Shown piece by piece: positions 1 to 33,737 of a DNA stretch of 33,737 nucleotides. The DNA lies in IMG/VR virus record IMGVR_UViG_3300049912_000046, positions 1 to 33,737 of that record, one strand, 5' to 3'. This stretch comes from a virus. The notes under the pieces were generated by a model. That model had not been told where the DNA came from. It made no database searches and saw nothing but the letters and a program-made list of their open reading frames with translations. Each line of letters begins with the position of its first letter. The stretch's first letter is position 1. Both the position numbers and the translations under genes were made by a program.

Positions 1-363
1 GATATTGGCTATCACTTTGGAATTGAACAAATTGGCGCGATAAGCCCCCCCAACCCCCCTTTAGAAAAGGGGGGCGAGGGGGGATTTGAGATTTTAGTAG
101 GCCGGAACCTCGACCAGGAAGGCGCTCATTGTATTGGGATGAATCAGGAGGCCATCGGGATCTGCTTTATTGGAAATTTTGATGAAACCCCGGTTCCGTT
201 CGACCAGTGGAGGAAAGGCGTCGCCTTTGTGGCGAGCCTTTGCAAGATTTTTGATATTTTGCCTCAATTTATCGTCGGCCATCGGGACTATGCCCCAAAG
301 AGTTGTCCGGGGAAACTTTTTGATTTACGAATTTTTAGGAGTGATGTAGGAGGAAAACTATGA
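1..363 (+). CDS. N-acetylmuramoyl-L-alanine amidase (endolysin), 5' end outside window
   Basis: Partial gene: the frame is open from base 1 and the last 120 residues are present. It matches the T7-lysozyme/PGRP amidase fold (Amidase_2), which cuts the amide bond between N-acetylmuramic acid and L-alanine in peptidoglycan. Visible are DIGYHF (carrying the equivalent of catalytic Tyr46), GAHC, IGICFIGNF and the C-terminal GHRDYAPKSCPG, which supplies a zinc His, the catalytic Lys and the zinc Cys. The first zinc His should lie upstream of the window. Oddity: about 17 residues near 13-29 (SPPNPPLEKGGEGGF-like) are encoded by a palindromic C/G-run repeat inserted between two conserved strands without breaking the frame. 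The stop overlaps the next start by ATGA. It is probably the phage lysin of the lysis block. Confidence 0.9.
   Translation, partial: DIGYHFGIEQIGAISPPNPPLEKGGEGGFEILVGRNLDQEGAHCIGMNQEAIGICFIGNFDETPVPFDQWRKGVAFVASLCKIFDILPQFIVGHRDYAPKSCPGKLFDLRIFRSDVGGKL
37..88. repeat. C-run/G-run palindromic repeat inserted in frame in the amidase gene
   Basis: A CCCCCC-TTT arm is followed by an AAA-GGGGGG arm, with a second outer C7/G6 pair, giving a strong hairpin at about 44-84. It translates to a proline/glycine-rich linker lying between the IEQIG and FEILVGR segments that are contiguous in T7-lysozyme-type amidases. About 51 nt, a multiple of three, appear to be added. Confidence 0.8.
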
Positions 364-1070
364 AGAAGATCTTCGCCATAATGTTTTTAATCTTATTTCT
401 TTTTGTCTCCGTATCCAATGCCTCAGATTTTGAGTTCTGGTTCAGGGGAACCAAGGTGTATGAAGGGAACTGCTCAACAACGCCTCCGCCACCGCCCGCA
501 TCAACCTACACCGTAACGGTTTCGGTTGTCAATTCGGCAGGGGGTTCTGTTTCACCTACGAGCGTATCTGGAATTGCCCCCGGTGGTCAGGCAACCCTCA
601 GTGTTGCAATCAATTCCGGCTATGCGGCTTCGGTCTCTATAGGTAGTTTGTCAGGTAGTACCTGGACGATCACAAACGTCACTTCAAACCTTACCGCTAC
701 TATCACTTTTGCTCAATCAATTGCGGCTTGTCAGTCGGGTGATACTGACAAGCCCATAGCAAGAGAGTCAGCAGGGCCAGGGACTCTACACGTTTGCATC
801 CCCGCAGATACGCCGGCCCTATTAATTCAGGTGGTTGGCACGACAAACGAGACGGATGCTCAGTTCGCTTGGACATTTCCTGATGGGAGGGTATTTCCGA
901 CCGATCCCATTTTTGGGAAGATTCTCGGTACAGGGACTTACAGTGTGAGCTTGCGTGTGAGGAGCCAGTCAGCCCCAAGCCCAAACATTTCTGACCTGTA
1001 TATCCCACAGGGAAGGCATACGATGACGATAACCGGAACTATTAATGGATGGAAGGAAGTAGGCTTCTAA
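360..1070 (+). CDS. Secreted beta-rich protein with Sec signal peptide
   Basis: Start by ATGA overlap with the amidase stop and a good AGGAGG upstream. Residues 1-21 form a typical Sec signal (MKK, a hydrophobic core, then SNAS), so the protein should leave the cytoplasm. Mature part: residues about 38-45 are a Thr/Pro-rich stretch, about 49-120 look like a bacterial surface repeat (VTVSVVNSAGGSVSP, as in InlB-B/'Flg_new'-type repeats), and the C-terminal part is beta-rich (FAWTFPDGRVF, SVSLRV) and resembles an Ig-like or PKD-like domain. Function unknown. Its place in the lysis block and its signal suggest an envelope or surface protein, such as a lysogenic conversion factor, rather than a virion part. 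I recognise no enzyme motif. Confidence 0.75.
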   Translation: MKKIFAIMFLILFLFVSVSNASDFEFWFRGTKVYEGNCSTTPPPPPASTYTVTVSVVNSAGGSVSPTSVSGIAPGGQATLSVAINSGYAASVSIGSLSGSTWTITNVTSNLTATITFAQSIAACQSGDTDKPIARESAGPGTLHVCIPADTPALLIQVVGTTNETDAQFAWTFPDGRVFPTDPIFGKILGTGTYSVSLRVRSQSAPSPNISDLYIPQGRHTMTITGTINGWKEVGF

Positions 1071-1087
1071 AGAAAGGAGGTGAGAGC

Positions 1088-1276
1088 ATGAGGACGGTAA
1101 CTCTAATATTTGGGAATGACAAGAATTTGGTGATCTTTGCAGTGCTTGTCATTGTAGTCTATTCCGTCTATATGCTTGGGATAGATGCTAAAGAGATCGC
1201 CAGTAATGCCCTTTCAGGTCTGTTTGGAATAGCAGTAGGGCAAAAAATTAGCCAAGAACCAGTGGTGAATCCATGA
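1088..1276 (+). CDS. Small single-span membrane protein (possible holin-like)
   Basis: 62 residues from ATG at 1088, chosen over the in-frame ATG at 1049 because a near-perfect ribosome site (AAAGGAGGTGAG, 1072-1083) sits 4 nt upstream. One strong transmembrane segment spans residues about 11-29 (LVIFAVLVIVVYSVYMLG), followed by an amphipathic stretch rich in Ala/Gly/Leu. Size, topology and position next to the amidase fit a holin or other lysis membrane protein, but many phage membrane proteins look like this and no family motif is visible. The stop overlaps the phosphoesterase start by ATGA, so the two are probably translationally coupled. Confidence 0.65.
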   Translation: MRTVTLIFGNDKNLVIFAVLVIVVYSVYMLGIDAKEIASNALSGLFGIAVGQKISQEPVVNP

Positions 1277-1959
1277 CCATTCAGGATCATCTTGACAAAC
1301 TTTTTAAAGAAAGCCAGCGAATCAAGATCGGGAAGGCTATCATCATTGGTGATCTTCACCTCGGGGTGCGGGATAACGCTGATGACTTCGATGGGCATGA
1401 CGTACTCTTTTTTAATTCGATTTTTCCCTATATAAAACCAGAGTGTTCTCTCCTCCTCGGCGGAGACATAACTGACGATTGGGAAAATCCTGACCGATCA
1501 AAGATTAAAGCTCAGTATCCTGCCGTCTGGAAGATTTTAGAACTGGGGGATTACCAGATCCAAGGTAACCATGATCCCGATCCTACCCTTCCTATGGCCT
1601 ATATTCTTGTTCTCAATTCTGGCAAAGAAGTCCTTTGGACCCACGGGCACGTGGGGGACTTCTTTAATTATCAGGCCTCGTGGTTAGGAAAGTTTTTTGT
1701 CCGCCATATTTGGCGCAATCTTCAACTCACAGGGGTATTTAAAGATCCTACCACGGCCACGGTCAGGAATCTTGGGAAGCATGAAGCCACAAAATTGGCT
1801 TTTTTGGATTGGGCACAAACCAGAAAAAGAGAGGTGATTTTTCATCATACCCACTTTGCCACTGATGGGCCAAGCTGGAACGCTGGATCGTGGGTAGGGT
1901 TAGGAGGTCAAGCCATCTTAATTGATGGAGACAAAATTGAGGTAAAAAATTTTACATAG
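1273..1959 (+). CDS. Calcineurin-like metallophosphoesterase
   Basis: 228 residues with the ordered metal-binding motifs of the family: GDLHLG (D27, H29), GGDITDD (about 64-70), GNHDP (about 98-102), HGH (about 124-126) and HHTH (about 190). These bind two divalent metals and hydrolyse phosphomono- or diesters. The substrate cannot be read from the sequence. Phages carry such enzymes as protein/nucleotide phosphatases or as RNA/DNA end-processing enzymes. The late WNAGSW element is common near the C-terminus of small metallophosphoesterases. It is coupled to the upstream membrane protein by ATGA and lies in the lysis block, so an envelope-related substrate such as a lipid or sugar phosphate is possible but unproven. 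Confidence 0.88.
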   Translation: MTIQDHLDKLFKESQRIKIGKAIIIGDLHLGVRDNADDFDGHDVLFFNSIFPYIKPECSLLLGGDITDDWENPDRSKIKAQYPAVWKILELGDYQIQGNHDPDPTLPMAYILVLNSGKEVLWTHGHVGDFFNYQASWLGKFFVRHIWRNLQLTGVFKDPTTATVRNLGKHEATKLAFLDWAQTRKREVIFHHTHFATDGPSWNAGSWVGLGGQAILIDGDKIEVKNFT

Positions 1960-1968
1960 GAGGTCTAT

Positions 1969-2427
1969 ATGAAAACAATAGGATTTACACTAATCGAATT
2001 GCTCTTAGTTGTTGTGATTATGTTAACCCTGGTGAGTTGCGCTTCCATGAATGCAACCCAGTTGATCCAATATGATGTCCAGAATGCTGCTTTTACGAGG
2101 GCCACGGCTCGACAAATTGGCTCGACCTGGGCATTGAATAGCGGATTCCTTACTCCCGCCCTACAGGATTTGAAGGGCTTTATCGCCTGTAATTGCGAAC
2201 AGGATCTCAAAACACTTGATACTATTGCTGCGAAATGTCAGAAGCGAGATGCCAATGGCCTTCTAACCTGCGAGGAATTAAACGATAACGACTGCGGGAA
2301 AATTGTTTACTACTGGGGCAAAACCTGGGGAGCGATTGTAAAATCGGGAACGGATAAAATTCTTCAAACATTCTTTCCATCCGTCTTGGCTAAGATATTG
2401 CCCTATGTAACGGCGCTGGGATTATAA
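1969..2427 (+). CDS. Exported protein with combined prepilin-like and lipobox leader
   Basis: 152 residues; AGGAGG (1959-1964) lies just upstream. The N-terminus reads MKTIG then FTLIELLLVVVIMLTL, an almost canonical type IV prepilin signal (cleavage after G5, Glu at mature +5). It is followed directly by LVSC, a valid lipobox with C24. The first would be cut by prepilin peptidase, the second by signal peptidase II. The rest is a soluble domain with Cys pairs (CNC, about 75; CQK, CEE, NDNDC) and an amphipathic C-terminus. As a lipoprotein next to lysis genes it could be an o-spanin-like or exclusion protein. As a pseudopilin it would be unexpected in a phage. The function is unknown. Confidence 0.75.
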   Translation: MKTIGFTLIELLLVVVIMLTLVSCASMNATQLIQYDVQNAAFTRATARQIGSTWALNSGFLTPALQDLKGFIACNCEQDLKTLDTIAAKCQKRDANGLLTCEELNDNDCGKIVYYWGKTWGAIVKSGTDKILQTFFPSVLAKILPYVTALGL

Positions 2428-2535
2428 AAGAAGGGACACTTCCCAATTTTTAACCTTTCGAAAAAATTAGAAATGACAAAAATTGGGAGGTGTCCCCAGA
2501 TTGATAAAAATATGGAAAGTGTCCCTGGGTAGATT
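2428..2535. repeat. REP-like hairpin repeat (GGGACACTTCCC family)
   Basis: The arms GGGACACTTCCCAATTTT and AAAATTGGGAGGTGTCCC are complementary except for one G-T position, and a further half-unit (ATGGAAAGTGTCCC) follows. Related copies lie at 19113-19192 and as a half-site at 32554-32575. This style is typical of REP elements moved by RAYT-type Y1 transposases in host genomes (inference). The spacer ends just before the next start codon. Confidence 0.8.
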
Positions 2536-2862
2536 ATGGAACAGCTTATTCAAAAAGGATTTAGTTCTTTGATTGATTGGGGGCCGGGAATGCTCATCGC
2601 GGCCCTGATGCTTTACGGACTTTTTCGATTAATTAAAAGCATTGGAATCAAGATCGTTGAAGCACTTGAAAAGCCATCTGGGGCATTGAGCCAACAGGCA
2701 AATAGCATGGACCGCCTGACCAATGCGATCCATAACTATATTGAAAGAGATCTCTCAGAGCATCGGGAGATCATTCTACTACAAAAAATTATTCTCAATA
2801 AGGTCGAGAAATTATCCCTAAGAGGAGAGAAAGATGACGGATCCCAAAAAAGAGAGATATAG
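2536..2862 (+). CDS. Membrane-anchored coiled-coil protein (Mu gp25/DUF2730-like by position)
   Basis: 108 residues. A transmembrane segment at about 17-34 (GPGMLIAALMLYGLFRLI) is followed by a long charged helical part (about 45-95) that looks like a coiled coil. Mu-like phages carry such a protein (gp25, DUF2730) shortly before the terminase genes, and both size and topology agree, but the sequence alone does not prove membership. A holin or i-spanin role is an alternative because the lysis block is adjacent. No strong ribosome site is visible because the repeat abuts the start. The 3' end overlaps the next gene by 29 bp. Confidence 0.65.
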   Translation: MEQLIQKGFSSLIDWGPGMLIAALMLYGLFRLIKSIGIKIVEALEKPSGALSQQANSMDRLTNAIHNYIERDLSEHREIILLQKIILNKVEKLSLRGEKDDGSQKREI

Positions 2863-3136
2863 GCAAATCCGGGGGACGATCCTAAGCCTTCTCGCCCATC
2901 AGCACCCCGGGCCACTTGAGATAAGAGAAATCCTTTTTCTCCTCGATGATCTGGGATTGCCCACCAGGGAAGAAGAGCTCAGAAGTCATCTCTCCTATCT
3001 CGAGGAAAAAATGGAGATCAAGATGGAAGAGCGAATAGCGGGAGGCATTAAGAGGGAAATGGCGCGGATCACCGCCGTTGGTCTCGATATACTCGATAAA
3101 TTCACAAAAGACATTGGGGTCAACGTCGAATTCTAA
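2834..3136 (+). CDS. Small helical protein, Mu gp26-like position, possible winged helix
   Basis: 100 residues, start supported by GGAGAGAAAG six bases upstream. Predominantly helical: residues about 8-55 read like a winged-helix core (IRGTILSLLAHQ, then LEIREILFLLDDLG, then EELRSHLSYLEEKM), followed by a charged helix and a short tail. In Mu-like phages a protein of this size (gp26) sits between gp25 and the small terminase gene, and similar proteins resemble winged-helix regulators. The role is unknown. It is cytoplasmic, with no signal or membrane segment. It overlaps the upstream gene by 29 bp, so they are probably cotranslated. Confidence 0.7.
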   Translation: MTDPKKERYRQIRGTILSLLAHQHPGPLEIREILFLLDDLGLPTREEELRSHLSYLEEKMEIKMEERIAGGIKREMARITAVGLDILDKFTKDIGVNVEF

Positions 3137-3172
3137 TAATTGGCTAATGGCTAATAGCTAATGGCCGATGGC
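3137..3172. repeat. Short tandem spacer (GGCTAATGGCTAATAGC type)
   Basis: Degenerate tandem units of about 9 bp (TTGGCTAATGGCTAATAGCTAATGG) fill the gap between two genes. This is one of several unrelated families of repetitive spacers in the window. Confidence 0.6.
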
Positions 3173-3183
3173 AAAGAACAAAC

Positions 3184-3381
3184 ATGGAAATTAAGAAAAC
3201 CCTCAAGGAGATGGAAGACGAAGCCAAGGAAAAATATATGGCCAAACTTCTTTTCCAAAAAGACGGAAAAACTTATGTCACCTTTCATGAGCCGGGATCA
3301 ACTATCCAGTCTCAGGATGGGAAGATCTACCGGATCTCAGAAGATGGGTCTTTGAGGAGGATCAAGACAGGGGGAAAATGA
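3184..3381 (+). CDS. Small hypothetical protein
   Basis: 65 residues, unrecognised. The N-terminal 22 residues are strongly charged and helical (KKTLKEMEDEAKEKYMAK). The rest reads as alternating short beta strands (GKTYVTFHEPGSTIQS, GKIYRISEDGSLRRI), suggesting a small domain with a helix packed on a beta hairpin. No Cys, signal or membrane segment. The start has no clear ribosome site, but the stop overlaps the next ATG by 4 bp (ATGA), which supports it as a real member of the operon. Confidence 0.6.
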   Translation: MEIKKTLKEMEDEAKEKYMAKLLFQKDGKTYVTFHEPGSTIQSQDGKIYRISEDGSLRRIKTGGK

Positions 3382-3614
3382 AACTCAAAAAAGCGGAAGA
3401 TATCGCAAAAAAATTGGGGATTGCCGAGAAGACCTTACTCGAGTGGAGAAGTTTCGGAATGCCCTGGGTGAAAATCGGGAAATCGGTCTTCATTCTTGAG
3501 GATAGTTTCATCCGCTGGGCCAAAGATCACGAAATATCCCCTAATGCACAGGATGCGCCAGGAGAAGACTTTTTCGGGCAGTCAATGGATAAGGTCATAC
3601 CCCCGAAAAGTTGA
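3378..3614 (+). CDS. Small helix-turn-helix DNA-binding protein (excisionase/MerR-like)
   Basis: 78 residues. Residues 1-50 fit the short winged helix-turn-helix seen in excisionase and 'helix-turn-helix 17' families: KAEDIAKKLGIAEKTLLEWR (recognition helix region) then GMPWVKIGKSVFILEDSFIRWA, where the strand pair is the wing. The C-terminal 25 residues look disordered. It sits just before the small terminase gene and a repeat-rich interval (3615-3708). It could be a DNA-binding packaging accessory or a local regulator. An excisionase is less likely so far from any integrase. Confidence 0.75.
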   Translation: MKLKKAEDIAKKLGIAEKTLLEWRSFGMPWVKIGKSVFILEDSFIRWAKDHEISPNAQDAPGEDFFGQSMDKVIPPKS

Positions 3615-3708
3615 TCCGTTTGGGCACCCTTTGGGTATCCTTTGGGGCTGTTTGGATATCCTTTCAAACGGAAGGTTCGACATCAGTGATTGAAAATGGG
3701 CTTTTTTA
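3615..3708. repeat. Iterated TTTGGGTATCC repeats inside an inverted repeat, before the terminase gene
   Basis: An 8-bp inverted repeat (TCCGTTTG at 3615-3622, CAAACGGA at 3665-3672) encloses three degenerate copies of an ATCCTTTGGG-like unit. It may be another spacer family. Its position directly upstream of the small terminase gene also makes it a candidate packaging (pac/cos) or regulatory site. Confidence 0.55.
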
Positions 3709-4185
3709 ATGCGGAAACCAGAGAAACTAAAGAAACCAGAAAAACCAAACAAACGAGAGAAACGAGAGTATTCGATGGAGGTTCGGGAGACGGCCTCCAA
3801 CCTTTATGTATATCGGCAAAAAACTTATGAGGAGATTTCAAAAATTACCGGCGTCTCAGTTCCGCAACTTTTGCGATGGGGCGCCCAGGAAGATTGGCGG
3901 GGTCAAAAGTTCACCCAGGTCAAAAAGAGGGTCGATTATCGAAAAAATCTCTATACGCTTCGCGATAAGATTCTTGAGAGTGCAATGGCATCTACTGATC
4001 CTCAAACCGTCCATGCACTGGCAAATCTTCAGAGGATCATTGACTCCGAAGAGAAGATGAAACCCGTGGAGGATCTGCCCGTGGATCCGGAGAGGAAAAT
4101 CGGGCTTTCCGAAGAAACGCTGGCGAAGATCAAAGAAGAAATCTATGGAATCTCTGTAAAGAAAAATGGGGAGATAGGGAAATAG
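3709..4185 (+). CDS. Terminase small subunit
   Basis: 158 residues from 3709, or 136 from the in-frame ATG at 3775. The core has a helix-turn-helix (YRQKTYEEISKITGVSVPQ, about residues 36-54, then LLRWGAQEDWRG) typical of phage small terminases, followed by long helices for oligomerisation. It would recognise the packaging site and load the large subunit. The first 22 codons (KPEKLKKPEKPNKREKRE) come from a GAAACCAGA-type tandem repeat and no ribosome site precedes 3709, so the ancestral start may be 3775. The C-terminal KKNGEIGK also derives from a GGGAGATAGGG-type repeat. The large terminase follows directly. Confidence 0.82.
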   Translation: MRKPEKLKKPEKPNKREKREYSMEVRETASNLYVYRQKTYEEISKITGVSVPQLLRWGAQEDWRGQKFTQVKKRVDYRKNLYTLRDKILESAMASTDPQTVHALANLQRIIDSEEKMKPVEDLPVDPERKIGLSEETLAKIKEEIYGISVKKNGEIGK

Positions 4186-4197
4186 GGTGATGGGGAG
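4161..4197. repeat. GGGGAGATAGGGAAATAGGG tandem spacer at the terminase gene junction
   Basis: A degenerate 8-9 bp tandem covers the end of the small terminase gene and the start of the large one. The same type recurs at 5671-5706 at the next gene boundary. Confidence 0.65.
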
Positions 4198-5671
4198 AAA
4201 AAAAATAACTCCGAACTCCGAACTCCAAACTCCGAACTTCAAGGCACCTGCGGTGCCATTGACGCTCTATCAGAAGCGATGGGTTGAGGATGGTGCCCGC
4301 TTCAAAATCGGTCGGGTGACGCGCCAGGGTGGGAAAACCTTTGAAGCCACTCTCGAGGCCGTGCTCGATTGTCATGAGCACAAGGTCCTCTGGGTCTGTC
4401 TCTCCCGCGGCGAGCGGCAATCGAAAGAACTAATCGCCCAGGCCAAGGTCCATGCCAAGGCGATAGGTGCCGCCGTGGAAGAACTCGAATCGACATTCAA
4501 GGGCGAAGATGCCGAATATAAGATGTTAGAGATCGTCTTCTCTAATGGGTCGCGCATCATCGGCCTTCCAGCCAATCCTGATACGGCCCGTGGCTGGAGT
4601 GGAAATATTCTACTTGATGAATTCGCCCTCCACAAAGACAGCCGGGCCATCTGGCGTGCGCTATTCCCGACCATTACCCGGGGCTACAAGATCCGGATCA
4701 TCTCGACCCCATTCGGAAAGAAAAATAAATTCTATGAACTCTGCACGGAAGATAATGGGTACTCGAAACATCTCGTACCTATCGCAAAGGCCATTCAGGA
4801 GGGCCTCATATTAAAAGATGAGAACGGCAAACCTTCAACGATCGAAGCCCTCAAAAAAGCCTTCGGGGATGACGAAGGATGGGCACAGGAATATGATGTC
4901 GAATTCATCGATGAGGCAACAGCCTGGCTGACCTACGAGCTGATTGCGACAGTCGAAAGCGACGAGGCCGACTTCATGCCCACCTGGCTTATTCCAATAA
5001 TCAAAGATGCGGAGGAGGCCTACAAAATTTACAAAAAGACAAAGATCGCCCCTCCTCCCCTTAAAGACTATCCCGATATCGATGGTGATCTCTATGTTGG
5101 GTTTGATGTAGCACGGAGAAGGGATCTTTCTATCATCTGGCTTGACGAGTATAAAAACAATATCGCCTGGACACGCGCAGTAATTGAACTTTCAAAGGCG
5201 CCTTTTTTTGTACAGAGGCGAATCATGTTCTGGTTACTCGGCCATCCAAAGACACGGCGGGCCTGCATTGACAAAACGGGACTCGGGGAAAACATCGCCG
5301 AAGATTGCATTGATTTTTATGGAGAGTACAAGGTCGAGGGTGTCGACTTCACGGTAGCCAACAAGGAGGCACTGGCCACGGGACTTAAGAAGAACTTCGA
5401 AGATCTCCAGTCGCGGATCCCAATGGCTCAGGCAATTAGAAATTCTCTGCACAGCGTAAAAAAATATGAGACAAGCACCGGTCATTTCCGGTTTGATGCT
5501 GACAAAACCGAGGAGACCGGCCATGCCGATCACTTCTGGGCCAAAGGGCTGGCGACGCAGGCAGCCAGCCAGCCGATAGGCGTCATCGAATTCAAAACCT
5601 CCGGCGATAAGCGCACTTTCACGGAGATGGATAGTTATATGCCGCACAGCCGCAAGGCGGTAAATTACTGA
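4190..5671 (+). CDS. Terminase large subunit (Mu gp28-like)
   Basis: 493 residues from ATG 4190 (a GTG at 4187 is also in frame). ATPase half: variant Walker A RVTRQGGKT (about 42-50), Walker B ILLDEF (about 139-144), coupling motif ISTP (about 170). Nuclease half of the RNase H fold: FDVARRRDLS (about 304-313) with the first metal Asp, and HADHFWAKGLA (about 446-456) with the last metal Asp. It packages DNA into the prohead by ATP hydrolysis and cuts at headful or cos ends. Length and motif order match Mu-type large terminases. Oddity: residues 9-17 (NSELQTPNF) are encoded by an AACTCCGAACTCC spacer repeat that has joined the reading frame. Confidence 0.93.
   Translation: MGRKKITPNSELQTPNFKAPAVPLTLYQKRWVEDGARFKIGRVTRQGGKTFEATLEAVLDCHEHKVLWVCLSRGERQSKELIAQAKVHAKAIGAAVEELESTFKGEDAEYKMLEIVFSNGSRIIGLPANPDTARGWSGNILLDEFALHKDSRAIWRALFPTITRGYKIRIISTPFGKKNKFYELCTEDNGYSKHLVPIAKAIQEGLILKDENGKPSTIEALKKAFGDDEGWAQEYDVEFIDEATAWLTYELIATVESDEADFMPTWLIPIIKDAEEAYKIYKKTKIAPPPLKDYPDIDGDLYVGFDVARRRDLSIIWLDEYKNNIAWTRAVIELSKAPFFVQRRIMFWLLGHPKTRRACIDKTGLGENIAEDCIDFYGEYKVEGVDFTVANKEALATGLKKNFEDLQSRIPMAQAIRNSLHSVKKYETSTGHFRFDADKTEETGHADHFWAKGLATQAASQPIGVIEFKTSGDKRTFTEMDSYMPHSRKAVNY
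4205..4257. repeat. AACTCCGAACTCC tandem repeat plus hairpin, in frame in the large terminase
   Basis: Tandem CTCCGAA units (4208-4240) precede a perfect hairpin GGCACC-TGC-GGTGCC (4243-4257). The stretch encodes the non-conserved N-terminus of the terminase. The same CTCCGAA motif recurs intergenically at 17256-17327. Confidence 0.7.
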
Positions 5672-5706
5672 TAGGGGGATGGGGAAATGGGGAAATGGGG
5701 AGATGA
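5671..5706. repeat. GGGGAAATGGGGAAATGGGG tandem at the protease start
   Basis: Degenerate 9-bp G-rich tandem offering several ATG codons in two frames. It matches the type at 4161-4197 and supplies the first codons of the protease gene. Confidence 0.65.
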
Positions 5707-6955
5707 GGAGAACTGGTTCGAGATCTTCAAAACAGGTACCCATACTGACTCGGCGGGCAATACAAAAGACTGGACCGAAAAAGATATTGCCGAGATCGTG
5801 GCATCCTATAACCCTGAACTTCACGAGGCCCCGATCGTTATCGGACATCCGGACCACGACTCACCCGCCTACGGATGGATCGAGGCCTTAAAGATCGAAG
5901 GGGACAAACTTTTAGCAAAACCCAAGCAGCTCGTCGACCAATTCAAAGACTGGATCAGCAAAGGTCTATACAAAAAAGTTAGTATCGCTCTCTATCCGGA
6001 TCTCGGACTCCGTCACGTCGGATTTTTAGGAGGAACGCCTCCCGCCATCAAAGGTCTGAAACAAGCCGCCTTCGGAGAAAAGAAAGCCGCCTGGATCATC
6101 GAATCTGAGTTAGGGACTGTCCCAGAATTACGGCCCCTAAGGGGCGTAGATTCGGGACTGTCCCAGTTTGCCAACGCGTGTTCTCACATGGCCGAGGATG
6201 GAACCTTTATTGGCGGGTTTGATGGCTGTGTCGAACACATGATGTCGTGCGAAGGCCACGATGAAGATAGTGCAAATAAAATTTGTGCATACATCGGCCG
6301 CAAGGCCGGTAAAATTCACGTCGAAAAAAAAGGAGGTACTGGTATGGAAAAGTTTAAAGAGTTTCTCAGTGGATTGAAGACCCTGATCGTCGGGGCGGAA
6401 AAAGACTTGCCCGGGGAATCCCCTGGCAGCAAATTTACCGAGGTCGATCTCGCGGCCGCCGAGAAGCGCGGTAAAGACCTCGCCTTTGCCGAGGCCCAGA
6501 AGAAGATTGAGGTAGAGGTTAAGGCTAAGGATGAGGCCCAGAAGAAACTCAAGGAGATCGAGATCAAGGCCCGGAAGGACGAGATCCACTCCTTCTGTGA
6601 AGGACTCGCCAAGGAGGGGAAGATCATCCCCGCCTGGATGAAGGCCGGAATTGAAGAATTTCTCTTCAATTTGGATACAGGCGAATCGATCAAATTCGCC
6701 GAGGGCCAGGAAAAGTCCAGGAGCCAATGGTTCAAGGACTTTATTACCGAACTTCCCAAAGTCGTCACCTTCAAAGAAGTGGCCAGAGACGATGGATCGA
6801 AGGGAGGAACGGCGAGTGAAAAGTTAATGGCCCTCACGGAAAAGAAGATGAAAGAGAAAAAGGATCTCTCTTTCAGCGTGGCCTTCGCCGAGGTACAGAA
6901 AGAAAATATCGAATTGGCAGAGGAGTACCTTTTGGAAATACATCCAAAAAAATAA
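5687..6955 (+). CDS. Prohead protease fused to scaffold (Mu gpI-like)
   Basis: 422 residues. The N-terminal 1-140 match Mu gpI-type capsid proteases: EIFKTGTHTDSAGNTKDWT, then APIVIGHPDHDSPAYGWI, then a KKVSIALYPD strand (possible Ser nucleophile) and HVGFLGGTPPAIKGL. Residues about 162-210 form a small Cys/His domain (GFDGCVEHMMSCEGHDEDS, KICAYIG) seen near phage proteases. Residues 220-422 are a long charged coiled coil, as in scaffolds. The protease matures the prohead and the scaffold shapes it. A strong internal start at 6344 probably makes free scaffold. Oddity: residues about 143-160 are encoded by an inserted palindromic repeat. The first codons come from a GGGGAAATGGGG tandem, so the exact start is unsure. 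Confidence 0.85.
   Translation: MGKWGDEENWFEIFKTGTHTDSAGNTKDWTEKDIAEIVASYNPELHEAPIVIGHPDHDSPAYGWIEALKIEGDKLLAKPKQLVDQFKDWISKGLYKKVSIALYPDLGLRHVGFLGGTPPAIKGLKQAAFGEKKAAWIIESELGTVPELRPLRGVDSGLSQFANACSHMAEDGTFIGGFDGCVEHMMSCEGHDEDSANKICAYIGRKAGKIHVEKKGGTGMEKFKEFLSGLKTLIVGAEKDLPGESPGSKFTEVDLAAAEKRGKDLAFAEAQKKIEVEVKAKDEAQKKLKEIEIKARKDEIHSFCEGLAKEGKIIPAWMKAGIEEFLFNLDTGESIKFAEGQEKSRSQWFKDFITELPKVVTFKEVARDDGSKGGTASEKLMALTEKKMKEKKDLSFSVAFAEVQKENIELAEEYLLEIHPKK
6113..6166. repeat. 54-nt palindromic repeat inserted in frame in the protease gene
   Basis: Two direct copies of GGGACTGTCCCAG (6113-6125 and 6154-6166) flank a hairpin GCCCC-TAA-GGGGC (6133-6145), whose stem extends with GAATTACG/CGTAGATTC. 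The total of 54 nt equals 18 codons, so the frame is kept. It lies between the protease domain and the Cys/His domain. Confidence 0.8.
6331..6346 (+). promoter_or_regulatory. Internal ribosome binding site and start for free scaffold
   Basis: AGGAGGT (6331-6337) with ideal spacing to ATG 6344, in frame with the protease gene. Few genes in the window have so strong a site, which supports internal initiation. Confidence 0.75.
6344..6955 (+). CDS. Scaffold protein from internal start (Mu gpZ / lambda Nu3 analogue)
   Basis: 203 residues, identical to the C-terminal half of the protease gene product. It starts MEKFKEFLSGLKTLIVGAEK, then a highly charged Ala/Glu/Lys helix (about 45-95), a short helical domain (SFCEGLAKEGKIIPAWMKAG) and a C-terminal basic segment (EKKMKEKKDL), the usual site where scaffolds grip the capsid protein. 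Mu (I/Z) and lambda (C/Nu3) use exactly this nested arrangement: full-length protease in low copy and shorter scaffold in high copy. The start is read from sequence; the abundance relation is known of the families and inferred here. Confidence 0.7.
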   Translation: MEKFKEFLSGLKTLIVGAEKDLPGESPGSKFTEVDLAAAEKRGKDLAFAEAQKKIEVEVKAKDEAQKKLKEIEIKARKDEIHSFCEGLAKEGKIIPAWMKAGIEEFLFNLDTGESIKFAEGQEKSRSQWFKDFITELPKVVTFKEVARDDGSKGGTASEKLMALTEKKMKEKKDLSFSVAFAEVQKENIELAEEYLLEIHPKK

Positions 6956-6956
6956 A

Positions 6957-7026
6957 TCTGATCGTTGATTGCTGATTGGAAAAATTCTTCAATCATCAGT
7001 CATCAATCATAAATCATCAATTCTCA
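6957..7026. repeat. ATTGCTGATT / AATCATCAGTCATCAATC spacer
   Basis: Repetitive spacer whose right arm iterates AATCATCA units and whose left arm has TTGATTGCTGATTG, giving partial self-complementarity. It ends just before the ribosome site of the decoration gene. Confidence 0.6.
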
Positions 7027-7044
7027 AAGAGAGGAGAAAAACCA

Positions 7045-7497
7045 ATGGCTACAGAAAATAGAATTCTCGATATCAGTGCTCCGGCTAACGAGGATCTGAG
7101 CGATTATCAATATCACTTTGTCGTTCGAGATGCCACGGCAAATAAATACAGACTCCCAGATTCCGCGGTTGAGTGGCCGGAAGGGATCCTTCAGAACTCC
7201 CCTGAATCGGGCGAGGCAGCAGTTGTCCGCGTTCTCGGAATTTCGAAGCTCGTAGTCAACGGGGTCCTTGCGGTGGGAGACGTGGTCTCTCCGGAATATG
7301 TCGGTGCAACCGATGCGGGCAAAGGATCGGCCGGAATTCTTGAGACGGCGAGAGGAATCCTCCTGGAGGCTTCAGGCGCAGAGGATGACCTTGTAACATG
7401 CATGTTAACTGACATGCCTGGAGCGTTGGTAGCTTCGTGTGTGATCTCAATGGGCAAAAGTTCCGTGCTTTCGCATGTGACAAGCTCGGCCCACTAA
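7045..7497 (+). CDS. Head decoration protein (DUF2190-like)
   Basis: 150 residues from ATG 7045, preceded by GAGAGGAG. The pattern YHFVVRDATANKYRLPD, then AVVRVLGISKLVVNGVLAVGDVV, GKGSAGILETARGILLEASG and a final beta strand is that of DUF2190-type capsid cement proteins. These are small beta-rich proteins that bind the outside of the capsid after expansion. It lies between the scaffold and major capsid genes, as expected. An upstream in-frame ATG at 6976 would encode the spacer repeat and is unlikely to be used. The protein is cytoplasmic and has no signal. Confidence 0.8.
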   Translation: MATENRILDISAPANEDLSDYQYHFVVRDATANKYRLPDSAVEWPEGILQNSPESGEAAVVRVLGISKLVVNGVLAVGDVVSPEYVGATDAGKGSAGILETARGILLEASGAEDDLVTCMLTDMPGALVASCVISMGKSSVLSHVTSSAH

Positions 7498-7601
7498 GAA
7501 ATAGACGACAGACCGCGGACCTTAGACTTCAGACTAAGGTCTAAGATCTGAGGGTCCGAGTCTGAAGTCAGATGTCTAATTGTCTGAGGTCTGAATTCAT
7601 T
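7498..7601. repeat. GACTTCAGACT / AGTCTGAAGTC palindromic spacer
   Basis: Repetitive spacer built on GGTCTGAGGTCTAAG-like units. GACTTCAGACT and AGTCTGAAGTC are exact inverted copies. It runs directly into the glycosyltransferase start, leaving no clear ribosome site. Confidence 0.7.
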
Positions 7602-8567
7602 ATGAAGATTTCCCACTGGCTTGAGAAAAACATTTCCGGCATGGCAAGGGTGGCTACGGATATGGCCGAAGGCGAAAGGGCGCTCGGTCTCGACTCGAAG
7701 GCCCTTTCCTTTGATGCGAAGGAGCAAGTCACCGAAGGCGTAGATGCCGATATTCATGTCATTCATACTCATCTTCCCGATTCGATCGACGCGAGGAAGG
7801 TGAAAAAGGTTTTGGTTATCCACGGAACGCCCGAGCATATCTTTTATACGGCCGTGGAGGCTGGCCTGGGCCATCACCACGGATTTTCCGATCCGTGGAT
7901 GCAGACCATACACCTGCTCAAAACGTCCGATGCCCTGGTCACATTTTGGCCCCGTCATCAGGCCATCTGGCAGAGCCTTTGCGATGTCGGGCGAAAGGTT
8001 CATCTTATCCCGATGGGAATTAACACCGAATTCTGGAAACCGGTCGAATCTAAAGGCCGGTTTGCCGGCAAGCCCGCCTTGCTTTCGGCGGAGAACTGCT
8101 ATCTCTATAAATGGCCGCTCGATCTGATGATCGCTATCCCCTGGGTTGCCGAGGAGATACCGGATCTGAGGCTTCATCTCTTTCAACTTCCGCTCGATCA
8201 GCATCGCTGGTGGTTTCCTCTGATCGACCGAAATGGAGCCGGATACCATTCCCACGTAAGTGGGATCGCGTATTCCCCGGAGGGGTTAAGAAACGCTTTC
8301 GTCGGGGTCGATTATTATATCGGCCTGGTAAAATACGGCGATCACAATCATATCTGCCTGGAGGCAAAAGCGTCGGGGTGCAAGGTAATTTCCCATCCGG
8401 GGAATCCATACTCCGATTACTGGGTTGACGAGGCAGATCAGCAAATAATGGCAAAACAGCTCATAAAAATTCTACGCGCTGAGGTCGAGCCCAACAAGAC
8501 CGAACCCGTGCCGGCTCTTTTAGAGATGACCAAGGCGATGGTAAAAATCTATGAGTCCATCATTTAA
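7602..8567 (+). CDS. Glycosyltransferase (GT4/GT-B-like)
   Basis: 321 residues from ATG 7602; an in-frame ATG at 7572 lies inside the spacer repeat. The fold reads as GT-B: N-terminal half with DIHVIHTHLPD, KVLVIHGTPEHIF and a SDALVTFWP strand, then the linker VHLIPMGINTEFWKP typical of GT4 enzymes. The C-terminal half has LLSAENCYLYKWPLDLM, LHLFQLP, and CLEAKASGCKVISHPGNPYSDY, which matches the nucleotide-sugar E-x7-E region in modified form. It transfers a sugar from a nucleotide donor to an unknown acceptor. It overlaps the next gene, an acyltransferase. A glycan modification pair inside the head operon could decorate capsid proteins or change host surface sugars. Confidence 0.8.
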   Translation: MKISHWLEKNISGMARVATDMAEGERALGLDSKALSFDAKEQVTEGVDADIHVIHTHLPDSIDARKVKKVLVIHGTPEHIFYTAVEAGLGHHHGFSDPWMQTIHLLKTSDALVTFWPRHQAIWQSLCDVGRKVHLIPMGINTEFWKPVESKGRFAGKPALLSAENCYLYKWPLDLMIAIPWVAEEIPDLRLHLFQLPLDQHRWWFPLIDRNGAGYHSHVSGIAYSPEGLRNAFVGVDYYIGLVKYGDHNHICLEAKASGCKVISHPGNPYSDYWVDEADQQIMAKQLIKILRAEVEPNKTEPVPALLEMTKAMVKIYESII

Positions 8568-8964
8568 AATCTGGCCCCCGTGTAACATTTCTCCTGGAGT
8601 CGTCATCGGAGACGGTGTTAACATCGGGGCCTTCACCGAGATCGGTCCGAACGTCGTCCTCGGGAAAAATGTTCGCATCGGGGCGATGTGTTTCATCCCC
8701 GAAGGCGTCACGATCGAAGAAGATGCCTGGATCGGCCCCCGCTGCACGTTTACGAACGATCGTTATCCTCCATCAAAAAGGGAGGATTGGCAGGCCACCT
8801 GGATCGGCCGAGGCGCGAGGCTTGGCGCCGGAGTGACGGTCCTTCCGGGGATTGTGATAGGAGAAAAAGCCCTGATCGGCGCCGGATCCACGGTCACAAA
8901 ATCCGTGCCGCCGGGAGAAACCTGGGCCGGATGCCCAGCCAAAAAAATAAAAGGAGGAAATTGA
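8551..8964 (+). CDS. Hexapeptide-repeat acyltransferase
   Basis: 137 residues made almost wholly of left-handed beta-helix hexapeptide turns: ISPGVVIGDGVNIGAFTEIG, VVLGKNVRIGAMC, VTIEEDAWIGPRC, ATWIGRGARLGAGVTVLPGI, VIGEKALIGAGSTVTKSVP. It ends in the PPGETWAGCPAKKIKGG signature typical of sugar O- or N-acetyltransferases of the WbbJ/WlbB type. It would act as a trimer with acetyl-CoA, modifying a sugar. The start lies 17 bp inside the glycosyltransferase gene, so the two are coupled and probably act on the same glycan. The catalytic His is not obvious (no H in the loop TNDRYPPSKRED), which leaves activity uncertain. Confidence 0.88.
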   Translation: MSPSFKIWPPCNISPGVVIGDGVNIGAFTEIGPNVVLGKNVRIGAMCFIPEGVTIEEDAWIGPRCTFTNDRYPPSKREDWQATWIGRGARLGAGVTVLPGIVIGEKALIGAGSTVTKSVPPGETWAGCPAKKIKGGN

Positions 8965-8965
8965 T

Positions 8966-9964
8966 ATGGATATCAGAGGTCAACTCGTAAGAGGTCCTTT
9001 GAAGGACGTGAGCATTGCCTACAGAAGTGAGGAATTTATCGGCGATCGGATCTTCCCGATCATTGACACCGACGACCCCAAGATGAATATCTATGAATAT
9101 CTCAGGGGCGATTGGCTTCGGGATGAGGCCCAGATTAGAGGCCCAAGCGCCAGGGCGCCCAGAAGCACGTTCAAGCTTAATCCCATTCCTTACAATACAA
9201 AGGAATACGCCTTTGCCTCGGAAGTCACCGTCGAGGACCGCAAACTCGCCAAATCCAGGATGGCGCCTCCTGTTCAGCCCGATCAGGATGCCGTCGAATT
9301 GTGTGCAAACAAAATCGACCGATCAAAAGAAAGAAGAATTGCTGCCCTGATCAAAGCGACGTCATGGTGTGCGATCGGCGCAGCAGGAGAAGATGCTGCA
9401 GGTCTCTGGGCACCCCCGGGAAGTACAAATACTTTTATCCTCGATGTCGAGACGCGGATCGAGACCATTCGGGCCTATACCGGGGTCAAACCGAACGTAT
9501 TGATGATAGATGCCGGCACGTGGAGCAAAATCAAGCAGATCGACGCGGTACTTGACCGGATCAAATATACGGGGAGCGGAGCGGACCCCGCAAAGGTCAC
9601 TCCCCAGATGATCGCCGCGCTTTTTGGACTGGACGAGATTCTGATCGGCGGCGCACTTTATAGTTCGGCTAAGGAGACAAAGGCCGGCACGGAGCTCACT
9701 CTCCTGAATATCTGGGATTACAACGCGAGCCACGGCATGGCATTCCTCTTCTACCGGCCAAGGACGATCGGACTGAAGGTTCCCATGCCGGGAGTCCAGG
9801 TCAGACTCCGTTATGGCGAAGACGGCGGAGGCGGAATCCGCAGGACTACAACGTGGCCGGAGCCGGCCGAGCATCAGGACGTTTACGAAGTGGCAGAAGA
9901 AACCGACATTGTCGCCACCGGCACCTATCTCGGCTTCAAGTGGAGTGATCCGCTGGAAGACTAA
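8966..9964 (+). CDS. Major capsid protein
   Basis: 332 residues, with a strong AAGGAGG upstream. The N-terminal part reads IAYRSEEFIGDRIFPII, then KLNPIPYNTKEYAFASEVTVEDR. The middle has KPNVLMIDAGTWSKIK and MIAALFGLDEILIGGALY, the order seen in HK97-fold capsid proteins of Mu-like and gpE-like phages. The C-terminal part, with FYRPRTIGLKVPMPGVQVR, is the P-domain-like end. It builds the icosahedral shell; the scaffold and protease encoded upstream act on it. No long cleaved N-terminal delta domain is visible, in agreement with a separate scaffold. Confidence 0.87.
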   Translation: MDIRGQLVRGPLKDVSIAYRSEEFIGDRIFPIIDTDDPKMNIYEYLRGDWLRDEAQIRGPSARAPRSTFKLNPIPYNTKEYAFASEVTVEDRKLAKSRMAPPVQPDQDAVELCANKIDRSKERRIAALIKATSWCAIGAAGEDAAGLWAPPGSTNTFILDVETRIETIRAYTGVKPNVLMIDAGTWSKIKQIDAVLDRIKYTGSGADPAKVTPQMIAALFGLDEILIGGALYSSAKETKAGTELTLLNIWDYNASHGMAFLFYRPRTIGLKVPMPGVQVRLRYGEDGGGGIRRTTTWPEPAEHQDVYEVAEETDIVATGTYLGFKWSDPLED

Positions 9965-9973
9965 CGATATAAA

Positions 9974-10085
9974 CAATGAAGATGAGAAGCTACGAAGATG
10001 AGAAAATGGGAAGATAAGAAGTTACGAAGTTACGCATCTTCATATCTTCCCAACTTCTTAACTTCGTTCTTTTCATAACCTCGTA
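9974..10085. repeat. GAAGATGAGAAG / CTTCATATCTTC palindromic spacer, copy 1
   Basis: Left arm iterates GAAGATGAGAAG-like units, right arm iterates the complement (CATCTTCATATCTTCCC, ACTTCTTAACTTCG). It can fold into a long imperfect hairpin. It is nearly the same as the copy at 10918-11018, so one was duplicated recently. Confidence 0.85.
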
Positions 10086-10107
10086 AAAAAAAGGAGGAGG
10101 AAAAAAG

Positions 10108-10908
10108 ATGAAAAGACTAAATCTGTTTCTAAGCATTTTGCTTATATTGACCCTATCTGTTCCCTTCGCTATGGCGGAGGATACGGGGCGGGTAAGCAGG
10201 GGTCTCCCGCAAGCGATGCCGGATACCAATCCCTCACCCTATCGCCTCGGGCGATATGGGGAGATGATGGTCATCCCCATGCATAGCACCAGGCATGCAT
10301 TAGCCGACGAGGGATCCTATTTTCTCGCCACTAACGCAACCCCTGGGACTCCGATTGCCGCAACCACAAACATTACAGGCTACGCCGATACTGCAGGTGC
10401 GGTCGGAAACTTTTTCTATTTTCGTAACGCCGATGTCGGTCGAACCGGCAAGAGGATGTATCTCGACTATATCAAGTTGATGGTAGTCGCGGTCCCCCTG
10501 AGTGCCACTTCATGGCAATACGCGATGGTCACTGACTACGGGACTGCCCGCTATACGAGTGGAGGGACGGCTATCGTTCCTGTCAGTCCAAATGGCGATA
10601 TCGGGACGCCCTCAATCATTCAGATGTATTCCGGCGCATTGACCACGGCGGTCGGAATTAGCAAACGCCTTGTATCAAGGGGCACGCTTCGAGGAGTGGT
10701 CCCAACAACATTCGATACCTATGTAATTGTCTTCGGATCTCTGGAAGGAGGCGGTTCAGCCATATCAGCTGCAGCCTCGGGCAGAATCGTGAGCACTGGC
10801 CCCCCGATTATTATCGGCCCAGCCCAAAATCTAACTTTGGCTATGTGGGGCGCAGCAAATGCGGCCGCTCCGACGTTCGAGTTCGAAATCGGTTGGTGGG
10901 AAAGATAA
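10108..10908 (+). CDS. Sec-exported virion-like structural protein
   Basis: 266 residues with a very strong ribosome site (AAAGGAGGAGG). Residues 1-23 are a clear Sec signal peptide (MKRLNLFLSILLILTL, then AMAED). The mature part is beta-rich: GTPIAATTNITGYADTAGAVGNFFYFRN, so far only recognisable as phage 'structural protein' style, KRMYLDYIKLMVVAVPLSATSW, GGGSAISAAASGRIVS, and a C-terminal FEFEIGWWER. I do not know its family with certainty. It looks like a trimeric beta-sandwich of a virion or fibre base. A signal peptide on a gene next to the major capsid gene is odd: it may be surface-displayed, or the apparent signal may act as a membrane anchor. Confidence 0.72.
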   Translation: MKRLNLFLSILLILTLSVPFAMAEDTGRVSRGLPQAMPDTNPSPYRLGRYGEMMVIPMHSTRHALADEGSYFLATNATPGTPIAATTNITGYADTAGAVGNFFYFRNADVGRTGKRMYLDYIKLMVVAVPLSATSWQYAMVTDYGTARYTSGGTAIVPVSPNGDIGTPSIIQMYSGALTTAVGISKRLVSRGTLRGVVPTTFDTYVIVFGSLEGGGSAISAAASGRIVSTGPPIIIGPAQNLTLAMWGAANAAAPTFEFEIGWWER

Positions 10909-10917
10909 TATAAACAA

Positions 10918-11018
10918 AGAGAAGATGAGAAGATACGGAAACGAGAAGATGGGAAGATAAGAAGTTATGAAGTTACGCATCTTCATATCTTCCCAATTTC
11001 TTAACTTCGTTCTTTTCA
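10918..11018. repeat. GAAGATGAGAAG / CTTCATATCTTC palindromic spacer, copy 2
   Basis: Shares near-identity with 9974-10075 over the central part, including GAAGTTACGCATCTTCATAT and TTAACTTCGTTCTTTTCA. The two copies flank the 10108-10908 gene in direct orientation. Confidence 0.85.
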
Positions 11019-11032
11019 GTAGAGGAGCCATC

Positions 11033-11446
11033 ATGAAAAAATATCTAATATGTTTTATTGCCATGATCTGTCTGATATACGCTTTGCCAAACGTTGTCAA
11101 TTCAGAAAACGTCAAGTTGACAATGGTCGAAGGTTGCAGGTTTATCTTTGAGGCGGCCGATACCACGAAAACCTGCACTTTTCCATACGATTTTCCGGAT
11201 TGCGAACTTCACAGCATCAAAATTATCATGCCTGCTTTTGCTGCCACGGCTCCTACAGCCACGATTTCAATCTTAGATCCGACTGGGAGTACGATTTATT
11301 CCCAAGCAGGGATAGCAGAATCAACGACAACCTACATTCCATTGTCACGTCCACTTACTTTTGGTTCATCATATGTAATTCTCTTGACCACCACCGCCGG
11401 CACAGGCGGGGGGACGGCCACAGTTGATAGCTGGGTGTATAAATGA
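11033..11446 (+). CDS. Small Sec-exported beta protein
   Basis: 137 residues from ATG 11033, preceded by AGAGGAG. The upstream in-frame ATG at 10967 only reads through spacer repeat. Residues 1-23 form a Sec signal (MKKYLICFIAMICLIYALP, then VNSE). The mature part has a Cys pair (C34/C47 region: GCRFIFEA, TKTCTFPYDFPDCELH) and ends in a beta sandwich (SIKIIMPAFAATAPTATISI, IPLSRPLTFGSSYVILLTTT), resembling small carbohydrate-binding or pilus-type folds. Unknown function. The stop overlaps the next start by ATGA, so it is cotranslated with the exported beta-helix protein. Confidence 0.72.
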   Translation: MKKYLICFIAMICLIYALPNVVNSENVKLTMVEGCRFIFEAADTTKTCTFPYDFPDCELHSIKIIMPAFAATAPTATISILDPTGSTIYSQAGIAESTTTYIPLSRPLTFGSSYVILLTTTAGTGGGTATVDSWVYK

Positions 11447-13089
11447 AAAAATTTCTTCTAATCCTCTTTCTGATCTTTGCCTTTGCTCAATGGGGTGAGG
11501 CGGCAGTATATTATGTTGACTCCTCCATCACCGATGTGCATGTAGCCTCAGCTACTCCTGATTTTACGACGTATAATCCTGTTACTTTTGCTACGGATAC
11601 GGGTACGGATTCAGTTTATAAGACCATTGCAGATGTGAATCTCAAGGCATTCGCTGCGGGGGATTTTGTTTATTTTAGAAAAAGCCAGACCTGGAGAGAG
11701 AGACTTACTATCCCTTCTTCTGGATCAGTGGGTCTTCCTATTACCTACGGGTCGTTTGGGATCGGGGCTAAACCTCAAATTTTAGGTTCAACCCAATTAA
11801 CAACCTGGGATGTAGATGGATCACAGTGGAAATGTACCTATGCAGGCACAGTTGCGGCTCTCTTCTTTATCAATGCTTCTGACGGTACAATACATTGGGG
11901 GCAAAAACAAGCAAGTCAGGTAGCCTGTACTGCCGAGTATTATTGGTATTCTGACGGATCAAGTGTCTGGTGTTTTGCGGCTACTGATCCAGATACCAGA
12001 TATACATCGGTGGAAGCAACCACGGGTCTTCGTTGTATAACTCATAATAGCAAAATATATATAACAATTCAAGACCTGGAACTTGCTTTTGGAAGTATTG
12101 AGGGAATAGGAGCCGGAAATGTTGCTGCAACGAATTGGACGATACAAAGGAATACCGTTCATCATTTTGGAATTTGGCCCCTGGGAGGAAGCAGTAATCC
12201 TGGTATTGGAATAGCCATATCAAAGTCCCATGTTATTAGCTATAACAAAGTATATGAGATTGGAGGTGGTGGGATTCAGTGTTACGGATATGCAGATGTT
12301 GACCAAGGAAATTTCATTGTCAATAATAATGAAGTTTATAACGTCTATTACGAGCACCTAAACTTCCATATTGATGCTGGAACCGTTAATAATTGTGTTA
12401 TTAAGTATAATCTGGTTTATGATACGTCAAATTACGCAGATACCACTAAAGTTAGTGATGGAATTTATGTTTCTGGCAATTCCACTCATGCCGCAGATTC
12501 ATGGAATATTTATTATAATATTGTCCACGACATGATGGGATCTGGTATTAAGTGGTATCGTTATGTAACAAATTGTAATATTTACAACAACACTGTTTAT
12601 AAATCTAATGCTAACATTGGAGCATTGGTATCTTATGGTATAGGGGGAAGTACAACAGGCTGTTCTGGTATTGTCATAAAAAACAATATCGCAATTGATT
12701 TTTCGACTGCTTGTTTTTTCCCTGATACTATAGCCGTGATTTCTGCGTGTGATTATAATCTTTGGTATCAAAGTGCTGGAGGAACAGCAATATATGTCGA
12801 AGTTGCTTCTCCATATAAAATATATCACTATAATGACCAAGCGACCTATAAATCAGATCAAGGATTTGATACCAATGGTAAATGGGCCGATCCACTTGTT
12901 GTTTCTGCCACTGATTTTCATCTCAAACCAGATTCCCCTGCCCGTGATGCAGGAGTGGGTGTAGGCTTATATTGGGATTATGCTGGCAATGCAGTCCCCT
13001 CTGGATATGGAACAGACATCGGGGCATATGAACTTCCCCAGTTCACAAGACGATACTACTACGGCGGGGGAATGAGGTATGGGCAATAG
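11443..13089 (+). CDS. Exported right-handed parallel beta-helix protein (pectate-lyase-like fold)
   Basis: 548 residues. Signal peptide 1-20 (MKKFLLILFLIFAFAQWGEA then AVYYVD). Residues 21-60 start like 'YYVDSS...' polysaccharide-acting beta-helices, and residues about 195-420 contain repeated helix rungs rich in Asn (NWTIQRNTVHHFG, VISYNKVYEIGGGGIQ, FIVNNNEVYNVYYEH, CVIKYNLVYDTSN, WNIYYNIVHDMMGSGIKWY, CNIYNNTVYKSNAN, IVIKNNIAIDF). The C-terminus DFHLKPDSPARDAG, then GTDIGAYELPQ is standard for this family. It probably binds or cleaves polysaccharide outside the cytoplasm. The DNA is visibly more AT-rich than the capsid genes, suggesting separate acquisition. It could be a depolymerase or a surface conversion factor. 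Confidence 0.85.
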   Translation: MKKFLLILFLIFAFAQWGEAAVYYVDSSITDVHVASATPDFTTYNPVTFATDTGTDSVYKTIADVNLKAFAAGDFVYFRKSQTWRERLTIPSSGSVGLPITYGSFGIGAKPQILGSTQLTTWDVDGSQWKCTYAGTVAALFFINASDGTIHWGQKQASQVACTAEYYWYSDGSSVWCFAATDPDTRYTSVEATTGLRCITHNSKIYITIQDLELAFGSIEGIGAGNVAATNWTIQRNTVHHFGIWPLGGSSNPGIGIAISKSHVISYNKVYEIGGGGIQCYGYADVDQGNFIVNNNEVYNVYYEHLNFHIDAGTVNNCVIKYNLVYDTSNYADTTKVSDGIYVSGNSTHAADSWNIYYNIVHDMMGSGIKWYRYVTNCNIYNNTVYKSNANIGALVSYGIGGSTTGCSGIVIKNNIAIDFSTACFFPDTIAVISACDYNLWYQSAGGTAIYVEVASPYKIYHYNDQATYKSDQGFDTNGKWADPLVVSATDFHLKPDSPARDAGVGVGLYWDYAGNAVPSGYGTDIGAYELPQFTRRYYYGGGMRYGQ

Positions 13090-13232
13090 ATGAAGATGAG
13101 AAGATGCGAAGATATGAAGATGAGAAGATGAGAAGTTGAGAAAATAAGAAATTGAGAAGATGCATAACTTCCTAACTTCATAACTTCCTAACTTCATAAC
13201 TTCATAACTTCTTAACTTCTGAAGTTAAGGAC
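13090..13232. repeat. GAAGATGAGAAG / AACTTCATAACTTC palindromic spacer, copy 3
   Basis: About 140 bp: left arm GATGAAGATGAGAAGATGCG units, right arm TAACTTCCTAACTTCATAAC units. It forms a long imperfect hairpin between the beta-helix gene and the connector gene. Confidence 0.85.
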
Positions 13233-13241
13233 GGACCGAAC

Positions 13242-13943
13242 ATGGCCTATTCTACTTTAGCAGATCTCAAAAAGCAGATACCCGAAAAGAACATCATCGA
13301 GTTGACGAACGATGCCGGAACGGGGCCTCCAAAGAAACTCGCTTATACCTCCGGAGGAACCCATGTCATCGCTGCCGGCGATACGGTCGTTGGCGCTACG
13401 AGTGGAGCTCACGCACTGGTTGAAGAAGTCGTTCTCTCAACCGGAACCTGGGCCGGCGGCACCGCCGCAGGAGATCTCTATCTCAGCGACCAGGTCGGAG
13501 ATTTCGTGGCCGAAAAGTTAAAAATCGGCTCCGATGCTGATGTTGCCACGATCGCCGCAAATTCTACCGATACTGTTTATGGAGTTGATACGGATAAGGT
13601 CACCGAAGCGATCGCCAAGGCCGATGCCCTGATCGATTCCTATTGCGGCGAGGTGGCCGAAGTTCCATTTACGACCGTCCCTGCAATCATTAAACAGCAT
13701 TCAATCACGATCACAATTTATTTTCTCTATACGCGCAGGGGTGTAGCGCCCGAGATCGTTAAGGACAATTACAAGGATGCGATCGCTCATCTGAAAGATA
13801 TCTCAACCGGGAAAGCAACTCTCCCGCCGATCACCGAGGCCGACTTTGACGAGCAGATCAAGACGGATCGAACGAATGACGATCGGAAAATGACAATGGG
13901 TAAAGCGAGCGACGGGTCCAGCGGCAAGCTGGATAATTACTGA
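13242..13943 (+). CDS. Head-tail connector, DUF1320/Mu gp36-like, with inserted domain
   Basis: 233 residues. The two ends match Mu gp36/DUF1320: MAYSTLADLKKQIPEKNIIELTND at the start, then VDTDKVTEAIAKADALIDSYCGEV, VPAIIKQHSITITIYFLYTRR, and a tail with YKDAIAHLKDISTGKATLPP. Usual members are about 130-150 residues. Here about 80 extra residues (about 28-107) sit in the first loop and read as a small beta domain (GDTVVGATSGAHALVEEVVL, GTWAGGTAAGDLYLSD). Such GTWAGGTAAG modules occur in phage fibres and decoration proteins. The protein bridges portal and tail completion proteins. The inserted domain could project from the neck. Confidence 0.83.
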   Translation: MAYSTLADLKKQIPEKNIIELTNDAGTGPPKKLAYTSGGTHVIAAGDTVVGATSGAHALVEEVVLSTGTWAGGTAAGDLYLSDQVGDFVAEKLKIGSDADVATIAANSTDTVYGVDTDKVTEAIAKADALIDSYCGEVAEVPFTTVPAIIKQHSITITIYFLYTRRGVAPEIVKDNYKDAIAHLKDISTGKATLPPITEADFDEQIKTDRTNDDRKMTMGKASDGSSGKLDNY

Positions 13944-14026
13944 AAATGAGAAGATGAGAAGATGCGAAGATAAGAAGTTTCCCAGCTTCATAACTTCATA
14001 ACTTCATAACTTCATATCTTCTAAAG
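13944..14026. repeat. GAAGATGAGAAG / AACTTCATAACTTC palindromic spacer, copy 4
   Basis: Shorter relative of the copies at 13090 and 9974. It ends just before the ribosome site (AAAGGAC) of the portal gene. Confidence 0.85.
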
Positions 14027-14032
14027 GACAGT

Positions 14033-16192
14033 ATGGTAACCAGAGCAAAGAAGAAACCAAACACCGACGAAATCGCGACTTACCAGAACGATATTACGCA
14101 GTACTACATCGGTCGCGTTCTGATCAATCCCGATACGGTACTTTCGACCGAGGCCGCGGGGCAGGGACTTAAGGTCTATGCGGAACTCGAGCGCGACGAC
14201 CGGGTCTATTCTGAGATGCAGAAGAGAAAGCTTGCCGTTATCGGCAAAGAATGGTCTATCGAGCCTGCAAGCGAAGATACCCAGGATGTCAAGATTGCCG
14301 AATTCGTAGAAAATAATTTTAAAGAAATCAAATTTGACAGGGCTTGCGAGGAGCTCCTCGATGGCATTCTCATGGGTTTTAAGGCTTCCGAGATTATGTG
14401 GGATTATTCCGAAGGGGATATCTGGATCAAGGAATTTCGCGGTCGGGATTCCCGCCGGTTCACATTCGGATTGGAAAATCAATTACGGCTTCTCACCTAT
14501 AAAAACATGCTCGAAGGCGAAGAAGTTCCCGACCGGAAATTTCAACTCTTCCGATTTGGTGAGAAGAATAATAACCCCTTCGGCATGGGCCTCGGGAACA
14601 AACTCTACTGGCCTGTCTGGTTCAAAAAAAACGGCGTCAAGTTCTGGGCCGTATTCTTAGAAAAATTCGGCCAACCCACTCCCTGGGGAAAATACCCGCC
14701 CGGGACCGAAAAGGCCAAACAAGACGATCTTCTCGATTGCCTGAAGGCCATGCAGACCGATCAGGCCATCATCACGCCTGATACGATGATAGTCGAACTC
14801 CTGGAGGCCGCCCGGACGAGCTCAGTCGATAGTTACGAAAAATGGGGAAACTTCTGGAATACCGCCATTACGTTGGTTATCCTCGGCCAGGAGGCCACAA
14901 CCGTAGGGACTCCCGGAAAGCTCGGAGAAGAGACCGCACGTTCCGATGTCCGCCAGGAATATGTCAAGGCCGATGCCGACCGCCTCTCCGAATGGCTCAA
15001 CGATCAATCGATCAGATGGATCGTCGATTACAATTTTCCGAATGTCAAAAAATATCCAAAATTCTGGAAGGAGGTCGAACCGCCTGAGGATCTCGAAAAA
15101 CTTTCTAAGGTTCACCAGGTCATTCTGCCGATGCTTGATGATGTACCAATGAAATTCATCCATGATACCTATTCGATTCCGATGCCGGAAGGAGACGAGC
15201 CGGTTCTTATCCAGAAGGCGGCCCCAACGCCCTTCGGGTTCGCTGAAAATAGGAAGATGCGAAGATACGAAGGTGCGAAGATGCGAAGATACGAAGATAA
15301 GAAGATAAGAAGCTGCGAAGATTCAAACCTTCATAACTTCACAACTTCCCATCTTCACAACTTCTCATCTTCTTTCCTCGAAGCCGACTGGGTATCTGAA
15401 TACATGAAAAATCTCGCACCCTCCCTCGGTGCGCTGAAGAAAGATGCACTCAGTAAGATCGAGGGATGGCTTCGTAATCAGTCCTCGCCGCCCTCGGAAG
15501 AAGAATTTACCTCGGCCATCAAAGGGATCCTCGGCGATGCCTACAAAAATATCGATAAGATTGCCGTAACCGAATCCGTCGGCGCGATCTACCAGGCATA
15601 TAAAGCCATAGAAGGTTTGACGGCGACAGTTGGCTTCGAAGGTGCGGATATTCGTGCGATCAACTTCCTCTCGAATCTCGATCACTTTTATCTTTCAAAA
15701 TTTATTGACAATCCCGATGCCCAGGCAGCTCTCATGGATTTCTTAAAAACCCGCTACCTCGAGGGAGGCGAAGGACTTTTTGGGGCAGGCGATCCGAAAG
15801 CGATCGCAGAGCTGAAAAACCTTCTCTCCCAGCAAATGACAGATCTCGAGGGATACCAGATCAATCGGATCGTGGACACGGGAGTCGTCCGGATCCAGAA
15901 CTGGAGCCATATATCTCAACTCCATGATGCCGCAATCGCTGAAATCGAAATCATCGAACCGACCCAGGAGTGCGCCTTCTGCGCCATGATGAACGGCAAA
16001 ATCATCCAGGTCGACGTCGCCTATAAAAATATGATGGACCAGGCGAACATGACCCCGGATGAATACCAGACCTTCCTCGGGGAGAACCAGAGCATCCTGG
16101 AAAATATTCAGAATTATGTGGATCAGGGGCTTTTGCCTCCTTATCATCCGCACTGCCGCGGGACGATTGTAATGAGGACAACTAACCAGTGA
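14033..16192 (+). CDS. Portal protein fused to MuF head-morphogenesis protein (DUF935 + MuF)
   Basis: 719 residues. Residues 1-400 match Mu gp29/DUF935 portals: KRKLAVIGKEWSIEPAS, CEELLDGILMGFKASEIMW, FGMGLGNKLYWPVWFKKNG and WFKKNGVKFWAVFLEKFG. It forms the dodecameric ring through which DNA enters. Residues about 448-719 are a MuF domain ending in ECAFCAMMNGKII and PPYHPHCRGTIV, with the family's Cys/His cluster. It binds the inside of the portal and is packaged in the capsid. Between the two, residues about 406-447 are encoded by a palindromic spacer of the GAAGATGCGAAG type. In Mu these are two genes, so either the spacer served as the join of an old gene boundary or it entered a natural fusion. 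Confidence 0.9.
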   Translation: MVTRAKKKPNTDEIATYQNDITQYYIGRVLINPDTVLSTEAAGQGLKVYAELERDDRVYSEMQKRKLAVIGKEWSIEPASEDTQDVKIAEFVENNFKEIKFDRACEELLDGILMGFKASEIMWDYSEGDIWIKEFRGRDSRRFTFGLENQLRLLTYKNMLEGEEVPDRKFQLFRFGEKNNNPFGMGLGNKLYWPVWFKKNGVKFWAVFLEKFGQPTPWGKYPPGTEKAKQDDLLDCLKAMQTDQAIITPDTMIVELLEAARTSSVDSYEKWGNFWNTAITLVILGQEATTVGTPGKLGEETARSDVRQEYVKADADRLSEWLNDQSIRWIVDYNFPNVKKYPKFWKEVEPPEDLEKLSKVHQVILPMLDDVPMKFIHDTYSIPMPEGDEPVLIQKAAPTPFGFAENRKMRRYEGAKMRRYEDKKIRSCEDSNLHNFTTSHLHNFSSSFLEADWVSEYMKNLAPSLGALKKDALSKIEGWLRNQSSPPSEEEFTSAIKGILGDAYKNIDKIAVTESVGAIYQAYKAIEGLTATVGFEGADIRAINFLSNLDHFYLSKFIDNPDAQAALMDFLKTRYLEGGEGLFGAGDPKAIAELKNLLSQQMTDLEGYQINRIVDTGVVRIQNWSHISQLHDAAIAEIEIIEPTQECAFCAMMNGKIIQVDVAYKNMMDQANMTPDEYQTFLGENQSILENIQNYVDQGLLPPYHPHCRGTIVMRTTNQ
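15250..15375. repeat. GAAGATGCGAAG / CTTCATAACTTC palindromic spacer inside the portal-MuF gene
   Basis: 126 nt (42 codons), with left arm units AAGATGCGAAGATACGAAG and right arm units CTTCATAACTTCACAACTTC. It is the same family as the intergenic copies at 9974, 10918, 13090 and 13944, but here read as protein (RKMRRYEGAKMRRYED, then SHLHNFSSSF). It lies exactly between the portal and MuF domains. Confidence 0.9.
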
Positions 16193-16254
16193 TCAGTGAT
16201 CGGTCACTGATAACTGATGACTGATGACTGATCACCGATTACTAACAACCAATA
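16193..16254. repeat. CAGTGATCAG / CTGATGACTGAT palindromic spacer, copy 1
   Basis: Units of 7-8 bp (CAGTGATCGGTCACTGATAA, then CTGATGACTGATGACTGATC) form a self-complementary spacer ending at the next start codon. Confidence 0.8.
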
Positions 16255-16257
16255 AAT

Positions 16258-16713
16258 ATGATTGAAACCAAAATCAAAATCGAAATCGTAGGCAAACTCG
16301 CCAAGGAACTCATCGATCATCCGGCGGAATTTTCGCGCACAACGATTTGGGCAGGCATGACAAAATTAGTCGAAACAATCGAGGCCCGGGCAAAAAAAGA
16401 GGCCCCCGTAAAGAGTTCTAATCTTTTTAGGTTGATTACGAGTTGGGTCTCACCCGATGGAATAAAAGGAACGGTAAACTCGGGCGCGCCTTACTCGGAG
16501 TTCGTTCATCGGGGTACCGGAACCTTCGGTCCGTTTCATCAGAGAATTTTTCCTGTGTCAAAAAAGGCCCTTTTTTGGCCTGGAGCACTTCATCCGGTCA
16601 GATCGATAAAAGGAATGAAACCGAATCCTTTTTTTGATAGGGCATTGAAACAAATAACCCCCCAGAAAGTCTTTGACGATGGGGTCTGGGGATTTCTCAG
16701 GAAAATGCAGTAA
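16258..16713 (+). CDS. Tail completion / neck protein (HK97 gp10-like)
   Basis: 151 residues. The pattern is that of HK97-gp10/Mu gpG-like neck proteins: a helical first half (WAGMTKLVETIEARAKKEAP), then the hallmark VKSSNLFRLITSWVSPDG, IKGTVNSGAPYSEFVHRGTG, and a C-terminal FFDRALKQI helix. The phrase 'YSEFVHRGTGTFGP' is nearly diagnostic for this family (members typically read YA.yvE.GT). It probably stops the head or seals the tail tube at the neck. There is no clear ribosome site because a spacer repeat abuts the start; translation may depend on reinitiation after the portal gene. Confidence 0.83.
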   Translation: MIETKIKIEIVGKLAKELIDHPAEFSRTTIWAGMTKLVETIEARAKKEAPVKSSNLFRLITSWVSPDGIKGTVNSGAPYSEFVHRGTGTFGPFHQRIFPVSKKALFWPGALHPVRSIKGMKPNPFFDRALKQITPQKVFDDGVWGFLRKMQ

Positions 16714-16768
16714 TCAGTAATCAGTGATCAGTAATCAGTGACTGATAACTGGTGACTGATAACTGATT
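16711..16768. repeat. CAGTAATCAGTGATCAG / CTGATAACTG palindromic spacer, copy 2
   Basis: Same family as 16193-16254. The left arm AATCAGTGATCAGTAATCAG pairs with the right arm CTGATAACTGGTGACTGATA. Confidence 0.8.
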
Positions 16769-16786
16769 TCAGAGAGCGAAGCGACC

Positions 16787-17239
16787 ATGAGTTATACCAT
16801 CACGCAAATTGAAGATGCGATCATCACTACGCTGAAAGCGTCGGCGATGAATACCTATTGCAAAAAGATCGATTCCTATCAGATCGAAGGCGGCGACCTC
16901 GAAGACCAGATCCGAATCTTCGCAGGCCAGCTCCCGTGTGCTCTGATCATTTATAACGGCACGCCGGAATTTATTCATTCGATGTCCGGGATCCAGGATA
17001 TGCCCCTGGGTTTTTCGATTCTCCTCTGTGCCCAATCCCTTCGTGGTGGTGGACAGGCGAGAAAGTCTGCGATAGGCGTATATAAGATGATCGATGACCT
17101 GAGATCAATTCTAAGCAACAATAACTGCGGACTCGAAATAGATCCGCTTTTGCCGACAAATGTGAAAGGCGAGGTAAACACTAAAATGTTCTCGGCGTAT
17201 TCGATGGAATTCAAAACGCAGTGCCGGTATGCATTATAA
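16787..17239 (+). CDS. Tail terminator-like protein, Mu gp37/DUF1834
   Basis: 150 residues. Start MSYTITQIEDAIITTLKASA, then YQIEGGDLEDQIRIFAGQLP and CALIIYNG, a central strand PLGFSILLCAQSLRGGGQAR, helix SAIGVYKMIDDLRSIL and the C-terminal VFSAYSMEF-like strand. This is the usual layout of DUF1834 (Mu gp37). Such proteins cap the tail tube or join it to the neck. The gene order gp36, portal/MuF, gp10-like, gp37 then tube supports this. The ribosome site is weak (GAGCGAAGCGACC). Confidence 0.8.
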   Translation: MSYTITQIEDAIITTLKASAMNTYCKKIDSYQIEGGDLEDQIRIFAGQLPCALIIYNGTPEFIHSMSGIQDMPLGFSILLCAQSLRGGGQARKSAIGVYKMIDDLRSILSNNNCGLEIDPLLPTNVKGEVNTKMFSAYSMEFKTQCRYAL

Positions 17240-17255
17240 AAAATAAAGTAATTTA

Positions 17256-17327
17256 GCAACTGGGTTCGGAGTTCGGAGTAAAAGATTTAAGACTCCGAAC
17301 TAAATTTCTCCGAACTAAATTACTCGC
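17256..17327. repeat. GGTTCGGAGTTCGGAGT / CTCCGAACTAAATTTCTCC palindromic spacer
   Basis: Left arm TTCGGAGTTCGGAG, right arm ACTCCGAACT units. The same motif was incorporated into the start of the terminase gene at 4205-4240. Confidence 0.75.
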
Positions 17328-17338
17328 CGGAGAAGACA

Positions 17339-17461
17339 ATGGCTGAAATAAGAGTTCTAAAAGCGGCCACGTATATTGACGTCGACGCCGATGGACCAGA
17401 AGAGAGCGAGCTTCAATATCCGAATGGCGAATTCACGCCCTATGATGAAACCGCGGAGTAA
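17339..17461 (+). CDS. Very small acidic protein
   Basis: 40 residues: MAEIRVLKAATYIDVDADGP, then a strongly acidic tail (PEESELQYPNGEF, DETAE). GGAGAAG lies seven bases upstream of the ATG, which supports translation. It lies between the gp37-like and tube genes, where Mu-like phages have a small protein (gp38). No family can be assigned. Two spacer repeats flank it, which suggests it was retained as a coding island. It may be a structural cap or a tube-assembly helper. Confidence 0.55.
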   Translation: MAEIRVLKAATYIDVDADGPEESELQYPNGEFTPYDETAE

Positions 17462-17537
17462 ATCAGTGATCAGTAATCAGTCTTAAGAAGTGATCAGTGA
17501 TCAGTGATCAGTAACTGATAACTGATAACTGATAACT
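17462..17537. repeat. CAGTGATCAG spacer, copy 3, with TCTTAAGAAG core
   Basis: CAGTGATCAGTAATCAG units followed by AACTGATAACTGATAACTG. It contains ATCAGTCTTAAGAAGTG (17476-17492), whose exact reverse complement occurs at 18557-18573 on the other side of the tail tube gene. Confidence 0.8.
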
Positions 17538-17543
17538 TTATTT

Positions 17544-17560
17544 TTTGCCCTTTGGGCAAA
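17544..17560 (+). promoter_or_regulatory. Hairpin directly before the tail tube ribosome site
   Basis: TTTGCCC-TTT-GGGCAAA, a perfect 7-bp stem, ends one base before GGAGG (17561-17565). It may protect the message end or hold the ribosome site open for this high-copy protein. This is an inference. Confidence 0.5.
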
Positions 17561-17570
17561 GGAGGACAAA

Positions 17571-18500
17571 ATGCCATCAAGAATATTTGCGACACAATTA
17601 GCAGCGATAATAGAGGAAACCGAAGGGACCCCAGGGACATTGGCTGCCGCCCAGGCCATACTCTGTAAAGCCATCGCCTTTACACCGACCCAGGAACAAT
17701 ACCAGCGCGAACTCTTAAGAGGATCCCTCTCAAGAGATCCGAGTGTCTCCGGGAAACGCTCTGCCAAACTCGCATTCACCGTGGAAATGAGAGGCTCCGG
17801 CACACCAGGCACCGCGCCGGATTATGGGCCGCTTCTCAAAGGATGCGGCTTTTCGGAGACGATATCGCCCATTGTTTCTGTTACTTATAAACCTGCCACG
17901 GCATCGATACCATCCTTAACCGTTGCGGCCTACATGGATGGGATCAGGAAGTTGATTTTCGGAGCACGGGGGACCGTAAGATTCGAAATGGTTGCCGGCC
18001 AGCCGGGGCTCATGCATTTCGAATTTGAGGGAGCCGATTTCGTTGTAGAAACCTTAGCCCTGTTAACGGGAATTACTTATACGGCCATCGTTCCGCCGGC
18101 TTTTTTATCAGCGGGATTGCTCCTGAATGCCTATGCAGCTATCTGCTCGAAAGTCGAAATCGATGTGGCAAACGTCCTTCAGAAGCGTGAGAGCATCAAT
18201 AAGTCGTCAGGTTATATCAGTACATTGATTACGGGGAGAAATCCCAAGGGTTCAATGGATCCCGAGCTTCCCCTGATTGCCACACATGATTTTTATGGTC
18301 TTTGGAGGACTCCCGGAACCCTTGGTTCTCTGGCCCTGGCAGCCACCGGATCAGCAGGAAACATCGTTTCCGTATCCTGCCCAAAAGTACGCTATGCAGC
18401 GATCGCCCCTGGAGATCGCGGCGGGTTAAGAATGCTCGGCCTTGATTTTGAGCCGACTCTCAGCGCAGGAGACGACGAAATCTCAATCGCTCTAACATAA
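17571..18500 (+). CDS. Major tail tube protein
   Basis: 309 residues with a strong AAAGGAGG site. The sequence is beta-rich with the tube-protein layout: N-terminal IFATQLAAIIEETEGTPGTL, then KRSAKLAFTVEMRGSG, YGPLLKGCGF, and the RGTVRFEMVAGQPGLMHFEF strand pair found in tube proteins of siphophages and GTA-like particles. The C-terminus LRMLGLDFEPTLSAGDDEIS is also typical. It polymerises as hexameric rings around the tape measure. It is followed by the tail chaperone and tape measure genes, the fixed order in siphophages. It resembles the lambda gpV fold in layout only; the family is inferred, not proven. Confidence 0.8.
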   Translation: MPSRIFATQLAAIIEETEGTPGTLAAAQAILCKAIAFTPTQEQYQRELLRGSLSRDPSVSGKRSAKLAFTVEMRGSGTPGTAPDYGPLLKGCGFSETISPIVSVTYKPATASIPSLTVAAYMDGIRKLIFGARGTVRFEMVAGQPGLMHFEFEGADFVVETLALLTGITYTAIVPPAFLSAGLLLNAYAAICSKVEIDVANVLQKRESINKSSGYISTLITGRNPKGSMDPELPLIATHDFYGLWRTPGTLGSLALAATGSAGNIVSVSCPKVRYAAIAPGDRGGLRMLGLDFEPTLSAGDDEISIALT

Positions 18501-18506
18501 AAAAAG

Positions 18507-18613
18507 TAATCAGTCATCAGTTATCAGTTACTGATTACTGATCACTGATCACCGGTCACTTCTTAAGACTGATCACTGATCACTGATCACTGATCACTGA
18601 TTACTGATCACTT
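18507..18613. repeat. CAGTAATCAG / CTGATCACTGATCAC palindromic spacer, copy 4
   Basis: Left arm AATCAGTCATCAGTTATCAG, long right arm of GATCACTGATCAC units. It includes the inverted copy of the 17-bp motif found at 17476-17492. Confidence 0.8.
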
Positions 18614-18636
18614 CTTTTGGGGAAAAGGAGGACCCT

Positions 18637-18978
18637 ATGTCTCTTAAAGAAAAAATTATTAATTATCTTCAAAGCGATCGCCGAAAAGAATACCACATTC
18701 CCGAATTCGGAGAGACGATCTATTTCACACCTGTGACCGTCCTCGAGATGGAAAAAATCATGACGCTTTCCGGAGGCGGCACCAGCTCCAAAGACTTTCA
18801 TCTCTGGACGATCATCGAAAAAGCCGAGGATGAAAAAGGCCAGAAGATCTTCTCTATCGAGGATAGACCCTATCTTGAGAAAATGGATTGGTCGATCGTC
18901 TCGAGGATCTCAAACGAGATACAAAGAACTATCTCGTTTGATGAAGCAAAAAAAAACTCATCAATAACTCCTTCCTGA
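18637..18978 (+). CDS. Tail assembly chaperone, short form (lambda gpG analogue)
   Basis: 113 residues with a strong AAAAGGAGG site. The sequence MSLKEKIINYLQSDRRKEYH, then FTPVTVLEMEKIMTLSGGGT, WTIIEKAEDEKGQKIFSIED and ISNEIQRTISFDEAKKN matches the small helical chaperones that sit between tube and tape measure genes and keep the tape measure soluble. The zero-frame ends at 18978, but a slippery A-run near the 3' end opens a longer reading frame with a clear family signature, so this is the zero-frame product. Confidence 0.82.
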   Translation: MSLKEKIINYLQSDRRKEYHIPEFGETIYFTPVTVLEMEKIMTLSGGGTSSKDFHLWTIIEKAEDEKGQKIFSIEDRPYLEKMDWSIVSRISNEIQRTISFDEAKKNSSITPS

Positions 18979-19106
18979 AAAACCTGTTCGCTCTCGCCGA
19001 CAAAAAGCGAACGACCCTTACAGGGCTAAGAGATCTCTCAATGGAAGAATTTCAATACTGGATCGCTTTTTATGAGATTCAAGCGGAAGAAATCAAAAAT
19101 GGCTGA
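18637..19106 (+). CDS. Tail assembly chaperone, -1 frameshift product (lambda gpGT analogue)
   Basis: Slipping back one base within nine adenines (18948-18956) after codon 106 continues the protein for 50 more residues: KLINNSFLKNLFALADKK, then GLRDLSMEEFQYWIAFYEIQ, then AEEIKNG, stopping at 19104-19106. The total is 156 residues. The 'LSMEEFQYWIAFY' helix is the usual second domain of these chaperones and would otherwise have no start codon. Programmed -1 frameshifting between the two chaperone forms is known from lambda and most long-tailed phages. The frame and slippery site are directly visible; the efficiency is unknown. Confidence 0.85.
18948..18957 (+). other. Slippery site for programmed -1 frameshift
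   Basis: Nine A then C. In zero frame the codons are GCA AAA AAA AAC; after slippage they are AAA AAA AAA CTC. It sits 21 nt before the zero-frame stop. Confidence 0.85.
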
Positions 19107-19112
19107 TGGCAG

Positions 19113-19192
19113 TAAGAGCAGGGACACCTCCCATATTTTTGACATTATAAAAAAAATAAGGATTGATAAAAATATGGGAAATGTCCCTATGG
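19113..19192. repeat. REP-like hairpin repeat before the tape measure gene
   Basis: GGGACACCTCCCATATTTTT pairs with AAAAATATGGGAAATGTCCC apart from a mismatch; the loop is about 36 nt. It is a close relative of 2428-2535. The tape measure ATG follows within 10 bp, so its ribosome site (GGAG) lies at the foot of the hairpin. Confidence 0.85.
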
Positions 19193-19199
19193 AGATCGT

Positions 19200-21173
19200 A
19201 TGGCCGGTATAGTCCTTGAAATAACCGTCGACGACAAAGGTACCCCGGTAATCAAACGCCTGAGTGACGAGACCAAGAAAGCCTTTGACGAGATGAAGAA
19301 AGGCCCCGAGCAAGCCCGGGGTCCCCTCGCATCTCTTCAAGAAGGCTGGATCGGTCTCACCGCAAAGATCGCGGCTGCCACTGCCGTAATTTATACAGTC
19401 GGCAGAACAATGAATAGTTTTGTAAAAGAAGCCGCCGAAGCAGAACAAATAGAAAACCGCCTCAAATATACGGTTGAAGGAGTTGGTTATAGTTGGAAAA
19501 ATGCGAAAGTTGCGGTTGACGAATTTGCCAACTCCATCATGAAAACGACCCGCTTCTCTGACGAACAGGCCCGCCAGGCCCTGAATGATATGTTTCTGTA
19601 TACACAAGATTTTACGAAAGCCCAACAGGGCGCCACAATGGCGATGGATCTTGCCACCCGCAAAGGCATAGACCTTGCGTCTGCCACCCGTTTTATCGGT
19701 ATGGGTATGACTGGGAACATTGAGGTCCTCGGAAGGATGTTGCCCGAATTTAAACATCTCAACGATACGCTCGGCGAAAACGCTTCAATGTCTCAGAAGG
19801 CAGCATATTTCATATCGGAATTTCAAAAGAAATTCGGAGGCGCCGGTCAGGCAGATATAAACAGTTATTCGGGTAAGGTTGACCAAATGAAAAATGCCTG
19901 GACCGATTTAAAAAAAGTGATTGGTAACGACTTTCTTCCGGTCCTAAAAGAAACTTTTGATTGGCTGACAAAAATTTTTAAATCATGGAAAGGCGACGAA
20001 CTGGAAGGCCTAAAAAAGGACCTTAAGAATCTTGAGGATTGGCTTGCCTACGGCATTAAACAAGGAGCTTCGGGGAGATATATAGAAGATTACGTCAATC
20101 GAATTGAAAAATTAAAAGGGAAAATAGCCGATTTAACGGACACCGAAGAGAAGAGAAAAGCGCTCGCCGCCGAAACCAAAAAAGATATCTTCCCCGAAAG
20201 TGTACTTAGTAAAGAAAAAATTGAAGAAGATATCTTGGCATTTCATAAATTGGTTGCAGAAGCAGAGCGGCTCAGCGAATTGGGCAAAATGCCAGCATGG
20301 GAGGACTGGGCTACAACGATTCGTGGGCCGGTTCTTAGGGATATAACTCAACTCGATTTGGAATTTGCCAAAGTGGTTGCTGAAGCCGAGAGATTAAGCG
20401 AGACAGGTAAAATGCCATCCTGGGAGGATTGGGCTGCAACGATTCGTTCGCCGGTTCTTAGAGATATCACTCAATTAGATTTAGAATTCGCAAAAATTGT
20501 GGCCGATGCCGAAAGACTCAGTGACCTTGGTAAAATGCCAGCCTGGGAGGACTGGGCAGGTGGAGTTTATAAAGTAATAAAACCCCTACAATTGGGAGAA
20601 ACTCTCGCCCAAAACATGGCCTCTGCTTGGAATTTTAACATAAAAAACATCATCTCGGAATCGGAAAATATGGCCGATGCTGTCAAAAATGTATTCGTCG
20701 GTATAGGCGATGCCTTCCTCAGTGCGGTCTCCAGAATGATATCTAATTGGCTAATGTTTGGCAACATCACTGGCACTCCTACCGCAGGAGCAGGGATCGC
20801 CGGTTGGTTGGGCAGTTTATTTGGAGGGGGGACAAGCGCGACAGCGGGAGGATGGGGGTCCTATTATGGAGAAGGCGGTATCATTCGGGGTTGGAAGCCT
20901 GTACATACATTTCAAGAAGGCGGTACAATCACAAGGCCGACTCTCGGCCTGATCGGTGAAGGCGGCCCCGAGGCAGTCGTCCCGCTGAAAGGCGGCAAAA
21001 TCCCCATAGAAGGATCGAGGGGTACGAACATATACAATTTTCACTATTTAGGTGTCAATGATGTCGATCCCCTAAGTTTCATCGAGCTCTGCAAGCGCAA
21101 TCCGCAAGGGTTTTTTGATGCAATGATATCCGATGTCAGAAGAGGCGGAGTGATGAGGAAAATAATGAGATAA
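19200..21173 (+). CDS. Tape measure protein
   Basis: 657 residues. N-terminal MAGIVLEITVDDKGTPVIKR then ETKKAFDEMK is the conserved start of tape measures. A helical region follows with a hydrophobic stretch (LTAKIAAATAVIYTVGRTMN), a central region with PEFKHLNDTLGENASMSQKA, and a hydrophobic Gly-rich end (GIAGWLGSLFGGG) ending in EGGPEAVVPLKGGK, the usual tape measure C-terminus. It sets tail length and is threaded down the tube. At residues about 348-453 a 41-residue unit is repeated 2.6 times. The length predicts a tail of roughly 100 nm by the usual 1.5 Å per residue rule (inference). No lytic enzyme domain is visible. Confidence 0.9.
   Translation: MAGIVLEITVDDKGTPVIKRLSDETKKAFDEMKKGPEQARGPLASLQEGWIGLTAKIAAATAVIYTVGRTMNSFVKEAAEAEQIENRLKYTVEGVGYSWKNAKVAVDEFANSIMKTTRFSDEQARQALNDMFLYTQDFTKAQQGATMAMDLATRKGIDLASATRFIGMGMTGNIEVLGRMLPEFKHLNDTLGENASMSQKAAYFISEFQKKFGGAGQADINSYSGKVDQMKNAWTDLKKVIGNDFLPVLKETFDWLTKIFKSWKGDELEGLKKDLKNLEDWLAYGIKQGASGRYIEDYVNRIEKLKGKIADLTDTEEKRKALAAETKKDIFPESVLSKEKIEEDILAFHKLVAEAERLSELGKMPAWEDWATTIRGPVLRDITQLDLEFAKVVAEAERLSETGKMPSWEDWAATIRSPVLRDITQLDLEFAKIVADAERLSDLGKMPAWEDWAGGVYKVIKPLQLGETLAQNMASAWNFNIKNIISESENMADAVKNVFVGIGDAFLSAVSRMISNWLMFGNITGTPTAGAGIAGWLGSLFGGGTSATAGGWGSYYGEGGIIRGWKPVHTFQEGGTITRPTLGLIGEGGPEAVVPLKGGKIPIEGSRGTNIYNFHYLGVNDVDPLSFIELCKRNPQGFFDAMISDVRRGGVMRKIMR
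20241..20558. repeat. 123-bp tandem repeat in the tape measure gene (2.6 copies)
   Basis: Copies begin at 20241, 20364 and 20487 (partial). Each encodes 41 residues containing AERLSELGKMPAWEDWA and PVLRDITQLDLE. The copies differ at silent and conservative sites, so the array is not brand new. Changing copy number would change tail length in fixed steps. Confidence 0.92.
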
Positions 21174-21176
21174 ACA

Positions 21177-22181
21177 ATGGAAACTTATCCGAGTAGCCCA
21201 GTACCATCTTATAACTACAATCCGTCAGAGGAATTCAAAACCCTCATCAGCGACTTCGATTCCGGAGTGGAACAGGCGAGACAGCTCTGGAGATTTTCCA
21301 GACGAAGTTTCGCCCTTTCATACAATAATATGTTGATCACCGAGTTCGATACCATCCATGCATTTTTCAAGCAGATGTTCGGTTCTGCCGAGACCTTCTG
21401 GTATTTTGATTTCAAAAAAAATAAATGGACCGATGAATTTGTCGCCAGGGGGATAGCCAATCTAATCCATGCCATTGCCGAAGATGGAGGTGTCCAAACG
21501 GATGAAACAGTGGCGGCGAATAGCGTTGCCGCCAATGACATGAATCTGCTGCCTGCAAGCCCCCAGAAAAATGATGCCTATTATTTTGGCGGGTCGATCA
21601 AGTTCGAAACGGTTAGACTCAATGTCGGGACCGCAGGAGTCGGAACATGGACATTAACATATGAATATTGGAACGGATCGGCATGGGTTGCACTTTCGTA
21701 TGTTGCGGATGGCACCAATGGATTCAAGACCGCGGGCATAAATGATATCAACTTCCTGAGACCTTCGGATTGGCAAAAGAAATTACTGCTGACCCGGAAT
21801 GTTTACTGGATCAGGGCCCGGGTCTCTTCGTTTACTTCCAAAACCACCCAGCCGCTGGGGACAAAGGCATGGCATTACCAGAGGGTCTTCGATCTGCCAT
21901 CGAAAGACACATCCGAAGCGACTTTAAAAATATACCTCAATGGAATAGAGAAGACAGTAAATACGGACTGGTTCTTTATACCCGGAACCGGCGAAGGAGG
22001 GGCGGATCAGGTAGGGATGATCAATGCCCTTGTATCCGGCGATCTCCTTACAACGGATTTCGATGGAAATCTAAGGATCAGGGGAAGATTTAAGGAGGAT
22101 TCACTGTCGTGGGACATTTTCGCTCCGGACCTCTGCAACTTTTCAACAAAAATATATGAAAGGAGAAGTTTCGAGACATGA
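21177..22181 (+). CDS. Distal tail protein (DUF2460-like) with inserted beta domain
   Basis: 334 residues. The ends match DUF2460-type tail proteins: YNPSEEFKTLISDFDSGVEQ, then RRSFALSYNNMLITEFDTIH and FWYFDFKK at the start, and VQM-like LRIRGRFKEDSLSWDIF then IYERRSFET at the end. Between them, residues about 120-230 form an extra beta sandwich with YYFGGSIKFETVRLNVGTAG, WTLTYEYWNGSAWVALSYV and VYWIRARVSSF, a module common in phage tail proteins that contact surfaces or sugars. It sits at the start of the tail-tip genes, as in GTA-like tails. The stop overlaps the next start by ATGA. Confidence 0.78.
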   Translation: METYPSSPVPSYNYNPSEEFKTLISDFDSGVEQARQLWRFSRRSFALSYNNMLITEFDTIHAFFKQMFGSAETFWYFDFKKNKWTDEFVARGIANLIHAIAEDGGVQTDETVAANSVAANDMNLLPASPQKNDAYYFGGSIKFETVRLNVGTAGVGTWTLTYEYWNGSAWVALSYVADGTNGFKTAGINDINFLRPSDWQKKLLLTRNVYWIRARVSSFTSKTTQPLGTKAWHYQRVFDLPSKDTSEATLKIYLNGIEKTVNTDWFFIPGTGEGGADQVGMINALVSGDLLTTDFDGNLRIRGRFKEDSLSWDIFAPDLCNFSTKIYERRSFET

Positions 22182-22837
22182 GATTCTTTCCCCTCGGAAT
22201 TATCGAAGAATTTTTGAAAGAAATTTTCTTCATGGCACACCTGGTCACTTTCTCCTTCGCCGAAATTCAGAGATGGACGGACTGCGACCAACCCATCTTT
22301 TATTCCGAAGATTGGTATGTAAGAAAAGGATTCACGTTTCGGCCTCCGGTTATGAACATCGATCTCCAGGCTGAGGGCGTTACGATGGAAATCGACAACG
22401 TCGATAAATCCTTCTCCGATCTGATTCTCACCGAGGACGTGCGGGAGAAGGAATGCAGGATAGAAAGAGTTTGCCTGGACAAAAATCTTTGTGTCATTGA
22501 GACGCCAATTATCATCTTCCCGGGATACGTCGACAGGATTTTGAAGGCCGACCGGAAACGGGCCGTCATAGAGATTTCCGACGAATTGATCCGGTGGCAG
22601 ATCCTGACGCCGAGAAGAACCCATTCCCCGACTTGCGAGTGGGGTTTCAAAAGTGATGAATGCGGATATCCAGTAGCAGGGCCCGCAACGGTTTGCGGCG
22701 ATGGCCTATATAATGAGAAGACTGCCGAGGCGTGCGCCTATCTGGGGAACAGGATCCATTTCGGGGGGTTCTATTATATTTCCACTCTCGCCCAGAAGGA
22801 GATATGGTGGGGAACGAAGCCAAAACTCTGGGGATAA
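22178..22837 (+). CDS. Minor tail protein, lambda gpL-like, with four-cysteine site
   Basis: 219 residues. Beta-rich N-terminal two thirds (FSFAEIQRWTDCDQPIFYS, GVTMEIDNVDKSFSDLIL) as in gpL/DUF2163 proteins, then CEWGFKSDECGYP, C173 and EACAYLGNRIHFGGF. Cysteines at about 153, 162, 173 and 186, followed by the FGGF end, match the layout of lambda gpL, in which four cysteines bind a [4Fe-4S] cluster. The first spacing (9) is exactly that of lambda; the later ones are shorter. It joins the distal tail to the tip. It overlaps the next gene by 34 bp. Cluster binding is inferred from the pattern. Confidence 0.82.
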   Translation: MRFFPLGIIEEFLKEIFFMAHLVTFSFAEIQRWTDCDQPIFYSEDWYVRKGFTFRPPVMNIDLQAEGVTMEIDNVDKSFSDLILTEDVREKECRIERVCLDKNLCVIETPIIIFPGYVDRILKADRKRAVIEISDELIRWQILTPRRTHSPTCEWGFKSDECGYPVAGPATVCGDGLYNEKTAEACAYLGNRIHFGGFYYISTLAQKEIWWGTKPKLWG

Positions 22838-23271
22838 AGAAACGGCAGAGACTTTCCCAGGCCGTCGTGCGATTCCTCGATGCCCCCTTCGCATTGGGGG
22901 ACATGAGCAAAGGATGGGATTGTCTCAATTCGCTTGCGGAATTTTATGATTCGATGGGGGCCGAATTTCCACGCAAATTCGGCGACTGGGATGAGAGCAA
23001 TTATGTTTTGAGATGGAACGAGAATGAGAAAAAGTCGAGAGAAGTATTCAGGCAATTCCTTAGAAGCCTCGGAAAATCTGTTGACTGGAATTATGCTGTC
23101 GCAGGGGACCTCCTGCTTTTTGAAAGAATGGACATACCGATTTTTCCGGGGATATATATGGGGAACGGGAACGTCCTTATAAATTGGGGCGTGAAAAAAG
23201 GAATGAAGGTGGCCCCCCTAACCGAGCTTTTGAAATTGAAATTTTTTATCGAGGCGCGGAGGTTGTTGTGA
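22804..23271 (+). CDS. NlpC/P60-like tail-assembly protein (active-site His not conserved)
   Basis: 155 residues from ATG 22804, preceded by AAGGAGAT, rather than the upstream in-frame ATG at 22732. It has the NlpC/P60 cysteine element LGDMSKGWDCLNSLAEFY (C40) and VAGDLLLFE, the usual strand before the His motif. Where active enzymes have H-V-G-I-Y this protein has FPGIYMGNG, so the catalytic His seems lost. Lambda gpK and GTA homologues cut peptide stems while the tail crosses the cell wall. This one may be structural only, or use another residue. It lies between gpL-like and tip genes, the expected place. Confidence 0.72.
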   Translation: MVGNEAKTLGIKKRQRLSQAVVRFLDAPFALGDMSKGWDCLNSLAEFYDSMGAEFPRKFGDWDESNYVLRWNENEKKSREVFRQFLRSLGKSVDWNYAVAGDLLLFERMDIPIFPGIYMGNGNVLINWGVKKGMKVAPLTELLKLKFFIEARRLL

Positions 23272-23284
23272 TGCGGAGATTATT

Positions 23285-25195
23285 GTGAAGTTGAGATTCT
23301 GGAAAAGAAAACCCAAATATGAAGTCAGGCTCCCGATCGGAAGGCGACGGGATATTGTCCTTCATGAGCCGATATCGGGAATAATTTCGGGAATCTCGGC
23401 TTGGCTCTCGACATCGATTGGGGTGGCCGGAATCACGGTAGGCGGGATGATAAAGACCGTTCTTATCGTCGCTGCTATCGGGTCCTCCATCTGGTCAGCC
23501 ATTAAGAAACCATCCTCCCAAAACAGTATCGAAAATAACGGAATGCTAATAAACACAAAGTCGTCATCCGAACCCGTCAAGATTATCTATGGCCAGGTCA
23601 AGGTCGGGGGAAACTGGGATTTTTACGAGCCCACGAGGGAAAACAATGAGTATTTTAATGTCGTCATAGACTGGGGCGAGGGAGAGATCGAGGGGACCGG
23701 GTTAGGGGTCGATTTCAATCCTCTATTTTCGGGCTCTGGTAGGAACGACCTTCAGCCGGGGGGAGAATTCTCAAATACCAGTTGCACCTGCAATAATACT
23801 TGCTATGAATACCAGCCCTGCAGCTGCAATCAAACCTTATATTTATATGAAGGAAAAGGCTCGTGCGCCTGCTATTTCGAATGTTACAACTATCAGGGTT
23901 GCAGCTGCGATCAGGCGTGTTACGTTAACGGGGAATTTCAATTCAAAGTACAAATCGATGGGACCGGAACGCCGGACACATTCAAATGGTCAGACGATGG
24001 AGGGTCGACCTGGAAAGCGACCGGCGTGCCGATAACAGGCGAGGATCAAAGTTTGGAATATAATATAATCGTGACATTCGGTGCGACGACAGGACACACG
24101 CTCAATGACTTCTGGTTATTTTGGGCGGGGGAAGGTGTCTGGATCGGAGATCGCCTTCTCTACTACTATACTCATTATGGGGGACTCAATCTCGCTTCTC
24201 ATGAATTGATGAAAGGGACGTCTGATCAGGATGTGCTTGCCTCCCTTCAGGCCGAGTGGCCGGCCTGGAATGAGGCAATGCAGCACACGGCCTATTCTTA
24301 TTTCAGGCTGATTTATAATCAGGACGCCTTCAATTCCGTGCCCGAGTTCACAATAATCTTGAAGGGAAGAAAATTATATGACCCGAGAAACGGGGCGACG
24401 GTTTGGAGCAGGAATCCCGCCCTTGTCTGGCGGGACTTTCTCACAAGCATAAGATATGGGTTAGGATTCGACCCCTCCAAAATAGATGATCAGAGCGTCA
24501 AGGATGCAGCGAACTGGTTCGACCAGGAGGATTATCATTTCGATGGGGTCGTGATGGATCGCCAGTCTTTTCTTGATAACATGGAAGAGGTTCTTGCCAA
24601 CATGCGCGCCTTCGTCATCCGGACCGGGGGCATCTACAAGCTTAAAATATTTACGGACGATGCCCCAGTAATGATACTCTCAGCCGATGACGTGGAAGGT
24701 GCGGCCGAATCATTCTACCTTAGCCAGGCGGGAATTCCGGAGACCCCTTACAAAGTGAAGGGAATTTTTGCCGACAAAGAACATAATTATACGACAAATT
24801 ATGCCTATAGCGAAAATACGCAAATGATATCTATCACCGGAGACACCAAGCAGATTGAGATTCCCCTCATAGGAACCACAAGTATGGAACAGGCGTTGAA
24901 ACTCGTGGAATACTTCAGGAAGAGAGCTGCGGTCAATATGGAATTCCATATCCTCTGCCATCCTCGATTCATTGCGGCCGAAGTCGGAGATATGATCCTT
25001 CTGAACCACGAATTTCTTAACATGTTCCCGGAGATCATCACATCCTCCGATCGGGATTCGGTTATAACAGAGAATGGGGATATTCTTGTCTCCTCGCTTA
25101 ATATGAAGAAGGTGCGCGTCAAAGATATCGGGTTGCCCCAGGAGGGGATGGTTCCAATCACCTTCATGGATGAGCAAACGGCCATCTATTCTTGA
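23285..25195 (+). CDS. Tail tip attachment protein (lambda gpJ-like) with 11-cysteine insert
   Basis: 636 residues, GTG start with GGAG upstream; the preceding 14 bp duplicate the end of the previous gene. The N-terminus has a hydrophobic stretch (GIISGISAWLSTSIGVAGI, TVLIVAAIGSSIW) as in gpI/gpJ-type proteins. Residues about 94-130 read SEPVKIIYGQVKVGGNWDFY, a gpJ hallmark, and later parts include FNSVPEFTIILKGRKLYDP and WRDFLTSIRYGLG, both typical of gpJ/DUF1983-type tips. Residues 167-212 form an unusual insert with 11 cysteines in two units (CTCNNTCYEYQPCSCNQ and CACYFECYNYQGCSCDQ). The tip contacts the host receptor. The insert is either metal-bound, cross-linked or chemically modified. 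Confidence 0.87.
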   Translation: MKLRFWKRKPKYEVRLPIGRRRDIVLHEPISGIISGISAWLSTSIGVAGITVGGMIKTVLIVAAIGSSIWSAIKKPSSQNSIENNGMLINTKSSSEPVKIIYGQVKVGGNWDFYEPTRENNEYFNVVIDWGEGEIEGTGLGVDFNPLFSGSGRNDLQPGGEFSNTSCTCNNTCYEYQPCSCNQTLYLYEGKGSCACYFECYNYQGCSCDQACYVNGEFQFKVQIDGTGTPDTFKWSDDGGSTWKATGVPITGEDQSLEYNIIVTFGATTGHTLNDFWLFWAGEGVWIGDRLLYYYTHYGGLNLASHELMKGTSDQDVLASLQAEWPAWNEAMQHTAYSYFRLIYNQDAFNSVPEFTIILKGRKLYDPRNGATVWSRNPALVWRDFLTSIRYGLGFDPSKIDDQSVKDAANWFDQEDYHFDGVVMDRQSFLDNMEEVLANMRAFVIRTGGIYKLKIFTDDAPVMILSADDVEGAAESFYLSQAGIPETPYKVKGIFADKEHNYTTNYAYSENTQMISITGDTKQIEIPLIGTTSMEQALKLVEYFRKRAAVNMEFHILCHPRFIAAEVGDMILLNHEFLNMFPEIITSSDRDSVITENGDILVSSLNMKKVRVKDIGLPQEGMVPITFMDEQTAIYS

Positions 25196-25202
25196 GCAAA
25201 AA

Positions 25203-28200
25203 ATGGGAAAAATAACCATCCACGAACTTCCGGAAGAATTAGAGCCCACCTTGAGCGATCTCCTGGTGTTGGATGCCGAGAGAGATGATTATTGGTATAC
25301 GAAGAAAGTCACTCTTGAAAACTTCATGGATTTCTTAGGTTCTTCCTACTTTGAACCTGCCATTTCTCAAGGGACACCTGATCAATACTGGAGAGGAGAT
25401 AAGAGCTGGCGGACTTTGAAGCAGTCGGTAGTAGACGATTTAATGGAAACAGACAGTCCGGCATTCGTCTCAATCCGGCTTTCCGCCTTGACTGACGGCT
25501 ATTTCCCTTATCACGCCAGCGATGTTGCCGGATTGGTGAATAGCCCGCTTTATACGGATGGGACTAACATCGGTATTGGTATGACTCCATCGGCCAAATT
25601 GGATGTCGATGGATTCATTCGTTCTCTTGGTTACCCAAGGGTGCCAACCAGCGGAGCAGGATTGGAGGTTTCATATAATCCAACTGCATCCCGTGGATAT
25701 TTAACAGCGGCCGATAGGACAAATTCTCTTTACAAAGAACTAAGCATTAACGGTCTTATACTCACATTGAATTCATATAGCGGAGGCAACGTCCTCGTCG
25801 GGACGAATACCGATTTAGGATATAAACTCAATGTCAATGGAACAGGATATTTTGCAACCTCATTGGCTACCCCAACGATAAAGTTATCAACCGGCGCAGC
25901 TGCAAATTTTTTCTGGATGTCCACCGGCATAGATGGATCGGGCGCCTGGACAGCGATTGCAGCCTCACAGGTTTATAAAGGGATCTGGCTTGCTTCTACC
26001 AATACCCCAACCCTGGCAGACGGAACGGGAACGGTCGGGTGGTATTATCGTGCGGTAGATGCTGGAACAGTTGATTTTGGACACGGGGGCATAGCCTTCG
26101 TAGCTGGGGATGATTGCTATTATAGCGGCACTCTTTGGCAGAAAATACCTGGAATTGGCTACACCCTACAGACCGCAACCGCCTCGGTGTTAGGAGGTAT
26201 AAAAGTAGGTGGAAGCCTCCAGATTGACGCCGGGACCGGGATTTTGAACATAAATAATGCCGATATGGGAGATATAACCGTATCCGGAACAGGTTCGGAT
26301 ATTGGAAAAATTTGGACGATTGACAATAACGTCGTTACTTTTGCTAAATTTCAACAGATTGCCACGGCATCACTTCTTGGCCGGGCTACAAGTGGAATCG
26401 GAAATGTTGAAAATCTTACTGATATTCCAACCGGGATCACCATTGGAAGTCAGTATATTTACAGGGTGGGTGGAACCGACGTATCGATAGCCGATGGCGG
26501 CACAGGGGCATCCTCTCTGGCCGCTGGCTATCTGCCTTATAGCAGTGGTGGAACTGCTTATGCTGCTTCTCCAATCTTTACGGATGGAACCAACCTCGGT
26601 ATCGGTGTCGTTCCCAAGGCTTGGGATTCATTAACTGGGATGGAGATTGGAGGATCAGGCTCGGGGATTTCTGGAAATCTTGGAGGATTCTATCTCGGTA
26701 CGGGATTCTATTACGCTACCGGCTGGAAATATGCGATTGCCGATATTGCGATTGGGAAATATCAGATATCTCTCGGCGCTCACACGTGGAGTATAGCCCC
26801 ACCCGGAATAGTAGGCAATGCAATTTCCTGGACCGACGCATTAACTTTAAATGCCAACGGCTACTTCGGCGTCAACACCATTACTCCCCGCCGCCGAGTA
26901 GATATCTTATATGCTTCTGCCCCCCAGCTTAGGCTTACCCAAACAGACAATTCCGTCTACACTGATTTTCAGACTGATTCCAGTGGAAATCTTATCCTTA
27001 CTCCTACCGGTGGAATAGTTAAGACAACCGGTATTCAGGTCAAAACCCCCTGGTGCGATGTCAGATTATTTGCAGGAGGTCACTTTAACGGAACGGAAAA
27101 TGATGCTCCAGCAATCGAGGCCGCAATAACGGCGGGCTACAAAAGATTGTTTTTGCCCAATCTTACGCTATGGATTCCGACGGCTAATTCCATCGCGGCA
27201 GATCTCGAAATCATCGGTGAGAGCTGGACAGGCGTCGTGATAAAGGCATCGAACCCGGCCACGGAATACATCTCTATCGGCGCCAGAACAATTCTCCACG
27301 CCGTCTCGATATTCGACAAATCGGGAGTAGACCAGGGACTATCCCCGAATGTGGCGAGGCCCGTTCGATGGTATGCCAATAACCGCGCAAGCAGCTATCC
27401 GGTTACCTCCTGGTTCAATCAAAATATGGTCATCGAAACTGGGGAAACCGGATACGACCGCCCCGCCTTCGGTGTGAACAATTATGGAATCGGCGATGCT
27501 TTTTGGGCAGGAGTGAAAGGGGATTATGGAATAGGGTATAGAGTGGATGTAGGACCTTCTCCCAATGAGGCTGTTCCAAATGCCATCGGCCATTATATTA
27601 TCAACTGGGGTCAAGGCCGTGGAATATTTGCAGTAGGAAAAGCAGGAAGCACTGGGGTTATAGCCCAGATCTCTGCTGAAGCCAATGTGCAAAGCCTTAA
27701 CCTTTACGATATTTCTTCAACTACGCAGAGCACTTTTCAATCGATTTCTTTTGGAAAAACTTCAGGAAACATTTTCAACATATATCATCAAAATTCCGCT
27801 ATGACCGGCCATGCCTTCATAATGAACATGGGCAATAACGGGGGCAGTTTTACAGGATATTTTTGGGATTTAAAAGTTGCAGGAGTTTCAAAATTCGTCA
27901 TAGAAGCAGATGGTCATCTTTACACCGCCTCATCTACTGTAGTGGCTAATTTAAATGCCGATCTCTGGGATGGATATCAGTTTGCAAGTTATTTAGATCA
28001 GGCAGTTAAACAAGCCTCCTCCCCGACCTTTGCCGGAGGCTTCCTGACCAATAATTTGCTCTTTAACAATAACATCGGTGTCAGGGGAAAAACCACCGGC
28101 GGAGTATCCATACAGCTTGCCGGCATGGGGAGCGATGATAAAGTTTATCTCGGTGCCGATGCCCCAACCGATATACTTATTGGCACCGGCGCCGGTTCTA

Positions 28201-28280
28201 CGAATCCGATATACATCAAGGTAGGAGGAGCCCAAAAAAACGTTCAAATAGACGCCAACGGGTTCCTAAAAGGAGCATAG
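25203..28280 (+). CDS. Tail fibre / receptor-binding protein
   Basis: 1025 residues from ATG 25203; ATG 25170 is also in frame and would overlap the tip gene. The start MGKITIHELPEELEPTLSD then KKVTLENFMDFLG is the usual capsid-side anchor of siphophage fibres. Repeated fibre modules follow: two TDGTN-GIG units (about 116-125 and 459-468), VSIADGGTGASSLAAGYLPY, and a parallel beta-helix domain at about 618 onwards (CDVRLFAGGHFNGTENDAPA then IEAAITAGYKRLFLPN), which often binds or cuts sugars. It ends with repeated trimer-like strands. No C-terminal chaperone or fibre-assembly protein was recognised. It binds the receptor, probably a surface polysaccharide. Confidence 0.87.
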   Translation: MGKITIHELPEELEPTLSDLLVLDAERDDYWYTKKVTLENFMDFLGSSYFEPAISQGTPDQYWRGDKSWRTLKQSVVDDLMETDSPAFVSIRLSALTDGYFPYHASDVAGLVNSPLYTDGTNIGIGMTPSAKLDVDGFIRSLGYPRVPTSGAGLEVSYNPTASRGYLTAADRTNSLYKELSINGLILTLNSYSGGNVLVGTNTDLGYKLNVNGTGYFATSLATPTIKLSTGAAANFFWMSTGIDGSGAWTAIAASQVYKGIWLASTNTPTLADGTGTVGWYYRAVDAGTVDFGHGGIAFVAGDDCYYSGTLWQKIPGIGYTLQTATASVLGGIKVGGSLQIDAGTGILNINNADMGDITVSGTGSDIGKIWTIDNNVVTFAKFQQIATASLLGRATSGIGNVENLTDIPTGITIGSQYIYRVGGTDVSIADGGTGASSLAAGYLPYSSGGTAYAASPIFTDGTNLGIGVVPKAWDSLTGMEIGGSGSGISGNLGGFYLGTGFYYATGWKYAIADIAIGKYQISLGAHTWSIAPPGIVGNAISWTDALTLNANGYFGVNTITPRRRVDILYASAPQLRLTQTDNSVYTDFQTDSSGNLILTPTGGIVKTTGIQVKTPWCDVRLFAGGHFNGTENDAPAIEAAITAGYKRLFLPNLTLWIPTANSIAADLEIIGESWTGVVIKASNPATEYISIGARTILHAVSIFDKSGVDQGLSPNVARPVRWYANNRASSYPVTSWFNQNMVIETGETGYDRPAFGVNNYGIGDAFWAGVKGDYGIGYRVDVGPSPNEAVPNAIGHYIINWGQGRGIFAVGKAGSTGVIAQISAEANVQSLNLYDISSTTQSTFQSISFGKTSGNIFNIYHQNSAMTGHAFIMNMGNNGGSFTGYFWDLKVAGVSKFVIEADGHLYTASSTVVANLNADLWDGYQFASYLDQAVKQASSPTFAGGFLTNNLLFNNNIGVRGKTTGGVSIQLAGMGSDDKVYLGADAPTDILIGTGAGSTNPIYIKVGGAQKNVQIDANGFLKGA

Positions 28281-28874
28281 ATGAAAATCAAAAGATTTGA
28301 ACTATTCAGAATGAAACAAGTTATTGAAGATATGCCGAAAGGGGACAAGTTCAAGTTCGCTTACGCGGCCACTAAAAATTTAAGGAAAATCAAATCTGAG
28401 ATCGACGATATGCAGAGCACCATTGAGCCAGATTCGGAGTTCCGGGAATATGATAAAGAACGTCAAGAGGTCTGTAAAAAATTTGCCAGGATTGAAAATG
28501 GAGAACCGGCGAAGAAAAGGATTACGAATCCTGATGGATCCTTTGCTTTCGTATTCGAAATCGATGAGAAGAAAAAGAGAGAGTTCAATGAGGAACTTAA
28601 GAAATTGAAGAGCAAATATAAGGAAGTCATATCATCGCAGGAGAAGAAAATTGAAAACTTTAATTTGGAAATGAGAAAGATGGTTGATATCGATTTCCAT
28701 CGCGTGAGCTGCGAGGATCTGCCCACCGAGATGGTGGAGATCCAAGAAGAGGAGGATGGAAGACCAAAAAAGGAAAGCAGACTGGCATTGACCCCCAATC
28801 AGATGGAGGCGATCCTCGACTGGATTGAATTCCCTGATGAAGAAAAGAAGATCATCAAAACAAAAAGGGCATAG
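28281..28874 (+). CDS. Coiled-coil protein after the fibre gene
   Basis: 197 residues starting on the base after the fibre stop. Highly charged and helical: residues about 22-80 and 98-130 are coiled-coil-like (NLRKIKSEIDDMQSTI, RQEVCKKFARIENGEPAKK, EFNEELKKLKSKYKEVISSQ). The C-terminal part has DLPTEMVEIQEEEDGRP and LTPNQMEAILDWIEFPDEE. Family unknown. It may be a fibre-assembly helper, or it may belong to the cassette downstream, from which it is separated by only 9 bp. No Cys cluster or signal. I would not assign function. Confidence 0.65.
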   Translation: MKIKRFELFRMKQVIEDMPKGDKFKFAYAATKNLRKIKSEIDDMQSTIEPDSEFREYDKERQEVCKKFARIENGEPAKKRITNPDGSFAFVFEIDEKKKREFNEELKKLKSKYKEVISSQEKKIENFNLEMRKMVDIDFHRVSCEDLPTEMVEIQEEEDGRPKKESRLALTPNQMEAILDWIEFPDEEKKIIKTKRA

Positions 28875-28883
28875 GACCAAATA

Positions 28884-30029
28884 ATGCAATTATACCCGAT
28901 TACCAATGCGACCCTAAACCTTACCCAGGCATGTAATCTCGCCTGTTCGTATTGCTTTACCGGCGGCAAGGCGGGCAAAAGACTTCATCTATCGATGGGG
29001 AAAAGGATCATAGACTTTCTTTTTAAGAATGCCCTCGAGGGAAACCGGAAACGGATTGAGGTCTCTTTTTGGGGAGGGGAGCCCCTGTTAGAATGGGATC
29101 TTATCAAGGAATTGATACGCTATGCCGAATTCAAGAGAAAGTGGTTTGGCGTGAATGTCGGGTTTGGCGGGACGACGAACGGCACACTTTTGACTGAGGA
29201 AAAAATCAGATACCTTGCCGACCACAGAGCCTTCTTCATGATATCTTTGGATGGCACCCCGGAATCACACAATAAATTCAGAATCTTCCATAATGGTGAT
29301 GGATCCCAATCAACAATCATGAGGAATGTCGAAAAGGCATTGAAGATATGGCCCAAACTGAAAGTCAGGATGTCCCCTTATGCAGGGGGGATCCATAGAT
29401 TTCATGAGGATATCCGGTATTTGGCGAGACATGGACTCTATAACATAATGTTTTCCCCGGTCTACGAATCAGGCTGGACCGAGGACCATTGGAAAATCTG
29501 GGAAAGCGAATGCCTCAAGACGATCGACTTCTTGGCATTCATGAAGAGTCACGGCATTCGAATCGACATCGAGCATTTCAAATCTTATCGAGGGTCAGAC
29601 AAAAGCCACTGGCCCTGCGGGGCAGGAAGGTTTTATGTTGGATTTGATATTGATGGATCCTTCTATCCATGCCATAGGTTCTGCAAATTCAGTGATCAGA
29701 GGCCCTGGAATGAAAAGCCGATGATTCTCGGCCATATAGATTATGGGATCACATCGAAGGGATTGAGAGATCAATTCATCCATTTTTATCCTGATGATTG
29801 CAAAAAGAAAGAATGTTTTGAACGGACGCCCTGTCATGGCGGCTGTTTTGGTGTCAATTATGACATGATGGGGGATATATGGAAGGCCCCCCCGCAGCTC
29901 TGCCGATACGTGGAAATGCAAAGAAGAATCTCCAAATATTATGCCCAAAAGATCGAAAACCACGATGGTGCTGCAGAGCCGAAACCCTGCACCTGTAACT
30001 TTGAATTTTATTGCGGGCCAACAGCATGA
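28884..30029 (+). CDS. Radical SAM/SPASM protein 1 (peptide-modifying type)
   Basis: 381 residues. The radical SAM motif CNLACSYC (C17, C21, C24) sits at the usual place, with FWGGEPLLEW (SAM-binding GGE), FGGTTNGTLL and FMISLDG. The C-terminal half is a SPASM domain: CGAGRFYVGFDIDGSFYPCH, then CKF, C-x5-C, CHGGCFG and CRYVEM, which bind auxiliary iron-sulfur clusters. Proteins of this build modify peptides or proteins (sactipeptide maturases, anaerobic sulfatase maturases) by radical chemistry. Beyond the SPASM part, about 25 extra residues end in PKPCTCNFEFYCGPTA, resembling the CTCN units of the tail-tip insert. The stop overlaps the nucleotidyltransferase start by ATGA, so they are coupled. 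Oxygen-free growth of the host is implied. Confidence 0.9.
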   Translation: MQLYPITNATLNLTQACNLACSYCFTGGKAGKRLHLSMGKRIIDFLFKNALEGNRKRIEVSFWGGEPLLEWDLIKELIRYAEFKRKWFGVNVGFGGTTNGTLLTEEKIRYLADHRAFFMISLDGTPESHNKFRIFHNGDGSQSTIMRNVEKALKIWPKLKVRMSPYAGGIHRFHEDIRYLARHGLYNIMFSPVYESGWTEDHWKIWESECLKTIDFLAFMKSHGIRIDIEHFKSYRGSDKSHWPCGAGRFYVGFDIDGSFYPCHRFCKFSDQRPWNEKPMILGHIDYGITSKGLRDQFIHFYPDDCKKKECFERTPCHGGCFGVNYDMMGDIWKAPPQLCRYVEMQRRISKYYAQKIENHDGAAEPKPCTCNFEFYCGPTA

Positions 30030-30775
30030 AAATTCTTGTTCCAATGTCGGGTCATACCAAAGGCCTCCACGATGGCCATAGAGCGCTTATAGCCTATGCG
30101 CAGACGCTCGGGGATGCCACCATTAGGATCTTGCCGGATTACGGGAAAACGCTCCTGTATGCCCGCACAGGCCTTAAATTTCCTGGAACCGAGAATGTAT
30201 CGAAGCAGATCAACGATCTGGAAGCGGCCGGGATTAAATGGGAAATGAAAGGCCCTCTATTTACGTCGGAATCCAGGAGGAGAGAGGCTCAAAATAAGGC
30301 ATGGAAAATCCTGTTACCCATTGCAGAAAAACTGCTGATCCAAAGATATGTTGATCTTGTTTTATCGATGCTGACAATGAAATTCCTAAGCGATGAGAGG
30401 CATGAATACGATCTCATCGCAAGGGGCCCCGAGATCCCTCTTTTTTTCATGGGGCATGTAGGAGACGCGGCCCGAAGAACAAAATCGATATTCTTGAAGG
30501 AAATAATCAAAGATGAAAACGGTCTAAAGCTTGGATCGATTGCGATTGGAGATGAGGGACCGAACATCCAAAAAGCGATTGGCCAAGTTAAATGTTTTCT
30601 AAAACCGGGAAGGAATAGCGACCTCATTCGTGAGATCAATCAATCGATCTCAGAGAATTGGAAAATGGAAGACGCCCTTCTCTTTGAAGGAGATTTTATT
30701 CCAGGCAGAGCCGAGGTCTTTTCATTCAGACTTCCAGATGGAAGGCTTTTTGAGGATTGCACATTCTATGCCTAA
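30026..30775 (+). CDS. HxGH nucleotidyltransferase-like protein (PanC-type fold)
   Basis: 249 residues from ATG 30026; the upstream TTG at 30011 is less likely. The start MKILVPMSGHTKGLHDGHRA gives the H-x-G-H pair (H15, H18) of the PanC/cytidylyltransferase superfamily, which activates a carboxylate or phosphate with ATP or CTP. Compared with pantothenate synthetase (about 280 residues), the early helix and H-x-G-H agree, but later PanC signatures are not obvious. Substrate unknown: it could adenylylate an acid for the ligase or acyl-transfer step of the cassette. Coupled at both ends: ATGA with the radical SAM gene and an 8-bp overlap with the next gene. Confidence 0.72.
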   Translation: MKILVPMSGHTKGLHDGHRALIAYAQTLGDATIRILPDYGKTLLYARTGLKFPGTENVSKQINDLEAAGIKWEMKGPLFTSESRRREAQNKAWKILLPIAEKLLIQRYVDLVLSMLTMKFLSDERHEYDLIARGPEIPLFFMGHVGDAARRTKSIFLKEIIKDENGLKLGSIAIGDEGPNIQKAIGQVKCFLKPGRNSDLIREINQSISENWKMEDALLFEGDFIPGRAEVFSFRLPDGRLFEDCTFYA

Positions 30776-31511
30776 AATTGAGAGTATGTTATCAGATGGA
30801 TTATCCGAGTTTGACAGGCTGATACCAGAGGGCGGCATCTGTGTTTATCCTGAAGTCTGGTATTTCGATGTGAACGACATTCCTATTAAGGAAAGAATTT
30901 CATCGAAAAGATTTTTCAGGGAAGACCCGGATTATAGAAGGCTTTACGATCACAGGAATCTTATTTTTAAAGGGGAGAAAACAGGGAGGAGGTTCTGTGC
31001 CTACATCTACAGGGATTTGGAGGCCGTCGGGAATATTGTTTTCACCGAAGTGATTGATAATCCCCACGGGTTTGGAAAGAATGACTTCAGCTATCACAAA
31101 TGGATATTCCCCAAATACAGGAAAACAAAATATTCGAGATACGCCATCTCCGATCTCATCCATATGCTTTTTATCTCCGGAATCGCCAGGAGAATCTATG
31201 TTTATACCCTTGCACGGAAGGATAGCGAGGGGCATCCTCTATGGGAAAGAATAGATTTCAGCCTTCCATGCGCCAGCATTATCTATGACTCGGACGGGCC
31301 GGAAACTCAAAAATATATTTTCCTAAAACAAGAATTTCAGACTCCTTGGGCCACCTATCTGCTTCTGGAATTCAATGGGGATATTTACCGAAGCATGGAT
31401 TTAAAAAAATATTTCATGGCTGCTCCCGGCCGGGACGAGAAGATCGTCGAGCGTTGGCTCAAGGAAATGAATGAGGCGGCCGATGAAGTGGGGAGGGTAA
31501 TGAATGGTTGA
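30768..31511 (+). CDS. Possible GNAT-like acyltransferase in the radical SAM cassette
   Basis: 247 residues from ATG 30768, which overlaps the upstream stop by 8 bp. The frame runs further upstream, to 30630, but that part is shared with the previous gene. The middle reads NIVFTEVIDNPHGFGKNDFS, then HKWIFPKYRKTKYSRYAISDLIHML, then RRIYVYTLARKDSEGHPLWERI, the order of strands and helices of GNAT enzymes, with a degenerate acetyl-CoA loop. Later parts (FLKQEFQTPWATYLLLEFNG) are unassigned. The family call is weak. Whatever its reaction, its coupling to two radical SAM genes and a nucleotidyltransferase implies one pathway. Confidence 0.5.
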   Translation: MPKIESMLSDGLSEFDRLIPEGGICVYPEVWYFDVNDIPIKERISSKRFFREDPDYRRLYDHRNLIFKGEKTGRRFCAYIYRDLEAVGNIVFTEVIDNPHGFGKNDFSYHKWIFPKYRKTKYSRYAISDLIHMLFISGIARRIYVYTLARKDSEGHPLWERIDFSLPCASIIYDSDGPETQKYIFLKQEFQTPWATYLLLEFNGDIYRSMDLKKYFMAAPGRDEKIVERWLKEMNEAADEVGRVMNG

Positions 31512-32511
31512 TCCCCTCCACATCAACATTTATATGACCGCAGAATGCAATCGAGAATGCCCCCAATGCTATTATCCTGATGGAAAAGGGAAGATGACCG
31601 TTAAGATGTCTGAAAAAATAAGTCTCTGGATCTGCGATCTCATGAGAAATGGCAATGTTCCAGAATATAGAATCCATTTTCTCGGAGGCGAACCACTGCT
31701 TAATCGTCATCCGATGCTCAAAATCGTCGATATCGTAAATGCAAACAAACCCGACCTTTCAAATCCGGCTCCTGAAGGCGGTTTCGTAGTTTTTACAAAT
31801 GGGGATTTTCTGAGCAATACAACACTAAAGATGTTAAAAAGGCGCAACATTAAAATCCTTCTTAATCCGACAAATAACCCCTTGTGCGAAATCGAAAAAA
31901 GAATTTTAAAGATAAAAAAAATCTGTCGTGGCTGCAGTCTTGCAATTGTGCTTGACGAATTCAACATGCCACGCCTCCCGCAGCTTACGGAATTGGCCGT
32001 CCAGTACGGCTGCCATATGCGGGTAAATCGACTCTATCATGGAGGGACGATTCCCGGATACGTTGATGAATATGAAAAACAAATGGGCAAGATGTTTGAA
32101 ATTCTTCTCGGTGCCGAAAGATCGATGTGGCCCAATTTTATCATGGAATCAATGACGGTCACATGGCCAGGACCCAAAAATCCTAATGCCTGCGGCCGCT
32201 GGTTTCTTGTGGTGGATCCGGATGGTACGGTCCGTAGTTGTAATGCCGACATGGAGACGGTGATCGGGCATATCTCGACTCACAGGAGCATAAGGGATTT
32301 CAAATTCCCGCAGCGATGGAGCGCCAAGAATCTTTCCGAATGCCAAGGATGCGAATGGATCATGTGGTGCCAAGGAGGATGTCCTTATACGAGGAAATTA
32401 ACTTATGGAACCTATGGGAAAAGGACCCCTTTTTGCGGGGCCTTTAAAAAATTATTTCCCATGCTTTTTGAACTAAAAAACCGATGGCTTAAACAACAAA
32501 AAAAGTTGTGA
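31504..32511 (+). CDS. Radical SAM/SPASM protein 2
   Basis: 335 residues, overlapping the previous gene by 8 bp. Radical SAM motif CNRECPQC (C15, C19, C22), then FLGGEPLLNRHP (GGE), VVFTNGDFLS and MRVNRLYHGGTIPG. The C-terminal SPASM-like part has CGRWFLVVDPDGTVRSCN, then SECQGCEWIMWCQGGCPYTR and a final C. It belongs to the same broad group as radical SAM protein 1 but is not a duplicate: N-terminus and Cys spacings differ. Two distinct maturases in one cassette suggest two modifications on one substrate, or two substrates. The stop codon lies inside the left flanking repeat of the Dam gene. Confidence 0.9.
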   Translation: MVDPLHINIYMTAECNRECPQCYYPDGKGKMTVKMSEKISLWICDLMRNGNVPEYRIHFLGGEPLLNRHPMLKIVDIVNANKPDLSNPAPEGGFVVFTNGDFLSNTTLKMLKRRNIKILLNPTNNPLCEIEKRILKIKKICRGCSLAIVLDEFNMPRLPQLTELAVQYGCHMRVNRLYHGGTIPGYVDEYEKQMGKMFEILLGAERSMWPNFIMESMTVTWPGPKNPNACGRWFLVVDPDGTVRSCNADMETVIGHISTHRSIRDFKFPQRWSAKNLSECQGCEWIMWCQGGCPYTRKLTYGTYGKRTPFCGAFKKLFPMLFELKNRWLKQQKKL

Positions 32512-32543
32512 AAGCCATTCACAAGCTTTTCACAAACAGATTG
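32500..32543. repeat. Direct repeat A left of the Dam gene
   Basis: AAAAGTTGTGAAA, then a variable part, then CTTTTCACAAACAGATT. The TTGTGAAA (32506-32513) and TTTTCACAA (32527-32535) arms also form an inverted repeat. Repeat B at 33475-33522 is similar over about 45 bp. Confidence 0.75.
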
Positions 32544-32563
32544 GCTGATAAAGAGGGACACTT

Positions 32564-32704
32564 CCCTTATTTTTAGCGGACAGTAATCAAGGGAGTTAGA
32601 ACCTCCCTTAACCCTGTGTGAGGCACAGGACGGGATAATCCGCTACCATCCGCACACGTAAAAATAGGTATATCAGGGTTAATCCCAAAACACAATGGGA
32701 GGTT
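32564..32704 (+). ncRNA. Switch-like structured leader of the Dam gene
   Basis: State 1: outer stem CCTTATTTTTA (32565-32575) with TAAAAATAGG (32659-32668); P1 GCGGA (32576-32580) with TCCGC (32639-32643); P2 AAGGGAG (32589-32595) with CTCCCTT (32603-32609); P3 CCTGTG (32613-32618) with CACAGG (32624-32629). State 2: TTAACCCTG (32608-32616) pairs perfectly with CAGGGTTAA (32674-32682), and AACCTCCC (32600-32607) pairs perfectly with GGGAGGTT (32697-32704), which is the ribosome site of the methyltransferase. State 2 breaks P2 and P3, so the two folds exclude each other. All pairings are read directly; control by a ligand or by translation is inferred. Confidence 0.6.
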
Positions 32705-32710
32705 CGGACC

Positions 32711-33478
32711 ATGAGAAGTTTATTAGCCTATCCGGGAGGAAAACATCTTTTAGCCGGAAAGATCGTTCCGAAAATACCGCCTCACACCTGTTACTGTGAG
32801 GTCTTTGCAGGTGCGGCCTGGGTGCTATTTACAAAAGAGGAATCAAAGGTGGAGATCCTAAACGATATCAACACGGACCTGGTGACCCTTTACCGTGTAG
32901 TCAAATATCACCTTGAGGAATTCATTCGTTATTTAAAATGGATTCTTGTAGCCAGGGACGAATTTGAGAGATTTAAAAAAGAGGACCCTGAAACGCTTAC
33001 CGACATCCAGCGAGCCGTCAGATTCTATTTTTTACTAAAGGCAGGGTACTCGAGTAAAGTGAAAAGGCCGACTTTTGGCATTTCGGCGCAGAGGCCTCCT
33101 CGCTTAAACTTACTGCGAATTGAAGAGGATCTCTCGATGGTTCATCTCCGTTTGGCACGCGTATATATTGAAAACAAACCCTATGGGGAAGTAATCGCCT
33201 GTTTTGATAAACCGGGAACATTCTTCTATCTTGATCCTCCTTACTATGGGTATGAGAAAGACTATGGCGACGGAATATTTTTCAGAGAAGACTTTCAAAA
33301 ATTAAGGGACATCCTATCGATGATCCGGGGGAAATTTCTTCTATCGATCAATGATCACCCAAAAACGCGAGAGCTATTTAAGGAATTTCGGATCTCCAGG
33401 GAAAAGACGATTTACACGGCAGGATACGGTCATTCACCGCACAAAACAGTGACCGAATTATTGATATCGAACTATTAA
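32711..33478 (+). CDS. DNA adenine methyltransferase (Dam/D12 class)
   Basis: 255 residues; GGGAGG lies 8 bases upstream. Motifs of D12-class N6-adenine methyltransferases in order: LLAYPGGKHLLAGKIVPKIP (SAM site), CEVFAGAAWVLF, ILNDINTDLVTLYRVVKYH, then the catalytic DPPY (residues 175-178) in FYLDPPYYGYEKDYG, FLLSINDHPKTRELF and ELLISNY at the end. It transfers a methyl group from SAM to adenine in a short site, probably GATC by family habit, though this cannot be read here. In a phage it can protect the genome from host restriction or time packaging. It stands alone: flanked by imperfect direct repeats, with its own structured leader and a terminator. It looks like an inserted single-gene cassette. 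Confidence 0.93.
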   Translation: MRSLLAYPGGKHLLAGKIVPKIPPHTCYCEVFAGAAWVLFTKEESKVEILNDINTDLVTLYRVVKYHLEEFIRYLKWILVARDEFERFKKEDPETLTDIQRAVRFYFLLKAGYSSKVKRPTFGISAQRPPRLNLLRIEEDLSMVHLRLARVYIENKPYGEVIACFDKPGTFFYLDPPYYGYEKDYGDGIFFREDFQKLRDILSMIRGKFLLSINDHPKTRELFKEFRISREKTIYTAGYGHSPHKTVTELLISNY

Positions 33479-33522
33479 AAAGATTGTGAAATAGGCGTTA
33501 CAAACTTTTCACAAGCAGATTA
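33475..33522. repeat. Direct repeat B right of the Dam gene
   Basis: AAAAAGATTGTGAAATAGG, then ACTTTTCACAAGCAGATT. It aligns with repeat A over about 45 bp and again has TTGTGAAA/TTTTCACAA arms. Its left end is the last codons of the methyltransferase gene. Confidence 0.75.
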
Positions 33523-33527
33523 GAGAG

Positions 33528-33555
33528 ATCCCCGAATCGGAGATGTCGTTTTTTT
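33528..33555 (+). terminator. Possible rho-independent terminator after the Dam gene
   Basis: ATCCCCG-AAT-CGGAGAT: seven-base arms with one C-A mismatch, followed after four bases by seven T. It is weak but well placed. Confidence 0.45.
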
Positions 33556-33646
33556 GTTCCCAAAATTCCAGTAAATTTTCCGTCTGATAATAAAAATCCA
33601 GACAATCTGAAAGAAAATCCAGAACCGCTTGCCAAACTATATCCCC

Positions 33647-33668
33647 CCTGCCTACCGGCAGGCAGGCA
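33647..33668. repeat. CCTGCC-TACC-GGCAGG palindrome
   Basis: Perfect 6-bp arms in a short CCTGCC repeat with a further GCAGGC copy. This kind of palindrome is scattered between genes of several bacterial groups. The rest of 33556-33640 shows no gene or clear element. Confidence 0.6.
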
Positions 33669-33684
33669 TCGAAGAGGGAGGGGA

Positions 33685-33737
33685 ATGAAGTTGGTTTTTC
33701 AGGGGGAGAAAAGATTGAGGCCTATATGGGATTGGAT
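33685..33737 (+). CDS. Start of a new gene cut by the window edge
   Basis: ATG 33685 follows GAGGGAGGGG and the frame stays open to the end for 17 codons: MKLVFQGEKRLRPIWDW. The segment is too short to identify. The good ribosome site and the terminator upstream suggest a new transcription or translation unit. Confidence 0.45.
   Translation, partial: MKLVFQGEKRLRPIWDW

Follow-up and report, generated by a model that had tools for sequence, protein, structure and literature searches.

A four-gene radical SAM cassette in a phage genome and the cysteine repeats of tail-associated proteins as its putative target

The window, meaning the whole 33,737-nucleotide stretch analysed here, is the IMG/VR virus record IMGVR_UViG_3300049912_000046. 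Between positions 28884 and 32511 it carries four overlapping genes that encode, in order, a radical SAM/SPASM enzyme (rSAM1), an HxGH nucleotidyltransferase-like protein (NTase), a GNAT-like protein, and a second radical SAM/SPASM protein (rSAM2). The gene coordinates agree with the initial annotation, which had described overlaps of 4, 8, and 8 bp and had placed the cassette directly after the tail region; it is preceded by genes for a J-like tail-tip protein, a tail fibre, and a coiled-coil-like protein, as follows.

23285..25195, + strand: J-like central tail-tip/host-specificity protein, 636 aa, the proposed substrate (PHROG 31 'central tail fiber J', E=5e-35)
23783..23920, + strand: Cys-repeat block within J, CTCNNTCYEYQPCSCNQTLYLYEGKGSCACYFECYNYQGCSCDQAC
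25170..28280, + strand: tail fibre or minor tail protein, 1036 aa, 2 Cys (PHROG 13892 minor tail protein, E=2e-10)
28281..28874, + strand: coiled-coil-like open reading frame, 197 aa, just upstream of the cassette
28884..30029, + strand: rSAM1, radical SAM/SPASM protein of ranthipeptide-maturase type, 381 aa (Pfam Radical_SAM, NCBIfam PapB, CteB 5wgg)
30026..30775, + strand: HxGH nucleotidyltransferase-like protein, 249 aa (GLHDGH motif; probable HUP/HIGH fold)
30768..31511, + strand: GNAT-fold acyltransferase, 247 aa (AlphaFold model, Foldseek, VIA)
31504..32511, + strand: rSAM2, second radical SAM/SPASM protein, 335 aa (SPASM domain TIGR04085)

A D12 adenine methyltransferase gene lies downstream of the cassette at 32711, and an Rfam search of the window returned no match. 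The whole rSAM1-NTase-GNAT-rSAM2 order, which the initial annotation had proposed looking for elsewhere, is found in four other phages (G001, G004, G005, and G009) at 26-52% identity, so the cassette is not a chance arrangement.

rSAM1 matches the Pfam profile Radical_SAM (PF04055) with E=4e-18 and 66 bits (cut-off 29.5) and carries the CX3CX2C motif of the radical SAM superfamily as C17/C21/C24. Seven further Cys residues (C245, C263, C306, C311, C317, C321, and C340), with the spacing C245-x12-G258-x4-C263, make up a SPASM set of the maturase type; in an alignment of nine homologues all are invariant except C311. The top NCBIfam match is the PapB ranthipeptide maturase (NF047865), a profile that also matches all nine aligned homologues; at 218.1 bits, rSAM1 falls below its equivalog cut-off of 340. 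The protein likewise lies under the equivalog cut-offs for the SCIFF maturase (TIGR03974, 156.5 vs 425 bits), QhpD (TIGR03906, E=9e-46, 156.5 vs 453 bits), CcpM (149.3 vs 500 bits), and the CXXX-repeat maturase (136.7 vs 350 bits). When the rSAM1 profile was compared with solved structures, the closest was the SCIFF maturase CteB (5wgg, E=2e-54). These closest families, PapB, SCIFF, QhpD, CcpM, and CXXX-repeat, modify Cys-rich peptides or proteins (PMC9413430, PMC7876137).

rSAM2 scores above cut-off for Fer4_12 and for the SPASM domain TIGR04085 (E=5e-12, 46 bits vs a cut-off of 27), and its CX3CX2C motif is C15-C19-C22; its match to PF04055 (E=2.8e-4, 21.5 bits) is under the cut-off. The profile matches and alignments thus bear out the earlier description of two radical SAM proteins with CxxxCxxC and SPASM-type Cys residues.

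The earlier calls for the two remaining proteins fared differently. The GNAT-like protein has a GNAT fold: its AlphaFold model (pLDDT 86.1, pTM 0.85) matches GNATs in Foldseek (E=1e-5, prob 1.00) and in VIA with Z up to 12.4. The HDGH nucleotidyltransferase call holds for the motif but only weakly for the superfamily. The motif, GLHDGH, with H15, G17, and H18 conserved, is mostly kept across five homologues; the NTase profile gives a weak match to a phosphopantetheine adenylyltransferase (3do8, E=8e-4), and the modest AlphaFold model (pLDDT 63) reaches VIA Z scores of 5.7 to TyrRS and 5.2 to PanC, with its best Foldseek matches below significance. The protein probably belongs to the HIGH/HUP superfamily; Z scores near 5 are too low to name a TyrRS- or PanC-like reaction. 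It had no match among 50,697 phage or 72,556 plasmid records.

The initial annotation had seen no classical precursor peptide nearby, which overlooks the Cys-rich block inside J at 23783-23920. Eleven of the 12 Cys residues of J fall within 46 residues there, arranged as C-x-C-[ND]-x-x-C-Y units. The J protein of another contig (L106/G031) is 55% identical and has a Cys motif of the same kind at the same position, and its gene overlaps an rSAM1 gene by 4 bp. The J homologues found without the Cys block, L233-L235, were all distant (23% identity), and their contigs showed no homologue of the cassette; this joint absence is consistent, if weakly, with a tie between block and cassette.

We converted the Cys motif to a DNA pattern and scanned IMG/VR with it. 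Over 124 units, the repeats have a period of 12 or 11 residues and a consensus of C (100%), C (100%), N/D (93%), C (93%), and Y (82%) at positions 1, 3, 4, 7, and 8; one protein, a long tandem candidate substrate, has 25 strict units. The repeats have more than one setting. In the window, G031, G004, G005, G009, and G011 they lie inside a longer protein, which is a J protein, a C1q-like fibre, or a baseplate protein. In G002, G006, and G007 they are carried by short stand-alone proteins of 132-204 aa, and in G035 by a 70-aa open frame. Several of the short proteins end in a conserved KYAPxxWLFY-like tail, and for several repeat proteins no tail domain could be recognised. A tblastn search of the phage collection with the repeat peptide gave no match, possibly owing to low-complexity filtering.

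The repeats are closely linked to rSAM1. Nine of the contigs with true in-frame repeats had played no part in defining the pattern; 9/9 encode a homologue of rSAM1 (35-62% identity), compared with 0/19 contigs that match the pattern by chance (Fisher p=1.4e-7). rSAM2 homologues (42-55% identical) occur in five other Cys-repeat contigs. In the four phages sharing the whole gene order, the Cys open reading frame is on the same strand and within 5 kb; elsewhere it lies 33 bp (G007) or about 5 bp (G035) from rSAM1. G001 carries two rSAM1 genes, two rSAM2 genes, and two Cys-repeat frames, an apparent co-duplication. The enzyme itself bears a substrate-like motif, CTCNFEFYCGP, at its C-terminus, and a copy of the repeat motif forms the end of several other rSAM1 sequences, e.g. 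CxCYNMCYxEGT...CxCYNxxYxGP. One contig counts against the linkage: the 37.7 kb of G006 encode the repeat protein, a GNAT, and rSAM2 but lack rSAM1. Starting instead from rSAM1, just two of five new contigs contain a Cys-repeat frame; G033 has none in 40 kb read of 42 kb, and only short pieces are available for G034 and G036.

The contrary case that had been raised was a metabolic operon of the host, located apart from phage tails. Scanning about 85,000 prokaryote genomes with the repeat pattern yielded no true repeat, only low-complexity artefacts, and on this evidence from the repeats we set such an origin aside. We also set aside, and did not use as evidence, human-faecal 'Bacteriophage sp.' records with 30% identity; in several of them a SCIFF-type CQTSCQSACKTSC peptide adjoins the radical SAM gene, and these are probably bacterial contigs.

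The sequences themselves show the genes, the folds or superfamilies of their products (a probable one for the NTase), the repeats and the tail proteins in which these lie, and the linkage of the repeats to rSAM1. From these we infer, with good confidence, that the cassette serves the maturation of Cys-repeat domains in the phage's own tail-associated proteins, here J. The initial annotation had suggested that the cassette chemically modifies a tail protein or makes a small molecule released on infection; the first proposal is strongly supported, with J now a well-supported candidate target, and the second found no direct support. It is very likely that rSAM1 modifies the Cys repeats, and modified repeats are likely to be displayed on the virion. 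As for the product, we slightly favour a thioether. In the proposed mechanism, rSAM1 would dock onto C-x-C-[ND]-x-[TS]-C-Y repeats and, through ranthipeptide/QhpD-like chemistry using one SAM-derived radical per site, would join repeat Cys residues to neighbouring residues by intrachain thioether (C-S) links, with position 4 (Asn/Asp), position 6 (Thr/Ser), or position 8 (Tyr) as possible acceptors. In ranthipeptides proper, the Cys thioether is attached to a carbon of the partner residue other than the alpha carbon. A tip or fibre domain stapled covalently in this way would withstand reduction and proteolysis. The same substrate may be shared by the other three enzymes, rSAM2, the GNAT, and the HxGH protein, either assisting rSAM1 or adding a second modification by a radical step followed by acyl or nucleotidyl activation and transfer.

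Three Cys residues per 12 could also coordinate metals or pair as disulfides, the latter being plausible in extracellular-type tail proteins. The repeats might then be a disulfide-bonded or metal/Fe-S-binding domain, with the radical SAM proteins acting elsewhere and travelling along through shared phage ecology. We consider this unlikely; it does not account for the repeats being paired almost exclusively with a single SPASM subfamily, nor for the co-duplication or the copy of the motif at the enzyme C-terminus. The short stand-alone proteins, several with a shared tail, lend some weight to RiPP-like precursors, whose peptide, once modified, would be released or injected to act as a toxin, bacteriocin, or superinfection factor and would not stay in place as a structural domain. 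This too seems rather improbable: many repeats sit inside large tail proteins, and no leader, cleavage site, exporter, or protease gene was recognised with the repeat proteins.

Metabolite pathways often include HxGH nucleotidyltransferases and GNATs, and with the adenine methyltransferase downstream these enzymes could point to auxiliary metabolism, in which the cassette would produce a small molecule or modify DNA or nucleotides with no tie to tail proteins. We regard this as very improbable, in that the SPASM-type domains of both radical SAM proteins are typical of enzymes that mature peptides and proteins, and the cassette tracks the Cys repeats, being absent where distant J proteins lack the block.

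Maturation of tail-protein repeats resembles known systems in part. As proposed for rSAM1, PapB, whose profile is of similar length, has repeated Cys motifs in its substrate, PapA (PMC9413430). In contrast, rSAM1 scores under the PapB cut-off, is accompanied by a second radical SAM protein, a GNAT, and an HxGH protein, and has as its proposed substrate a repeat domain within phage tail proteins, where the CX3D/E acceptor of PapA is not present. CteB shares a Cys-rich substrate; however, that substrate is a small precursor peptide. QhpD cross-links a structural subunit that is retained in the final protein, the quinohemoprotein amine dehydrogenase (PMC7876137), although that subunit, QhpC, is non-viral and has not been described as tandemly repeated.

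Known radical SAM cross-linking mainly concerns small peptides and a few proteins such as QhpC. The recurrence of the enzyme-and-repeat pair in many phages suggests that these viruses chemically reinforce part of the tail, and we lean towards a new class of virion post-translational modification: in tailed phages of several lineages, a dedicated multi-enzyme radical SAM system would cross-link tandem Cys repeats in tip, fibre, or baseplate proteins, the NTase, GNAT, and rSAM2 would add a second group, and distant radical SAM proteins would pair likewise with other CxC-rich phage proteins. In the part of the literature covered, no paper came up that connects radical SAM enzymes with Cys repeats in phage tails. 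If true, the proposed modification would newly apply radical SAM chemistry to large repeat domains in the apparatus by which a virus attaches, suggest a function for some unexplained phage radical SAM genes, including those long noted as abundant in Campylobacter phages, and yield a directly testable claim on the way in which some phages arm their tails or make them more stable. Long tandem arrays such as the 25-unit protein would be substrates for enzymology and peptide engineering.

In cultured Campylobacter phages, a CxCN-repeat protein is paired with a radical SAM protein in 15/15 records. Published work on these phages gives a 21-bp in-gene repeat and the abundance of radical SAM genes with no link between them, and the Cys-repeat protein is absent from the CP220 gel bands it lists (PMC2853527). 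In the Firehammervirus members CP220, CPt10, and F379, a SPASM-type radical SAM protein about 25% identical to rSAM1 lies among tail genes within a few kb of the repeat protein; unlike in our window, the repeats are CDCNYCT heptads, and the NTase/GNAT cassette is not seen in the annotated stretch. We take the Campylobacter pair as an independent analogue of the rSAM1-repeat pair.

The window, a 33.7-kb virus record from IMG/VR, has the layout of a long-tailed phage, with terminase, portal, tape measure, minor tail proteins, a J-like protein and a fibre:

4187, large terminase
14033, portal
19200, tape measure
23285, J-like protein
25170, fibre
32711-33478, D12 adenine methyltransferase gene

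The four chained genes described in the initial annotation (28884-32511) are borne out, with overlaps of 4, 8 and 8 bp, as are the SPASM-type cysteines of both radical SAM proteins, rSAM1 and rSAM2; the cassette observation is confirmed. HxGH is conserved in the second gene (NTase), with weak assignment to the HUP/HIGH superfamily, and the third is a GNAT by predicted fold (model pLDDT 86; Foldseek E=1e-5, prob 1.00; VIA Z 12.4). Beyond the cassette, short direct repeats (CTTTTCACAA[AG]CAGATT, 32526-32542 and 33505-33521) lie either side of the D12 gene, an arrangement suggestive of a small cassette that was inserted.

L006 and L007, both viral contigs that encode an rSAM2 homologue, also have one protein each that is filled with Cys repeats, e.g. 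CSCNATCYGYTACSCNSTCYGY. A matching motif occurs in the window's J-like protein, with 11 of the 12 Cys packed into residues 167-212; Cys totals for the other tail-module proteins counted are 1-8. The 124 units, drawn from 13 proteins, give the consensus C-[ST]-C-[ND]-x-[TS]-C-Y-G-[YQ]-x-A, with Cys units spaced by 12 in 59 cases and by 11 in 24. The earlier idea that the cassette modifies a tail protein now has a specific, testable enzyme-substrate assignment, rSAM1 and the J Cys repeats, and is no longer a guess.

We rendered the Cys motif as a degenerate DNA pattern and scanned IMG/VR. The pattern matched 32 contigs, 13 of them with a true in-frame repeat protein (12 via a filter step, plus L038, recognised later from its sequence). 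Leaving out the two motif-defining contigs, the window's sister (99.86%) and one of two near-identical contigs, nine independent contigs remain. All nine carry an rSAM1 homologue (35-62% identity), compared with none of the 19 contigs matched by chance (Fisher p=1.4e-7), yet the chance contigs amount to more sequence, 684 kb against 483 kb. L038 was reassigned from control to test group once its sequence was inspected; kept as a control, the counts are 8/8 versus 1/20. The sole exception among all repeat contigs is G006, one of the two motif-defining contigs, in which GNAT and rSAM2 adjoin the repeat gene and rSAM1 is absent in 37.7 kb.

For the reverse test, an rSAM1 profile search found 70 loci; of the close-homologue contigs, five had not come from the repeat-pattern scan. 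Cys-repeat ORFs are present in two (G035 and G037); none was seen in G033 (40 of 42 kb read) or in G034 and G036 (16-17 kb fragments). With 9/9 in the forward direction and 2/5 here, the repeat is a strong predictor of the enzyme, and the enzyme a weaker predictor of the repeat. In an uncontrolled observation, more distant rSAM genes lie near other CxC-rich phage ORFs:

L173:11905-12780, same strand as the rSAM gene, CxC-rich ORF
L175:6368-7165, same strand, CxC-rich ORF
L199:8439-9049 and 14513-14878, same strand, CxC-rich ORFs
L201 (L201/L202):2454-3191, same strand, CxC-rich ORF
L216:4150-4440 and 7112-7657, same strand, CxC-rich ORFs

These include NCNCNC tails, a CKCKCK block preceding a chaperone-like domain (WSDEKLKTDI) and CNYCTC heptads, and are possibly further classes with the same enzyme-repeat logic.

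The order rSAM1-NTase-GNAT-rSAM2 is complete in G001, G004, G005 and G009, where the repeat gene lies on rSAM1's strand 4-5 kb away; elsewhere it is 33 bp (G007) or ~5 bp (G035) from rSAM1, or overlaps it by 4 bp (G031). The shared element is rSAM1, NTase and GNAT being optional accessories. G001 has two copies each of rSAM1, rSAM2 and the Cys-repeat ORF, which suggests that enzyme sets and substrates were co-duplicated.

The repeats sit in varied proteins: J proteins (window, at 23783-23920; G031), a C1q/fibre-like protein (G004, and G005 and G009 by sequence similarity), a baseplate-like protein (G011), proteins without a recognised domain (G001, G003, G008) and short stand-alone proteins (G002, G006, G007). 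Several short Cys proteins share a similar KYAPxxWLFY-like C-terminal tail. In G005 two neighbouring paralogues match the N-terminal region and have no Cys domain, indicating that this domain is a modular insertion. Distant J homologues have no Cys block, and their contigs yielded no cassette homologue. In G005 (L095:10301-11293) the Cys domain forms a 35-residue higher-order repeat made of 12-, 12- and 11-residue units, reflected in the 105-bp spacing of pattern matches in L018.

Many rSAM1 homologues carry a C-terminal copy of the motif (CICYNMCYAEGTDQEI...CVCYNAQYNGP in G001; CTCYNMCYSEGT...CLCNATSYNGP in G036; CTCNFEFYCGP in the window), which ties enzyme to motif independently of neighbourhood. 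The copy could undergo self-modification, act as a pseudosubstrate or ligate a metal. Separately, G035 rSAM1 (L223, ORF from 1449) appears to hold an intein, inserted ahead of a SPASM region (CLTGDTSV...FVHNC), and the 917-aa G008 rSAM1 ORF (L099:2287-5040) is probably interrupted likewise.

The nearest families of rSAM1 include PapB, SCIFF, QhpD, CcpM and CXXX-repeat maturases, whose substrates are Cys-containing peptides or proteins. PapB makes Cys-to-Asp/Glu thioethers, tolerating varied spacing and nested links (PMC9413430), and QhpD places three such links within one structural subunit (PMC7876137). On this analogy, the most likely activity of rSAM1 would be thioether formation in the tail Cys repeats. 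However, window rSAM1 scores under every cut-off for these families and, unlike the PapB substrate, the tail repeats have no CX3D/E motif. The proposed activity would be a variation on known rSAM/SPASM maturation, with a new class of substrate.

An analogous pair occurs in Campylobacter phages. CP220, CPt10, F379 and relatives encode an rSAM ~25% identical to rSAM1; a 534-aa protein, carrying CDCNYCT heptads plus additional CxC[ND] motifs, is encoded within a few kb of it, between tail genes:

L147:2461-4065, F379_160 (CPT_0180 in CP220), tail-region CDCNYCT protein of phage F379

The pair is present in 15/15 Firehammervirus records, and these phages can be cultured to test the idea. PMC2853527 already recorded a 21-bp repeat within the CPT_0180 gene and how abundant radical SAM genes are, proposing a metabolic role for those genes; the CPT_0180 product is absent from its 11 identified CP220 virion bands. 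Three 'Bacteriophage sp.' records from human faeces (L145, L148, L149) hold SCIFF-type peptide loci and appear to be bacterial contigs mislabelled as phage.
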